Position numbers and translations under genes: made by a program. Of a stretch of DNA of 64,000 bases, positions 1-64,000 are shown piece by piece. Every line of letters starts with the position of its first letter. Position 1 is the stretch's first letter. The notes below the pieces were generated by a model that saw only the letters and a list, made by a program, of their open reading frames with translations, searched no databases and was not told where the DNA came from. Origin of the DNA: Chloroflexus sp. Y-396-1 (lineage in GTDB: Bacteria; Chloroflexota; Chloroflexia; Chloroflexales; Chloroflexaceae); contig NZ_KI911784.1 in the NCBI RefSeq assembly GCF_000516515.1, positions 1,644,881 to 1,708,880 of the forward strand, in the 5' to 3' direction.

Positions 1-1426
1 ACTTCGCGATCAAGTAATCGATACTCCGATCGTCATAGGGTACCTTCCGTACCCGACACATAATTTTCCAAATCTCTCGCCATTGTTCTTCCGTCGGATC
101 GATAATCTCAATCTTAAACTTGATCCGACGCAGGAGTGCATCATCACCCAAGTCTTTTGGATCAAGATTTGTACTAAACATGATGAGCTGATCGAACGGA
201 ATCTGTATCTTCTGTCCTGAAACAGTGTTAAGAAAGTCATAACGTTTTTCCAACGGCACAATCCAGCGATTGAGGAGATCGAAAACCCGCACTTGTTGCC
301 GACCAAAGTCATCGATGAGGAAGATGCCACAGTTTGCTTTCATCTGAAACGGCGCTTCGTACACTTTTGAGGTCGGGTTATACACTAGATTGAGTTGTTC
401 GAGGGTTAATTCACCACCGACAATCACCACCGGACGACTGATCCGAATCCAGCGATGGTCGTACTCGGTATCTTCTGGCAAAGGACGGCGCGGCGGCTCG
501 TGGATGACCGAGTCGTACAACTTGATAATCGCACCATCGGCGTATACTGCATACGGGATAAAGATATCGTCACCCATCAGATAGGTAATCCGTTCGGCAA
601 TCGTGGTCTTGCCGTTGCCAGGATACCCAAACAGCATGACCGACGAACCAGAGTTTACCGCCGGCCCCACCATGTTCAAAATAGACTCATCGATCACCAA
701 CCCCTCGAACGCATCACGGATGTTGCGCCGGGTGACCTTCACATTCTTGACCGTCTGCGCCTTCACCGACTCGATCCAGTGTTCAAGCGGCACCGGACAA
801 ACACCTGTGTAGTGCACCTTTTCCATTGCCGCTTGCGCTGCGGTCTGACCACGCGGCGTCAAAACATATTCGTAATTGACGTCGCCAAAGCCACGTTGAC
901 CGACAATATCGATCTGTTCAACATTCCGCAAATCGATAATAATCTGCTCAATGATCCGGTAAAACAATCCCATGGCTGCGGCCAGCTCCATACCGGTAGC
1001 CCGTCCCTTATTGTAGAGAATGCGCAGAAACTGCTCGGTGAGAAAGGTGCGGTTCAGTCCGGTTTCCTCTAGGGTTGTCGGTTGTGCGGGTAAGAACGAA
1101 TTGCTCAGTTGGGGACGAGCTTCATCATCGGTGGGTGGAGGATCACCAAGCATACGCAGCGTCGCTACATTTTCACCTCGTGCCCGTGCTTCACCGATCA
1201 AGCGTTCGAGATCGCTGACGTGCATCTGAAGATGGAGCAGGGCATCGATATCATTTTTGGCTTGTGCTTCTTTTAAGCAAGCATATACGGCACGAGCAAC
1301 GGTGTATTTGACACCGTCAATATAAAGGTGATGACAATACTCCTGATTACGCACATAACAATCGCGTGGATGACTCTTGCGCGCCAGCATTTCATCATAC
1401 GAACGTTGATCGAGTAGATAGCGCAT
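1..1426 (-). CDS. AAA+ ATPase with N-terminal winged-helix-like region (partial, 3' end beyond window)
   Basis: Open frame of 475 codons on the minus strand that runs off the left edge, so the C-terminus is missing. The start chosen is ATG at 1426-1424, with GATGAGG five bases upstream; an in-frame GTG lies two codons earlier. A Walker A motif GYPGNGKT has its lysine near residue 273. A Walker B motif IFLIDDFG follows near residue 367, then a sensor-1-like FSTNLD and an arginine pair DDALLRR. These define a MoxR/RuvB-like AAA+ P-loop ATPase. Residues about 125-200 read like a winged helix (TEQFLRILYNKG, then LTPRG), suggesting a DNA- or protein-binding adaptor. The substrate is unknown. It is divergent from the 1734 gene, and no operon partner is visible inside the window. 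A role in pilus or secretion assembly is possible but only inferred from similar Chloroflexi ATPases. Confidence 0.85.
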   Translation of the reverse strand, partial: MRYLLDQRSYDEMLARKSHPRDCYVRNQEYCHHLYIDGVKYTVARAVYACLKEAQAKNDIDALLHLQMHVSDLERLIGEARARGENVATLRMLGDPPPTDDEARPQLSNSFLPAQPTTLEETGLNRTFLTEQFLRILYNKGRATGMELAAAMGLFYRIIEQIIIDLRNVEQIDIVGQRGFGDVNYEYVLTPRGQTAAQAAMEKVHYTGVCPVPLEHWIESVKAQTVKNVKVTRRNIRDAFEGLVIDESILNMVGPAVNSGSSVMLFGYPGNGKTTIAERITYLMGDDIFIPYAVYADGAIIKLYDSVIHEPPRRPLPEDTEYDHRWIRISRPVVIVGGELTLEQLNLVYNPTSKVYEAPFQMKANCGIFLIDDFGRQQVRVFDLLNRWIVPLEKRYDFLNTVSGQKIQIPFDQLIMFSTNLDPKDLGDDALLRRIKFKIEIIDPTEEQWREIWKIMCRVRKVPYDDRSIDYLIAK

Positions 1427-1601
1427 ATACACCTCATCGGTACATCCTATACAGAGTGGAAAAAACCGCTGCTTTCATGGGAACGGAGAGGCAACATTGC
1501 CAGAGAGGTTTACTAGCTTCTATTGTACCGTATTCGGCGAACCACCATACTACCACGGCAGTGTTTTGCAGCGAATGTACAGATCGTCATCAAAAACGGG
1601 C

Positions 1602-1630
1602 TTGACGAGTGCCACGGTTTCCGTTAGAAT
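1602..1630 (+). promoter_or_regulatory. Sigma70-type promoter for the 1734-3532 gene pair
   Basis: TTGACG (1602-1607), a 17-base spacer, then TAGAAT (1625-1630). It lies about 100 bases upstream of the ATG at 1734 and points toward it. The -10 box runs directly into the palindromic operator at 1628-1657, the geometry expected of a repressor-controlled promoter. Confidence 0.7.
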
Positions 1631-1657
1631 TAGAACAAAAGTTCTAATTTTAGAACT
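1628..1657. promoter_or_regulatory. LexA/DinR-like palindromic operator with three half-sites
   Basis: AATTAGAAC (1628-1636), four A residues, then GTTCTAATT (1641-1649) form a perfect 9-bp palindrome containing GAAC-N4-GTTC, the core of the Gram-positive LexA box. A third half-site TTAGAACT (1650-1657) forms a second perfect palindrome with AGTTCTAA (1640-1647). The cluster starts inside the -10 box of the promoter at 1602-1630, so a bound repressor would block initiation. LexA identity is inferred from the motif only; another winged-helix repressor is possible. Confidence 0.6.
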
Positions 1658-1733
1658 GTGCGATGCTGCTATCCGGTGGATAATTCCACCATTGCGTAAA
1701 CAGGATGGCACCTGCCAGTTAAGGAGGGCTGGA

Positions 1734-2240
1734 ATGGCCGTTACCAGTCGTGAAATCCCACCGGTGCGACAAGTTTACACCTTTGGTCGGTTGCTACGAG
1801 GCTTCATGCTCATCCTAGCCATCGTTGCACTGACGATGCTGATCAGTATCATCGCCGAATCTGGTCGTGTCTTCCTCGACGATTGGCGCTACGGACGACC
1901 ACGAACAACCCATTTATCCGGCTACGCTGGCTTACCTGCCGAACGATCTGGTCAGCCGTCACGATTCATTGCGCTCAACCTTGACCGACAAGTTATCATC
2001 ATCGTTATTCCTGGCGGTGATGTAAAACAACTACAAACCTGGCAGGGGCCATATCTGTTTGGGTTACACGAAGATCTGACACCTGTGGTATTATCGTTAA
2101 GAGATGAAGACCGGGATGGTCTGGCAGATCTGTTGGTGACCATTCACCAAGAACAACTGGTGTACCTGAACCGCGATGGCACGTTTCGATTACCGACACC
2201 AGAAGAATGGTATCGGCTAGCCCAGGAGCGGAGCAAGTGA
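1734..2240 (+). CDS. Small membrane-anchored protein of unknown function
   Basis: 168 residues. ATG at 1734 is preceded by AAGGAGG at ideal spacing, which favours it over an in-frame start further upstream. The protein has a short basic/polar N-terminus and then one hydrophobic segment (about residues 24-42, GFMLILAIVALTMLISII), probably a signal anchor with the C-terminus outside. The exported part ends in an acidic stretch RDEDRDGLADLL resembling the calcium-binding loops of FG-GAP/VCBS-like repeats. I recognise no family. Its stop overlaps the GTG start of the downstream glucosaminidase-like gene, so the two are translationally coupled and probably work together at the envelope. Transcription likely comes from the promoter/operator at 1602-1657. 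Confidence 0.75.
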   Translation: MAVTSREIPPVRQVYTFGRLLRGFMLILAIVALTMLISIIAESGRVFLDDWRYGRPRTTHLSGYAGLPAERSGQPSRFIALNLDRQVIIIVIPGGDVKQLQTWQGPYLFGLHEDLTPVVLSLRDEDRDGLADLLVTIHQEQLVYLNRDGTFRLPTPEEWYRLAQERSK

Positions 2241-3532
2241 GTACGTTCTCCAATCGCAAACAAAGAACAAGGCGGCTGGGGCAGCCCCTCTTCCCCATTG
2301 AAGATTCGGAGATCACGCACTTGCCGACACAGCCGCTCGCCGATCTTACTGCCGACCTTGACAGGGCCCTTACATCAGCGCAATCGGCGACACCTCGCGC
2401 AATGGAACCGCTTGGTCTGCAAATTCCGGCAGAGATTCAAGCAGCCTATGAGCGTACCCGTCAGTCGGTTCGTTCTCCTACACCTGCTTATCAGCCTCGC
2501 CAGCTTACCAATAGTCAAACAACCGATGCTGAACGTAGCACGTTAGCAACCGGTCGTCTGCCGCGAATATCTGAGCGCGAGCCGACAAGTGTACATCGAG
2601 CCGGTAGCGGAACCAACAGGTCGTATACGCCCCCTACCTTTGGCACGCGGAGGGCGACACCAGCGGGTATCCCGACAAACGTTGCCCCCTCGGATGGGGA
2701 AAGACCTACCTCGTCACGGCGACAATCTCCCACGCAAGACCCGGTGTCAACTGCCCTGGCAGTAGCTGAAAGACCTCGTGGCGAGCGGCCCAAGCCATTT
2801 ATACCGGCACCAACGGCGCCTGCCGATGAATTGGTGTTGCCGTTATCAACATACTACCAGACAGAGTCGCTATCGGCGGCGAGGTTGTTTAATCAGCCAA
2901 TCGTCATGCTGGTCATTGCGGTTGTCAGCATTGTCGTCATAGCACTATGGTTCATGATTACTTTTCCAGCACCGTTCCTGAGTCTCCAATATGCGGTTGG
3001 GAATGAGCTGACTATCGCGGGCAATATCGCATCGGCAACCAGACCGGTGCCAGCTCGCGGTGATTACCGATTACGTACTCCACCTAGTCTCTCACCTGAC
3101 CAGATTGATCAGATTTTGCGTAGTTATGGATCGCCGGCAACCGGTACCGGTGAAATCTGGTATCGTCTCGGCGTCGAATACAACATTGACCCGGCCTATG
3201 CGCTGGCGTTTTTTATTCACGAAAGCGGTGCCGGTACCAATCCAAATTGGGCCGGTTTTAAACCTGATGGCCGTACAACGCATAATGTCGGTAATATTAT
3301 CTGCGCCGGTTACCCAACATGCTATGGCCGCTTCCGTGATTACCCGGATTGGGCGACCGGGATTGCAGATTGGTATCGTTTAATAGATGTTGAGTATATT
3401 CGTGGTAGAGGTTTGCAGACGGTGACTGAGGTCATTCCAATCTATGCGCCATCTATTGAGAATGATGTTCAGGGCTATATCAACGTCGTTACCCGTCTAG
3501 TCGATCAATGGCGTGCAGGGAATATTCCTTAA
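2237..3532 (+). CDS. Membrane-anchored glucosaminidase-like (lysozyme-fold) protein
   Basis: 431 residues from GTG at 2237, which overlaps the previous stop (GTGA) and has AGGAG eight bases upstream; an in-frame start 30 bases earlier lacks this signal. Residues 1-210 are Pro/Thr/Ser/Arg-rich and probably disordered in the cytoplasm. A single transmembrane segment follows (about 220-245, IVMLVIAVVSIVVIALWF). The extracytoplasmic domain (about 290-431) resembles the mannosyl-glycoprotein endo-beta-N-acetylglucosaminidase (GH73-like) fold: FFIHESGAGTNPNW supplies the likely catalytic Glu, followed by NVGNIICAGYPTCYGRFRDY. It probably cleaves or remodels peptidoglycan-type glycans. A long cytoplasmic N-terminal tail is unusual for a secreted hydrolase and may be regulatory. 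Confidence 0.8.
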   Translation: MSTFSNRKQRTRRLGQPLFPIEDSEITHLPTQPLADLTADLDRALTSAQSATPRAMEPLGLQIPAEIQAAYERTRQSVRSPTPAYQPRQLTNSQTTDAERSTLATGRLPRISEREPTSVHRAGSGTNRSYTPPTFGTRRATPAGIPTNVAPSDGERPTSSRRQSPTQDPVSTALAVAERPRGERPKPFIPAPTAPADELVLPLSTYYQTESLSAARLFNQPIVMLVIAVVSIVVIALWFMITFPAPFLSLQYAVGNELTIAGNIASATRPVPARGDYRLRTPPSLSPDQIDQILRSYGSPATGTGEIWYRLGVEYNIDPAYALAFFIHESGAGTNPNWAGFKPDGRTTHNVGNIICAGYPTCYGRFRDYPDWATGIADWYRLIDVEYIRGRGLQTVTEVIPIYAPSIENDVQGYINVVTRLVDQWRAGNIP

Positions 3533-3701
3533 ATTAAGACTATCGACTGGATCATTATTACGATGTCGGTTGCGACATCACGCATCCGTTTAGAATAACG
3601 GTTTGTGAACGACACTTGCACTGTATCACACTTTACGCTGTGTCTTAATGACAAGACGAATGTGACCCCATACCGACCTGAGCAACCTGGGTATGCATGA
3701 C

Positions 3702-3898
<197 letters not shown>

Positions 3899-4085
3899 GA
3901 AGATCACCTTTTTGCATTGGAGTCATGGCTCTAATTGAGCGAACATAAGAGACATTCAGCCTGCTTGCAGGCGGGTTGGAACTTATCTCTACTTTGCATG
4001 GATTCATAGTTCCAAACCCATGCATGATAACATTATACGCCATTGCGTTAATAGACGGTACGGTATTTATTTTCAGAACTCGGAC

Positions 4086-4739
4086 ATGCGCAACCTTTCA
4101 GTTCTTATTATGGCTGTCATCACACTGTTGGGATTTACCCTGTTCCAACACATGAACAGGGCCGAATCTCGCATACTCAGTACCTGGCGTGGACCGATCA
4201 GCACCGGTGAGACGCTAGCCGCCAATATGAGCGAAGTTCAGACCCTGACCGGAATGGCTGAACCGCAAGGACGAGGACTTGATGCAACACTCGTTCCGAC
4301 CGGTAACCCATTGCGAGCTGCCAATACGGTTATGACGCAGGGATATGGCGTCGGTACACACGCACCGGCATCCGTATGGGGGGCCATCGATCTAGCTATC
4401 GACGGAAATGGCGATGGGCAAGCTGATCCTGAAGGAACCTGGAACCATCCGGTCTACGCCACCCATGCTGGTCAAGTAAAGATCACGCTCAATAGCTGGC
4501 CGGCGGGTAATCACGTTTGGGTTACCAACCAGCTCTACCGTACCGGCTATGCTCACCTCGCCAGTATTGCTGTTAGTGACGGGCAGTGGGTCAAACCCGG
4601 TGATGTTATTGGATACGTCGGTTCGACCGGTATGTCGAGCGGTCCACATCTCGATTATCAGGTCTGGGTATGGCAAGATAACCGGTGGGTCAATCAGAAT
4701 CCGCTCAATTATCAGGTGTTTGAACAGCCAACCCGCTAA
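4086..4739 (+). CDS. LytM/M23-like exported protein with altered zinc ligands
   Basis: 217 residues from ATG 4086; an in-frame ATG 66 bases earlier has no better ribosome binding site. The N-terminus is a signal peptide or anchor (MRNLSVLIMAVITLLGFTLF). The C-terminal half has the M23/LytM beta-barrel layout: AIDLAIDGNGDG, then HPVYATHAGQVK, GYAHLASI, VKPGDVIGYVGSTGMSSGPH and LDYQVW. M23 enzymes use His-x3-Asp and His-x-His. Here the first His position is Trp (WGAID) and the second His of the HxH pair is Asp (HLD). Two of three zinc ligands therefore appear replaced, so the protein may be a non-catalytic peptidoglycan-binding or amidase-activating factor, as in EnvC/NlpD-type LytM proteins. 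The acidic insert DGNGDGQADPEG could bind calcium. Confidence 0.8.
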   Translation: MRNLSVLIMAVITLLGFTLFQHMNRAESRILSTWRGPISTGETLAANMSEVQTLTGMAEPQGRGLDATLVPTGNPLRAANTVMTQGYGVGTHAPASVWGAIDLAIDGNGDGQADPEGTWNHPVYATHAGQVKITLNSWPAGNHVWVTNQLYRTGYAHLASIAVSDGQWVKPGDVIGYVGSTGMSSGPHLDYQVWVWQDNRWVNQNPLNYQVFEQPTR

Positions 4740-4790
4740 ATTCATACCCACACATTCCCAATTCGTGTCGGGAAAGCACTTTCGATCGTC

Positions 4791-5162
4791 CCTAGGGATT
4801 TTCAAAGTTTTCATCATACCCGGCAGTAGAACGAGAGAGCGGTAGAGAGCCTTCCAACCTGTACCGCCTTGTGTACAAAGGCGTGCAGCTTCTCGTTTCA
4901 ACGGCGGTCTGCGGCCACACCCCCTGTTGGCTTGTCGATCATGTACGTCACCGTATCGGTAAGAGGGTGACAGTGTGCTGATGCGCCAACCGGTAGGTTA
5001 CCACGCGCTGTATGCACAACGCAGGCCAACGGCCCACGCTTTCAGGTGACCGCGAGGGTTGGGGTATCGCATGGGTGATATTCGTCGGTGTCGCTCCGTT
5101 CTTGAACCATTCAGCCAGCGACTACATCTCAAAGCTGAGAACTCTGAACAGCCCTAGATCGC
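4791..5162 (+). repeat. Dispersed repeat R1, copy a
   Basis: A non-coding stretch sharing order and sequence with 9955-10366 (plus) and 19655-19800 (inverted). The common landmarks are CCGGCAGTAG near the left end, the core GATGCGCCAACCGGTAGGTT (4980-4999), ACAACGC.GGCCAACGGCCCACG, and a right end AAAGCTGAGAACTCTGAACA. The outer ends are loosely inverted (CTAGGGATTTTC against GGCTGTTCAGAG read in reverse). It has no reading frame of note and looks like a non-autonomous mobile element remnant. Confidence 0.55.
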
Positions 5163-5430
5163 CCCCCTCACGCAGCCCGAACGCCCGTGCGTCTTCTCGT
5201 CTCTGACGGTAAAAATCAGTAAGACCAGCGCCAACTCTCCTCCTCAGCCACGTTCTCAGACAGTTTGTTTTGACAGCGATTGCTCCAACTCAAGGATTTC
5301 TTAGAGGGTGATCAAAAACTTCTCATTGGGCGCGTACCGTGCCCGTGCGACCACTACGGTGGGGTGCCAACGTTCTGTTCCTCCATCCACCGCACGTTCC
5401 CCCTGCCGAGCGGGCGGCCCTCACCCCCAG

Positions 5431-5457
5431 CCCCTCTCCCGCCCTGCGGGAGAGGGG
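5431..5457. repeat. Perfect 12-bp CT-rich hairpin
   Basis: CCCCTCTCCCGC (5431-5442), a three-base loop, then its exact complement (5446-5457). It belongs to the CT-rich intergenic hairpin type that recurs at 5528-5560 and 33514-33548. No T-run follows on the plus strand, so it is not a canonical terminator. Confidence 0.7.
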
Positions 5458-5527
5458 TGATCTAGTTGGTGAACTCGGTATCGTTGACAGACGCAGGCGC
5501 AGAGTCGCCGCTGCTACGCCAACCTCA

Positions 5528-5560
5528 CCCCTTCCTCTCCCCGTGGGGGAGAGGAAGGGG
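5528..5560. repeat. Perfect 15-bp CT-rich hairpin
   Basis: CCCCTTCCTCTCCCC (5528-5542), loop GTG, then the exact complement (5546-5560). It has the same design as 5431-5457 but a different stem, 71 bases further on. The surrounding 5163-5660 sequence shows no gene. Confidence 0.7.
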
Positions 5561-5659
5561 TCAGGGGGAAAGTGAGGGCCACTAGGTCTGCGCCGCAGCA
5601 CTGGCCCTGAAACCGTTGCAACCCTGTTCTAGCACCTAACGGAGACGCATGCGCTGCCC

Positions 5660-5885
5660 GCCAGCGTTCATCGTGACAGGAGTGGTATGCGAGTGGATCG
5701 TACTCTTCCCTCAGACGCTGAAGCGTGGCTTCAGCAGTCTACCCATAGAACTCGCACCTCTGTCAGGCAGATCATCGTTCCAGCCACTATCCCTTGGCCC
5801 CTTTAACCGTGCAACCTGTGTCCAATTCCGCCAAACGCCTGCGTTAACGTGAGGAAGACAGTGAACGAACGGTATCGGTACGACC
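5660..5885 (+). repeat. Dispersed repeat R2, copy a
   Basis: Homologous to 16190-16395 in the same orientation. Shared landmarks in order: GACAGGAGTGGTA/GGGATTGGTA, CTGAAGCGTGGCTTCAGCAG, ATCGTTCCAGCCAC, CCTGTGTCCAATTCCGCCAA, and GAGGAAGACAGTGAACGA. Both copies encode, on the minus strand, a similar peptide HCLPHxxAxxWxxWTxVAxLK, but this may simply reflect DNA homology. The element overlaps the 3' end of the TPR gene (stop at 5844). Confidence 0.55.
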
Positions 5886-6815
5886 AGCACTTGGCAAGAT
5901 GCTACACGATTCATTGTGACAGGATTGGTGTTGCCTCGTTAGCATTGACTCATTACGAGAGGCAGCAAACGGATCTTCGTCAACAGAGCGATGAGCCTCG
6001 TGCACAATACCATTTTGAAGCTCGCCATAGGCCATCTCATGTTTGCCACACCGGCTTAACAATTCAGCGAGACGAGCCTGGAGTCGACCACGCATTGCAG
6101 CCGGGCAAGCCGGAACCAGGCGCAACGCCTGAGCGATGCAGGTCTCAGCCTTGGCGTGCTGCCCCTGGTCAAGTAAGTGAGAGGTCAGTGCGCAGTAAAC
6201 GATAACGCGATCTATCGGACGGCGAGCAGCATTGATTGCGTATTGCAGATAATTCTCAATCTGATCGTGCATTTTCATACTACTACCCGTTTTTACAGTC
6301 CCCTCACCTACATCTGACGTAAGCTTGTGTAACTTGTCGATAAGCTGAGCAAGCATCTGGAATTGCTCAGCTTCGATTAATGACTCAACTAATGCCGTGA
6401 TCAAGGCTATACGGACGTTGTCATATTCAGGATCGAGTCGGTATACTTGCCCAAAATTCCTGACTGCTACCAGAGGACGATTGTGAGCCAGAGCACTCAT
6501 CCCTAAAAGCCAGTGAGCTTCGACAGAGAAGGGATTGAGCCATTTGATAATCTGGGCCAACTGCATCGCTTCGTGGTATTGTCTCCGAACCAGACGCCGT
6601 TTTGCCTGAGCAGTAAGGAACAACCGAATCATTAGCCAGAGACTGAACAACCCGCAAAGGAATACGTTTATGAAGGCCACCTCTCCCAGACCTATCCACA
6701 ACGATGTCGCGATAATACCAGGCAGCTCTGGCAAGCGAAGAAACATTCGCCTGAGCCAATAGTGGCTGCGGAACTTCGGAAGAGGCCGTTGCCAATCTGG
6801 TCGTTGCGTGCCCAT
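5844..6815 (-). CDS. Membrane-anchored TPR-like protein
   Basis: 323 residues. ATG at 6815 has AAGGAG five bases upstream. Basic N-terminus, then a hydrophobic segment (about residues 33-68, including WIGLGEVAFINVFLCGLFSL) that may cross the membrane once or as a hairpin. The rest is helical with tetratricopeptide-like pairs (AMQLAQIIKWLNPFSVEAHW, AVRNFGQVYRLDPEYDNVRI, AETCIAQALRLVPACPAAMR), suggesting a scaffold for protein-protein contacts; the partner is unknown. The last 30 or so residues are Ser/Arg-rich, unlike a TPR, and are encoded by or next to repeat R2a. The original 3' end may therefore have been replaced when the repeat arrived. No operon partner is visible. Confidence 0.65.
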   Translation of the reverse strand: MGTQRPDWQRPLPKFRSHYWLRRMFLRLPELPGIIATSLWIGLGEVAFINVFLCGLFSLWLMIRLFLTAQAKRRLVRRQYHEAMQLAQIIKWLNPFSVEAHWLLGMSALAHNRPLVAVRNFGQVYRLDPEYDNVRIALITALVESLIEAEQFQMLAQLIDKLHKLTSDVGEGTVKTGSSMKMHDQIENYLQYAINAARRPIDRVIVYCALTSHLLDQGQHAKAETCIAQALRLVPACPAAMRGRLQARLAELLSRCGKHEMAYGELQNGIVHEAHRSVDEDPFAASRNESMLTRQHQSCHNESCSILPSAGRTDTVRSLSSSR

Positions 6816-6959
6816 AGCGACTCCTTTGCACGAGCGATGTAGTCCAGGCCCGAACGCGGACTACATCCTGTCTGTGATTTGTTTGGCACAACGTCGGAGA
6901 TTGTTCAATGCTACATCCTTTGTCATACGATACGGCTACGTACAGCATAGCAGGCCGGT

Positions 6960-7563
6960 GTGACAACTACGGTCACATTGGGTGCCACCTTGTCACAAAA
7001 CTTGTCTCACAGGGTAGCCCTTCATTGCACGTTCTGACAGATGGCGAAGACACCGTGTGATCCTCGTGCTGGTGGCTGAAGCGATACTCATCGACACAGT
7101 ATCAACCATTACCACTGACGGTCATACTCGCTTTATTAAAAGAGACTACGTGAGTACCCCGTTTTCAGCACGAATGCTGCCACCAATTTCTTTCAGGCGC
7201 TTAGATAATGAATGAAACGCGCAGCATCACAGCAACGATGACCAACTGCACCTGGAAAGGAAAGTTCCTGACTCACCCCAATTGATGTACCGATACGATC
7301 TGAGAGAAGTTGTGAACCCTGATGATAGACGACTGATAACTGTCCGTGTTGGTTGGCGCCCTGCGGCACTGGGCACGATTGGCACACGGTCAACGTGATG
7401 GTCATTGTCGCCCAGCCATGGTCACGGATCGCGGAAGATGATTCGTTTAGAAGCATACCGATCTGATGGCGAGCACAACCGGGACCGTATCTCCGCTGGC
7501 GGGACGGGGCGAGAATCTAGCAGAAAAGCAGAGCGCGGAGCAATGTGCTCCGCGCCGTTCGTA
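6960..7563. other. Intergenic region without a convincing gene
   Basis: About 600 bases between the TPR gene and the tmRNA 3' end. An 87-codon minus-strand frame at 7193-7456 has no ribosome binding site, no recognisable domain and unusual composition; I do not call it. No tRNA cloverleaf or strong terminator is seen. Confidence 0.5.
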
Positions 7564-7925
7564 TGGTGGAGATGGGGGGAGTCGAACCCCCGTCCAGAGA
7601 GCTAGACCGCAGACATCTACAGGTTTAGCCCCTCGCTTGATCTCGCCCGCAGTCGCGCGAGTGGCAGAGCGACTGTTGGGCCAGCCTGATGTCTTAGCCG
7701 ATAGCGCCCAGGCCAGCGCTACCGGAGCACCCGACTTATGACGCTCGACCCGCAGCCATCGGGGGAACTACGGCGAGCGCGCCGCTATATCTTAAGCGGC
7801 GAGGGCCAGCCGAGGCTGAACCCGAGTGTTGGTGTTGGCAGTTGTTGCCTTGCCCCTTTTACGTGACTGGGCGACACGACCTGCAGTCTACGATGTTCAC
7901 TCCCTGTCGAAACCAGAGCATCCCC
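7564..7925 (-). ncRNA. ssrA: Transfer-messenger RNA (tmRNA)
   Basis: About 362 nt, one-piece form. The 5' end GGGGATGCTCTGGTTTCGAC (from 7925) pairs through its first seven bases with the 3' acceptor strand CATCTCC followed by the encoded CCA (7566-7564). The T arm GGTTCGACTCCCCCCATC is intact. An internal reading frame encodes the tag ANTNTRVQPRLALAA followed by TAA. tmRNA with SmpB rescues ribosomes stalled on broken mRNAs and marks the nascent chain for proteolysis through the hydrophobic LALAA end. It is transcribed from the promoter at 7940-7967, divergently from the acyl-CoA ligase. Confidence 0.96.
7792..7839 (-). other. tmRNA tag reading frame
   Basis: Fifteen codons from GCC (7839-7837) to GCT plus the stop TAA (7794-7792), giving ANTNTRVQPRLALAA. 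The C-terminal ALAA is the ClpXP-type degron. The likely resume codon is GCC; an in-phase GCA three codons earlier cannot be excluded by sequence alone. Confidence 0.88.
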
Positions 7926-7939
7926 GTAGCAGTATCAAT

Positions 7940-7967
7940 AGTATAGCCCGTTTCTGGGTGATGTCAA
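7940..7967 (-). promoter_or_regulatory. Promoter of ssrA
   Basis: Read on the minus strand: TTGACA (7967-7962), a 16-base spacer, then TATACT (7945-7940), about 15 bases upstream of the mature tmRNA 5' end at 7925. This is near consensus, as expected for an abundant stable RNA. Confidence 0.8.
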
Positions 7968-7992
7968 TCGGTCTTGCGATAGAGATTTGTTA

Positions 7993-8039
7993 ATAACGAT
8001 TGCACATTCGTTATCAAGCAACACAAAACCGATTATAAT
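7993..8039 (+). promoter_or_regulatory. Palindrome overlapping a promoter upstream of the acyl-CoA ligase
   Basis: ATAACGA (7993-7999), eight bases, then TCGTTAT (8008-8014) form a perfect 7-bp inverted repeat. Its right arm overlaps a -35-like TTATCA (8011-8016), followed after 17 bases by a perfect TATAAT (8034-8039). The leader from there to the ATG at 8257 is about 210 bases and includes a TTCCTGCTGGGAAGCAGG hairpin. A TetR/FadR-type repressor site is plausible for a fatty-acid gene but is inferred. Confidence 0.5.
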
Positions 8040-8256
8040 ATAGCTAATATCTCCCGTGCGGTTGCCTGGAATCTGAAGTGAGCGCGAGAAATTGACCGGT
8101 GCAGAGAATTTGTCTCACCGTGTCTCACGAATGCTCAGCCGATGTCTACTAAGACCGGGTAACATTCCACACTTCGCACCATTCGCTTCCTGCTGGGAAG
8201 CAGGAGGGCAATGAAACTATGTGCATGATACTGCCAACGATAGGAAGGAGCACACT

Positions 8257-9903
8257 ATGCACATGTACGAACTTGGCCTAGAGAAGAACGCGGCAAACTA
8301 CACCCCCTTAACCCCACTCTCATTCCTCAAGCGGACGGCGATGGTGTATCCCGATCTACCGGCAATTATCCACGGCGAGCGGCGTTATACCTGGTCCCAA
8401 GTTTATGAGCGAACACGGCGATTGGCTTCAGCGCTGCGTGCGGTTGGGGTGGGATACCGCGATACGGTGGCGGCAATCCTTAGCAATACGCCTGAAATGT
8501 ACGAATGCCACTTCGGCGTACCGGGTGCTGGCGCCGTTCTTAATACTATCAATGTGCGTCTCGATGCGGCAACCATTGCTTTCATTCTCAATCACGGTGA
8601 AGCCAAAGTCTTGATTACCGACCGCGAATTCGCACCGGTTGTTAAAGCTGCGCTTGATCTGCTTGATCGGCCAATCATGATTATCGACGTCGATGACCCG
8701 ATGTACACCGGTTCTGGTGACCGTTTGGGAACCGTTGATTATGAAGCGTTTCTTGCCAGTGGTGATCCTTCATTCGATCTCATCTATCCGCCTGACGAAT
8801 GGGAGGCGATTACGCTTAACTACACCTCCGGCACGACCGCAAATCCGAAGGGTGTCGTATATCACCACCGTGGTGCCTACCTCAATGCGCTCTCGAACAT
8901 TGTGTCGTGGGGAATGCCTCACCACGCCGTGTACCTATGGACTCTTCCTATGTTCCACTGCAACGGCTGGTGTTTTCCCTGGACGATGGCCGCTAACGCG
9001 GGAACGAATATCTGTCTGCGAAAAGTCGATGCAGCAGCGATCTGGCATGCCATCGAGACTTACCGTGTAACACATTACTGTGGCGCGCCAATAGTGCATT
9101 CAATGATTGCAAATCATGCGCCACCGCACTGGCGTGAAGGACGCGGTACCCATAAAGTAAGTGGCTTGATTGCCGCCGCTCCGCCACCGGCTGCCGTATT
9201 GCAGGCGATGGCCGAGATTGGTTTTGATATTACCCACGTCTACGGCCTGACCGAGACCTACGGTCCGGCAGCGGTTTGTGCCAAACAGCCTGACTGGCAC
9301 ACACTGCCGATCGCTGACCAAGCGCATCTCAACGGTCGGCAAGGAGTTACCTATCACGCCCAAGAGGCTATCAGTGTCCTTGATCCGACTACGATGCAAC
9401 CGGTGCCCTGGGATGGTCAGACGATGGGTGAAGTGATGTTCCGTGGCAACATCGTGATGAAAGGATACCTCAAAAATCCAGCCGCCACCGAAGCAGCCTT
9501 CCGTGATGGTTGGTTCCATTCAGGCGATCTGGCCGTGGTGCATCCTGATGGGTATATTAAGATTACCGACCGGGCAAAGGACATCATTATTTCAGGTGGC
9601 GAGAACATTTCATCCATCGAGGTAGAGGAGGCACTCTACAAGCATCCGGCAGTGATGCTGGCAGCCGTAGTTGCCGCACCCGACCCGAAATGGGGTGAGG
9701 TTCCTCACGCTTTTATCGAGCTACGAGAAGGCGCAATAGTAACCGAAGAGGAATTGCAACAACATTGTCGGCGCTTTTTGGCCGGTTATAAGATACCGAA
9801 AAAGTTTACGTTTGGCCCGCTACCGAAGACCTCAACCGGTAAAATCCAGAAGTTTATTCTGCGCGAACAGGCACGTTCACGCCAGGCAATTACCGAAGCG
9901 TGA
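8257..9903 (+). CDS. AMP-forming acyl-CoA ligase (fatty acid-CoA ligase, AlkK/DmdB-like)
   Basis: 548 residues from ATG 8257, preceded by AGGAAGGAG; an in-frame GTG at 8221 has no such signal. It belongs to the ANL superfamily and activates a carboxylic acid to an acyl-adenylate and then an acyl-CoA in the cytoplasm. Motifs seen: the P-loop-like A3 motif YTSGTTANPKG (189-199), the substrate-pocket region MFHCNGWCFPW, VYGLTETYGP (A5), GWFHSGDLAVVHPDGY (A7) and the C-terminal catalytic lysine in PKTSTGKIQK (about residue 533). The layout and length resemble medium/long-chain acyl-CoA and methylmercaptopropionyl-CoA ligases; the actual acid cannot be told from sequence. It stands alone, with repeats on its 3' side, and appears controlled by the palindrome-bearing promoter at 7993-8039. 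Confidence 0.9.
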   Translation: MHMYELGLEKNAANYTPLTPLSFLKRTAMVYPDLPAIIHGERRYTWSQVYERTRRLASALRAVGVGYRDTVAAILSNTPEMYECHFGVPGAGAVLNTINVRLDAATIAFILNHGEAKVLITDREFAPVVKAALDLLDRPIMIIDVDDPMYTGSGDRLGTVDYEAFLASGDPSFDLIYPPDEWEAITLNYTSGTTANPKGVVYHHRGAYLNALSNIVSWGMPHHAVYLWTLPMFHCNGWCFPWTMAANAGTNICLRKVDAAAIWHAIETYRVTHYCGAPIVHSMIANHAPPHWREGRGTHKVSGLIAAAPPPAAVLQAMAEIGFDITHVYGLTETYGPAAVCAKQPDWHTLPIADQAHLNGRQGVTYHAQEAISVLDPTTMQPVPWDGQTMGEVMFRGNIVMKGYLKNPAATEAAFRDGWFHSGDLAVVHPDGYIKITDRAKDIIISGGENISSIEVEEALYKHPAVMLAAVVAAPDPKWGEVPHAFIELREGAIVTEEELQQHCRRFLAGYKIPKKFTFGPLPKTSTGKIQKFILREQARSRQAITEA

Positions 9904-9954
9904 AACTGAGCTAGCAAGCAGTATGTTCCTCGCAAGGGCGGGTTTGGTATATGG

Positions 9955-10366
9955 GTTTGTAAAGTTTTTCTGTATCCGGCAGTAGTGAGGTGAGAAGAGA
10001 TAAAGATAGGGAACGGGAGCGAGCGGTTCCCAACCCGTTCGCAGCACGCGCAGAGGCGCGCAGCTTCCCGTTCCGACCGGTCTACCCAACAACGCCCCGT
10101 TGTCTTGTCAATCATACACGACGCGACAAGTTACCCCCCCACAAGCGGGGGGCCTGGGAGAGTAATGGAGTGATGATGCGCCAACCGGTGGGTTGCTATG
10201 CACCGCACAACGCGAGCCAATGGCCCACGATCCCAGGCAAGCGGCGCGGGTCGGGGATCGTCATCAGCTGGTGCGTGATGTTCGTCAGTCGCTCTCCGTT
10301 GTTGAGCAGTTCACGCATCGCGTGCAACCTCAAGCTGAACACCTCGAAAATCCCTGGGTTTTGAAC
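9955..10366 (+). repeat. Dispersed repeat R1, copy b
   Basis: It matches R1a in order: TCCGGCAGTAG near 9975, a hairpin CCCCCCACAAGCGGGGGG (10135-10152), core GATGCGCCAACCGGTGGGTT (about 10174-10193), ACAACGCGAGCCAATGGCCC, and right end AAGCTGAACACCTCGAAAAT. The sequence is non-coding. The spacing between landmarks differs from R1a by small insertions, so the copies are old. Confidence 0.55.
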
Positions 10367-10473
10367 CTGCCTGTACCGTTCTCTACTACCAGTACTGCGC
10401 AAGGAATTTTCAAGATCAAGCTAACCTCACATCGTTTTTTCATCAATCTGTAATTTCGCTCCATCTCCCCTAT

Positions 10474-10502
10474 TTGACGCTCAGAATGGGCTATGGTACG
10501 AT
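10474..10502 (+). promoter_or_regulatory. Promoter of the pyrRBC operon
   Basis: TTGACG (10474-10479), a 17-base spacer, TACGAT (10497-10502). The transcript would start near 10509, just before the PyrR-binding stem. Confidence 0.8.
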
Positions 10503-10518
10503 CCATCTACCTTTAATA

Positions 10519-10542
10519 CAGCCCCGTGAGGCTGTGAAGGAG
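10519..10542 (+). promoter_or_regulatory. PyrR-binding RNA element (anti-antiterminator)
   Basis: CAGCCCCGTGAGGCTGTGAA at 10519-10538 folds as stem CAGCC/GGCTG with loop CCGTGA and a 3' TGAAGG, matching the known PyrR recognition loop (CCAGAGAGGCT followed by AAGG in Bacillus). UMP-bound PyrR is known to bind such hairpins and favour downstream termination. Here the 3' part, GAAGGAG, is also the Shine-Dalgarno sequence of the leader ORF at 10550. Confidence 0.85.
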
Positions 10543-10549
10543 AAGTTTC

Positions 10550-12117
<1,568 letters not shown>

Positions 12118-12129
12118 AAGGGAGGTTTC

Positions 12130-13590
12130 ATGCGCTATCTCATCAAAAATGGCACGATCATTGACCCGGCCAATCGTGTAGCCACTATCGGCGATATTCT
12201 AGTTGCCAACGGCAAAGTTGAGCGCTTATACGATCTGGCCGATCTCCACAGCGACCGCGAACCGGTTTCACCCGATACTGAAGTGATCAATGCGCGCGGT
12301 TGTGTCGTAGCACCTGGCTTTACCGATCTTCACACCCATCTCCGTCAACCGGGCGAAGAACATAAAGAGACCATCGCTAGTGTGAGTGCAGCGGCTGCGG
12401 TTGGTGGCTTTACAACCCTATGCGCCCGACCAACGACCCGCCCTACTCCTGATAACGCCGCTACCATTCGTCAGTTGCGTGAACTGACTGCACAGTTGGC
12501 CAGAGTACGGATCGATCTTATCGGCGCCCTTACGCTCGGTAACGAAGGTCAAGTCTTGAGCGAGATGCGCGAGCTGGCAGAGGCAGGTTGTATCGCGTTT
12601 AGTGATGGCGGACGAACGATTACGAATTCTGCCCTGATGCGAAATGCCCTATCGTATGCTGCTGCGCTTCGACTACCGGTTATGGTGAGTTGTCAAGACC
12701 CGTATCTGGCGGCCGGCGGCGTTGCTCATGAAGGGGCGGTCAGTGTCCGTCTCGGTTTACCGGGCATCCCTGCCGCTGCCGAAGAGGCTATCGTGGCCCG
12801 TGATATTGCGCTGGCCGAGGCAACCGGCGCTCACCTCCACATCAGTCGGGTAAGCACTGCCGGTAGTGTAGCATTGATCCGGGCAGCACGGGCACGGGGG
12901 GTCCACGTCACTGCCGAAGTTACGCCCCATCACCTGACCCTGACCGACCGCTGGTTACTCGGTTGGCTTGAAGAAAGGCCTGAAATTGAGAGTGGGCGAC
13001 CGGGTTCTCACCCTGATCTGAGCCTGCCGTCATGGCTTAATCCCGCTCTTCTGCCGCCATACGATAGTTCGACGCGGGTTGATCCACCATTGCGCAGTAT
13101 TGAACACGTTGAGGCACTAGTTGAAGGGCTGCGCGATGGGGTTATTGACGCAATCGCGATTGATCACGCCCCACACGCACTGGTTGACCGCGATTGCGAA
13201 TACGGGATTGCCCCACCCGGCATTAGTGGCCTGGAAACCGCGCTAGCCTTGACATTGACCCTTGTTCATCGCGGTGAGATGGACATCGTCAATTTGATTG
13301 CCAAACTGACCGAAGGACCAGCACAAGTCCTTAACCGTTCACCGGCCAATCTCCGACCTGGCGCAACTGCCGATATTGTCATCTTCGATCCTGAACGGAG
13401 TTGGGTCGTTGAACCTGAACACTTTGCGTCGAAGGGCCGCAACACACCACTGCGTGGTCAGCGATTAAAAGGACAGGTCATGCTCACCATGGCTGCCGGT
13501 AAAATAGTCTTCCGTCGCGACAATTTTGGCCGACAGGCGCAAGCTGCACCACAACCTTCACGGTTAGAAGGAATCCTGGGTTCGGAATGA
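12130..13590 (+). CDS. pyrC: Dihydroorotase (class I)
   Basis: 486 residues, ATG 12130 with GGGAGG upstream. It cyclises carbamoyl-aspartate to dihydroorotate using a binuclear zinc site. Visible ligands: HTHLRQPGEEHKET near residue 65, later metal-site regions SCQDPY, HISRVS and the catalytic Asp in IDHAPHA. It is longer than typical class I enzymes (about 430). The excess includes an insertion of some 30 residues (around 280-310, WLEERPEIESGRPGSHPDLS) before the substrate loop DPPLRS. The usual substrate-binding PNTNP is here RPTTRP, so Asn is replaced by Thr. The catalytic set still looks complete, and I expect activity. Confidence 0.93.
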   Translation: MRYLIKNGTIIDPANRVATIGDILVANGKVERLYDLADLHSDREPVSPDTEVINARGCVVAPGFTDLHTHLRQPGEEHKETIASVSAAAAVGGFTTLCARPTTRPTPDNAATIRQLRELTAQLARVRIDLIGALTLGNEGQVLSEMRELAEAGCIAFSDGGRTITNSALMRNALSYAAALRLPVMVSCQDPYLAAGGVAHEGAVSVRLGLPGIPAAAEEAIVARDIALAEATGAHLHISRVSTAGSVALIRAARARGVHVTAEVTPHHLTLTDRWLLGWLEERPEIESGRPGSHPDLSLPSWLNPALLPPYDSSTRVDPPLRSIEHVEALVEGLRDGVIDAIAIDHAPHALVDRDCEYGIAPPGISGLETALALTLTLVHRGEMDIVNLIAKLTEGPAQVLNRSPANLRPGATADIVIFDPERSWVVEPEHFASKGRNTPLRGQRLKGQVMLTMAAGKIVFRRDNFGRQAQAAPQPSRLEGILGSE

Positions 13591-14276
13591 GCTGACAGCA
13601 GGTGTGATGAAGTTGTTTGGAAGTCGATTCGTTGCTGCAAAGCGACATGTGCGTTCTAGGTGAGCATTCGATGCGGTACAGATGAACAATCTCACCGCGT
13701 GACGCAGTAGAATTGTCAGCGGTCATTGGCGAGGGGCGCCGCAATGCCCCTCTCTCTGTTGCCACCTCGAAGCATCGTTTTTCTGATGTCTCTCTTCCCT
13801 GCGAGTGCAGGCCACCGGACAGATCCGCCCACTTAAAAATCCTGTTGTGGGAGATGAAGGTCATCGAATGACATCCATACAGATCGGTGTACTTCCGAAA
13901 GCGTCATCTCCCACAAGTCGCGACCACATTCGAGCGCCGTAGGAGCGCGGCGATGCCGCGCCCTACTATGTAGTGCTTCCATCGTCATTAGATTGTCGCG
14001 AATCGTGTTTCAGCTATCGACGGGTTGTATCCGTCGTGACATGAGACAAGTGATTCGGACAGGCGCTACGTCTATTGTCAAAGACCCACGACGGAGGACT
14101 CCAGATAAGGTGATTCGCGAAGAAACTCTGTATACCCTCCGTGATAAAAGAACTTTTTGCATATTGATCATAGGCCAAATGTTGGCACTCCTTCACCGAA
14201 ACCGAGTGTTACCACACCCATCCCGTCTATGAGACTTTACAGTATCAGGAAATTGCCGCATTCATCTACACATATC
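13591..14276. other. Intergenic region with REP-like palindromes
   Basis: No gene is supported. It contains short GC-rich palindromes: GAGGGGCGCCGCAATGCCCCTC (about 13731-13752) and GCGCGGCGATGCCGCGC (about 13957-13973). The latter type recurs near 20010. A phrase TCTTCCCTGCGAGTGCAGG resembles part of repeat R3. Confidence 0.45.
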
Positions 14277-15987
14277 TCAGGGTGCAGGACAGTTTACACC
14301 GGGCCAACATTGACGCTCTAAATCCCACAAGTACGGTACACCGGTATCGAACCACTCGGTTTTGGTCTCGCACATAGCGTTAAACATCTCGTCGGTAATG
14401 TATACTTTCGAGATCATGTAGTGATCGTCCCAGATTTTTTTGATCACGGACACTGGTGCAGTGACCACCGATATACCCCGGCATCGATGCTGCATTGAGC
14501 TGTAGCTCTGGGATGGTACGGAAGCGAATGGTCTTGTAGTGTAATTTCAGCTCACCGTTGATCCACAACTTTACCTCGCCATCAGCCTGACCCGGCGTAT
14601 TCAGCTTCATCATCATCTGAAAATCGTTCCATTGTCCGCTAGTAATGTAGGTAGGAGTTCCAATATTCTGACGCAGTTTCTCGCCATACCCTGTCGGCTG
14701 ATCGAGGTGATAACAATACAGCACTGGTTCACCACGATTGTTCACATTCGCTGGATCAAAACAGCGGCTGGTACCGGCGGAATTGTCGTACCAACAGTTC
14801 GGCATAATTTGGAGGAAACAACTCACTTCATTGGTTCCATCAGGATATTGCCCGGCCGGCAACGTAAAGGTGATTGGATTATGGGCAGATACCACAAATG
14901 CTTTAGATTCGCAGGTAAATTGATAGCCAGCCTCGTACTGGCGGTAGAAGCGCCAGTAGTAGACATCGCTCCGTGGGAGAGCAAACTTGAACGAATACAA
15001 CGGCTCGTGAGTACCGGCAAGATTCTGGAACTGCTGCGACCAGCCGCCCTTGCGCACTGGATTGTTCACAGCACTGACGTTGCTCGGATAGGTTTTATAA
15101 ACGCGATTCGGCAGATACGGTGCAAGAACTGAGGCAGAATTCCCGCGATTGGCGAGCTGATACCAATTCGAGCGTTCCATACTGCTGGCAAAGACAATAC
15201 CGTTCGTTGGGTTGAATGCACACACATCACCCGTAGGCGGTGGCACAGGTGTTGGAACAGGCGTAGGCAAAGCCATAGGTGTTTGCACAGGCTTAGGACT
15301 TACTATCGGCGTTGGCGTTACAGCCGAAGATACATGCTGTACAAGAGGGATGAATACGGATTTGTTGCCTGAAGACGCCGTTGTTGTCACGATCTCCACC
15401 ATCAGGTAATCAATAGCACTCGCCTCTGCATTACCGCTAGTTTGATAGCGAACCAGAATCTCACCGTTGGCACTGATGCTATAGGCCGGGGAAATCGGCG
15501 AATCAATCACTTGATCTTTCCAACGCTACCGTTCTGCACCGGCATTATCGCCTATTGCAACCCAGGTGTTGTTCTGAAAATTGCGCAATTCCCACCACCA
15601 ACGCTGAACCTCACGGATCAGACCACGATAATTGACGTGCACACGGATCGCGACTACATCAGCCGAAGTAACACCAATGGGAAGCACATACGTGAACAGA
15701 CCTTCATAACCGTTTCCAATTGGATAGAACTCCTTGTAGGCATCTTCCGGTTCGCTATCCCATTCCGACATCTCCAGACGAGAGAGCGCTTCAAGAGGGG
15801 TGTGGCTATGCTGATCTCGCACCGTCTCAAACGCACTAGGAGCCAGCCAATGCGACGTCGTTGTTGTCTGCGGCTGGTTTGAAGAGACCGGCACGGTATG
15901 CAACAACAAAACGAGCACGAATCCCAACACAAAGGTGCTCATCAGCGATCTTAGGTTCAACCATGAGACATGTTTGGAGCATACCAT
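14277..15987 (-). pseudogene. Secreted lectin/polysaccharide-lyase-like protein, disrupted by TAG and a frameshift
   Basis: The upstream part (15987 to 15529) begins with a signal peptide (STFVLGFVLVLLLHTVPVSS). It stops at an in-frame TAG (15528-15526), after which the same frame continues with RWKDQVIDSP through a Pro/Thr linker (PTPVPTPVPPP). A beta-sandwich-like domain follows (GQWNDFQMMMKLN, GEVKLWINGELKLHYK). A run of seven A residues on the coding strand (plus-strand T run 14435-14441) shifts the frame. The continuation IWDDHYMISKVYITDEMFN lies in another frame and ends at 14277. The domain resembles concanavalin-like polysaccharide lyases or glycan-binding modules; the specific family is not recognised. 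It is either a decayed gene or a gene carrying two sequencing errors. The N-terminal part retains its ribosome binding site (GAGGG). Confidence 0.7.
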
Positions 15988-16189
15988 AACACCCTCTTAT
16001 CTTTTCAGACGCGACACGAGCAGACATTGCGGGTAACTGCCAAAACAGGAAGAAATTCTTGCAACAACTATAGCAACAGCTTGTTTCTCTACTGAAACCA
16101 TAATGACAATATCATCATACAAATGATGATCGTTCTCCTAACCATTTAGGAAATTATCTAAAAAAGAAACTTCTATAAAAGGTGTGCGA

Positions 16190-16395
16190 GGAGAGCAATG
16201 AACGGGATTGGTAGAAGCGCCTGTTTCACTCTAGCTTTGAACTGCTGAAGCATGACCTCAACAGTCCATATCACCTTCACACAGTTCAGGCCAAGTATCG
16301 TTCCAACCACGGGCTTTAGCTGGGCAACCCGTGTCCAATCCCACCAACCGCATGCGTCAGTGTGCGGAAGGCAGTGCACGATCGGGTAGTTGCTA
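16190..16395 (+). repeat. Dispersed repeat R2, copy b
   Basis: Same order of landmarks as R2a (5660-5885): GGGATTGGTAGAAGCG, CTGAAGCATGACCTCAACAG, TATCGTTCCAACCAC, CCGTGTCCAATCCCACCAA, GCGGAAGGCAGTGCACGATC. It fills much of the 570-base gap between the pseudogene and htpG. The rest of that gap (15988-16189, 16396-16555) shows no gene. No CIRCE element was found upstream of htpG. Confidence 0.55.
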
Positions 16396-16555
16396 CCTGA
16401 GTTTGGTTATATAACACTCGGTGCTGCTTGACAGAGTTAGGATAACAACTGCAACTTTCCAACAACTCTCTAACGATCAAATAGCTGCCAGACGATTAAA
16501 ATGGAAGATGGCGTATGTTATCTCTTATCAGGAAGAACTGTAACGAGGGAGACCT

Positions 16556-18454
16556 ATGACAACCGAATCGTTGACTGAAACCGGACGACAGTCGCATACC
16601 TTCAAAGCAGAAGTTCAGCAAGTCCTCTACATTCTGGCCCACTCACTGTACACCGATCGGGAAATCTTCTTACGCGAGCTGATCTCGAACGCTTCCGACG
16701 CTATCAATCGGGTACAGTTCGAGATGCTGACCAATCGCGATGTGCGTGACCCTGATCTTGAACCCCAAATTACGATTGAAGTCAACAAAGAGGCGCGCAC
16801 GCTCTCGATCAGCGATACCGGCATCGGTATGACGGCTGAGGAAATGGTTGAGCATTTGGGCACCATTGCCCAATCAGCCGCACGTGCGTTTGTTCAGAAG
16901 GCCGGTGAGGTAGCGAAACAGACGGCGAGTGAAATTATCGGTCAATTCGGTGTCGGTTTCTACTCAGTTTTTATGGTTGCCGATAAGGTGACAGTTGTTT
17001 CCCAATCGTATCGCCCTGACGCGCCGGCAGCAATGTGGGAATCGAGTGGCGGCGATAGCTTTACCGTGGGTCCGGCGACACGCGAACGGCGCGGTACGAC
17101 GATAACGATCCACTTGAAAGAGGATGCCACCGAGTTTGCGGATCCCTGGCGGATTGAACAGATTGTACGCCGCCATTCCAATTACGTTGCCTTCCCGATC
17201 ATGCTCGATGGCCGTCAGATCAACGCACGCACGGCGATCTGGCGGAAAGCGCCGCGTGATGTCACGACCGAAGAGTATAACGATTATTATCGTCAACTTA
17301 CACTCGATAGTCAACCACCACTCAGTGTCATTCACATTTCAACCGATGCGCCGGTCGATCTCCACGCCATTCTCTACATCCCCTCACGGCGTGAGCGCGG
17401 CATTCTCGAACGACGAATCGAAGGCCAGATTAAGCTCTATTCGCGCAAGGTGCTGATCCTTGAAGAGGCGAAGGATTTGCTGCCTACCTACTTCCGCTTT
17501 GTTGAGGGTGTGGTCGATAGTGAAGACCTGCCACTGAATGTATCGCGCGAGAGTGTTCAGAGCGGCACAGCCGGCGGCTCGCCGGTGATGCAACGCCTAC
17601 GCAAGACGCTTACCGGTCGATTGCACAAAGAACTAAACGAATTGGCCGAGCGTGATCCAGAGAAGTATCGCACCTTCTGGAAGGAATTTGGCCCCTTTAT
17701 CAAAGAGGGTATCGCTACCGATTACGAGCATCGAAATGATCTCCTCAAACTGCTGCGGGTACAGACAACCAAGAGCGGCGACGAGTGGATTACGCTGGCT
17801 ACGTACAAAGAGCGTATGGTGAGCGGTCAAAAGGAGATTTACTATCTGATGGCTGCCAGCCGCGAAGCCGCCCTGAACAGTCCACACCTTGATCCTCTGC
17901 GAGCGCGTGATATTGAGGTGATTCTCTTCACCGACCTGATGGACGGCTTTATGCTATCAGGGTTGCGTGAATACGAGGGGCTGCGCCTGCGCAACATTGA
18001 TGAAGGAAACCTTGATCTACCCGGTGAAGTCGAACGACCAACACCAGCCATCAACGACGAACAGTTTACCGCTCTGGCCGAGCGCATCGCCGCCGTTCTC
18101 GGCGAACGTCTGAAAGAGGTACGCGCTTCTCAGGTGTTGCATGATAGCCCAGCCCGCCTGGTGGCAGAAGAGGCTGCCTTTGGCCGAGAGATGCAACGGA
18201 TTCAGCAGATTCTCGGTCAGGACGTACAGCTCGGCCCAAGGATTATGGAACTGAATCCGGCTCACCCCCTCATCGCCGCATTAGCACGTCGGGCTGTGGA
18301 AAATCCAAACGATCCGCTGCTTACGCTAGCCGCTGAACAACTGTACGATAATGCGTTGCTGATTGAAGGGTTACATCGCGATCCGGCATCGATGGCCCCG
18401 CGCATCTTACGACTTCTCGAACTTGCTGCCGGGGTAACCTCAGCCCAGGCATGA
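16556..18454 (+). CDS. htpG: Chaperone protein HtpG (bacterial Hsp90)
   Basis: 632 residues; ATG 16556 after GAGGGAG. ATP-dependent cytosolic chaperone that works as a dimer with DnaK clients. The N-terminal GHKL ATPase domain shows ELISNASDAI, DTGIGMTAEE and GQFGVGFYSVFMVADKV. The middle domain includes the catalytic-arginine region GVVDSEDLPLNVSRE. The C-terminal dimerisation domain ends without an MEEVD tail, as usual in bacteria. The length is typical. It appears monocistronic, with the next gene 200 bases away. I see no heat-shock operator in the leader. Confidence 0.97.
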   Translation: MTTESLTETGRQSHTFKAEVQQVLYILAHSLYTDREIFLRELISNASDAINRVQFEMLTNRDVRDPDLEPQITIEVNKEARTLSISDTGIGMTAEEMVEHLGTIAQSAARAFVQKAGEVAKQTASEIIGQFGVGFYSVFMVADKVTVVSQSYRPDAPAAMWESSGGDSFTVGPATRERRGTTITIHLKEDATEFADPWRIEQIVRRHSNYVAFPIMLDGRQINARTAIWRKAPRDVTTEEYNDYYRQLTLDSQPPLSVIHISTDAPVDLHAILYIPSRRERGILERRIEGQIKLYSRKVLILEEAKDLLPTYFRFVEGVVDSEDLPLNVSRESVQSGTAGGSPVMQRLRKTLTGRLHKELNELAERDPEKYRTFWKEFGPFIKEGIATDYEHRNDLLKLLRVQTTKSGDEWITLATYKERMVSGQKEIYYLMAASREAALNSPHLDPLRARDIEVILFTDLMDGFMLSGLREYEGLRLRNIDEGNLDLPGEVERPTPAINDEQFTALAERIAAVLGERLKEVRASQVLHDSPARLVAEEAAFGREMQRIQQILGQDVQLGPRIMELNPAHPLIAALARRAVENPNDPLLTLAAEQLYDNALLIEGLHRDPASMAPRILRLLELAAGVTSAQA

Positions 18455-18656
18455 TCCTGAAACATGGCAACGAGTGGTCTCCATCATAACTGCCATGTGG
18501 ATAAGGTAGTGAGCCAGGCTCATGTGAGAACAACAAGAGTAGTTCAGACACGCTGAGATTCGGTAAATGCAGGCGAGACGATCCGGATCGTCTCGCCTCT
18601 CCCTGACCAAATGTGTCGTAGTGCATACATAATCGCAGACGTACCGGAATAATGAG

Positions 18657-19646
18657 ATGCCCGTTGCCACCATCGATATTCTTGCCAGCGGACCATTGTT
18701 GACTATTCAGGATGGCGGTCGACTAAAGACACGTCGGTATGGCGTACCGGTCGGTGGAGCGATGGATCGGTTTGCCCTGGCAGCGGCCAATCGACTGGTG
18801 GGCAACCCGGCTTATGCTCCGGCGCTTGAACTCACTGCCGGTGGGGTCCGAATACGTTTCAATGCGACGATGCTGATCAGCCTGACCGGCGCCGATCTTC
18901 AGGCTCAACTCGATGAACAACCGTTGGCGCCCTGGCAAAGCATACTGGCCCGACAAGGCAGCCTGTTGAGCGTCCACGGACGGCGCCGTCCGTGGGGTGG
19001 GCGGGCTTATCTGGCAATTGCTGGCGAGCTTGAAGCTGAATGGGCGGTTGGTGGCGCTGGTACTTGTCTATCCGGTGGGTTTGGCGGCTATCAGGGGCGT
19101 GCTATACGATCCGGCGACCGGATTAGCATTCGTTTACCTTCTCTGCACTACCACTACGAATCGCGATGGTGGCCGATTGATCGCCGACCTCCATACTCCG
19201 CTCAACCTCGCCTGCGTGTCTTACCTGGCCCTCAACGTGATGTGTTACCTGCGGCGTGGGAACAATTGCTCAATCAATCATTTGCTATCGATCAGGCGGC
19301 CAACCGGCAGGGGTATCGCCTGAATGGCGCAGCACTGCCGACCCATCAACTCTCGTTGCCGTCATTTGGCGTACTACCGGGTGCAATCCAGCTTCCCCCA
19401 GATGGTCAACCGATCTTACTGATGGCCGATGCCCAACCAACCGGTGGCTACCCGGTGATTGCCGTTGTCATCAGCGCCGATCTCCCCCTGGCAGCCCAAC
19501 TCTTGCCTGGCGACCGTCTGTCTTTCACCGAAACCGATTTGGAAACTGCCCACATGGCCCTGGCCGAACAAGCTGCGTGGCTGGCCCTCGGCCCAGAAGA
19601 TGAAGAGAGCAGTTGGCTGCTTGACCAGGCGGGAGCGTTAGGGTGA
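18657..19646 (+). CDS. pxpC: 5-oxoprolinase subunit C / biotin-dependent carboxyltransferase-like (PxpC/KipA)
   Basis: 329 residues from ATG 18657. It carries the family signature near the N-terminus (GPLLTIQDGGR, then YGVPVGGAMDRFALAAANRLVGN), plus AYLAIAGELE, RVLPGPQRDVLP and LMADAQPTGGYPVIA. In known systems PxpC works with PxpA and PxpB to hydrolyse 5-oxoproline, or pairs with KipI. Neither partner is adjacent here, which is unusual. Its actual substrate is therefore less certain than the fold. Confidence 0.87.
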   Translation: MPVATIDILASGPLLTIQDGGRLKTRRYGVPVGGAMDRFALAAANRLVGNPAYAPALELTAGGVRIRFNATMLISLTGADLQAQLDEQPLAPWQSILARQGSLLSVHGRRRPWGGRAYLAIAGELEAEWAVGGAGTCLSGGFGGYQGRAIRSGDRISIRLPSLHYHYESRWWPIDRRPPYSAQPRLRVLPGPQRDVLPAAWEQLLNQSFAIDQAANRQGYRLNGAALPTHQLSLPSFGVLPGAIQLPPDGQPILLMADAQPTGGYPVIAVVISADLPLAAQLLPGDRLSFTETDLETAHMALAEQAAWLALGPEDEESSWLLDQAGALG

Positions 19647-19654
19647 GGAGAGAA

Positions 19655-19800
19655 GTGATATGGCTTTGCAGAGTTCTCAGCTTTGGGGTACATTGGCTGG
19701 GTACGCGAGCAACCGACCCGCGTTGTGCAGCGTATGGCAACCCATCGGTTGGTGCATCAGCACGCTATTACTCCCTGGGTTCTCATAAGCGCCCCCGCAA
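19655..19800 (-). repeat. Dispersed repeat R1, copy c (inverted, shortened)
   Basis: Read on the minus strand it gives GCTGATGCACCAACCGATGG, then GCCATACGCTGCACAACGCG, and ends CCAAAGCTGAGAACTCTGCA, aligning with the core and right end of R1a. The left half of the element is missing. It starts only a few bases after the pxpC stop. Confidence 0.55.
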
Positions 19801-20294
19801 GTGGGGGATCAGTGGGTAAAAACCCGCCCCTACAAGGCGGTAACGGGCATGATCAACGTTGAGAATCCACCTCTTCCGACAACGGTGGCGGTACAACACA
19901 TTCGTATGGGGATGTACCTGATAGACAAGGTAGATTGTCTATTGTACACCCATCCCATTCGTTAGGTTCCACCCATGATAGGGGTACAGCACTGCTGGCC
20001 CCAGCAGTGCCGCGCCCCAACACACATGAGGAACTATCCGCATCAGGTTGGCTGCGAATCTGTGCTATCCATCGACAGGTGTCATCCGTTGTGAAGCGAC
20101 GACAAGTCGTTCAGATAGACTCTGAATGAGAGACCATACCTTCCCGTTCCAACGTTGTCTACCCTCATCTTCTCATTCCTGGCCAGTCGCACCACCGCTA
20201 GAAGAGTAGCGATGCTCGCCAATCCTCCTTACCGCAGTGGTAGGATCGGCTTTCCAGCCCATAACAACCGGAGGCATCTCTGCCGGAGAGAACC
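19801..20294. other. Intergenic hairpin cluster
   Basis: No gene seen. It has two perfect inverted repeats: ATAGACAA (19921-19928) with TTGTCTAT (19935-19942, six-base loop), and GCACTGCTGG (19989-19998) with CCAGCAGTGC (20001-20010). A REP-like AACCCGCCCCTACAAGGCGG lies near 19826. The string TTGTCTATTGTACAC at 19935-19949 also occurs just upstream of the phasin-like gene (about 24057). Confidence 0.45.
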
Positions 20295-20693
20295 TTACGC
20301 CATAATAGCAATCATCACATTGCTGAGCACCAGCACCAGAATAATCACAAGCGCCGAAGGCCCAGCCCAACGTCCGAGGCGGGCAAAGGGAGTACGAGCT
20401 CCCATTAAAATATGCGCAACGACGGCGGTAGCCAAACCTAGGAAGGGATGCAGAATGAACGGGAAGCTAAGAAAGTAGGTGACACCGGCAAAAATACCAA
20501 CGAGCCAGTAGATCAAACCTAATGTTGCCTGAATATCGATCAAAACCGGAAAGATGCGGGTTACCAGACTGCGGGGCATATTAGGCCGATACGTAAACGC
20601 CAGATAAATCGCCGCAGCAACGATAATAACGGCTAACACCTCGCGACCGAATATCGCGTGAATGGAACGAACAGTAGCGAAGATCGGATCCAT
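20295..20693 (-). CDS. Small polytopic membrane protein
   Basis: 132 residues; ATG 20693 with AAAGGAG nine bases upstream. Four hydrophobic segments are visible (about residues 17-34, 45-65, 67-90 and 110-130), so it is an integral membrane protein with both termini on the same side. Histidines occur in or near helices (IHAIFGREV, LHPFLGLATAVVAHILMG), which could suggest heme or metal binding, but no known motif is matched. It lies immediately downstream of the SARP regulator on the same strand, with a 115-base gap. Function unknown. Confidence 0.7.
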   Translation of the reverse strand: MDPIFATVRSIHAIFGREVLAVIIVAAAIYLAFTYRPNMPRSLVTRIFPVLIDIQATLGLIYWLVGIFAGVTYFLSFPFILHPFLGLATAVVAHILMGARTPFARLGRWAGPSALVIILVLVLSNVMIAIMA

Positions 20694-20808
20694 GCGGAAT
20701 CACTCCTTTGAGAAATGAACGATTGTTGCACTGATGAGAAGGCTATCTGTGCCCCTACAACCAGGGCTACAGCCACCATACTCATTGTACAAATCTTCAC
20801 AAGTAGCG

Positions 20809-23800
20809 TCAAATCGGCTCATTCTGGCGAATGCGACGATAGAGAGCTTCCGTTTCAGGGAGTGGTTCAATCCCAAGTTCTTCACGCAATGCCTGCACAC
20901 AGCGCGTATACGAACGCATAGCCTGAGAACGACTACCGGCACGGGCATGGGCCCGCATCAAGAGTTGATAGGCCTCTTCATAACACCGATCACGACGCAG
21001 CACCTGTTCGGCGATTTGAATGGCCTCGTTATGACGACCCTCGGTACTGAGTTGCTCAGCATACGCAATCGCCGTCGCCAGATACCGTGCCAACAAACGT
21101 TCACGCTCTTCAATTGTCCACGGATCATACAATGCCTCGGCAAGATAATCACCCCGATAGAGTTGGAGGGCTGCCTGCGCACTCCGGCGGGCAAAATCGG
21201 GATCGGTGCTTGTTAATGCACTACTGGCGCGTAGTTCAAACTCATCAACATCGATCCACACCCCAAATGAAGGGGCAAAACTGTACGCCAGCCCTTGCCG
21301 ACGAATGAAGAAGGGCGGCACTCGTGGCGGGCGATGCGGTTCGAGCGCTGTATTCAGGGTGTTCAGCGTTACTTTGAACTGACGCTCCGCAGCTTCCAAA
21401 TCGGCTTCAGGCCAGAGCCAGGCACAAATCTGTTCGCGTTGTATCCAATTCCCGCGCATTGTGAGCAATAACTGAAAGAGCTGTCGGGCCTTTTCCCGTT
21501 GCCACTCACGGGCCTGAATCTCCTGATTGCCACGCCAGACCCGGAACGCTCCTAACATCTGTACTCGGAGGGTAAACCCCGGATGGTAGTCATCAACCGT
21601 ATCGTCGGAGGCAATCGAGGGAAATCCCTGTCGCAAGAGCTGTACAGCAACCTCGCGATACGCAGGCAAAGAGCGTGCCCGCAACAATAATGGCACTAAC
21701 GCGGCAATATCGCGCGGCCCGAAGAGACTGGGTCCAATTAAGACGCTCTCGTACCCATATTCAATTGCTTCCTGCATGACCTGTGCGACCAACGGCTCTA
21801 CCATCGCCGTTCGACCGGCCCGTAACGCAGCCAATGCCCGCCAGAGGTGCACCAGAAACAGACCAAACGTATCACGACCAGCCTGAAAACGTTGCTCGGC
21901 CTGGTCGAGCCATTCATAGCCACGTGGATCACCTGCTGCCAGGTTTACACTACCCAACGCCAGCAAGAACAACGCAGCAACCCATTCATCACCAGCAGAC
22001 GCTGCCAGCAAGAGCCCTTCACGAGCATCAGCCTCGGCACGAGCCAGGTCACCGGCGTGACCATGCAACAGCGTCAACCCCAGATAGCCCTCGGCACGGG
22101 TTCGTGGAACACTCACCTGTTGTAAAAGCCGTAACCCTCGACTATAGTGCTGGCGTGCGGCTTGGTCATCGCCACGGGCAATGACCTGATAGGCGTGACC
22201 AAGGCGTAACTCGGCGATAGCTTCAGTCACCGGATTATTGCTCTGCTGAGCTTCGCTCAGCATACGATGCGCGAAAGCCAACGCCTGTGGGCCACTGCCA
22301 AGCAGAGCACTGATAAGCGCCAACAATAAAAGTGGTTCCCGATGAGCGGTTGCTCGCATCAGAGATTGCTCGTTCCAGAGCCGTTCTTCGAGAAGTTGAC
22401 GAGCCTCGCGCAGTCGACCGGAACGTAGCAACAGGCGCGGCTGCAATGATTCAGCACGTGCTTGATAGAACTCGATCAACCCATGCTCACGAGCCAGCCG
22501 ATACGCCGTCTGCGCGAGGCGCTCGCCAACATTAGGCCGACCACGATTTGTCCAATTTTCTGCCTGCATCAACAACAGCTCGATTCGCTCGGCACCGTAT
22601 TGTCGTGGCAACAATTTAAGGGCACGACGTAAGAGATCGGTCGCTGGCGCTGGCTGAACTGTATCCAGGTAAATCGCAGCCTGGCCTCGCAAACAACGCG
22701 CCTGACCCAGCGGGTCATTCATGGCCGCAAATGCTCGTTCAGCACGCCGATACGCGGCTAACGCTGCTTCCAGACGGTTTAGTTGATGAAGAGCCGCAGC
22801 CTGAATCTCAACCAATTCGGGCGCTTCATCACCCGCAAGCGACAACCGTCGCATCCAATCCAGCACTGCTTCAGCACGTCGTTCGGCCAGCAGTTGACGC
22901 GCCAGGGGCAGAAATGTCGCTACAGCCGTCGGATCACCGGCGGCAATCTGGTGGTAAAGCGCACTCTCGTGATCGCCACGCTGTTGAAAATATGCTGCTG
23001 CTCGCCGGTGAAGCTGCGGCCACTCTGGATCGGCAGCAGCCCGACGTGTCAGCCAGGCGGCGATAATGGGTTGAAACCGCAGCCCCTGTTCACCAAACGG
23101 TTCAACAAAGAGGCGCCGCCGACGCAACTCGGTGATCATTAGCGACGCCTGAAGTGACGGATCGAGTGCAGTACAAACGTCAGGATCAATCCAACGGAGG
23201 CCAGCGCTTCGTTGCAGACAACGTCGTAGCGGTTCAGGGAGCGAGGCCAACACTTCACGTTCAAGATATTCATCAAGCGCAGGGGCTGGCAGATCGCGCA
23301 ACCCTAACGCACGCCGCCAATCAGTTGCATCGAGCGCGATACGCAGAGCCAGCGCCCAACCAGCACTCAGCGCAAGTAACTCGTCGAAGTCAGGTGGTAA
23401 GGGACGACCGGCTTGCTGCCAGAGCGCAGTTGCTTCATCAGCAGTAAAAGCGAGTTCAGTTGGCTCGATCACTAATGCCTCACCTCGCAGACGTGCAGTA
23501 GCGATTAACGGTGAGTCAGGCTCACGTCGCCCGGCTAATACCAGATGCAACCGCGGAGGCTGGGCTACAATCAGCCGTTCGATCAATGATCGCAGCTCTG
23601 GCCGCTCATCAATATAGTGGGCATCATCAATAACCAGTAAGGTTTCATCATCGAGTTCACTGGTTAAGGCATTAATGAGAGCATCAATAGTTGCCGGCGG
23701 ATTAGAATCGGCAAAGGACACTACTCGGCTCAATGCAGCCACAAGATGGCGAAGGAGACTACGCGGATCATCACTGGCATCAGCACGACACCAGGCTGCC

Positions 23801-24012
23801 GGCCAGCCACCCTGCGTAGCCAACATCGCTAAAGCGACCGTCTTACCACTTCCGGGAGGCGCCACAACAATGGTAAGCGGCGCTTCGAGGGCAATTGCGA
23901 ACAAATGTTCTACACGCCCACGACGCACACGGTGTAACGGCGCTGGTGGGGGCAGCAGACGGGGTCGCAAAAGAGATTCGTTATACTCACCTGTAACCGT
24001 TTGTGATACCAT
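20809..24012 (-). CDS. SARP/MalT-type ATP-dependent transcriptional regulator (P-loop, TPR, winged helix, BTAD)
   Basis: 1067 residues. The N-terminal STAND-type ATPase has Walker A VVAPPGSGKTVA (Lys57) and Walker B LLVIDDAHY. It is followed by helical LuxR/MalT-like and TPR repeats (about 350-800). An OmpR-type winged helix comes next (about 810-910; LRVQMLGAFRVWRGNQE, EWQREKARQLFQLLL, ERQFKVTLNTLNTAL). A C-terminal bacterial transcriptional activation domain (BTAD) ends ELGIEPLPETEALYRRIRQ. Such proteins sense a ligand, oligomerise with ATP and activate promoters. It is divergent from the phasin-like gene at 24084 with only 71 bases between them, so that gene is a natural target. I could not identify a Shine-Dalgarno sequence at the ATG, but the domain start supports it. 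Confidence 0.9.
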   Translation of the reverse strand: MVSQTVTGEYNESLLRPRLLPPPAPLHRVRRGRVEHLFAIALEAPLTIVVAPPGSGKTVALAMLATQGGWPAAWCRADASDDPRSLLRHLVAALSRVVSFADSNPPATIDALINALTSELDDETLLVIDDAHYIDERPELRSLIERLIVAQPPRLHLVLAGRREPDSPLIATARLRGEALVIEPTELAFTADEATALWQQAGRPLPPDFDELLALSAGWALALRIALDATDWRRALGLRDLPAPALDEYLEREVLASLPEPLRRCLQRSAGLRWIDPDVCTALDPSLQASLMITELRRRRLFVEPFGEQGLRFQPIIAAWLTRRAAADPEWPQLHRRAAAYFQQRGDHESALYHQIAAGDPTAVATFLPLARQLLAERRAEAVLDWMRRLSLAGDEAPELVEIQAAALHQLNRLEAALAAYRRAERAFAAMNDPLGQARCLRGQAAIYLDTVQPAPATDLLRRALKLLPRQYGAERIELLLMQAENWTNRGRPNVGERLAQTAYRLAREHGLIEFYQARAESLQPRLLLRSGRLREARQLLEERLWNEQSLMRATAHREPLLLLALISALLGSGPQALAFAHRMLSEAQQSNNPVTEAIAELRLGHAYQVIARGDDQAARQHYSRGLRLLQQVSVPRTRAEGYLGLTLLHGHAGDLARAEADAREGLLLAASAGDEWVAALFLLALGSVNLAAGDPRGYEWLDQAEQRFQAGRDTFGLFLVHLWRALAALRAGRTAMVEPLVAQVMQEAIEYGYESVLIGPSLFGPRDIAALVPLLLRARSLPAYREVAVQLLRQGFPSIASDDTVDDYHPGFTLRVQMLGAFRVWRGNQEIQAREWQREKARQLFQLLLTMRGNWIQREQICAWLWPEADLEAAERQFKVTLNTLNTALEPHRPPRVPPFFIRRQGLAYSFAPSFGVWIDVDEFELRASSALTSTDPDFARRSAQAALQLYRGDYLAEALYDPWTIEERERLLARYLATAIAYAEQLSTEGRHNEAIQIAEQVLRRDRCYEEAYQLLMRAHARAGSRSQAMRSYTRCVQALREELGIEPLPETEALYRRIRQNEPI

Positions 24013-24083
24013 GAGAGAGGCAGAGATCGTCGTCGTTCAACCGTACCGTTAGTGCTTGTCTATTGTACACAGGGTCAGATACA

Positions 24084-24383
24084 ATGTCGAACAACAACGA
24101 AGAACACCGACATCCAACATCCGATCGGCCCGAAACACCCGATCTGACCGATCCGATGTTCCAATCTATCCGAGCCTGGAATGAACTCCTCGCCGCTAGT
24201 ACTGATATGGCATTCGACCTGGTTCTAAAGAACTGGGATTACAGCCGGAGTTTGCGCCATTCTACCGAACAGGCTGTTGCCGACGCGATTCGCACCCAGC
24301 AACGCCTGAGCCAGGAAATGTTACAGGCGTGGCAGGGATACGTGGGTGACATTCAATCTATCATTCGACGCATGCGTAAATAA
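24084..24383 (+). CDS. Small helical protein, candidate phasin or PHA-synthase accessory protein
   Basis: 99 residues from ATG 24084 (an in-frame ATG 21 bases earlier is less likely). After a charged, disordered N-terminus comes an amphipathic helical region (FQSIRAWNELLAASTDMAFD, then SLRHSTEQAVADAIRTQQRL, ending SIIRRMRK). The pattern is like PhaE/PhaM-type or phasin proteins that coat polyhydroxyalkanoate granules. Context supports this: it converges on phaB (24407) and phaA and is divergent from the SARP regulator. No phaC synthase is in the window. Function is inferred from composition and neighbours, not from a recognised domain. Confidence 0.6.
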   Translation: MSNNNEEHRHPTSDRPETPDLTDPMFQSIRAWNELLAASTDMAFDLVLKNWDYSRSLRHSTEQAVADAIRTQQRLSQEMLQAWQGYVGDIQSIIRRMRK

Positions 24384-24406
24384 TCGCGTCAGCAACGTGG
24401 TACCGG

Positions 24407-25150
24407 TTACATATACACGCCGCCGTTAACATTGATCTGTTGGCCGGTGATATAATCACCATCGGCGGCAAGAAAGACAACGGCTTTAGCAATCTCTTCA
24501 GGCAAGCCAAACCGTCCCATGGGGATACGGGCCTTGATTTGTTCCTGAATCTGCTCAGGTACCTTGGCCAACATATCGGTGATTGTAAAGCCGGGGGCCA
24601 ATGCGTTCACGGTAATGTTGTATTTCGCCAGCTCTAGCGCTGCCGTCTTGGTAAAAGCAATAATGCCCCCTTTTGAAGCTGCATAGTTGGCCTGACCGAA
24701 ATTACCGGCTTGCCCAACAAATGAGCTAATGTTGATGATCCGACCGTATTTCTGCTCGATCATCGGCTGCATAACCGCCGTTGTGCAATAGTAAACGCTG
24801 TTGAGATTATTCTGAATAACCGTGCTCCAATCCTCATCGGTCAGCTTGCGCAACGTGCGGTCACGAGTAATACCGGCATTATTGACCAGAATATCAACCC
24901 GTCCCCACCGATCAAGGACTTGCTGAACCATCCGGCGTGCTTCGTCAGCCTGACTGACATTGGCCTGGACCGGCATCGCTTCACCACCATTGGCAATAAT
25001 GGTGTTCACCACCTCCTGTGCCGCTGCCTCACTACTATTGTAATTAACCGCAACTTTTGCCCCTTCGGCGGCCAAAGCTAGCGCGATTGCTCTCCCAATA
25101 CCGCGTGAAGCACCCGTAACAATTGCCACCCGACCGGTCAACTTTCCCAT
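24407..25150 (-). CDS. phaB: Acetoacetyl-CoA reductase / 3-oxoacyl-ACP reductase (SDR)
   Basis: 247 residues. The start at 25150 is set by GGGGAGG five bases upstream; the longer frame reaching back to the thiolase stop adds 31 residues without a motif. Short-chain dehydrogenase: NADP(H) loop VTGASRGIGRAIA, NNAGITRD, the catalytic Ser-Tyr-Lys in ISSFVGQAGNFGQANYAASK, and the end GDYITGQQINVNGG. It reduces acetoacetyl-CoA to (R)-3-hydroxybutyryl-CoA with NADPH, the second step of PHB synthesis; a FabG role is the alternative. The thiolase upstream on the same strand, 93 bases away, and the phasin-like neighbour favour the PHB role. Confidence 0.87.
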   Translation of the reverse strand: MGKLTGRVAIVTGASRGIGRAIALALAAEGAKVAVNYNSSEAAAQEVVNTIIANGGEAMPVQANVSQADEARRMVQQVLDRWGRVDILVNNAGITRDRTLRKLTDEDWSTVIQNNLNSVYYCTTAVMQPMIEQKYGRIINISSFVGQAGNFGQANYAASKGGIIAFTKTAALELAKYNITVNALAPGFTITDMLAKVPEQIQEQIKARIPMGRFGLPEEIAKAVVFLAADGDYITGQQINVNGGVYM

Positions 25151-25243
25151 TCTTGCCTCCCCAACGCAGATTATGTTTGTATTCCTTGAGCCGATGGTAG
25201 CAATCGTTGCACCACCGGCTCGTGCCTCACAATTGTAGCACAC

Positions 25244-26431
25244 CTACATCCGTTCAAATATCGCGGCAATACCCTGTCCACCGCCAATACACATGGTCAC
25301 CAGAGCATACCGTCCCCCGATCCGATGCAACTCGTGAATCGCCTTGACCGCGAGAATACAACCGGTGGCGCCAATTGGGTGACCCAGTGAAATACCACTG
25401 CCGTTAGGATTCGTCCGGTCTGGCGGCAATTCTAATTCGCGCATCACCGCAAGCGCCTGGGCAGCAAAGGCTTCGTTGACTTCAAAGAGATCGATGTCTG
25501 TGATCCGTAAGCCGGTACGTTCGAGCAGGCGACGTACAGCAGGTACCGGGCCAATACCCATATATTTGGGTTCAACTGCCGCGTGACTATACCCTACCAA
25601 CCGCGCCAACGGCTTGTAGCCCCGTCGCTCGGCAGTAGCCCGATCCATCAATACCACAGCAGCAGCCGCGTCGTTGATACTCGAGGCATTACCGGCCGTC
25701 ACCGATCCATCCTTCAAGAACACCGGACGGAGTTTCGCCAGTTTATCGAGGGACGTATCGCGTCGTACCCCTTCATCCACCGTGAACTCGGCCGTTCCCC
25801 CCTTCACTTTAATCTCAACCGGCACAATCTGATTGGCAAAGCGCCCTTCATCAATAGCGCGTGCAGCCCGCATATGGCTCTCGTATGCCAGTTGATCCTG
25901 ATCTTCGCGGCTAATCCCCCACTTCGCAGCCACGTTTTCTGCCGTGACCCCCATATGGCAATCGTCGAATGGATCGGTCAGCGCACCGACCATCATATCG
26001 ACTACCTTCGAGTCGTTCATCCGCGCACCAAAGCGCATTGCCGGGAGGCTATACGGACCACGGCTCATACATTCGGCGCCACCCGCGACCGCCGCTTCAA
26101 CATCACCCTGCAAAATGTACTGAGCTGCCGAAACAATGGCCTGCAAACCACTGCCACACAGCCGGTTGAGCGTCAACGCCGGTGTTTCTACCGATAAACC
26201 ACCGCGAACGGCGGCATAGCGGGCCATATACATATCGTGCGGTTCAGTGTTGATCACGTGCCCGAAGACCACGTGACCAATTTCATCAGGTTGAACACCA
26301 GCCCGTGCCACCGCCTCGCGGGTAACGAGTGCTGCTAGCTCGGTAGGGGGATGATCTTTCAGACTACCGCCAAACGTCCCAATAGCCGTGCGCACGCCGC
26401 TAAGCACTACGACTTCGCGCTTCTCACTCAT
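25244..26431 (-). CDS. phaA: Acetyl-CoA C-acetyltransferase (thiolase)
   Basis: 395 residues; ATG 26431 with AAGGAGG six bases upstream. It condenses two acetyl-CoA to acetoacetyl-CoA (reversible), the first step of PHB synthesis or the last of beta-oxidation. Active-site residues are in place: nucleophile Cys92 in NRLCGSGLQAI, the His of SLGHPIGATG, and the second Cys in MCIGGGQGIA. Length and sequence are typical of biosynthetic thiolases. It forms an operon-like pair with phaB. Confidence 0.93.
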   Translation of the reverse strand: MSEKREVVVLSGVRTAIGTFGGSLKDHPPTELAALVTREAVARAGVQPDEIGHVVFGHVINTEPHDMYMARYAAVRGGLSVETPALTLNRLCGSGLQAIVSAAQYILQGDVEAAVAGGAECMSRGPYSLPAMRFGARMNDSKVVDMMVGALTDPFDDCHMGVTAENVAAKWGISREDQDQLAYESHMRAARAIDEGRFANQIVPVEIKVKGGTAEFTVDEGVRRDTSLDKLAKLRPVFLKDGSVTAGNASSINDAAAAVVLMDRATAERRGYKPLARLVGYSHAAVEPKYMGIGPVPAVRRLLERTGLRITDIDLFEVNEAFAAQALAVMRELELPPDRTNPNGSGISLGHPIGATGCILAVKAIHELHRIGGRYALVTMCIGGGQGIAAIFERM

Positions 26432-27083
26432 GACAACCTCCTTGCGACGGATCGCCGGGCGACTCCGCCGGTTACTTGCCGAACTTCAAGGAACGATTAC
26501 AATTATATCAGTATCAGCAACATGTTTTATACTGAATATCCAGAGGAGACCGAAGAGATTGCATATCGGCAAGTGGTGGATAACAAAAGATACCTGGAGG
26601 ATAGCAAGTGTCTTTAGAGTTCATCCTACTGCCGATAAGAGAGTGTAGCCGTGCATCGGATCTTCAGCGAGTCCCTGAGCGTGACTGTAAGGTATGTGAG
26701 TACATGATTAAAAACGATGATCTCGGAGAGTCGGTTCGGTCTTCGAGGGCAAGGTGCCCTCGTGCCCGAAGTAATGTGCGTAAGAGTACCTCGCGCTTGT
26801 CGCGATGAAAGCACCTGATACCAACCCTTCCTGTGAAAACTGTGTCTCATTCGATTACCCTGGTGCGCCAACTAGAGAAACGTGCGTAAGTGAGTGAGGG
26901 TTGCCCCATACCGGTTAGCAGGATCATACTAGTTCTTCTCGACAGGATTGGTATGAGAGCGCGGGCGTCTACCCGTGTCTTTAGAGATACCTGCTCCGAG
27001 TAACCAAGCTGTAACTTCATGTGGTATATTTCACATACTTCATACAACAGATTTCCGCATCAATCCATAGCAGGAGGCTGGGC
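26432..27083. other. Intergenic region, no gene recognised
   Basis: About 650 bases with no supported coding frame. It has a hairpin GAGGGCAAGGTGCCCTC (about 26746-26762), and GTGTCTTTAGAG occurs twice (about 26608 and 26974) as a direct repeat 366 bases apart. GACAGGATTGGTATGAGAGC near 26941 resembles the left part of repeat R2. Confidence 0.4.
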
Positions 27084-27632
27084 ATGGCCCAACGCAGTGT
27101 AGCGATGAGCAGTGTATCATTGAAAGACAACCGGCAAGTTACGATCAGACCCCTGGCCGAGAGTGATCGTGCAGCATTGACCGATTTCGGATTGAGTCTG
27201 CCCAAAGATGATCTGCTTTATCTCGAAGAAGACTTCACTAATCCCGAAATCATTACACGCTTAGTGAATGCCTCATACGCCGAGAACTGGCGACAAATTG
27301 TCGCTATTGCCGACGACGGTTCGATAGCCGCATACGCTTCAGCTCGCCGCGTACCAGGATGGTCAAATCACGTGGCCGAGCTACGGCTCCTTGTCAAGCC
27401 CGGTTGGCGACGCTGCGGGCTTGGGATGCAGATGGCCCAGGCCATTGTTGAAACCGCTCGCGATCTGGGCGCCCAAAAGGTGACAGTCGCTATGCTGGCT
27501 GCCTTGAAGGCCGGTCAGGCCATCTTCTCACGATTGGGATTTGCCGTCGAAGGCCAGTTAACGCGCCACGCTATTGACCGTAACGGTGAACTGCACGATG
27601 TGGTGATTATGTCGGCATTCTTGAAGGTGTAG
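27084..27632 (+). CDS. GNAT-family N-acetyltransferase
   Basis: 182 residues from ATG 27084, preceded by CAGGAGG; an upstream in-frame start lacks a signal. The acetyl-CoA-binding core is visible: LRLLVKPGWRRCGLGMQMAQ (motif A with the R/Q-x2-G-x-G/A-like loop), VTVAMLAALKAGQAIFSRLG and FAVEGQLTRHAIDRNG. It transfers an acetyl group to an amine; the substrate cannot be inferred. It stands alone between phaA and the SAM-riboswitch operon. Confidence 0.82.
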   Translation: MAQRSVAMSSVSLKDNRQVTIRPLAESDRAALTDFGLSLPKDDLLYLEEDFTNPEIITRLVNASYAENWRQIVAIADDGSIAAYASARRVPGWSNHVAELRLLVKPGWRRCGLGMQMAQAIVETARDLGAQKVTVAMLAALKAGQAIFSRLGFAVEGQLTRHAIDRNGELHDVVIMSAFLKV

Positions 27633-27639
27633 GGCGGCT

Positions 27640-28112
27640 GTAAGGTTTTTCAGAGTTTTCAGTTTCGGGTCACATTCGACAACCGAACTGTTCAAAATGT
27701 AGAGTGACACGACGCACATTACGCACCCGCTGACAGCAAACCCTGATCTTCGCTCTTTCCCTGGGAGTGCGGGCCTCTGGCCCGCATGTGTGATGTTATG
27801 CTTCAGCGCAGATTGCCCGTGCGCTGTTAGTGCAAGTCTAGAATCGTGAGCCTCTGGCCTGCATCGGACGCGGTGCGGCTATACCCCATTGGTTAGCGCA
27901 TTAGCATACCATCAACCCTCGTTTACGGGGGCGCCAGTCCCTACCACTGCGCTGACGGGCATGATCGGCAAGCCAACGGAGATTGGCCACAGACGTTCGG
28001 CAGGACGGGAAGTTGCGCGACTCCGTACAGGCCGCGGAGAGGTTGAGAACCTCTCACTCCTCTCCACTCTCTCCTCAGTGACCACTGTCAGAGAGGAAAG
28101 AACTTTGAGAAC
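27640..28112 (+). repeat. Dispersed repeat R3, copy a
   Basis: Non-coding. It aligns in order with 33340-33670: TTTTCAGAGTTTTCAGTTTC near 27650, CTGACAGCAAACCCTGATCT then TTTCCCTGGGAGTGCGG (27730-27770), and a CT-rich end ACCTCTCACTCCTCTCC (28049-28065). Its left end also resembles the reversed right end of R1, so R1 and R3 may be related. It contains GCGGGCCTCTGGCCCGC and GAGAGGTTGAGAACCTCTC (28037-28055) hairpins. Confidence 0.5.
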
Positions 28113-28134
28113 CCCAAGATCATCCAATTCACCA

Positions 28135-28163
28135 TTGACAATAACCCATCCCCCTGCTATACT
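28135..28163 (+). promoter_or_regulatory. Promoter of the SAM-riboswitch operon
   Basis: TTGACA (28135-28140), a 17-base spacer, TATACT (28158-28163): a near-consensus sigma70 promoter. The transcript would start around 28170, shortly before riboswitch helix P1. Confidence 0.88.
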
Positions 28164-28192
28164 CAGCCGTAATTGTATTGCAGAACGCTGCA

Positions 28193-28295
28193 CTCATCTA
28201 GAGCGGTGGAGGGACCGGCCCTACGAAACCGCGCCAACCCGGCGGAATCAAACCTGACGGGTGGCAACTCCGGCAGCAGAACGCTGGCAGATGAG
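28193..28295 (+). promoter_or_regulatory. SAM-I riboswitch (S-box)
   Basis: P1 is CTCATC (28193-28198) with GATGAG (28290-28295). The conserved core AGAGCGGTGGAGGGACCGGC with CCTACGAAACC and GCCAACCC follows, then GGTGGCAACTCC and the closing region. This is the classic S-box. SAM binding is known to stabilise P1. Here the 3' strand of P1 extended by two bases (GATGAGAG, 28290-28297) is complementary to CTCTCATC (28343-28350), the 5' strand of the terminator. Low SAM would therefore form an antiterminator and allow transcription; high SAM frees the terminator. Confidence 0.95.
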
Positions 28296-28342
28296 AGGAG
28301 AGCGGCGTCTTCTCGCCAATCGGCAGGAGCGCGTCATCTAAT

Positions 28343-28370
28343 CTCTCATCGCCCCGATGAGAGGTTTTTT
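28343..28370 (+). terminator. Riboswitch-controlled terminator overlapping the ribosome binding site
   Basis: CTCTCATC (28343-28350), loop GCCCC, GATGAGAG (28356-28363), then G and six T (28365-28370). The T-tract abuts the ATG at 28371, and the only plausible Shine-Dalgarno (GAGAGG, 28359-28364) lies in the 3' stem. The hairpin could therefore block both elongation and translation. Confidence 0.9.
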
Positions 28371-29567
28371 ATGCCAAACGAACAGTTTTCTGGCCTCAGT
28401 ACGGCCGCCGTCCACGCTGGTGAACCCCGCCAGCGCGCATTCGATGCCATTACGCCACCTATTGTTCACAGTGCAACGTACACGTTTCGTGATAGCGCCG
28501 AGCTGATCGCATTTCAATCAGGTGAACTCGAACGAGAAGAGTACGGTCGCTACGGAAATCCGACCGTTCGTGCCGTCGAGGCTCGCCTTGCCGCCCTTGA
28601 GTCACCATCAGCGCCAGCAGCCGCTCTCCTTTGCGCATCGGGAATGAATGCGCTCACCACCGTGATGCTGGCGCTGCTCCCAAGCGGTAGCCACGTTATT
28701 CTGACTGACGACGGTTATCGGCGCACTCGCCAGTTTGTCCGCACGATGTTAGCGCGGCTCGGCGTATCGCACAGTGTAGTTGCGGCGGCTGATCCAACCG
28801 CTATTGCCGCAGCTATTCAACCAGGACGTACCCGCCTGATCGTTACTGAAGCGCCGACAAACCCTTACTTGCGCGTCATCGATCTGGCAGCAGTGGCTCA
28901 GATCGCCCGTGAACATCGCATAAAGACCGTGATCGACGCCACCTTTGCCACACCGTATAATATGCGTCCGCTTGAATACGGTATTGACCTGGTTGTTCAT
29001 AGCTGTAGCAAGTATTTGGCCGGACACAACGACTTACTGGCCGGCGTTATCATTGGTCGGCCTCCGATTATCAGTGCTCTGCGTGAAACGCAGGGGATTC
29101 TGGGTGGCATTTGCGACCCGCATACCGCCTACCTGCTTGGCCGTGGTTTGAAAACGTTTGCCCTCCGTATGGAACGTCACAATCAGAATGGACAGGCAGT
29201 CGCTGAATTCCTGAGCCGTCATCCAAGGGTCAGTCGGGTACATTACCCAGGATTGCCTTCACATCCTGATCATGCTATAGCCCGTGCCCAGATGCGAGGT
29301 TTTGGTGGCGTTGTATCGTTTGAAGTCGTTGGTGATCTGCAAAGTGCGATGGCAGTTGTTGATCGGATGCGTCTCGCCTACATTGCACCAAGTTTTGGCG
29401 GGGTGGAAAGTTTGGTTGAACAACCAGCTCTCATGAGTTACTATGAATTGAGTAGTGAAGAACGACTGGCGGTTGGTATCCGCGACAATCTCATCCGGCT
29501 TTCATGCGGGATCGAGGATGCGAGTGATTTGATCGCCGACCTGCAACAAGCACTTGCTGACGAATAA
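28371..29567 (+). CDS. PLP-dependent sulfur amino acid enzyme (cystathionine gamma-synthase family)
   Basis: 398 residues from ATG 28371, directly after the riboswitch terminator. Cys/Met metabolism PLP family: SATYTFRDSAEL, the YGRYGNPTVRAVE tetramer/PLP segment, LLCASGMNAL, and the PLP lysine in HSCSKYLAGHND. Family members catalyse gamma-replacement (cystathionine gamma-synthase, O-acetylhomoserine sulfhydrylase) or elimination (gamma/beta lyases). The SAM riboswitch and the adjacent MTHFR point to methionine biosynthesis, so a MetB/MetZ-like role is most likely, but the exact sulfur donor is undetermined. It is three bases from the next gene. Confidence 0.88.
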   Translation: MPNEQFSGLSTAAVHAGEPRQRAFDAITPPIVHSATYTFRDSAELIAFQSGELEREEYGRYGNPTVRAVEARLAALESPSAPAAALLCASGMNALTTVMLALLPSGSHVILTDDGYRRTRQFVRTMLARLGVSHSVVAAADPTAIAAAIQPGRTRLIVTEAPTNPYLRVIDLAAVAQIAREHRIKTVIDATFATPYNMRPLEYGIDLVVHSCSKYLAGHNDLLAGVIIGRPPIISALRETQGILGGICDPHTAYLLGRGLKTFALRMERHNQNGQAVAEFLSRHPRVSRVHYPGLPSHPDHAIARAQMRGFGGVVSFEVVGDLQSAMAVVDRMRLAYIAPSFGGVESLVEQPALMSYYELSSEERLAVGIRDNLIRLSCGIEDASDLIADLQQALADE

Positions 29568-29570
29568 GCT

Positions 29571-30494
29571 ATGCACTCAACCCTCCAACGCCGGCTGGCC
29601 GCCGGCCAGATTGTAGTTACCGGCGAGATAGCTCCGCCAAAGGGGGCGGCCAGAAGTCATCTCGAAACCCTGGCTCAAAATATTCGCAATTATGTCGATG
29701 CAGTCAATCTGACCGACAATCAACGTGGGATCGCCCGGATGTCGTCACTTGGTGGGAGCGTCATTTTACAGCAACTCGGTATTGAACCGATTATGCAAAT
29801 GACCTGCCAGCATCGCAACCGGATAGCTTTACAAGCTGACGCCCTGAGTGCCTCTGCTCTCGGTGTGCGTAATCTGCTGGCAATGACCGGCGATCATCCA
29901 CGCATTGGTGATCATCCAGAGGCCAAAAACGTTCTCGATCTGAACTCATTCCAGTTGATCCGCGTCTTGCGCACGTTGCGAGATCAGGCCACTTTCCAAT
30001 CAGGTACACCGCTGAAAGAAGCACCAAGTTTCTTTATCGGCAGTGTCGCGAACCCGAACGTCGAACGGGCAGCCCGGTTGGAAAAGAAGATTGAAGCTGG
30101 CGCAGAGTTTGTCCAGACACAACTTATCTTTGATGTAGCGCGCTTCCGGCAATGGATGGCCGATGTGCGGGCTGCTGGTTTGCATCAACAGGCGTACATC
30201 CTGGCCGGCGTGATGATCTTGCGCCGACCCAATTCAGCAATCTATTTACGCGATCACCTGCCTGGTACGCTTATGCCAGAATCTGTGATCGAACGTATGC
30301 AACGTGCGGCTGATAGTGAAGCTGAAGGAATTGCCCTGGCTGCCGAGTTGGTTAATGAACTGCTCAGTATTGAGGGTGTCGCTGGTGTTCACATTATGTC
30401 GGTCGATTGGACACGTGCGATTCCTCGTGTCGTGGAACAAGCCGGTCTGCTGCCACGACCACCGGTACCATCATCTGAGGAGAATGTGCTATAA
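29571..30494 (+). CDS. metF: Methylenetetrahydrofolate reductase
   Basis: 307 residues; ATG 29571 is three bases after the preceding stop, so translation is probably coupled. It has the MetF-like TIM barrel: VTGEIAPPKGA at the N-terminus (the E of the catalytic region), VDAVNLTDNQRG, MQMTCQHRNRIALQADAL, NLLAMTGDHP and AEFVQTQLIFD. It reduces methylene-THF to methyl-THF using a flavin, supplying the methyl group for methionine. The SAM-riboswitch context agrees. The length matches the short bacterial form. Confidence 0.9.
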   Translation: MHSTLQRRLAAGQIVVTGEIAPPKGAARSHLETLAQNIRNYVDAVNLTDNQRGIARMSSLGGSVILQQLGIEPIMQMTCQHRNRIALQADALSASALGVRNLLAMTGDHPRIGDHPEAKNVLDLNSFQLIRVLRTLRDQATFQSGTPLKEAPSFFIGSVANPNVERAARLEKKIEAGAEFVQTQLIFDVARFRQWMADVRAAGLHQQAYILAGVMILRRPNSAIYLRDHLPGTLMPESVIERMQRAADSEAEGIALAAELVNELLSIEGVAGVHIMSVDWTRAIPRVVEQAGLLPRPPVPSSEENVL

Positions 30495-30530
30495 CATGCT
30501 CAGCAAGTGCAAACAGAGCGAGAGTTGTCT

Positions 30531-31307
30531 ATGGCTATCATTCTGAAATCACCGGCCCAGATAGAACTCTTACGTGCTGCGGGCCAACTGGTACGACAGA
30601 CGTTTAACGTGCTGCGTGAATATATCCGACCGGGTGTTACCACGGCTGAACTCGATGCAATTGCTGAAGAGTTTATCCGTTCGCACGGCGCCGAACCGGT
30701 CTATAAAGGGTACGTGCCCGCCGGTCGCCGCGGGTATATTCCGCCTTTTCCGGGTACCATCTGCGCCTCCATTAATGATGTGATCTGCCACGGCATTCCG
30801 AGTAAACGCGACCGGCTCCGCCAGGGCGATATTGTCGGTATCGACATTGGGTTGCGCCTCAACGGTTGGATCGGCGATGCGTGCGAGACCTTCGCTGTGG
30901 GTGAAGTTGATGCTGAAACCCAGCGTTTGCTCGATGTTACCCGGCGCTGCCTTGAACTGGGAATTGAACAGGCGCGAGTGGGGAATCCTCTCCGGGCCAT
31001 CGGCGCGGCGATCCAACGTTATGCCGAAGCCAATGGTTTCTCGGTGGTACGGGAGTACACCGGCCACGGCCTGGGTCGGAATCTACACGAAGAACCAACG
31101 ATCCTCCATTACGACGATCCCCAGCAAACGCGCAAGATCGTGGCCGGTATGGTCTTTACGATTGAACCGATGATCAATGCTGGGAAAGCAGCCACTAAAG
31201 TTGACCGCGATGGCTGGACGGTGCGTACTGCGGACGGTAAGCGGTCGGCGCAATTCGAGCATACGCTGGCGATAACAGAAGACGGACCGATTATTTTGAC
31301 CGCTTGA
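30531..31307 (+). CDS. map: Methionine aminopeptidase, type I
   Basis: 258 residues from ATG 30531 (MAIILKSPAQIELLR); an upstream in-frame start adds only eight residues. It removes initiator methionine from nascent proteins. All five metal ligands are visible: Asp in VGIDIG, Asp in IGDACE, His in GHGLGRNLHEEP, Glu in FTIEPM and Glu in QFEHTL. The conserved His of CHGIPS is present. It is usually next to secY or adk; here it is the third gene of the SAM-riboswitch operon, 36 bases after metF. Confidence 0.95.
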   Translation: MAIILKSPAQIELLRAAGQLVRQTFNVLREYIRPGVTTAELDAIAEEFIRSHGAEPVYKGYVPAGRRGYIPPFPGTICASINDVICHGIPSKRDRLRQGDIVGIDIGLRLNGWIGDACETFAVGEVDAETQRLLDVTRRCLELGIEQARVGNPLRAIGAAIQRYAEANGFSVVREYTGHGLGRNLHEEPTILHYDDPQQTRKIVAGMVFTIEPMINAGKAATKVDRDGWTVRTADGKRSAQFEHTLAITEDGPIILTA

Positions 31308-31345
31308 ACGACACGACTGGCAGCGCAGCACTTCTAGGAGGATGT

Positions 31346-31609
31346 ATGAAGCTCGAAGAAGAACTGATCGCTGCCCTTGCTAGCGGTGATCAAACCCGTG
31401 CCATTGCGCTGGCTACCGAATTGCATGCCCGAGGCCTCGATATAGCAGCCATCGAGGCTGCGTTGGCACGTCAGCCTCACCTGGAAGAACAGCTCTGGGA
31501 GACGTTAAAGCAGGTGATCCCGATCTCGCGGCGTGCCCTGAAGCGACGAGCGATCCGCGCTGCCGAAGAACGAGACTGGGGAACCTGGGAAGAAGGGCGT
31601 CGTCGTTAA
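31346..31609 (+). CDS. Small helical protein of unknown function
   Basis: 87 residues from ATG 31346, with TAGGAGG upstream at good spacing. Predicted almost entirely helical (KLEEELIAALASGDQTRAIA, then a basic ALKRRAIRAAEERDWG and a C-terminal GRRR). It lies 38 bases after map on the same strand, so it is probably co-transcribed under the SAM riboswitch. No domain recognised. Confidence 0.65.
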   Translation: MKLEEELIAALASGDQTRAIALATELHARGLDIAAIEAALARQPHLEEQLWETLKQVIPISRRALKRRAIRAAEERDWGTWEEGRRR

Positions 31610-31904
31610 CGAGGTGCGGAGCGATTCGTAGCAAAGATGATGCATAGCATCTAAGAATGCTTATCCGAATATCGTGCCGACGGAATTCCGAGTCGGGGTA
31701 CAATGCCACCCTGCCCCTCCCGTTACCCCGTTACCCGACGTATCAACTATGTCCACGCTGCCTATTTCGCAGCTAGGGGTGCAGTGCCGCTACACTCGTC
31801 CATCAGGATGAAAAAGGTGCCATCTTTTCCGTTATGTTCCATCTATCGCGTGGTTTCATCCGTCATTCCGCGCCGACGAACATTTGGATAGGCACTTACA
31901 TGCG

Positions 31905-32348
31905 CTATTGAACACGGTAGATCACAATTGGCCGCACACCACTTTCGTCACGGAGTACGATCTCGACTTGATCGAGACGCAGTAAGCCACGCGACAACGG
32001 ATCATAATTGACTGCACCTTCCACATAGTAATAGTAGACGTGACCTTGAAAGCGGAAACCACGAATGTTGCTAGAATGAACAGTAATCCCCGGTTTGATT
32101 TCGATCACCGGATCAAGGATTGTACCGTTTATTCGCCCCTGAATCTCGCGGGCCAATTCGGTCACGTCCGGTGTCGTTGCCAATGGCGTGCGGAGCGGTA
32201 TCGATGACAACAACCAGACCAAGACGCTCAGAAGCAAGCATAACTCTAAACCCATCATGATCCAAAACAGGCCAGAATGCCCTACCCAAAAACGGCCTTT
32301 ACTCGTGATCCGCTGCTCTGCCCTAACAGACGCCATTGGCTTGATCAT
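31905..32348 (-). CDS. Membrane-anchored protein of unknown function
   Basis: 147 residues from the ATG at 32348 (MIKPMASVR), with AGGG eight bases upstream; an alternative ATG at 32393 has no Shine-Dalgarno. One hydrophobic segment (about residues 28-50, GLFWIMMGLELCLLLSVLVW) anchors an extracytoplasmic C-terminal domain with beta-rich character (VYYYYVEGAVNYDPLSRGLL, VEIVLRDESGVRP). No family recognised. It is on the opposite strand to the neighbouring YggT-like gene, 290 bases away. Confidence 0.65.
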   Translation of the reverse strand: MIKPMASVRAEQRITSKGRFWVGHSGLFWIMMGLELCLLLSVLVWLLSSIPLRTPLATTPDVTELAREIQGRINGTILDPVIEIKPGITVHSSNIRGFRFQGHVYYYYVEGAVNYDPLSRGLLRLDQVEIVLRDESGVRPIVIYRVQ

Positions 32349-32640
32349 CACAATTTCCCTATGCGTGACAATACTGTTGTCTGCAACTTCCATGCAGGCT
32401 TGCTAGTGAGTGAACTATAGTGTAGCAAATGACCATTACGAATGCCATAGGTCTTCGGTCACATTTCGCTGAGAATCATCAACGTATCTGACAGATGGAA
32501 CAACAACAATGACATATCGCACCCTACTGCTGACAATTCAGATATTTCGTTCAATCAACGGTCGTATCATCAGATGTTGCCGATTGCCAATATTAGACGT
32601 ATCATAGCCGTTGATAGTTCCATTGATCAGGAAGATGCCG

Positions 32641-32937
32641 ATGAATCGAGATACCATTGTTCGGATGCGGGAAGGAATTGCCCTAATTAGCGGAGCAATA
32701 TGCGGTTTGTTAACCGCACGGCTGGTGTTGAAAACACTGGCCGCACGTCCAGATAGTCTGGCGGTGATCTGGCTCTACAACCTGAGTAATCCGCTGGTTG
32801 CGCCACTGTCTATTCTTGATCGCGAACAACCTCGCTTTGGCGCAATCCTGGAGTTGAGTACGCTTGCGATGCTGTTAATACTAATCAGTCTAACGGCTTT
32901 GAGTTGGGTCTGGTTGGGAAGGATAGCACAACGATGA
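32641..32937 (+). CDS. YggT-like small membrane protein
   Basis: 98 residues from ATG 32641 with AGGAAG upstream. Two hydrophobic segments (about residues 10-32 and 68-95) flank a loop with NPLVAPLSILDREQPRFG, which resembles the conserved loop of YggT/Ycf19 family proteins (P-x-L-x-P-x-R). YggT proteins occur in membrane and cell-shape contexts; their function is poorly known. It overlaps the next gene by four bases (ATGA). Confidence 0.6.
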   Translation: MNRDTIVRMREGIALISGAICGLLTARLVLKTLAARPDSLAVIWLYNLSNPLVAPLSILDREQPRFGAILELSTLAMLLILISLTALSWVWLGRIAQR

Positions 32938-33320
32938 CCGAACAATTATCCACCCTTTTGAGCTGGATTCTTACGCTCATGATCACATGTCTCATCGTAG
33001 CGATGATCGTTCTCTGGCTCATCTGGCAACGCCTACGTCGCTTAAATGTTCCACCAAACGCTGGCTTCTTTGAAACAATGCATTACCTGCCAATTGCGCT
33101 ACCCATCGTGCTCGATTTGCTCGATTTGGGACTTGACATTCTGGCAGCTCCGATCAGTTGGCTTTTACTTGATCGGTTGGGATTACGAGGATTGCGTAAC
33201 AAAGCAGCGGTTGAAGCGTTGATCCCGTTTACCCAACCGATTCCAATCTTTACCATCGGTTGGGTCATTGCTCGTCTGACCGGTTTGGGAAAGACCGTGC
33301 CGGAAGAACGTCTAGGCTAG
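32934..33320 (+). CDS. Small membrane protein of unknown function
   Basis: 128 residues; ATG 32934 overlaps the stop of the YggT-like gene, so translation is coupled. N-terminal transmembrane helix (SWILTLMITCLIVAMIVLWL) followed by RLRRLNVPP, then a second, partly amphipathic segment rich in Leu/Asp (PIALPIVLDLLDLGLDILAA, PISWLLLDRLGL) and a C-terminal hydrophobic IPIFTIGWVIARLTGLG. No known domain. It probably works with its partner at the membrane. Confidence 0.7.
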   Translation: MTEQLSTLLSWILTLMITCLIVAMIVLWLIWQRLRRLNVPPNAGFFETMHYLPIALPIVLDLLDLGLDILAAPISWLLLDRLGLRGLRNKAAVEALIPFTQPIPIFTIGWVIARLTGLGKTVPEERLG

Positions 33321-33339
33321 TTCGCTATTCCGCATTACC

Positions 33340-33670
33340 TTTATGGGATCGCAAAGGCTTTTAACGTTTCCGGTTTTCGGTTGGGTGTGATACACCTGTG
33401 TACATCATACACTCCCTTACAGCACCCCGTAATCTGTCGCTTCCCTTTCCCTGGGATCGCACGGTTTTCTGGTTCATGTCCAACGGTGTATGGCCCCCTC
33501 ACCTTCCCCCTAACCCCCTTCCTCTTCCACAAGGGGAGAGGAAGGGGGAACATAGAGTGGGGTGCCTACCGCGCTAAAGACGCTGACAAGGGAGCTGAAC
33601 AACGTGAGGAAGAGTGTAGAGCGAGTGGAGAATCCGCTCCTCTCACTCACTCCTCTTTCCTCTCTTCCGA
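33340..33670 (+). repeat. Dispersed repeat R3, copy b, with CT-rich hairpin
   Basis: It aligns in order with R3a: CTTTTAACGTTTCCGGTTTT, then CTTACAGCACCCCGTAATCT and TTTCCCTGGGATCGCACGG (33410-33470), and a CT-rich end CCGCTCCTCTCACTCACTCC. A CT-rich inverted repeat is inserted at 33514-33548 (CCCCCTTCCTC pairing with GAGGAAGGGGG). It ends a few bases before the C45 gene stop. Confidence 0.5.
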
Positions 33671-33672
33671 CC

Positions 33673-34839
33673 TTACAGGGTCACCGGTACAAACGGTACC
33701 TGACAGGGGATATGTGCGGCAACGTGCATCGTTCGGTGGCTGAGATCAATAATAACCCCACAAACGCTCTCATTCCGGTCAACCGCGGCTATTCGCGGGT
33801 CGGGATGACGACAGATACAGCGTGGTGCGCCTTCGTGATCGCGGAGGATTGCCTGTAATACATCCAGTCCGATCCGACCAGCAGACTCCTGTAGCAATGT
33901 CCAAGCCCTTCCATACCGTTCACGACTCGTCGAAGTCGGTTCGAGAGCACACTCACCGGCAGCAGTAGTGGCATCGAGACAATGATTAGCATGCGCCAAT
34001 AATCCTTCGTGGGGCAACAATTCAGCCACACCGGTTGGTGTTAGTTCAAAGGCCAGCAATTGACCATCTGCACTGGCCAAGGTAATACACGATGATCCAC
34101 CTGCCGGAATCTGTTTAGCCAGACGGCGTGCCGTCATTACATCAGTTGCCTGCAACATCAGGCGTAGCAAGACGTGTACCGGCATTCCCTGGCGCTGACC
34201 ATCTGTGGTCGAACGAAGGAGATTTAAGCCAACTGCAATTCCAGCCTGATTCAGCCCAATCTTCGCTACCATTCCTGCCTCGGTTAGAGTTAAGATTGAG
34301 GGGAAGCGTGGGTCGTCAATGCGCAATACAATACAGGCTGCTCGCTGGTCACCCTGCCAGTCCCAGGTTTGCGCCAACCATACCTCATCGTGTACAGTAG
34401 CCGGTGGCGCCGCAGCCGCAGTTGTACATTCGCCATCATCACCAACCGGCAGATCGCTCGTTGCAGCCGATTCCGTATGTTCTGGTACCCCTGCCGCACG
34501 ATTGCGCGAGAGAGCCAGTGCTGCATCAGGGTGATGAACACCGACGCCAATCCCGGCCAGTAATTCGGTGCGAACATTTAACGCGATAATTTCAGCCAGC
34601 GTTCTTCCTGCTCCAACAGCAATACCTTGCATTTCGGCCAACACGTTAGGAGCAATTTCACGTAACAATGGCTCGTAAGTTAAGGCCTCACATTGGACGG
34701 CTTCCCAATCCATCCCTCGCCGATGCGCAAACAGACGGGCATAACTGGCAATACTATGCCTGATCAGTGAGGCGGCGGCTGCGCCGTATTGCAGACCTCG
34801 TTCGTATGGCTCACCAGAAATAGTAATCAGCGGAAACAT
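33673..34839 (-). CDS. C45-family acyltransferase/peptidase (isopenicillin N acyltransferase-like)
   Basis: 388 residues from ATG 34839 with AGGAG ten bases upstream. N-terminal nucleophile hydrolase of the C45 / acyl-CoA:6-aminopenicillanate acyltransferase type: GEPYERGLQYG at the start, MQGIAVGAGRTLAEIIALNV, the presumptive autocleavage/nucleophile region DGECTT (about residue 140), WDWQGDQRAACIVL, and GMVAKIGLNQAGIAVGLNLL. Family members self-process and transfer or hydrolyse acyl groups on small amides or peptides; the substrate is unknown here. An Ala/Pro-rich insertion follows the putative Cys (AAAAPPATVHDE), making the processing site slightly unusual. Confidence 0.82.
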   Translation of the reverse strand: MFPLITISGEPYERGLQYGAAAASLIRHSIASYARLFAHRRGMDWEAVQCEALTYEPLLREIAPNVLAEMQGIAVGAGRTLAEIIALNVRTELLAGIGVGVHHPDAALALSRNRAAGVPEHTESAATSDLPVGDDGECTTAAAAPPATVHDEVWLAQTWDWQGDQRAACIVLRIDDPRFPSILTLTEAGMVAKIGLNQAGIAVGLNLLRSTTDGQRQGMPVHVLLRLMLQATDVMTARRLAKQIPAGGSSCITLASADGQLLAFELTPTGVAELLPHEGLLAHANHCLDATTAAGECALEPTSTSRERYGRAWTLLQESAGRIGLDVLQAILRDHEGAPRCICRHPDPRIAAVDRNESVCGVIIDLSHRTMHVAAHIPCQVPFVPVTL

Positions 34840-34981
34840 GAGGCTTTTACTCCTAATAGCCCGATGCCCGGTAGTGCGTAACAATCTACCCCTGAGCGGA
34901 AGAGTTTTACATCCTTATCTAAATAGTAACACTACAGCCACTCTTCCGGGTAATGTGATAATTAGAACCGGACGCTACAAG

Positions 34982-37900
34982 CTATGGCACAATCCGCACA
35001 ATTGTAGAATCTTGCCAGAGGTACGGATGATCGCTCTGATCAGTTGCGCTCGCCTGAACTGTTATCGGTACCGCACCTACCGGAACGGAGCCGGCGACGA
35101 GCGGGACGGTAAAGGTGTTTCCATTCCCGGCCGCCAGTAAACCAACACTGATGGTCATAACCTGACCACTGATGGTACACGGGCCAGGGGCAGCGGTACA
35201 CGCACCCGAAGCGAAACTTATCCCACCGGGCAAGGTGATGGTGAGCTGTAGATTACGGGCCGCACCAGCAGTGATGCCACTTGCCTGATTGTTGTAACTC
35301 ACGGTGAGATCGAAACTGCTCTCTGTTGAAACGGAAGATGCAGAAGAGGTTGCCTGCACGTTCACATCAGGAGCTGGCGGTGGCGTTACATATAGCGGTA
35401 CACCGGTTTGCCCTTCCTGGATGAAGTGATTCTCACTGGAAGGACTATTTGTGCAGGTCACAATCCGCCACCAACCGGGCTGTGGCAAAGGTATGACATC
35501 ACCACCACGCTCAGTTGCGCTACCGTTGTTCCATTGACCATCCCCGGAAGCAGTACCAACAATCCCACCACTCTGACCGGTCGGGTCGTAGAGCGATCCA
35601 GGTGGATAATAGCGCACCCAGGCAGTGCCTACATCGTTTAGATCAAAGTTGTGGAAGGCAACACTACTCAAGCCCGGCGCCACATATTGGAAGAACGTCG
35701 TGCACACAGGTGTTCCCGGTGGATGGCGCAGACTCTGACGCAAGATTCCCTGCACAACCTCGTCGCCCGTTCCCGGTATACCGTCCAAATCAACCGTCGG
35801 CGCCCCACTGCCACTCCAACCACTGCGTACTGCCCAGCCATTAGTATCATTATCGGGAACACTCGCAACCAGGAGATAGACGCCGCATGGCGTTGGATTA
35901 CTGATACCAGGCAAGCTAACCCACGTCGTGGCATCACCAGTATTGGGGAGATAGTTAGCGCTGGTTACCAGCATACCAACTGTCGGCGGATAACCATCGC
36001 TTACCTGCCAGCCTAATGGCATCTGGTAGAGAGCAAACGTTGTTGTTTCAGCCACGCCACGAATAACATCTGCTGGATTTGCTGTCGGGTTGATCGAAGG
36101 ACTGAGCAATTCAACCGCTAATTGACCGGTTACACCACATGGTACATCAATGCGCACAATTGATGCACCCTCGTTGGAACCGTAGAAATTCCAGTTGTAG
36201 GTGGTATAGTTGGGACCGGCTGTTTGCAATGCTGTTGGGTCTTGCGTTAATAGCACTGGTGTTTCATCAATAATCGTGACCGTGGCAATTGCCGGGTTAC
36301 CCAAAGTAGCGCCACTCGGATTACTTAGTTCGATTTGAATCGTCTCAAACGACTGGTCGCCGGTATTATTATTCCATATCTGGATTGTGAACGTTTCACT
36401 TATCTCACCCGGTGCAAAGGTGAGTGTACCATTCGTCGGTAGGTAATCGTGATTCGGTGCTGAGCCGTCCCCCGGTTGAGCAGTGCCACCGGTCACGGTT
36501 GCATAATCGACCGTAACCGGTATAGAGTGTGCTCGACTCAAGATCACAGTCAGTGTAGCCAAACCGCTGCTCTCGTCAACAATGATGTCGCTTCTAGCAA
36601 ACCGAACCGCAGGCGGATCATCATCACGGATGACACCGACCCCAAGACCATCGCTGATGACCAACGTCTCATCAGTCACGATGTTCGTCGGCTGACCAGG
36701 TAATGTCGCCCGCGGATTACTCAAACTAACGGTGAAAAATTCATCGTCTTCGGCCAGGGTATCACCGATCACGCCAACCGGTAGCGTCGCCTGCAACAAG
36801 CCAGCAGGGATGGTGAGCGTTCCCGATGTAGAGTTGTAATCTAGGCCGGCAGTAGCCGTACCATCATTTGTTACGTAGTCAATCAGGACATCGCGATCCG
36901 AAACTCGGTTCAGACGCACGATAAAGTTGCTGTTGGCTACTCCACTATCACCTTCAAACCGCACGACATCTTCGATACTTATACGTACTGGCTCGTTATC
37001 ACGGTTGATCACAGTTACACTATTCGGCGTCGGTGAGAGACCATTGTAGAAGGGATCGGTACTGATAGCAGGCGCAAACTGAACTGTAAACGGTTGATGA
37101 CCGTCTTCAAGCGAATCATCAACGCCGCTTACGATAAACACCGCGTCAGTATTCCAGTTTGTACTATCAAAGATAACACTGGTCGGCGTTACACTACCTT
37201 CGGTTGAGTCACTGACCGTAGCACTGACCTGTACCGCTGCTGTAGGCTGGCTGGTCAGACGCAGTCTGATGGTGATACTGTCACCGTTTTCCGACACAAC
37301 CAATGCTGCTGGAACAGTAACAACAAAGCCTGCTGTATCGTTATCGAGAATGGTGAGGGCAAGCGATGGACCACTTAACCCGTTGTAGAACGAATCGGTA
37401 CTACTTGCCTGATGAGTGATAGCGACAGTCTGCACAGCTTCAGCGATTGCATCTTCGGGCACAGAGATCGTGACGGTCTGCGGTGTATTCCAATTCGCAT
37501 CGGTGAAGGTAAGCGTGGTCACCAGGCTACCATTCACCAAGGCCGCACCCTGTCCGTCGATTGTTACCGTGACGTCTGCCGTGGGTTCCGTAGCCAGAGT
37601 TACGGTGTAGTTAACACTGCTACCTTCAGTGACGGTCAGCGTCGTGGTACTCAGATCAATCCCCGGAATATCATCATCAATGACTGTCACCGGCAGGGTG
37701 CTGCCTAGACTGTTGTAAGGCGGATCGGAACTAGTCGTAGCGTGCAATATGGTGTGATTACGTGGCATGCGAGCAATCTGATCGACATTGGGTTCGAGTA
37801 CGCTCACCGTTTGCGCACTGTTCCAATTCGCTGAGGTAAAGTTCAGAGTTGTGGTTGCACTACCGTTCACCAGCAAATATCCCTGACCGTCGATGGTCAC

Positions 37901-40900
37901 ACTCACCGGAGCGAGCGGTTGACTGGTTAACCTGATCTCATAGGTACCAGCGACACCTTCGGTTACTGTCAGTGTGGTTGGGTTAAAGAGCAACCCGGCA
38001 TTATCGTTGTCAGTTATCGTCACCGTGAGCGGGACGGCCGGTAAACTGTTGTAAATCGCATCACTGCTACTCACGACGTGCAGCAGGGTGAACGCATAAC
38101 TGCTCCCGACCGGTGTTTCATCGATCTGGTCATCGATGGCCTCGACGCTGACCGTTTGCGCCACATTCCAGGTAGCGGGCGTAAAGGTCAATGTCCGCGT
38201 CGCCTGCCCATCGAGGCGCACCTGTCCCTGCCCGTCTATCGTCACCGTCACATTCGCCGTCGGCTGACTGGTCAGCACCACCGTATAACTTGCCGCTGCC
38301 CCACCCTCGGCGACCGTGAGTGTCGAGGGACTGACAATCACACCAGCACTGTCGTTGTCAATGATCGTCACCGTGAGCGGGACGGCCGGTAAACTGTTGT
38401 AAATCGCATCACTGCTACTCACGACGTGCAGCAGGGTGAACGCATAACTGCTCCCAACCGGTGTTTCATCGATCTGGTCATCGATGGCCTCGACGCGGAC
38501 CGTCTGCGCCACATTCCAGGTAGCAGGCGTAAAGGTCAATGTCCGCGTCGCCTGCCCATCGAGGCGCACCTGTCCCTGCCCGTCTATCGTCACCGTCACA
38601 TTCGCCGTCGGCTGACTGGTCAGCACCACCGTATAACTTGCCGCTGCCCCACCCTCGGCGACCGTGAGTGTCGAGGGACTGACAATCACACCAGCACTGT
38701 CGTTGTCAATGATCGTCACCGTGAGCGGGACGGCCGGTAAACTGTTGTAAATCGCATCACTGCTACTCACGACGTGCAGCAGGGTGAACGCATAACTGCT
38801 CCCAACCGGTGTTTCATCGATCTGGTCATCGATGGCCTCGACGCGGACCGTCTGCGCCACATTCCAAGTAGCAGGCGTAAAGGTCAATGTCCGCGTCGCC
38901 TGCCCATCGAGGCGCACCTGTCCCTGCCCGTCTATCGTCACCGTCACATTCGCCGTCGGCTGACTGGTCAGCACCACCGTATAACTTGCCGCTGCCCCAC
39001 CCTCGGCGACCGTGAGTGTCGAGGGACTGACAATCACACCAGCACTGTCGTTGTCAATGATCGTCACCGTGAGCGGGACGGCCGGTAAACTGTTGTAAAT
39101 CGCATCACTGCTACTCACGACGTGCAGCAGGGTGAACGCATAACTGCTCCCGACCGGTGTTTCATCGATCTGGTCATCGATGGCCTCGACGCTGACCGTC
39201 TGCGCCACATTCCAGGTAGCAGGCGTAAAGGTCAATGTCCGCGTCGCCTGCCCATCGAGGCGCACCTGTCCCTGCCCGTCTATCGTCACCGTCACATTCG
39301 CTGTCGGCTGACTGGTCAGCACCACCGTATAACTTGCCGCTGCCCCACCCTCGGCGACAGTCAGAGTAGTGGGTGTAAGAGTAACTCCAGCACTCTCCGT
39401 CTCAGTGATGGTGAGTGTCAATGGCGCCGGAGTGAGAGCGTTGTACACTGGATCGGTCGAAGAGGCGCTATGAGCAAGAGTCACTGCATAAACATTTCCA
39501 ACCGGCGATTCGTCGATCTGATCATCGATGACAGTCAAAGAAACGGTTTGATTGATATTCCAATTAGTTGCGGTAAATGTCAACGTTAGCGTTGCCTGAC
39601 CATTTAATTCGACCTGGCCCTGACCATTGATCGTTACTATTACCTCTGCCGTAGGTTGACTACCCAGACGGACTGTGTAAGTCGCGGTATCTCCTTCATT
39701 CAGTGCCAGGCTGGCCGGAGTAAGCACCACTGCCGCCACATCATTCTCAATAATGGTGACCGGCAGACTAACTGGCGGCAACGTGTTGTAGATTGGATCG
39801 TTAATACTGCTTATCGCATGATTTAGTGCAATTGAATAAGATGATCCACTAACCGTTTCATCGATCTGATCATCTATCGCCTCAACATCGACCGACTGCG
39901 GTATATTCCAGTTGGCGGGAGTAAAGGTAAGATTGAGGGTCGACTGATTATTCAACGTCACCTGTCCCTGCCCATTGATTGCTACCGTCACGTTGGCCAA
40001 CGGCCGGGTCGCCAGGCGCACGGTGTAGTTCGCCGCCGACCCACCCTCGGCCACCGTCAGGCTGGTTGGCGTGATGAGCAACCCGGCGGTATCGTTCTCC
40101 TGCACCACCACCCGCACCAGCCGGTCGGCCAGCGCATCGTACACCGGGTCGCTTAGACTGGCAACATCCTGGCGCAGGTCAAGGTCGTAGGTGGTATCGA
40201 GCGTCTCAACCACGTTGTCATCAATCGCCTGCACCGAGACCGTTTGCGCCGTATTCCAGTTCGCCGGGGTAAAGGTCAACGTCAGCGTCGGTTGACCGTT
40301 CAGCAGCAGTTGCCCGCTGCTCCCCACCAGTGGCGATGCTGCCCGCACCAGCTCCGGCGTGATCGTCACCGTCACATCGGCCAACGGCCGGGTCGCCAGG
40401 CGCACGGTGTAGTTCACCGCCGGCCCACCCTCGGCCACCGTCAGGCTGGTTGGCGTGATGAGCAACCCGGCGGTATCGTTCTCCTGCACCACCACCCGCA
40501 CCAGCCGGTCGGCCAGCGCATCGTACACCGGGTCGCTTAGACTGGCAACATCCTGGCGCAGGTCAAGGTCGTAGGTCGTGTCGAGCGTCTCGACCACGTT
40601 GTCATCAATCGCCTGCACCGAGACCGTTTGCGCCGTATTCCAGTTCACCGGGGTAAAGGTCAACGTCAGCGTCGGTTGACCGTTCAGCAGCAGTTGCCCG
40701 CTACTCCCCACCAGTGGCGATGCTGCCCGTACCAGCTCCGGCGTGATCGTCACCGTCACATTGGCCAACGGCCGGGTCGCCAGGCGCACGGTATAGTTCA
40801 CCGCTGGCCCACCCTCGGCCACCGTCAGGCTGGTTGGCGTGATGAGCAACCCGGCGGTATCGTTCTCCTGCACCACCACCCGCACCAGCCGGTCGGCCAG

Positions 40901-43900
40901 CGCATCGTACACCGGGTCGCTTAGACTGGCAACATCCTGGCGCAGGTCAAGGTCGTAGGTCGTGTCGAGCGTCTCAACCACGTTGTCATCAATCGCCTGC
41001 ACCGAGACCGTTTGCGCCGTATTCCAGTTCACCGGGGTAAAGGTCAACGTCAGCGTCGGTTGACCGTTCAGCAGCAGTTGCCCGCTGCTCCCCACCAGTG
41101 GCGATGCTGCCCGCACCAGCTCCGGCGTGATCGTCACCGTCACATCGGCCAACGGCCGGGTCGCCAGGCGCACGGTGTAGTTCACCGCCGGCCCACCCTC
41201 GGCCACCGTCAGGCTGGTTGGCGTGATGAGCAACCCGGCGGTATCGTTCTCCTGCACCACCACCCGCACCAGCCGGTCGGCCAGCGCATCGTACACCGGG
41301 TCGCTTAGACTGGCAACATCCTGGCGCAGGTCAAGGTCGTAGGTCGTGTCAAGCGTCTCAACCACGTTGTCATCAATCGCCTGCACCGAGACCGTTTGCG
41401 CCGTATTCCAGTTCACCGGGGTAAAGGTCAACGTCAGCGTCGGTTGACCGTTCAGCAGCAGTTGCCCGCTGCTCCCCACCAGTGGCGATGCTGCCCGCAC
41501 CAGCTCCGGCGTGATCGTCACCGTCACATCGGCCAACGGCCGGGTCGCCAGGCGCACGGTGTAGTTCACCGCTGGCCCACCCTCGGCCACCGTCAGGCTG
41601 GTTGGCGTGATGAGCAACCCGGCGGTATCGTTCTCCTGCACCACCACCCGCACCAGCCGGTCGGCCAGCGCATCGTACACCGGGTCGCTTAGACTGGCAA
41701 CATCCTGGCGCAGGTCAAGGTCGTAGGTCGTGTCGAGCGTCTCAACCACGTTGTCATCAATCGCCTGCACCGAGACCGTTTGCGCCGTATTCCAGTTCGC
41801 CGGGGTAAAGGTCAACGTCAGCGTCGGTTGACCGTTCAGCAGCAGTTGCCCGCTGCTCCCCACCAGTGGCGATGCTGCCCGCACCAGCTCCGGCGTGATC
41901 GTCACCGTCACATCGGCCAACGGCCGGGTCGCCAGGCGCACGGTGTAGTTCACCGCCGGCCCACCCTCGGCCACCGTCAGGCTGGTTTGGCTAAGGATAA
42001 GGGCAGCGTTATCGTTTTCGATGATCGTCACCGGCAACAACGATGGCGGAAGCGCGTTGTATATCGCATCACTGGTGCTGGTAGCAATATGACGGAGGTG
42101 AATAAGATAGGTCGTAGCCAGATCGAGCGTCTCATCAATTTGATCATCGATCACCTGCACCGTGACCGTCTGGGGTGTATTCCAGTTATCCGGTGTGAAG
42201 GTTAGGGCCAAGGTTATCTGCCCATTGAGGAGCACCTGGTCATTGCTTCCGATCAATGGCGACGCTGGCGCAACAATTTCTGGTGTAATGGAGATCGTAA
42301 CCGGTGCAACGGGTTGACTGTTAAGACGAACACTATACGAAGCGCTTTCTCCCTCATTCAGGGCAAGATTCGCTGTTGTTAGCACAATGCCGGCCAGATC
42401 ATTATCAACGACAGTGACTGCAACGTTCGCGGTGAGGTCATTATAGAAGGTATCGGTACTACTTGCGCTATGCACAATTTGCACAACCTCGCTGACACCT
42501 TCATCAATGTCATCATCAAAAGCCCGTACACGCACCGTTTGTAAAACATTCCAGTTGGTTGGGGTAAAGAGCAGCGTTATCGGCGCCGGAGTAGTCTGAT
42601 CATCAAGCAAGACCTGCGTTGACGGCGTAATGGTAACGACCACATTTGCTGTTGGCTGCGTCGCCAGGCGCACGGTATAGCTTACTGCCGGCCCACCTTC
42701 AGCTACGGTCAAACTGAAGGGTAAGGTAATGATACCCGCTGTATCGTTATCGGCGATCCGCACACTCAACACGGGCAGACTCAAGCCCTGATAGAAGGGA
42801 TCGGTACTCGTTGCAGCATGACTCACCGATCCCGGATGAGGGGTCGCTTCGGCAATCTGATCATCAATCGCCTGCACAGTCACTGTTTGCGGAGTAGCCC
42901 AATCATCTGGCGTAAAGACGAGAGTTGGGGGTATCGTCGTTACCTGAACACCGCTGAGCGTAATCGTCACCGGCGCTGTCGGACGGCTGCTCAATCTTAT
43001 CGTGTAAGACCCATCGGGGCTACCTTCAGCTACATCAACTATCGACGGCTGTAAGACAATGCCTGCCTGATCGTTATCCTGGATTGTGAGGACATGCGTA
43101 TTGGGTGAATCGATCGTAGCATTAACCGCCGATGTAAGCCGAACAATGACCGTCTCATCAGCTTCATCTTCAGGATCGTCAATAATCGGAATCAGCAAAC
43201 GGACAGCACGAGCTCCTGCCGGTATCACAATCGTACCCGCACGGAGACCGTGATCGTCCAGAGAAGCAGTGCCGGTGACAGTATAACCCACCTGTGCATC
43301 AACCGCCGAGATTGGCTCCAGGCGGATGGTTACTGCGACCAGGCCATCACCCTCATTAACAACACTGGCAGCGCTAGCGAAACGGATTGCCGGTGGTGGA
43401 CTGGTATCGACAATAGTAACGGTTGCAGTACCGGGAAGACCGATAAAACCACCTTCTGGATTGAGCAGGCGCAGCCTGAAGGTTTCAGCAGGTTCGTAGA
43501 GATCATCGGCGACGATACGAACCGCAAAGGTTTTTTGCTGTTCACCGACTGCAAAAACTAACACACCACTGGTGGGAAGATAATCAACATCGGGCAATGC
43601 ACTACCGGCAATCGTTTCATACCGCACGCGCACCGTCTGCTCGGCAGGCGAGCCAAGACGAACTGTTACCGTTAAGGTACCTGCATTTTCATTGACGCTT
43701 ATATTCTCATTAGCAAAAAAGAAGATCGACTCGCCGGGACGCGGGGTTGGAGTACTGGTTGGTACCGGTGTTGCCGTCCGCGTTGGCGTGGCAGTACTTG
43801 TCGGTATTGCGGTAACGACACGAGTGGGCGTCGCTGTTGGCGTTGCCGTGGCAGTACGGGTTGGCGTCGCCGTAGGCGATGGTAGTGACGTTGGTGGCGG

Positions 43901-44476
43901 TGGTGGTGGCGGAGGTGGAGAAGTCACAATCGGCGTTGGTGTCAACGTTGGCAATGGCGTGCGCGTAGGCGGTACTGTGCGAGTAGGTGTGGCAGTCCGG
44001 GTCGGGGTTGCCGTTGGCAACGCGGTCGGTGTATTGGTCGGGGTAGGAGTGCTGGTGCTGGTAGGGGTAGCTGTTGGCGTGGGTGTCGCCGTTGCGGTCA
44101 GGGTAGCCGTCGGTGTAGGCGTCGCTGTTGGCACTTCGATTACTACGACGGGCACATCCTCAACCGGTTCAGGTTCAGGAGACCGTACTGGTGTTGGCTC
44201 CTCATCCGGTACGATAATACTGGGATTAATCGGCGGTAATAGGGGTCCGCCACCCCAGGGACTGTAATCCACTCGGCCACTATTGACCAAATCACCACTA
44301 AACCACTCCATACGTGGGGCAACCTGATTGATCATGAGATTGATGACCAACGAAGTCAATCCCAGAAGGAGGAGGAGCGCAGCGAGAATCAGCCAAGGTA
44401 ACGGCCGTTGCCAACGGTCGTGACTAAGCAGCCGATTCCATGCGGGTTGCTGGTTTTTCAGGAGTGGCGGTATCAT
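34982..44476 (-). CDS. Giant membrane-anchored Calx-beta repeat surface protein
   Basis: About 3164 residues from ATG 44476 ([13 protein letters not shown]); a longer frame begins 60 bases upstream. The start overlaps the histidine kinase gene by 53 bases. A signal anchor (about 28-50, [20 protein letters not shown]) is followed by a Pro/Thr-rich stalk (about 108-245). About 21 immunoglobulin-like Calx-beta modules come next (hallmark VNEG or VAEGG plus YTVRL, ending DNDxAG). These include five near-identical 128-residue and four near-identical 116-residue units. The C-terminal part has a P-domain-like region ([23 protein letters not shown]) and a DUF11-like beta module ([14 protein letters not shown]). 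No LPXTG-type sorting signal. Such proteins are known as calcium-binding surface adhesins or filaments. The linked kinase suggests regulated production or signalling. Confidence 0.93.
38018..39358. repeat. Tandem array of 348-bp coding repeats (four copies)
   Basis: Units begin near 38018, 38366, 38714 and 39062 and are almost identical at the DNA level. For example, the block GGTAAACTGTTGTAAATCGC recurs every 348 bases. Each encodes one 116-residue Calx-beta module (starting [16 protein letters not shown]). Copies differ by single bases such as CCGACCGG/CCAACCGG and CTGACCGT/CGGACCGT. Confidence 0.93.
39993..41985. repeat. Tandem array of 384-bp coding repeats (about five copies)
   Basis: The block GGCCAACGGCCGGGTCGCCA recurs every 384 bases. 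Each unit encodes a 128-residue module ([15 protein letters not shown]). Variants such as LADVTV/LANVTV and ANWN/VNWN are distributed in a mosaic, as expected from unequal crossing-over or gene conversion. The array ends in a partial sixth unit fused to the next module type. Confidence 0.93.
43740..44150. repeat. Low-complexity Pro/Thr-coding tract
   Basis: Degenerate 6- and 12-base repeats (GTTGGCGTC-like on the plus strand) encode runs such as [17 protein letters not shown] and a P9 stretch. This forms the stalk of the giant protein and is a likely hotspot for length change. Confidence 0.85.
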
Positions 44477-46682
44477 CGGCGTACCGTAATGTAAAGAAGA
44501 ACGTGCTGCCCTGCCCTGGCGTACTTTCAACACCAATCGTACCGCCTAGGCGCTCGATCAGTTGCCTACAAATAGCCAGACCAAGCCCAATACCGCGTTC
44601 ACTAGAGTTAATCCCTTCGTTAACCCCTTCACCGCGGAAAAAGCGCTCAAAGATTTGCTCGTGGAGATGGTGCGGTATCCCGCGACCGGTATCACTCACC
44701 TCAATGCGCAGCGCATCGCGTTGGGGAATGGCACAAACCGTAATCCTTCCTGTGTCGGTATACCGCCGTGCGTTATCGAGCAACTGAAGCATAATAGTAC
44801 GTACATGCTCGGCGTCGGCCAGCACTTTTGGCAACTTCTTCGGCAGCTCAACTTCGAGCTGCAATCCCTTCGCTTTAATTGACCCACGCACTTGCCAGAT
44901 AGCATCCTCAATCGGCGGCTGCACGTCGATAGGCTCGATCACAGATCTGAGCGTTCCTGAGTCGAGATTAGCAATGGTGATTGCATTGCTAATCAGCGTC
45001 GTCATATTATTTGCCTGTAAGCGAATGGCTTCCACAAAAGATTTCTGTTCATCAGCGAGCGGACCGGCCAGACCACGCGCCAGGAGATCGGCATTTCCGC
45101 GAATCACCGTCAGTGGTGTGCGCAATTCATGCGAAATCGTACCGATAAAGTTTGTTTTTGCCCGATCAACCATCACCTCCTTTGTGAGGTCTTGCAGAAT
45201 GGCGACATAGCCCGACAAGTGGTCATCGTCTTCGCGCACTTCGGCCACTGAAAGTCGGATAATATAATTGCCAAGCGAATAGAGATCGTGCGCCCGTTGA
45301 TCACCAAACCCAGGTACACCTTCGGTCAATGGCGCAAGTGGCAAGTCACTTAAGCGTTTGGGAAAAGGAGCATCTTCTGCCAGACCAAGCAAGCGACGGG
45401 TTGCGCGGTTGATCGAACGAATTTCACCGTGAACATCGGTAAAAATGATACCGTCAGTAATACTTTCGACAATTGCTGCCCGTTGTCGTGCCTCAGCCCG
45501 TACCTTAGCAATCAACTCAACCAAATGATCGGTCATGCGGTTAAAGTGCTGCGCCAGCTCGCCGATCTCATTCTGGGAAGATACCTGTGCGCGCCGCTGA
45601 AGATCACCGTCCACAATTGCACGAGCAGTTTCTGCCAACTCCTCAAGCGGTCGCGTAATGCGTCGCGTGACCCACAAGCCAATGACAGCGATCGTCACCC
45701 CCAGACCAAGCGTCACGACTGCCATAAGTGGACTAATGTTATTCCACGACAGCAGGACTTCTTCCCGGGCACGAACAGTCGCCAGAATACCAACCCGGCT
45801 ACCACGGATCGTTAATGGCACGTATGCAAATTGATATTCCTTACCATCAATGGTTTCAACTGTAAAGAGCGATTGTCCGTATAGGTCAGCATTCTTTGCT
45901 ATCAGTTGTGTCACCACATCCGAACTCAACGATGGTGACCGAACAAGACTATTAAATGTACTGGCAACAATCGCGCCGTCCTTGTCGTATAGAACAATCC
46001 CATCCAGTCGTGCCTGTTTGAGCATCTCATTGAGCAGCTTATCGAGCCGATTGGCCACGATCAGCCCGCCGACCACCTCATCACCCTGACGTACCGGTGC
46101 GATAGTAGCCAGATACACCGTTTGCGTATTGCTGAATCGGATTAGACCGGCATACTTATCGCCGCGTTCGTCAGCTTCACCTTTCAAAACAGGGGTAGTG
46201 AACCAGGCATTGCTAAGGTCAGATGAAGGATGGGTGATATACTCGTTGTTGGTTGCCTCTGGCAGACGCTCGAAATCGGCGATAGTGCGGCCATCACGGT
46301 CAAAGGCGATCAAGCGATCAAGGCGGACATCAATCCGCTGGATACCCTGACGAAAGAATGGATCAAGCGCTCTGCGCAAACCATCGCGATCGTCGGACGC
46401 AAAGGCTTCAGCAACAGCCGGAGCTTTGATACTGTCGTTCCGCTGAGCAAACGCTACTTCGCGCAAAAAACTAAGGTTAGCCTGTTCTTGTACGAAAAAA
46501 GTATCGCTGACCGTCCTGGTAGCTGCGGCTAACTCATTATCAAAGCGATCTTGTTGCTGCCGAGCGAGGAAAAACGCAACAATTGATAGGCCCACGATGG
46601 CAACTAAGACTGCGAGGACAAGGAAGGGGCCAATAATCTGATATTTGAGTTGGCTTTGCAGCTCCTTTGTTAGCCGCCGCAT
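44424..46682 (-). CDS. Membrane sensor histidine kinase (HAMP-PAS-HisKA-HATPase)
   Basis: 752 residues; ATG 46682. TM1 (about 18-40), an extracytoplasmic sensor region of about 270 residues that reads like a double-Cache/sCache domain ([31 protein letters not shown]), TM2 (about 316-338), HAMP (339-392, [17 protein letters not shown]), PAS (400-500), HisKA with phospho-His518 in [12 protein letters not shown], and an HATPase_c domain ([30 protein letters not shown]). It senses an extracellular signal and phosphorylates an unseen response regulator; none is adjacent. It is upstream of, and overlaps, the giant Calx-beta gene, so the two are co-expressed. Confidence 0.92.
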
Positions 46683-46957
46683 AACAATCTACCTGGCACA
46701 AGGAGGTCTGGCGTCGATCAGCGAAAAGGATGTGAGTCACAAGAATAGTTCCATCGAGACCGGTCATGAACAAGCTCACAACCTCTAGCGCTCACCAATA
46801 GTATAAGACAGGTTATTGCGCTTGCGAATACCTTTTTAATGGCAAATAGGTAACAGTTTATTTATGTAGTTATACAAAGCCGTTAATATAATAATCAGTG
46901 GTAGTACGATTTGGCGCGATACGCAATAGATGTCATTATCCGTATGCAAGCCAGCTA

Positions 46958-46985
46958 TTGCTATACCGCTACCCCGTGCTATAAT
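46958..46985 (+). promoter_or_regulatory. Promoter for the 47037 gene
   Basis: TTGCTA (46958-46963), a 16-base spacer, TATAAT (46980-46985), about 50 bases before the ATG at 47037. The remainder of the 354-base gap to the kinase start (46683-46957) is AT-rich and shows no gene. Confidence 0.6.
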
Positions 46986-47036
46986 GCCAACATGTTATAG
47001 TACTCATTCGATCTTCGTCTCTACAGAACGCATGGC

Positions 47037-47789
47037 ATGCATTTACACTTTCTTGGTACCGGTACATCAATGGGAGTTCCCGTAATTGGCTGCGATTGCC
47101 CAATCTGCACTTCGTCGGATCCTCGTCATCACCGATTGCGCACCTCAGCCCTGGTGCGAAGCCACGGTTTACACATTCTCATCGATGTTGGGCCTGATTT
47201 TCGGATGCAAGCGCTGCGGGCGAACTTGCGTCGCATCGATGCGGTACTGCTTACCCATGCTCATTTCGATCACGTCGCCGGTATCGACGACTTGCGTCCA
47301 TTCTGTATGCGCCAGGGAGCACTGCCAATCTACGGGAGCGCGCAAACGCTGGCAGATATACGGCAACGCTTTGCGTATGCCTTCGAAGACACTTCGCAAG
47401 GCTCCTCACGCCCGTCGCTCACTCTTCATGCGGTTGACGGGCCATTTCAGATTGGATCATTGACGGTGCTTCCGCTTTCCATTCCCCATGGCACCTGGAC
47501 AATTACTGCCTATCGGATTGGGCCATTAGGCTATGTCACCGATGCCAGCGCCATTCCGCCAACAGCCATTGCGGCACTACGCGGTGTGCAAGTGCTGGTG
47601 CTCAATGCGTTACGCGCAGAACCACATCCAACCCACCTCTCAATTGCTGAGGCAGGCGAAGTCGCACAAATGATTGGCGCTCCACGGACGTTTCTTGTTC
47701 ACATGACGCATACAGTCGATTATCGGGCAAATTATGGTCTACCGCCAGGCGTTACCTTCGCTTACGACGGGCTTGAAATTGAAATCTGA
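47037..47789 (+). CDS. Metallo-beta-lactamase-fold hydrolase (PhnP-like)
   Basis: 250 residues from ATG 47037. Starts with the strand-turn MHLHFLGTGTSMGVPVIGCD and CPICTSSDPRHHRLRTS, typical of the PhnP/RNase Z-like branch of the MBL superfamily. The metal motif is THAHFDHVAGIDDL, with later ligands in IPHG, TDAS and HMTHT. PhnP enzymes hydrolyse cyclic phosphodiesters; no phn genes are nearby, so the substrate is uncertain. It is eight bases upstream of a glycosyltransferase and probably co-transcribed. Confidence 0.87.
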   Translation: MHLHFLGTGTSMGVPVIGCDCPICTSSDPRHHRLRTSALVRSHGLHILIDVGPDFRMQALRANLRRIDAVLLTHAHFDHVAGIDDLRPFCMRQGALPIYGSAQTLADIRQRFAYAFEDTSQGSSRPSLTLHAVDGPFQIGSLTVLPLSIPHGTWTITAYRIGPLGYVTDASAIPPTAIAALRGVQVLVLNALRAEPHPTHLSIAEAGEVAQMIGAPRTFLVHMTHTVDYRANYGLPPGVTFAYDGLEIEI

Positions 47790-47797
47790 AAATTGAG

Positions 47798-48919
47798 ATG
47801 ACGCGGATTGCTATTGATGCACGTTTACACGCTTACCGACAAGGCGGCATTACGCACTATACACGTAGCCTGATCAAGGCTATGATCCCGTTGCTGGCAG
47901 ATGATGAAGAGTTGCTTGTCCTTGAACACGTGCGATCCCGCACCCCTCTGGTGCCAACCGCACGCCGCACACACCTCCTGACCCCACCACATCATCGTCT
48001 TGAACAAATCTGCTTACCGATTGAAATCATGCTCCGTCGTCCCGCGCTGTTGCACAGTCCCGATTTTATTCCGCCCTTCTTACGCACCTACCCGGCGGTC
48101 ATTACGATCCACGACCTGGCCTTTCTACACTTTCCGGAGATTCTCGACCAGGCGGCGCAGCGTTATTACGGTCAGATACAGCGCGCTGTAGCTAGTGCCG
48201 AGGCCATTATCACTATCTCACAGGCAACGCGGGATGACATTATTGATCGCCTTGGCGTTCCACCGGAACGGATTACGGTTATTTACGCGGCAGCCGATGA
48301 ACGGTTTCAGCCATGGTCATTACCGCCCGGTGCTACACGAACCATTGATGGGAAAACGCTCACTGCCGATACCTTTATGCTCTTTGTTAGCACGATTGAA
48401 CCACGCAAGAATATTCCCACTCTGTTGCGCGCACTACGTATTTGTTGCGACCGTAGACCATCTGCCAACTATCACCTGGTGTTAGCCGGAGCGCGAGGCT
48501 GGCTCGATCAACCGATTCTGACACTGATCGGTGAGTTAGGTCTGAGTGACCGCGTGACACGGGTCGGTTTTGTTGGGGGTGATGATCTCCACTGGTTGTA
48601 TGCAGCCTGTCGTATCTATCTCAACCCGTCGCGCTACGAAGGTTTTGGGCTACCGGCACTCGAGGCCTTGGCCTGCGGCGCACCGACCATTGTCTCCGAT
48701 ACCAGCAGCTTACCGGAAGTTGTTGGCGATGCAGCATGGCTGGCGCCGCCTCTTGATCCGGTTGCTTGGGCCGACCTGATCGAGCACCTCTGGCACGATG
48801 AGGCAACAAGACGCGATCTCGCCCGACGTGGGCCACAACAGGCTGCCCGCTTTTCGTGGACAACAGCAGCCAGGCAGACATTGCATCTCTATCGACAGGT
48901 GCTCGGGCGACATGGGTAA
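47798..48919 (+). CDS. GT4-family glycosyltransferase
   Basis: 373 residues; ATG 47798. GT-B fold: N-terminal YRQGGITHYTRSLIKAMIPL (acceptor domain, GG loop) and linker VSTIEPRKNIPTLLRAL. The donor domain has VGFVGGDDLHWLYAACR and the E-x7-E-like signature RYEGFGLPALEALACG, then PTIVSDTSSLPEV. It transfers a nucleotide-sugar-derived glycosyl unit to a cell-surface or lipid acceptor, typical of exopolysaccharide or glycolipid synthesis; acceptor unknown. Clustered with the MBL hydrolase. Confidence 0.92.
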   Translation: MTRIAIDARLHAYRQGGITHYTRSLIKAMIPLLADDEELLVLEHVRSRTPLVPTARRTHLLTPPHHRLEQICLPIEIMLRRPALLHSPDFIPPFLRTYPAVITIHDLAFLHFPEILDQAAQRYYGQIQRAVASAEAIITISQATRDDIIDRLGVPPERITVIYAAADERFQPWSLPPGATRTIDGKTLTADTFMLFVSTIEPRKNIPTLLRALRICCDRRPSANYHLVLAGARGWLDQPILTLIGELGLSDRVTRVGFVGGDDLHWLYAACRIYLNPSRYEGFGLPALEALACGAPTIVSDTSSLPEVVGDAAWLAPPLDPVAWADLIEHLWHDEATRRDLARRGPQQAARFSWTTAARQTLHLYRQVLGRHG

Positions 48920-49038
48920 CAATACGTATGAGACAGTTCTTACCAGAGCAGTGCCAACCCTAAACGGAGCCGGTAGGACGACCGGTTCAGTCACCCTACC
49001 GGCAGTAACAGTTCAGATCAAGCTATATCTCACTCTTA

Positions 49039-49962
49039 TCACTCATCCAACTCAGCCTGCAGAAGGGGATGTAAATGTGTCGCCGCTAACCAGGCTTCGA
49101 TGCCCGCCGGCGGTGAAATACCTCGTTCAGAAATAATACCGGTCAGCAGATCGAGTGGCGTGCGATCTGCATAGGCGGTATGCACCGTAATGCCTGGCGG
49201 CACATCTGACCAGACTTGATGCGGCACCATGGGAAACTGTTGGGGCAAGCGGTACCCTGGCGGCAATAGCTTCTCGCTTGAACAAAGCGTATAGAATGGC
49301 ACATTCATAGCGTGGGCAGCCAGGGCCAGAGGATACGTTCCCACGCGGTTAATCAAACCTTCACTCCCGATCAAATCAGCACCGACCAGAACAAGATGAC
49401 ACTGTGCAACTTGCGTAGCCGCTGAAGCATCGGTTATCAAGGTTGTGTGAACACCGCTGGCTGCTAATTCACCGGCTAACATACGGCCCTCGCCAATCGG
49501 CCGACTCTCGGTACAAATCACCCGCGGCCGACGACCAGCGCGTTGAGCGTGGCGCAATGCGGCACGCACCGTTGTACTCCGACCAATCGTCAAAATAACG
49601 GCTTCTTCACCAATCAAACGTAACGTCGTTTCAGCAATCGCTGCCTCATGAACATGGAGACGACGACGAAAATCGTTTGTCGTTTCATCAACGAAACGCA
49701 ACGCTGTTTCACTATCGGTTGCTTCTTCCAACCGCCAGAGCAAACCGTTGACCAGATTCACCAATGGCGCCATCGTTGGGTGGCTACGAATTAATGCTCG
49801 CCCAACGGTCAGAATCTCACGTTGCACATCGGCGTGATCGGCCATCGGACGACTACGTACTGCCCGTGCCAAAATCCCCGCACACTTCTGGGCAATTTCC
49901 ACTGCGCCTGAGACCGTATCGGCCGCAACCTCGGCAACGGATCGGGCGATAAATGGATCCAT
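49039..49962 (-). CDS. eIF-2B alpha/beta/delta-like protein (sugar-phosphate isomerase family)
   Basis: 307 residues from ATG 49962 (MDPFIARS) with AGGGAA five bases upstream; a longer frame starts 60 bases earlier. C-terminal signature LVGADLIGSEGLINRVGTYP, FYTLCSSEKLLPPG and SRPIGEGRMLAGELAASGVH, with a helical N-terminal domain. This family includes methylthioribose-1-phosphate isomerase and ribose-1,5-bisphosphate isomerase as well as archaeal eIF2B-like proteins. The bacterial role is therefore likely a sugar-phosphate isomerase, but I cannot assign the substrate. Confidence 0.82.
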   Translation of the reverse strand: MDPFIARSVAEVAADTVSGAVEIAQKCAGILARAVRSRPMADHADVQREILTVGRALIRSHPTMAPLVNLVNGLLWRLEEATDSETALRFVDETTNDFRRRLHVHEAAIAETTLRLIGEEAVILTIGRSTTVRAALRHAQRAGRRPRVICTESRPIGEGRMLAGELAASGVHTTLITDASAATQVAQCHLVLVGADLIGSEGLINRVGTYPLALAAHAMNVPFYTLCSSEKLLPPGYRLPQQFPMVPHQVWSDVPPGITVHTAYADRTPLDLLTGIISERGISPPAGIEAWLAATHLHPLLQAELDE

Positions 49963-50066
49963 GGGATTCCCTGTACCGGTATTCAATAACATCCGTTTCT
50001 CAGTATCTCCGACAACGCCCACCTACCGAATCTTACCATAGGACAATCGGGCGATGCTGAGAAGAA

Positions 50067-52460
50067 TCAATCCATTCGCCGGGGAGGGAGATTACGCAAC
50101 AGTTCGGCAAGTTGCGGAATTGAAAAGGGCTTAGAAAGCAATCTGCCGTGTAGTTGCTCTTTCTGATGAGGTTTGAGGGTACTAAGCGTGTCACCGCTGA
50201 TAAAAATGATACGCTCAGCCAGATGCGGATATAAACGCCGAATTTCTTCGCTTAAATCGAAACCGCTCTTCTGTGGCATTCGGAGATCGGTTATCACCAG
50301 ATCATACGGACGGGTTGCTAATTCACGAAGCGCAGAATCGACATCGCTCACTACCGTGGTTTGATGACCAAGTTCGCCGAGCAAGCGCTGAAGCATGCGG
50401 AGCACCGATTCCTCGTCATCGACGACCAGCACTCGTTGTTGAGGGCCACTCTCGGTATCAGCCGCTGCCGACGACGGTGCTGGAACGTCAACTGATGTCT
50501 CAATAATCGGCAGGCGGATGAAAACGGTTGTACCCACCCCCTCGCGACTCTCGATCCAGATTTGACCCTGATGTTCTTGAATAATGCCGTAGCAGATAGA
50601 AAGACCTAAACCGGTACCCTGACCGACTGGCTTGGTCGTGAAGAATGGATTAAACACCTTGTCGAGATATTGAGCAGGAATACCAACACCGTTATCAGAG
50701 ATAGAAATTTCAATGTACCGACCATCAGCCGCTTCGTGGCGCCTGGTACGTATCGTCAAAATACCAGAACCACGTTCATTCATTGCCTGGCGGGCATTGG
50801 TTATCAGATTGAGTAACACTTGCTGCAATTGATGGGGATCGACAACAGTTGATGGCAATTCAGGATCGAGATCGAGTTGAACCGTAATATTATCAACGCG
50901 CAACTGATAAACCTGTAGGGCCAATGTACTCTGGATGACTTCGTTGATCTGTGTTGCTAGGCGTTCAGGTTTATGTTCACGGGCAAACATCAGCAAATTC
51001 CGCACGATTCGGCCGGCACGCTCGGCCTGTTGCCGAATCTGTTCAAGATCGGCCCGAACCTCATCGTTGAGTGTGCGATTGCGCAGCAGTAATTGGGCAT
51101 AGCCTGAAATGCTCGTCAGCGGATTATTAAGCTCATGGGCCACACCAGCTACCAGTTGACCGAGGGCCGACAATTTATCAGACTGAATAAGCTGTTGTTC
51201 CAAGCGACGACGTTCGGTGAGATCGCGCCCAATACAGACAATCCTCGTTTGATCGTCAGCATCAAGCCGCTGAGCATTCAGCTCAATCGTTGCCGACTCA
51301 TAGGCTGAGTGCTGCAGTGAGATGGTGAATGGTGGTTGAGGTAAACCTTGTGCAACGCGCTGGAGCGCCTGTGCAATGGTTGGCCACTCCTGTGGTAAAC
51401 ACCAACGCTGTAACGGCTGACCGACGAGATCATCAGGTGTTACGTTAAGAATCTGCACGCTACGCTGATTACCGCTGACAATTCGCCAGTCGGTATCGAG
51501 GATCAACACCATGTCAGACGCATTAGCAAAGATTGTTCGATAACGCGCCTCGCTACTCTGAACTGCCTGATATAGCCGCGAGTTCTCAAGTGCAATTGCA
51601 GCGTAGTCGGCCAGCGCAGCCAGTAAATACTGATCACTATCATTGAAGGCTCGACTGCTCCGCCGATTGTTTACCACCAACACGCCGATAATTCGATCAC
51701 CAACTTGCAACGGCACCTGCAACGTTGCCTGCACAACCATGGTCGTCGTAATTGCAATCGGTTCGTCGGTCATCCCTCGATGCAGACGCAACAATTTACC
51801 ACTCCGCACCACCTGACCAACCAGCGAATCGGCGAGCGGCAGACGCAGCCGATCGGGCGACTCCACTGTGACATTCCGCAGGGCGAGCGGTATTAATTCA
51901 TGCTTTTGCTCGACATACTGAAAGAGAATCCCTTCATCGGCCTGCGTAATGTACACCGCTGCTTCGACGATCCGATCGAACAATTGACGTTGATCCATCA
52001 ACGCCGTCACCGACTTGCCAACACGAGTTAAGACGGTCAACTCTTGCACACGCTGTTGCAAGAGCTGAAATAATCGATCACGCTCACGCTGCAAGCGACG
52101 TTCTCGCAACGCCTGATCAATGACTTCACGAGCCTCAGAATCGGAAAACGGCTTGATCAAATAGTTACGAGCACCGAGCCGAAATGCCTCAACAGCAATC
52201 ATCTCGGAGCCGTGGGCAGTCATCAGAATAACCGGGACATCAATTCCTTCTTGTGTTAAGATGCGTAGAAAATCAAGCCCGTTCATGTCGGGCAATTGGA
52301 GATCGAGCAGGATCAAATCTGGCAGACGAGCACGCAACCGCTCAAGACCGCTCTTTCCGGTAAGCGCAATTGCCGCTCGATAGCCAAGTTCTGGAAGCAC
52401 CGTCTGAGCCAGCATCCGGCTGACGTGCTCACTATCATCAATAACAAGGATCTCTTCCAT
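50067..52460 (-). CDS. Hybrid histidine kinase (REC-GAF-PAS-HisKA-HATPase-REC)
   Basis: 797 residues; ATG 52460. N-terminal receiver domain (phospho-Asp53 in ILLDLQLPDMNG, Lys in YLIKPF), coiled linker (RERDRLFQLLQQRVQELTVL), GAF domain (about 145-300), PAS (about 308-430), kinase core with the phospho-His in LVAGVAHELNNPLTSI, and HATPase (NLITNARQAMNERG, DNGVGIP, GTGLGLSICYG). A C-terminal receiver (phospho-Asp725 in VITDLRMPQKSG) completes it. No transmembrane segment, so it is soluble. The two receivers suggest it both receives and passes on phosphate; no DNA-binding partner is adjacent. Confidence 0.92.
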   Translation of the reverse strand: MEEILVIDDSEHVSRMLAQTVLPELGYRAAIALTGKSGLERLRARLPDLILLDLQLPDMNGLDFLRILTQEGIDVPVILMTAHGSEMIAVEAFRLGARNYLIKPFSDSEAREVIDQALRERRLQRERDRLFQLLQQRVQELTVLTRVGKSVTALMDQRQLFDRIVEAAVYITQADEGILFQYVEQKHELIPLALRNVTVESPDRLRLPLADSLVGQVVRSGKLLRLHRGMTDEPIAITTTMVVQATLQVPLQVGDRIIGVLVVNNRRSSRAFNDSDQYLLAALADYAAIALENSRLYQAVQSSEARYRTIFANASDMVLILDTDWRIVSGNQRSVQILNVTPDDLVGQPLQRWCLPQEWPTIAQALQRVAQGLPQPPFTISLQHSAYESATIELNAQRLDADDQTRIVCIGRDLTERRRLEQQLIQSDKLSALGQLVAGVAHELNNPLTSISGYAQLLLRNRTLNDEVRADLEQIRQQAERAGRIVRNLLMFAREHKPERLATQINEVIQSTLALQVYQLRVDNITVQLDLDPELPSTVVDPHQLQQVLLNLITNARQAMNERGSGILTIRTRRHEAADGRYIEISISDNGVGIPAQYLDKVFNPFFTTKPVGQGTGLGLSICYGIIQEHQGQIWIESREGVGTTVFIRLPIIETSVDVPAPSSAAADTESGPQQRVLVVDDEESVLRMLQRLLGELGHQTTVVSDVDSALRELATRPYDLVITDLRMPQKSGFDLSEEIRRLYPHLAERIIFISGDTLSTLKPHQKEQLHGRLLSKPFSIPQLAELLRNLPPRRMD

Positions 52461-52591
52461 GGTGAAGAGCCTGATGTATCTTAGTAAGGATAGGAGGTCG
52501 GTTTAGTGATAATTAGTACGTTTCAACAGCCGACTCTAGGGTAAAATTGTACACGGAAGCTACGCTTACTGCAACCTTGTAAAGGATAACC

Positions 52592-53566
52592 ATGGAAGCG
52601 GAGACGCGGCGAGTTGTCACGACGCTCGGTGATATTAATGTCGATCTCGGCTTTTTGTTACCGCACTTTCCCCGTGAAGGCGACGACAATCCGGCAATGG
52701 CCGTTCATTGGGGTGGGGGAGGCGCTGGGCTGAACATGGCAGTAGCAGCCGGACGGTTGGGCGCAATCCCTTATGTTATTGGTCGAGTGGGTAACGATCT
52801 GGCCGGCTCATTTGCATTGCAGGTAGCACGTATGCATGGGGTGCAGGTCAGCGCCGTACAGGTTGATCCCGGTGCAACCACCGGCCTGTGCGGAGTGATC
52901 GTTACTCCTGGTGGTCAGCGTAGCTTTCTCAGCTTTCGCGGAGCCAACGTCTTCTGTGATATATCCACCATCACTCCGTCATTGATCCGCTCAAGCCGAT
53001 TACTGCTGGTTGGCGCCCATGCGTTGATCGACGATCCACAGCGCTCAACCGCGCTACAGGTAATGGAGATGGCGATTGAGCAGGGGTGTCCGATCGTTCT
53101 TGATCTCTGCTTGCCGGCAATTCGAGTTGCACGCCGCTTGATCGTTCGTCTCTTGCCACAGTTGTGGTTGCTAACAATGAATGAAGACGAATTGCGGGTA
53201 CTATTACCAGGACAAAGCATCGCCCATGCCATCGATAGTTTAATTGGGGCTGGCGTCCACCACGTGGCCATTAAACGTGGTGCCCAGGGGTGCAGTGTCG
53301 CCAACAATGAGGGACGACGGCTTGATGTCCTACCTCCAGCCGTGCCAGTAGTAGATACGACCGCCTGCGGTGATGCGTTTAGTGCGGCATATGCGTGGGG
53401 TCTGAGCCATGGTCTCGATCTCTCGCAAAGTGCGACCCTCGCGAATCTTGTCGCGGCCCTGACCGCTACCCGTCACGGTGCTGTAGAAGCGATTCCTACA
53501 ACCGATGATATTCGTAATCGGTTGAACGAAGCGATTGTCAATCGCCTCTGGCCATCTGGCTCATAG
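52592..53566 (+). CDS. PfkB-family carbohydrate kinase
   Basis: 324 residues from ATG 52592. Ribokinase/adenosine kinase fold: N-terminal [49 protein letters not shown]. The C-terminal catalytic motif [16 protein letters not shown] has the base Asp in place, although the usual GAGD is ACGD. It phosphorylates a sugar or nucleoside with ATP. The BtpA-family gene follows after 20 bases with a good ribosome binding site, so the two act together. Substrate unknown. Confidence 0.9.
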
Positions 53567-53586
53567 GTGAAGTAAGGAGCTTGTCG

Positions 53587-54441
53587 ATGCCACCACTCTG
53601 GAAAGAACATCTTGATCGCTGGCGATTACGCGATCTCCGAGAGATCTTTCGCACCGCCAAGCCGATTATCGGGATGGTGCACTGTTGGCCATTACCCGGC
53701 GCCCCTGGCTATACTGGTTACGGAATGCAAACCATCATTGATCACGCAATCCGTGATGCTGAAGCACTAGCTGAGGGTGGATGTGATGGTTTGATTGTCG
53801 AAAATATGTGGGATATTCCCTTTCGAGCTGGCCCACACGTTCAACCAGAGAGTATTGCTGCGCAGGCAGTTGTAGCCTACGCCGTGCGCCAAGCTGTACC
53901 CGAATTACCACTTGGTATCAATCTGGTTCACAACGGTGGGGTATCCCTGTTAGGCATCGCTATTGCTGCTGGCGCCAGCTTTATTCGCGTCTGTATGTTC
54001 ACCGGTGCTGGAGTCTGGGATGCCGGGAGTTGGGATGAAGGCTGCGCTGCCGATCTAATGCGCCGACGCAAGGAGTTGCATGCAGAGTCGATCAAGATTT
54101 TTGCCGATGTAGATAAAAAACATTCAGTCCGCTTTCCCGGTATCGATCTGGCAACACACATCGAATGGACACGCTTTTTCGGCGCCGATGCACTTATTAT
54201 ATCCGGTCGGATGACCGGTGATGCGCCGGACATCGCCAAAGTAAAACAGGCCCGAACACTGGCCGGTGATACCCCCATCCTCCTCGGTAGCGGCACCAAC
54301 GAACAGAATATTGCCGCTTTTATGCAGGTGGCTGATGGTGTCATTGTAGGCAGTAGCATCAAACAGGATGGTGATATTGCTAATCCGGTTGATGTTGCGC
54401 GAGTACGGCGATTTGTCGCAGCGGCTCGTCAAGCTGGCTAG
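53587..54441 (+). CDS. BtpA/SgcQ-family TIM-barrel protein
   Basis: 284 residues; ATG 53587 lies seven bases after AAGGAG. Signatures of the family: GMVHCWPLPGAPGY, EGGCDGLIVENMWDIPF, LPLGINLVHNGGVS, FADVDKKHSVRF, PILLGSGTNEQNI and GVIVGSSIKQDG. The phosphate-binding GSG and GSS loops indicate a phosphosugar-type TIM barrel. BtpA was named for photosystem I biogenesis in cyanobacteria. This organism type has no photosystem I, and the pairing with a PfkB kinase suggests an enzyme acting on a phosphorylated sugar or nucleoside. Confidence 0.88.
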   Translation: MPPLWKEHLDRWRLRDLREIFRTAKPIIGMVHCWPLPGAPGYTGYGMQTIIDHAIRDAEALAEGGCDGLIVENMWDIPFRAGPHVQPESIAAQAVVAYAVRQAVPELPLGINLVHNGGVSLLGIAIAAGASFIRVCMFTGAGVWDAGSWDEGCAADLMRRRKELHAESIKIFADVDKKHSVRFPGIDLATHIEWTRFFGADALIISGRMTGDAPDIAKVKQARTLAGDTPILLGSGTNEQNIAAFMQVADGVIVGSSIKQDGDIANPVDVARVRRFVAAARQAG

Positions 54442-55006
54442 GGTGCGTCTGAGGAATCAGGAACAAGAGGTAGGGAATGACGGCCTACGCCCCTAAGGAG
54501 CATAACAAATAACGAACATATCGATAGGCACGGTGATACTACCATGCTGCGTTCGGGTTGGTCAGGCACGGAACGCCTGATCGCCCCTTCGTTTCCAATC
54601 AGGCTTTCAGAGAGAAACTGACCTGCGGGTCGATCACGATGCGATAGAATCTTATCTGCCGATGCCAATACAAAGCGGTTGAGTAGTACTTTTGGCTTAT
54701 TCGTCAATAGTACCTTTCTCGATTCTCGATAGGACTATCACCCTATTGCGGGGACTTCTGTTATCAGATAAGATGCAGGAGGACGGTAAAATCTTTTTGC
54801 ATTGTCCTCTACCGTTCCATCTGTTCAGGCTGTCAACAGGCGCAGCAAGGTATAGCTACCGTCAACCTACCGTTTAGTTAACGTTCTACCTTCAATCTGC
54901 CAGACATTGTTGTACCGTTCCTGCCTGTAGACCCTTGCTACGACAAAGAGATTTTCATCTTACAGTACGTTGTTCGGTAAATCAATCAACAGCCTGAACA
55001 AATCAC
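54442..55006. other. Long intergenic or leader region
   Basis: About 560 bases without a supported gene. A small stem CAGGCACGGAACGCCTG (54566-54582) is visible. I recognise no T-box, riboswitch or repeat family here, but the terminator just before the next gene makes the last part a candidate leader RNA. Confidence 0.4.
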
Positions 55007-55034
55007 ACACCCCGCGAACAAGCGGGGTGTTTTA
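55007..55034 (+). terminator. Intrinsic terminator immediately upstream of the 55054 gene
   Basis: ACACCCCGC (55007-55015), loop GAACAA, GCGGGGTGT (55022-55030), T-run TTTT within 55030-55033. It ends 20 bases before ATG 55054, ahead of the ribosome binding site AAAGGA. Either it ends a short upstream transcript or it is an attenuator. Confidence 0.8.
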
Positions 55035-55053
55035 TTTGGGAAAGGAATGAACC

Positions 55054-55836
55054 ATGAGCGTGATTCTGGCGGCCACTCATCACGATCCCGATGGACGCCT
55101 CTACCAACAGATGGTGCGCACCTTTACGACCCTGAGACAGTACTTTGATGGGATCGCAGTGTTGCTCACGCCAACCAGTGTACCAATGACGCGATCCTGG
55201 CTTGAACAGGCAGAGATTGCGCTGAAGGTAGCGCCGATGAACGAACCGATTGGTCATTTACATCTGGGGCGCTGGCGACGTGGCGCGGTTGAGGCAGCGC
55301 TACAGGCATTTCCTGCTGCTGAGTGGTTCCTATTTTGTGATCTTGATCGAGTTCTGCACTGGATCGAACACTGGCCCGATGAACTACGAATAATACTCGA
55401 TAGCCTGCCAGCGGCTGATGTGACAGTCTTTGGGCGCACACCACGGGCGCTCGCCACGCATCCACAAGCACAGGTCGCTACCGAATCGTTGGTAAATGAA
55501 GTTTTTCGTCGTATAACCGGACAAGCCTGGGATGTGATGGCCGCTGCCCGTGGCTTATCGCGACGCGCTGCAACACTGATTACAACAGCCAGTCGCGATG
55601 ATAGTATCGGCGCCGATTGCACCTGGCTGTTACTGGCCCAGCAGGCAGGTCTAACGCTGACGTACTGTGCGACAGAGGGGTTGGAATTCGAGACACTGGA
55701 TCGCTATGCTGATGAGGTAGCCGCCTTGGGGAGTGCACGGGCGTGGCTCGATCGATTTGACGCCGATCCAAGGAATTGGTTGATGCGGATCGATCTGGCA
55801 CGGACTGCAATTGCGGCACTGATTGAAAACAGGTGA
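55054..55836 (+). CDS. GT-A-like glycosyltransferase-related protein
   Basis: 260 residues; ATG 55054, with AAAGGAATGAACC directly upstream. The N-terminus MSVILAATHHDPDGRLYQQM and the DxD-like pair in WFLFCDLDRVLHWIEHWP suggest a GT-A nucleotide-sugar-binding fold; the later region (GADCTWLLLAQQAGLTLTYC) is consistent. No specific family recognised. It might modify surface polysaccharide; substrate unknown. Expression may be controlled by the terminator just upstream. Confidence 0.7.
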   Translation: MSVILAATHHDPDGRLYQQMVRTFTTLRQYFDGIAVLLTPTSVPMTRSWLEQAEIALKVAPMNEPIGHLHLGRWRRGAVEAALQAFPAAEWFLFCDLDRVLHWIEHWPDELRIILDSLPAADVTVFGRTPRALATHPQAQVATESLVNEVFRRITGQAWDVMAAARGLSRRAATLITTASRDDSIGADCTWLLLAQQAGLTLTYCATEGLEFETLDRYADEVAALGSARAWLDRFDADPRNWLMRIDLARTAIAALIENR

Positions 55837-56031
55837 TGGAGCCGTTGGGGGTGTGTCACCGTAGGGACGCAGCAATGCCTCGCCCCTACGGTGGTGCCTA
55901 TCAACGCCCGAACTTGGTCTCAGCCTCTAAGAGATGAAGCTTTGGGTTTCGTACCAATCCAACATGATTACAGCAGTCAGTGACCTTATATTTGCGCAAG
56001 AACGAAAGTGGGCAGACGTCCATTCCGTACA

Positions 56032-56133
56032 CGGGCCAGAGGCCCGCGCACCCAAGGTGTGAGTAATTAGATGCGCCAACCGATAGGTTTCGGCCATACA
56101 CTGTATCACGCGGGCCAGAGGCCCGCGCACCCA
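56032..56133. repeat. REP-like direct repeats flanking an R1 fragment
   Basis: CGGGCCAGAGGCCCGCGCAC plus CCA occurs identically at 56032-56054 and 56111-56133 (79-base period). Each contains the palindrome GGGCCAGAGGCCC. Between them lies GATGCGCCAACCGATAGGTT (56070-56089), the core of repeat R1. The rest of the 55837-56268 gap shows no gene. Confidence 0.7.
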
Positions 56134-56268
56134 GATAACCGCATGATAGGGGCGTCTTGAGCGTATAGATGACCTTTGCGTCGTATCACTCCGTTCGTTC
56201 ACCGGCAAGGAGCCAGTGTAGCATCAAAGGGCGGAATCTCTGAAAACCTCTGCGCTAAACACCCATTT

Positions 56269-57690
56269 TTAGGCATCGTAGTACATCATAAACTCGTAAG
56301 GATGTGGCCGCAGAGCTAGACCAACAGCCTCTTTGCGCTTGGCTTCAATATACGTCTCCAGCAGATCGATGGTAAAGACATTGCCCTTAAGCAAGAAGTG
56401 ATAATCTTGTTCAAGAGCATCGAGCGCTTCGGTCAGTGATCCGGGCGTACTGCGAATATCACCCTTCTCTTCAGGTGACAGCTCGTAGATGTCTACATCA
56501 AGTGGTGGTGGCGGTTCAATCTTATTCTGGATACCGTCAAGCCCGGCCAGTAACATCGCAGCAAAAGCCAAGTAGGGGTTACACATCGCATCAGGCGCTC
56601 GGAACTCAATACGGCGTGCTTTCGGTGATGAACTGTAGGTCGGGATACGGATGGCCGCCGAGCGGTTACGCATTGAATAGACCAGATTGATCGGCGCCTC
56701 GAAGCCCGGTACCAGACGGCGGTAGCTGTTGGTGGTCGGGGCACAGATTGCCAGTAAGGCTGGCGCGTGCTTGAGAATACCACCGATGTAGTACTGCGCC
56801 GTCTTCGACAACAGCGCATATTGGGTCTCATCGAAGAAGAGGGGTTCACCATCCTTCCACAGGCTTTGGTGCGTGTGCATGCCTGAACCGTTATCGCCAA
56901 AGATCGGTTTGGGCATAAAGGTAGCACTGTAGCCGTGAGCGCGTGCGACATTGCGCACAATGTACTTGTACTTCTGTACCTTATCGGCCATATTGACCAG
57001 GGAGTCAAAACGCATGTCGATTTCGCACTGACCGGCCGTTGCCACCTCGTGATGGTGCAGCTCAATTTCGATCCCGATTTCCATCATCTTCAGGATCATT
57101 TCCGAGCGAATGTCCTGGAGTGTATCGGTGGGAGGTACCGGGAAATAGCCCTCTTTGTGACGGATGCGATAGCCTTTGTTGCCACCGGGCACCTCAGCAC
57201 CGGTATTCCAGACCGCTTCCGGGCTGTCGATGTAGTAGAATCCCTGGTTAGCGCTCTGACCAAAACGCACATCACTAAAGAGGAAGAATTCCGCTTCTGG
57301 CCCAAAATAGGCGGTATCGGCAATACCCGTTGTCTTCAGATAGGCCTCGGCCTTCTTCGCCACAGTGCGCGGATCGCGTGTGTAGGGCTGGCGGGTGATG
57401 GGATCGATAATATCACAAATGAGTACTAAGGTCGGTACGCTTAGGGTCGGATCAATGAACGCTGTTGACGGATCGGGCACCATCAGCATATCACTTTCGT
57501 TGATCGCCTGAAAGCCCTTAATCGACGACCCATCGAAGCCTAAGCCCTCGCGGATCATATCTTCGGTTAAGCGAGACGCTGGCAGTGAATAGTGCTGCCA
57601 CCCGCCGAAAAGATCGGTAAAACGGGTGTCAACAATCTGAATTCCTTTGGCTTTGATCAGTTCGATTACACCTTTTGCATCCATCGCCAT
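56269..57690 (-). CDS. glnA: Glutamine synthetase, type I (GSI-beta)
   Basis: 473 residues; ATG 57690, with CAAGGAG upstream. It makes glutamine from glutamate, ammonia and ATP as a dodecamer. Visible motifs: [20 protein letters not shown], the EAEFFLF metal region, the [13 protein letters not shown]-binding segment, [10 protein letters not shown] and [20 protein letters not shown]. The adenylylation tyrosine lies in [11 protein letters not shown], marking the GSI-beta class regulated by GlnE. Length is typical. It is downstream of gyrA on the same strand with a 490-base gap carrying direct repeats and a hairpin. Confidence 0.97.
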
Positions 57691-57712
57691 GAGAGTCTAC
57701 TCCTTGTTTTAC

Positions 57713-57748
57713 TAGAACGAACGCGGTCCCTAGAACGAACATGGTCCT
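57713..57748 (-). promoter_or_regulatory. Tandem 18-base repeats in the glnA leader
   Basis: TAGAACGAACGCGGTCCC (57713-57730) and TAGAACGAACATGGTCCT (57731-57748) are adjacent direct repeats sharing 15 of 18 bases, 23-58 bases upstream of the glnA ATG. Their placement around the leader and ribosome binding site suggests an operator or RNA element. The regulator is unknown. Confidence 0.55.
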
Positions 57749-57758
57749 TAAACAGGGA

Positions 57759-57794
57759 ACGACGCCGTGGTGTGTATATGACCAGCGGCGTCGT
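57759..57794 (-). promoter_or_regulatory. Strong hairpin upstream of glnA
   Basis: ACGACGCCG (57759-57767) pairs with CGGCGTCGT (57786-57794), and TGGT with ACCA inside (one-base bulge), around a nine-base loop. No T-run follows on either side, so it is not a standard terminator. It lies 10 bases beyond the tandem repeats. A 103-codon frame across this leader (57666-57977) is not called. Confidence 0.55.
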
Positions 57795-58129
57795 ATTCCT
57801 TACTGTTAATGGTTTGGGAAGCAGATGATACGCGACAAGCGTGGCAGGCAATAGACCTAGCAAGTAACCGATTCTTCCGACAAAACGCAACACTGCTGAA
57901 GTCGAAACGAAAACGGTCTTTTTAGCCACTCCAGTGTTGGCCATTGCGCCTACGCAGGCAGCGTGCAACATCTGCACCTATCGTCAGTGTACTAATTGAG
58001 GATGGGGATTGCTACGGTAAGAGGGTACAATCCTTACGCTAAGAGGATTGGATGCTTTGTCTGAAAGAGGTCTAAACTACTCCGACAACCTGATTGTACG
58101 GCTAGAAACCATCGTTTGCCACATCAGCA

Positions 58130-58152
58130 GGGGCGGGTTGTGAACCCGCCCC
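58130..58152. repeat. GC-rich hairpin downstream of gyrA
   Basis: GGGGCGGGTT (58130-58139), loop GTG, AACCCGCCCC (58143-58152), 30 bases after the gyrA stop. It is the same REP-like type as near 19826 and 62935. It may help end the gyrA transcript although no T-run is present. Confidence 0.6.
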
Positions 58153-58181
58153 TCGCGCTCATATATCTTTACTCCATTACT

Positions 58182-60653
58182 TCACGACAACGGATCGATT
58201 AACGTTGGCGACCTATCGTTGCCGTTCCCATTCTCTTCAGGGTCTTCAACCGATAGGGCAGCAACCCGATCGCCAGGAGCAACGTTCACAAGCGTTACTC
58301 CTTGGGTTGCCCGCCCAAGCCGCGAGACCTCGCTGGCGCTGATGCGCATGACCATACCACCAGTGGTGATGAAGGTAAGCAACGAGTGATCGTGCACTAC
58401 TGCGGCAGCCGCAACCTCATCTTCGTTGCGTAGCCTGATAGAAATCACACCACCAGTCGCTCGGCCCTTGACAGGATACTCAGAGAGAGCGGTACGCTTG
58501 CCGATCCCACGAGCAGTAACCACCAGCAGATCGGCGCCTTCCTCGGCCAGATCCATGCTGACCACGCGATCACCCTCGGCCAAATTGATACCGATCACAC
58601 CGGTTGCCGGACGGCCCATTGGTCGCACTTCACTCTGCTCGAAACGGAGCGTCTGCCCACGAGCCGTAGTAAGCAGGATATCTTCGTGGCCGTGGCTGAC
58701 ACGCACCCAACCCAATACATCGCCCTCCTCAAGCCCGATGGCAATCAGACCATTTGAGCGAACCTGGCTGTATTCACGCAACTGCGTTCGCTTGATCTTG
58801 CCGCGCACCGTCGCCATTACCAGATACTCCGCATCAAACTCGCGCACAGCCAGCATCGAGGTAACCTGCTCACCTGGTTCGAGTGCCACCAGATTAACCA
58901 GGGGTAAACCTTTGGCAGTTCGTGAACTATCGGGAACTTCATGCGCTTTCAGTTGGTACACCTTGCCACGGTCGGTAAAGAAGAGCAAGTTATCGAGCGA
59001 ATTACAGGTCAACAGGTGGCGCACAATATCCTGTTCACGGGTCAGCATCCCCTTGATCCCTCGACCACCACGACGTTGAGTACGGTAGACATCGGGCAAC
59101 TGGCGTTTGATATAGCCTCGGTCAGTCAGGGTGATCATCACCCGCACGTCGGGAATCAGATCTTCATCACTCACTTCGCCGGTCACATCGGGAATAATGC
59201 GTGTGCGCCGTGGATCACCATATTTTTCCTTCAGACGGGTGAGGTCTTGCTGGATAAGATGTAACACCTTCCGCGGATTAGCCAGAATATCTTCCAGCTC
59301 GGCGATAAGCTTGATCACCTCTTGATACTCATCCTCGATCTTCTTACGTTCAAGTGCAGCGAGGCGGCGTAGTTGCAGATCAAGAATCGCCTGAGCCTGG
59401 CGTTCGGTGAGCGAGAAGTTACTCATCAGATTATTCCGTGCGCTCTCGGCAGTCCGTGAGTCGCGGATGGTCTGGATGATCGCGTCCAGATTATCGAGCG
59501 CGATCTTCAATCCCTCCAGGATATGGGCACGTTCACGGGCACGGGCCAGGTCGAACTCCGTTCGGCGGCGAATGACCTCTTGCCGATGCGTGATGTACTC
59601 TTGCAATAACCGTTTGAGGGTTAAGACACGCGGCTGACGACCGTGCTCAACCAGTGCCAGCATGTTAATCCCAAAGGTAGTTTGCATCTGGGTATGCTTG
59701 TAAAGTGCGTTAAGCACCTTCTTGGGCTGAGCATCTTGTTTCAGCAAAATGACCAGCCGCATACCGTTGCGGTCACTTTCATCGCGGACATCGCGAATCC
59801 CCTCGATCTTCCGATCCTTGACCAACTCGGCAATACGCTCCTGGAGACGTGCTTTGTTGACCTGGTAGGGGAGTTCGGTAACCACGATCATGAAAGCCCC
59901 ACGTCCGGCCTCTTCGATGTGGGTTTTTGCCCGTAACGTGATCTGGCCGCGACCGGTGCTGTAAGCAGCCAGAATTCCCTCCGTGCCTAAGATAAGCCCG
60001 GCAGTCGGAAAGTCTGGACCGGGAATAATCTTCATTAACTCCTCAACCGTGGCATCTGGATGATCGATCAGGTAGCTGATCGCATCACAGAGTTCATTGA
60101 GGTTGTGCGGAGGGATATTGGTTGCCATGCCGACGGCAATCCCAGAGGCACCGTTAAGAAGCAAATTGGGCAAAATTGCCGGCAAGACAACCGGTTCGCG
60201 GTAGCTGCCGTCGAAATTATCACGAAAATCGACGGTGTCTTTCTCAATCTCACTCAACAACTCTTCGGCAATAGGCGCTAAACGGGCCTCAGTATATCGC
60301 ATAGCGGCAGGAGGATCGCCGTCGATTGAGCCAAAATTCCCCTGGCCGTCGATGAGCGGGTAGCGCATACTCCACGGCTGTGCCATGCGGGCCAGGGCAT
60401 CGTAGACGGCACTGTCGCCATGAGGGTGCATCTTACCAAGTACATCACCGACGATACGGGCACTCTTTTTGTAGGGCTGGTTGCTCCGAAAGCCCATATC
60501 CCACATACCATAGAGAATGCGGCGCTGTACCGGTTTTAAGCCGTCGCGTGCATCAGGCAGGGCACGCGAGACGATGACGCTCATCGCGTAACTGAGGTAG
60601 GCCGTCCGCATCTCATTGGTAATGCTGACGGGCCGAACGATGCCGATTTCCAT
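58182..60653 (-). CDS. gyrA: DNA gyrase subunit A
   Basis: 823 residues; ATG 60653. Breakage-reunion subunit of the type II topoisomerase that adds negative supercoils. The quinolone-region sequence [18 protein letters not shown] and the active-site Tyr in [10 protein letters not shown] are present. The C-terminal pinwheel domain has the GyrA box QRRGGRG (in [14 protein letters not shown]), which separates it from ParC. Ser and Ala occupy the quinolone-region positions in the usual arrangement (DSAVYD). A short acidic/polar tail ([10 protein letters not shown]) follows. gyrB is not in the window. Confidence 0.97.
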
Positions 60654-60753
60654 TGGTTGCTCCGTTAAATTGGTTTTAGCGCATTCTTATGCGATGTTCG
60701 CCATTTGCTATTATACCCGATCCACGTCGTTCTGTCCAATAAAATCCGAAAAT

Positions 60754-60782
60754 TTGTTCGACATTTACGACTGTGTTACAAT
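60754..60782 (+). promoter_or_regulatory. Promoter for the yyaL-like gene
   Basis: TTGTTC (60754-60759), a 17-base spacer, TACAAT (60777-60782), 34 bases before ATG 60816. The 162 bases between this gene and gyrA also carry the gyrA promoter on the other strand. Confidence 0.55.
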
Positions 60783-60815
60783 TCGGACAGGAACATCTAT
60801 CAAAAAGGAGGAGGC

Positions 60816-62897
60816 ATGAGTGCCGGATCACGTCCCTTAAATCGACTGGCCTACGAATCCAGTCCGTATTTGCAGCAGCACGCCGATAATCCGGTTGACT
60901 GGTACCCGTGGGGAGAGGAGGCTCTTGAGCGCGCCCGCCGTGAAGACAAACCGATCCTGGTCAGTATTGGCTACGCTGCCTGCCATTGGTGCCATGTCAT
61001 GGCGCATGAAAGTTTTGCCGACCCTGAGATCGCAGCAATTCAAAACGAACACTTTATCAACATTAAGGTTGATCGTGAAGAACGGCCCGATCTCGATGCC
61101 ATTTATATGGCAGCAGCACAAGCTCTGACGGGACGTGGTGGCTGGCCGCTCAATGTCTTTTGTCTCCCTGACGGGACACCGTTCTACGCCGGCACCTATT
61201 TTCCTCCTGACGCAAAGGCAGCACGGTACCGGATGCCCAGTTGGCGACAGGTGTTACTCTCAATTGCCGAAGCCTATCGCTCCCGGCGCGCCGAGGTGAC
61301 AGCGTCAGCCCACGAGCTGCTCGATCATATTAAACTCCTGGCCCGTCCACTTCCAGAGACTGCCCCACTCGATGAGGCATTGTTGATTGAGGCCGCTGCC
61401 CAAATTGGGCGCGAGTTTGACCACCGGTACGGTGGTTTTGGTGATGCGCCTAAGTTTCCCCAACCGTTGGTGCTTGAGTTTTTATTACGTGCCCACCTGC
61501 GTGGCGATGTCCAGGCCTTACCGATGCTCCACCAAACGCTCGAGCAGATGGCACGCGGTGGAATGTACGATCAGGTGGGAGGAGGGTTTCACCGCTACAG
61601 CGTCGATGCACGCTGGCTGGTACCACATTTTGAGAAAATGCTCTACGATAACGCACTGCTGGCCGAGATTTACCATCTGGCGGCGCTGGTTACCGGCGAT
61701 CCGTTCCTTGCCCGTATTGCCGACGAGACCTTCGCCTATCTGCTGCGCGATCTACGCCATTCTGATGGCGCATTCTTCAGTAGCGAGGACGCTGATAGCT
61801 TACCGGTAGCAGGGGCGGCCCACGCCGAGGAGGGTGCATTTTATGTCTGGACACCTGACGAACTGCGCGTTGCCCTCGGCGACGATGCAACGCTGGTTGG
61901 CGCCTACTATGGGGTAACACGCCAGGGAAATTTTGAAGGTCGTTCGATTTTACACGTGCCACGTCCGACAACCGCAGTAGCATCAATGCTCGGCGTGTCG
62001 GTTGAACGGTTGGAGGAGACGGTAGCGCGTGCACGCCCAATCTTGCGTGCATTCCGCGAGCGACGACCCCGCCCATTTCGTGATGAAAAGATTATTACCG
62101 CATGGAATGCGCTGGCAATCCGGGCGCTGGCAGTCGCGAGTGCGCGTGTCCCGGAATATCTGGGGTTTGCCCAACAGTGCGCCGATTTTCTGCTAACGAA
62201 TCTGCGGCGTGCTGATGGTCGATTACTCCGAAGCTGGAAGGATGGGCGGCCGGGGCCAGCAGCGTTTCTCGAAGATTATGCGCTGCTTTGCGATGCGTTG
62301 ATCGAGCTGCATGCGGCCAGTGGTGAAACTCGGTATCTGGCAATCGCCATCGAACTGGCCGATGCTCTACTCGATCTCTTTTGGGATGATCAGGCTGGAA
62401 TGTTCTTCGACACCGGTTGCGATCAACCAGCATTGGTAACTCGTCCACGTGATCTGAGCGACAACGCAACACCCTCGGGTTCATCGGCAGCGGCCTACGC
62501 ATTGTTGCGGCTCTACGCAATAACCGGACGTGAGCTGTATGCAACCCGCGCTCGGCAAGTACTTGAACAGGCGACGCCTATGTTGAAGCGCTTTCCGCTC
62601 GGGTTCGGTCGGATGTTATGTGCAGCCGATATTGCGATTGGCCCAACTCGTGAACTGGCAATTATTGGCCCGTCTGATCATCCGGCAACACAGGCCTTGG
62701 TTGCGGTGGCCCGTGCGGCATACCGGCCTCGTCTGGTCATTGTACGAGCAATGCCCAATGACCCGGTTGCATTGCTCAGCCCACTGCTCAGCGGACGCAC
62801 GATGATCGACGATCGGCCCACCGCCTATCTCTGTGAGCAGTTTGCCTGTCAGTTACCGGTGACAACCCCTGAAGCACTCCAGGCGCAATTGGGTTGA
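60816..62897 (+). CDS. yyaL: YyaL/SSP411-like thioredoxin-domain protein (DUF255)
   Basis: 693 residues from ATG 60816, after AAGGAGGAGG; a longer in-frame start is not supported. The N-terminal thioredoxin-like domain contains [13 protein letters not shown] and the CxxC site in [15 protein letters not shown]. An (alpha/alpha)6-barrel-like catalytic region follows, typical of glycoside-hydrolase or epimerase folds ([52 protein letters not shown]). Bacterial homologues are widespread, but the substrate is not known. It appears monocistronic. Confidence 0.93.
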
Positions 62898-63051
62898 GCA
62901 GCGGTATTGGGAAGACGACGCGCAGGGGGTTGAGAACCTGCCCCTAACGTAGTGAAGGAAGGTGTCACAGCCCAGAACTAGAAATTTGTTATGATTATCC
63001 AAGCGTCAACAACGATGACAGCTCTTCTGATAGTTAAGGAACCATCGCGGC

Positions 63052-64000
63052 ATGCACATTCTTCACGTCGTTCAACTCTACTGGCCAGCACCGAGCGGAG
63101 CAGCGCGTTATTTTCAAGAGATCGGAGCGCGGCTGGTAGCTGAAGGTCATCGGGTTACTGTACTGACGACCGATGCCTTCGATCTTGAACATCTCTGGAT
63201 GGCCGGAAAACGGCGGATTAGTGAGCCAACCGGTGAGCACGATGGAGTGATGATCCGACGGCTGACAATCCGGCGTTTACCTGCACCGGCCATGCTCTAC
63301 CCGGTCATTCGGCGGCTGATGGTTGAGTTGGGGCGTGTCGGGCGGCCTGCAATCCCCTTCCTCCGCCGATTGGCAACCTTGACGCCGCAACTACCCGATC
63401 TTGCGACAGTCCTAACCGATCCGGCACTCGCCAACGTAGACATCGTTCATACCACCAACATTACGCTCGATTTTGCGCTGATCCCGGTCGCACGCTGGGC
63501 TGCCGAGCGTGGAATCACTCACATTTGTACACCCTTCGTACATCTGGGTGAACCGGGTAGTGAGCAGGTGGTGCGGTATTATGCTATGCCGCACCAGATC
63601 GAACTCCTCCGGCAGACAACCTGGGTGGCGACGATGACCGATATTGAACGGGCATACCTTATACGGCGTGGGATACCGGCCAGCCAGATTGTCACCGTTG
63701 GCGCGGGGGTCAATCCGACTGAAGTGACCGGTGGCGATGGAAGACGTTTTCGCACTACCTATCGAATCCATGGCCCGATGGTGTTAAGCCTTGGAGTAGC
63801 CGCCTTTGACAAAGGTACTGTTCATACCCTGGCTGCTATGCGGCGCCTGTGGGCACAGGGAAGCGACGCGATTTGGGTACAATGTGGGCCAGCTTTTGGC
63901 GGTTTCGCCGATACAGTAGCAGCATTGCAACCAGAGGAACAGGATCGAGTACGAATTCTCGGCTACGTTGATGATGCGACCCGACGTGATGCACTGGCGG
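63052..64000 (+). CDS. GT4-family glycosyltransferase (partial, 3' end beyond window)
   Basis: 316 codons are in the window. ATG 63052 follows AAGGAACC. N-terminal ILHVVQLYWPAPSGAARYFQ has the GT4 acceptor-loop pattern; then VDIVHTTNITLDFALIPVAR and the donor-domain beginning MVLSLGVAAFDKGTVHTLAA, VRILGYVDDA. It would transfer a sugar to a surface polysaccharide or glycolipid. The C-terminal E-x7-E region lies outside the window. Confidence 0.88.
   Translation, partial: MHILHVVQLYWPAPSGAARYFQEIGARLVAEGHRVTVLTTDAFDLEHLWMAGKRRISEPTGEHDGVMIRRLTIRRLPAPAMLYPVIRRLMVELGRVGRPAIPFLRRLATLTPQLPDLATVLTDPALANVDIVHTTNITLDFALIPVARWAAERGITHICTPFVHLGEPGSEQVVRYYAMPHQIELLRQTTWVATMTDIERAYLIRRGIPASQIVTVGAGVNPTEVTGGDGRRFRTTYRIHGPMVLSLGVAAFDKGTVHTLAAMRRLWAQGSDAIWVQCGPAFGGFADTVAALQPEEQDRVRILGYVDDATRRDALA

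Follow-up and report, generated by a model that had tools for sequence, protein, structure and literature searches.

A conserved LexA-type box at the promoter of a predicted envelope gene pair in Chloroflexus: a candidate SOS-inducible wall-remodelling operon

Most work on the outputs of the SOS response has used single-celled or mycelial bacteria as models. Among the closest described systems, the palindrome GAAC-N4-GTTC is given as the LexA box of the SOS regulons of Bacillus subtilis and Mycobacterium tuberculosis (PMC3323433), and YneA, SosA, DivS and ChiZ are presented as SOS division inhibitors of Gram-positive bacteria, ChiZ being reported to have wall hydrolase activity (PMC6851548). 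LytB of Streptococcus gordonii is described as dispersing chains (PMC5393624). Searches of an open-licence library listed no title or abstract start that dealt with LexA or the SOS response in Chloroflexus, Herpetosiphon or Ktedonobacter.

The window analysed here is a stretch of 64,000 nt from Chloroflexus sp. Y-396-1. It contains a sigma-70-type promoter on the + strand (−35 box TTGACG, 1602–1607; −10 box TAGAAT, 1625–1630; both read from the sequence and recovered by the promoter scan, with a 17 bp spacer and 10 of 12 matches), followed by the putative operator TTAGAAC-AAAA-GTTCTAA (1630–1647, no strand), which covers the expected transcription start and includes the LexA-type box GAACN4GTTC at 1633–1644. 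The half-site TTAGAAC occurs at 1630–1636 (+), 1641–1647 (−) and, after a TT spacer, at 1650–1656 (+), with base 1630 common to the first half-site and the −10 box. The arrangement described in the earlier note, a −10 box fused to three TTAGAAC half-sites including GAAC-N4-GTTC, is present in the sequence; its palindromes, called perfect there, are so in their 7-bp arms but not in their centres (AAAA and TT), which are not palindromic. A ribosome binding site (AAGGAGGG, 1721–1728, +), whose AGGAG is kept in the seven genus orthologues aligned, precedes gene 1 (1734–2240, +). In the genus the third half-site does not hold its place, though two or three boxes are present at some other copies of gene 1. 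The centre of the window box is AAAA, the commoner centre being ANNT.

The half-site alone is ordinary, because the window holds five TTAGAAC against 4.2 expected, but three of the five lie inside 27 bp. The core GAACN4GTTC appears twice in the window, against 0.98 expected, and the 18-bp operator form TTAGAACNNNNGTTCTAA once in the 4.89-Mb genome, with 0 for its control. Genome-wide, GAACN4GTTC is not enriched (52 occurrences versus 51 for the backwards control); we consequently rejected its bare genome count as evidence, and any claim for the 8-base core must rest on position and conservation. The second site in the window (GAACAAATGTTC, 23899–23910) sits within a 1067-aa reading frame and was taken as a chance occurrence.

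Relatives of gene 1 were found in 38 of the 41 genomes of the order Chloroflexales that were searched, our own included, usually in two copies each, giving a set of 76 copies from 38 genomes after three fragments (G009:C513, G025:C1:40494 and G017:C612) had been dropped. A perfect GAACN4GTTC lies within 250 bp upstream of 43 of these 76 copies, spread over 27 of the 38 genomes having copies; dinucleotide shuffles (n = 300) gave a mean of 0.24 and a maximum of 2, and the control palindromes CAAGN4CTTG and GTTCN4GAAC were found at none of the copies. The 33 copies without a perfect box include all eight of one divergent clade in the tree. Within the genus Chloroflexus the perfect core occurs at 14/14 gene 1 copies, in seven of eight genomes, no gene 1 copy having been found in the eighth (82% complete). 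Gene 1 copies that are followed by gene 2 carry a perfect box in 24 of 30 cases and one with a single mismatch in three more. Distinct AGAACANNNGTTCT sites number 13 in the eight genus genomes, and eight of them precede members of the gene 1 family.

The placement of the box is also informative. The sequence AGAACANNNGTTC stands immediately 3′ of the −10 element in 7/7 Chloroflexus orthologues aligned, and among the 43 copies with a perfect box this lies between the −35 and −10 elements in 26 and directly after the −10 in nine, a placement that would suit a repressor blocking the polymerase. The seven of these 43 copies without TTGAC in range correspond to the genus paralogue, in which three elements bracket the promoter. 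This solitary second copy of gene 1 shows, as an observation of its own, three LexA-box-like elements around one promoter in the 7/7 genomes aligned (L146, L137, L140–L143 and L145).

An unbiased ranking, in which 2816 inverted-repeat patterns were scored by genera and no pattern was chosen beforehand, was applied to 65 gene 1 copies from 23 genera, the other 11 of the 76, two of them with a box, being omitted as lacking a recognised start. It placed AGAA-N6 (15 genera), GAAC-N4 (13) and AACA-N2 (11) at the top, the next pattern reaching six. The gene 1 family extends beyond the order: in a sample of 301 Chloroflexota genomes, 52 contain a member, and 21 of those 52 are from one family assigned to the class Ktedonobacteria. 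The 34 ktedonobacterial loci reduced to 28 different upstream regions, where the same 2816 patterns were led by AGAA-N6-TTCT (11/28), GAAC-N4-GTTC (9/28) and TAGA-N8-TCTA (8/28), with the next at three. The palindrome, whose conservation the earlier note had proposed as a check, is kept at the gene 1 family across the order and at relatives in a second class. At the level of sequence, this conservation provides decisive support for the putative operator.

The ktedonobacterial gene 1 proteins have long N-terminal extensions and occur in several copies per genome (loci L222–L239 and L301–L319). Gene 2 was not found beside the gene 1 relatives in 16 named ktedonobacterial loci, and the box therefore goes there with the gene 1 relatives only; the wall gene pair formed by genes 2 and 3 was found in Chloroflexales, not beside these relatives.

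Gene 1 encodes a 168-aa protein, with a conserved N-terminus (MAVTSRE), that the earlier note took for a membrane protein; the one long predicted transmembrane (TM) helix agrees with that description. The model of the protein (pLDDT 87.5) predicts a single helix at residues 13–53, the predicted TM segment, and a two-blade FG-GAP-like beta domain at about residues 56–155. The window protein matched no curated family above cut-off in the family scans; FG-GAP_3 matches 28 of 44 gene 1 family members at E 0.01 or better, the window member remaining below the cut-off. Among known folds, the model comes closest to the FG-GAP blades of integrin-alpha (VIA: Z 9.0, rmsd 2.5, 89 residues). The fold match is modest, because a Foldseek search found nothing at E 0.001 or better; likewise, a profile search of the PDB sequences was empty at E 1. 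The predicted domain would share the blade fold of the FG-GAP/integrin-alpha beta-propellers, but it has two blades only. In the own genome (G000), gene 1 (1,646,614) and its second copy (2,767,367) are neither of them next to lexA (2,728,331).

The start codon of gene 2 (2237–3532, +) overlaps the stop codon of gene 1 (GTGA). As the earlier note had proposed, its product is predicted to be a membrane-anchored, glucosaminidase-like protein, with a Ser/Pro-rich N-terminus, a TM segment and a glucosaminidase-like domain of the GH73/LytB type. The family model PF01832 matches 28/28 members at E 0.01 or better, the window protein itself scoring below the cut-off (22.6 bits for the whole protein and 24.1 for the domain, versus 30.2). 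The Glu of an AFFxxES motif is invariant in 28/28 members and, by analogy, would be the catalytic-type residue. The best match of the domain model is pneumococcal LytB (Z 17.0, rmsd 2.7, 143 residues), followed among other folds by AtlE (Z 13.5) and SagB (8.4). These predictions suggest that gene 2 codes for a probable peptidoglycan glucosaminidase, that is, a wall-cutting enzyme.

A third gene (4086–4739, +) follows gene 2 in the window after a gap of ca. 550 bp. Of the 31 named loci having gene 2 (80 loci in all), 28 have this third gene behind it. Its product is M23/LytM-like (PF01551, 70.6 bits versus a cut-off of 28.7; NCBIfam matches from 4.2e-15, all under the equivalog cut-offs). In the positions that we take to be the M23 zinc ligands, HxxxD and HxH, the His of HxxxD is replaced by Trp in 29/29 aligned rows, and HxH reads HLD in 23/29 and HLH in 6/29. 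The product of gene 3 is probably not an active peptidase, because Trp replaces the first zinc-binding His in every row; its sequence points to a LytM-type protein that is probably non-catalytic. Gene 3 may be co-transcribed with the pair in relatives where it is close behind gene 2.

The own genome encodes one LexA over cut-off, with the LexA DNA-binding and S24 domains. In 8/8 genomes of the genus, the lexA promoter contains two sites one mismatch from GAACN4GTTC, namely GAACAAACGTAC or a variant of it and AAACAAGTGTTC, one of which sits inside the −35/−10 spacer. Near the promoter, none of the seven recA regions read in the genus has a site with one mismatch or fewer; their sites, of the type GTACATATGTGC and GCACATATGTAC, are two mismatches away with the same spacing and register, and around the −10 box they take the forms GTAC-N4-GTGC and GCAC-N4-GTAC. 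In many other genera the recA site reads GAAC-N4-GTGC. In the recA promoter of the own genome (L106), a long inverted repeat, TCGTACATATGTGCTATAATAGCACATATGTACG, also has the −10 box at its centre; it recurs, with a few bases changed, in the six other genus promoters read. The lexA and recA boxes, for which the earlier note had suggested a check, are degenerate forms and not another design, because spacing and register are the same. Neither of the two results that the earlier note had named as refuting, another LexA box at these genes or a palindrome that is not conserved, was thus obtained.

The unbiased rankings over genera of the order agree with this. For lexA we read the upstream regions of 36 of the 41 genomes (L005 and L006 were omitted as near-copies, and three genomes were without a locus), and for recA the ranking used 30 of the 39 genomes over cut-off. 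When one mismatch was allowed, AACA-N2-TGTT came first at lexA (21/26 genera) and GCAC-N4-GTGC at recA (16/19 genera, with GAAC-N4 in 11/19), and these top patterns share the register of GAACANNTGTTC. Perfect GAACN4GTTC is rare at both genes (lexA, 1/26 genera, rank 153; recA, 1/19, rank 119); the leader among perfect patterns at lexA was CTTG-N6-CAAG (13 genera), a pattern that overlaps the −35 box. Six further recA regions, outside the ranking, contained GAAC-N4-GTGC in three and nothing in the other three. A second lexA set of 16 out of 17 loci (14 from Ktedonobacteria and one each from two other families; L327 was left out) had a box within one mismatch in 15/16 promoters and a perfect one in 2/16 (rank 32), the leading patterns with one mismatch being AGAA-N6 (16 of 16), GAAC-N4 (15) and TAGA-N8 (14). 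In the second recA set, the near-match GTAC-N4-GTTC was seen in 11/16 regions, and it carries little weight, with ten of them situated ca. 300 bp upstream within a 650-bp search region.

The search for the box at uvrA, also put forward in the earlier note, gave a half-site only, with no two-sided box within one mismatch in the ten upstream regions. The gene uvrA is not part of every SOS regulon. For imuB, likewise named there, no promoter was available to compare, since no Y-family DNA polymerase (PF00817) was found in the eight Chloroflexus genomes, although the same model matches 11/14 control genomes. A LexA-type box is also present in the promoter of a small DUF6504-like gene (L182:3332–3631, corresponding to G000:C1:654331–654630), a label that derives from sub-threshold Pfam matches in two relatives; perfect GAACN4GTTC occurs in 18 of 25 relatives (L367–L391, of which L375 was not placed properly), and this gene is likely a further SOS gene and member of the regulon. 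Separately, GAACAAACGTTC at L059:1001–1012 (G000:C1:3207825–3207836) lies directly after a TTGACA-TAGGAT-like promoter and before a Uma2-family gene, a possible further LexA target.

Taken as a whole, the locus is best explained as a LexA-controlled, SOS-inducible wall-remodelling operon, a reading to which we assign a probability of about 0.78. The operator, its retention alongside the gene family, the motif shared with lexA and recA and the order of the genes can be read directly from the sequences compared, the folds being predictions; the sequences support both the observation in the earlier note and its main suggestion, DNA-damage control of wall genes. We infer the remaining steps, namely LexA binding, induction, membrane topology and enzyme activity. 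A LexA dimer on the operator just downstream of the −10 element would block transcription of genes 1 and 2, and DNA damage would lead to RecA-stimulated self-cleavage of LexA and free the promoter. Gene 1 would then supply a small beta domain, and gene 2 a peptidoglycan glucosaminidase, on the outer side of the membrane; together the two could modify or cleave the wall, at the septum or laterally, and so change division or filament continuity during DNA repair. Any effect on division or on filament splitting, be it a halt to division, looser septa or a cut filament, is conjecture; filament separation becomes more plausible because the predicted fold of gene 2 is LytB-like.

Several other explanations of the operator were weighed. 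A chance origin of the palindrome, which the unenriched core might suggest, has a negligible probability, given that conservation at orthologues and paralogues far exceeds both the shuffles and the control palindromes. It is also very improbable that the true target of the operator is the divergent gene on the minus strand (start at ca. 1432, running off the left edge), with gene 1 as a bystander: the intergenic region is common to both genes, but the box is also found before the second copy of gene 1, which is solitary and has other neighbours, and before the ktedonobacterial relatives, and the window box sits at the + strand promoter identified in the scan. More serious is a repressor other than LexA, either family-specific or responding to envelope stress, that would read GAACN4GTTC. 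The best sites in the genus are those of gene 1 copies while those of lexA and recA are degenerate, and uvrA is without a two-sided box, as this explanation would have it. Yet the unbiased ranking yields the same palindrome in the same register at lexA and recA, and nearly all lexA promoters of the second set match within one mismatch; besides, E. coli as a rule has a weaker site at lexA than at its late SOS genes. We consider such a repressor improbable and LexA the very likely regulator, the remaining doubt being another reader of the same site.

A further explanation keeps LexA control and differs in the output: gene 1 would be an SOS division inhibitor like YneA or SosA, and gene 2 would only adjust the wall, with no filament splitting. 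Being a variant of the preferred reading, its confidence overlaps with that of the operon as a whole, and we give it somewhat less than even odds. A single TM segment with an outside domain is described as the common plan of the Gram-positive SOS inhibitors (PMC6851548), and gene 1 also occurs without gene 2, in Chloroflexus as its second copy and likewise in Ktedonobacteria; against it, the family scans give no LysM or other link to those proteins, and gene 1 is not beside lexA in the genome. At the other extreme stands a dedicated SOS output that would have the gene 1 family at its core and be shared by two classes; in Chloroflexales, a damage-triggered LytB-like glucosaminidase and its membrane partner would cut the filament, splitting off or isolating damaged cells. 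We regard this as unlikely, and its scope is narrowed because gene 2 was not found beside the ktedonobacterial relatives; if true, it would amount to a multicellular DNA-damage response.

To return to the preferred reading of a LexA-controlled wall-remodelling operon, envelope genes that fall into no curated family carry some of the strongest LexA-type sites that we found in a deep, largely filamentous phylum. One of these genes is paired with a probable wall-cutting enzyme. This offers a way to test whether damage to the genome is linked to remodelling of the wall. Gene 1 emerges as a new candidate SOS division or separation factor, unlike SulA or YneA in fold and gene order.

The locus can be compared with the described systems in turn. 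With the LexA regulon of B. subtilis and M. tuberculosis it shares the palindrome, the 4-bp spacing and the overlap with the promoter, as well as the presence of the motif, in degenerate form, at lexA and recA. It differs from that regulon in that the boxes of an envelope gene family are among the strongest, those of lexA and recA are weaker variants, and no Y-family polymerase was found in the eight genus genomes. Gene 2 has in common with the GH73 enzymes of the LytB/AtlE/SagB type a predicted lysozyme-like fold and the invariant Glu, but it is predicted to be membrane-anchored, with a long Ser/Pro-rich N-terminus, a LexA-type operator and gene 1 as a partner. The resemblance to YneA, SosA, DivS and ChiZ would consist of LexA-type control, one predicted TM segment, a predicted outside C-terminal domain and a link to the wall. 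Unlike these inhibitors, to which the family scans gave no sign of homology, gene 1 shows no LysM match, has a predicted two-blade beta domain, is not beside lexA and usually occurs as two copies per genome, one of them in an operon with a glucosaminidase. The best reading is that the operon represents an unrelated analogue of YneA, SosA and ChiZ.
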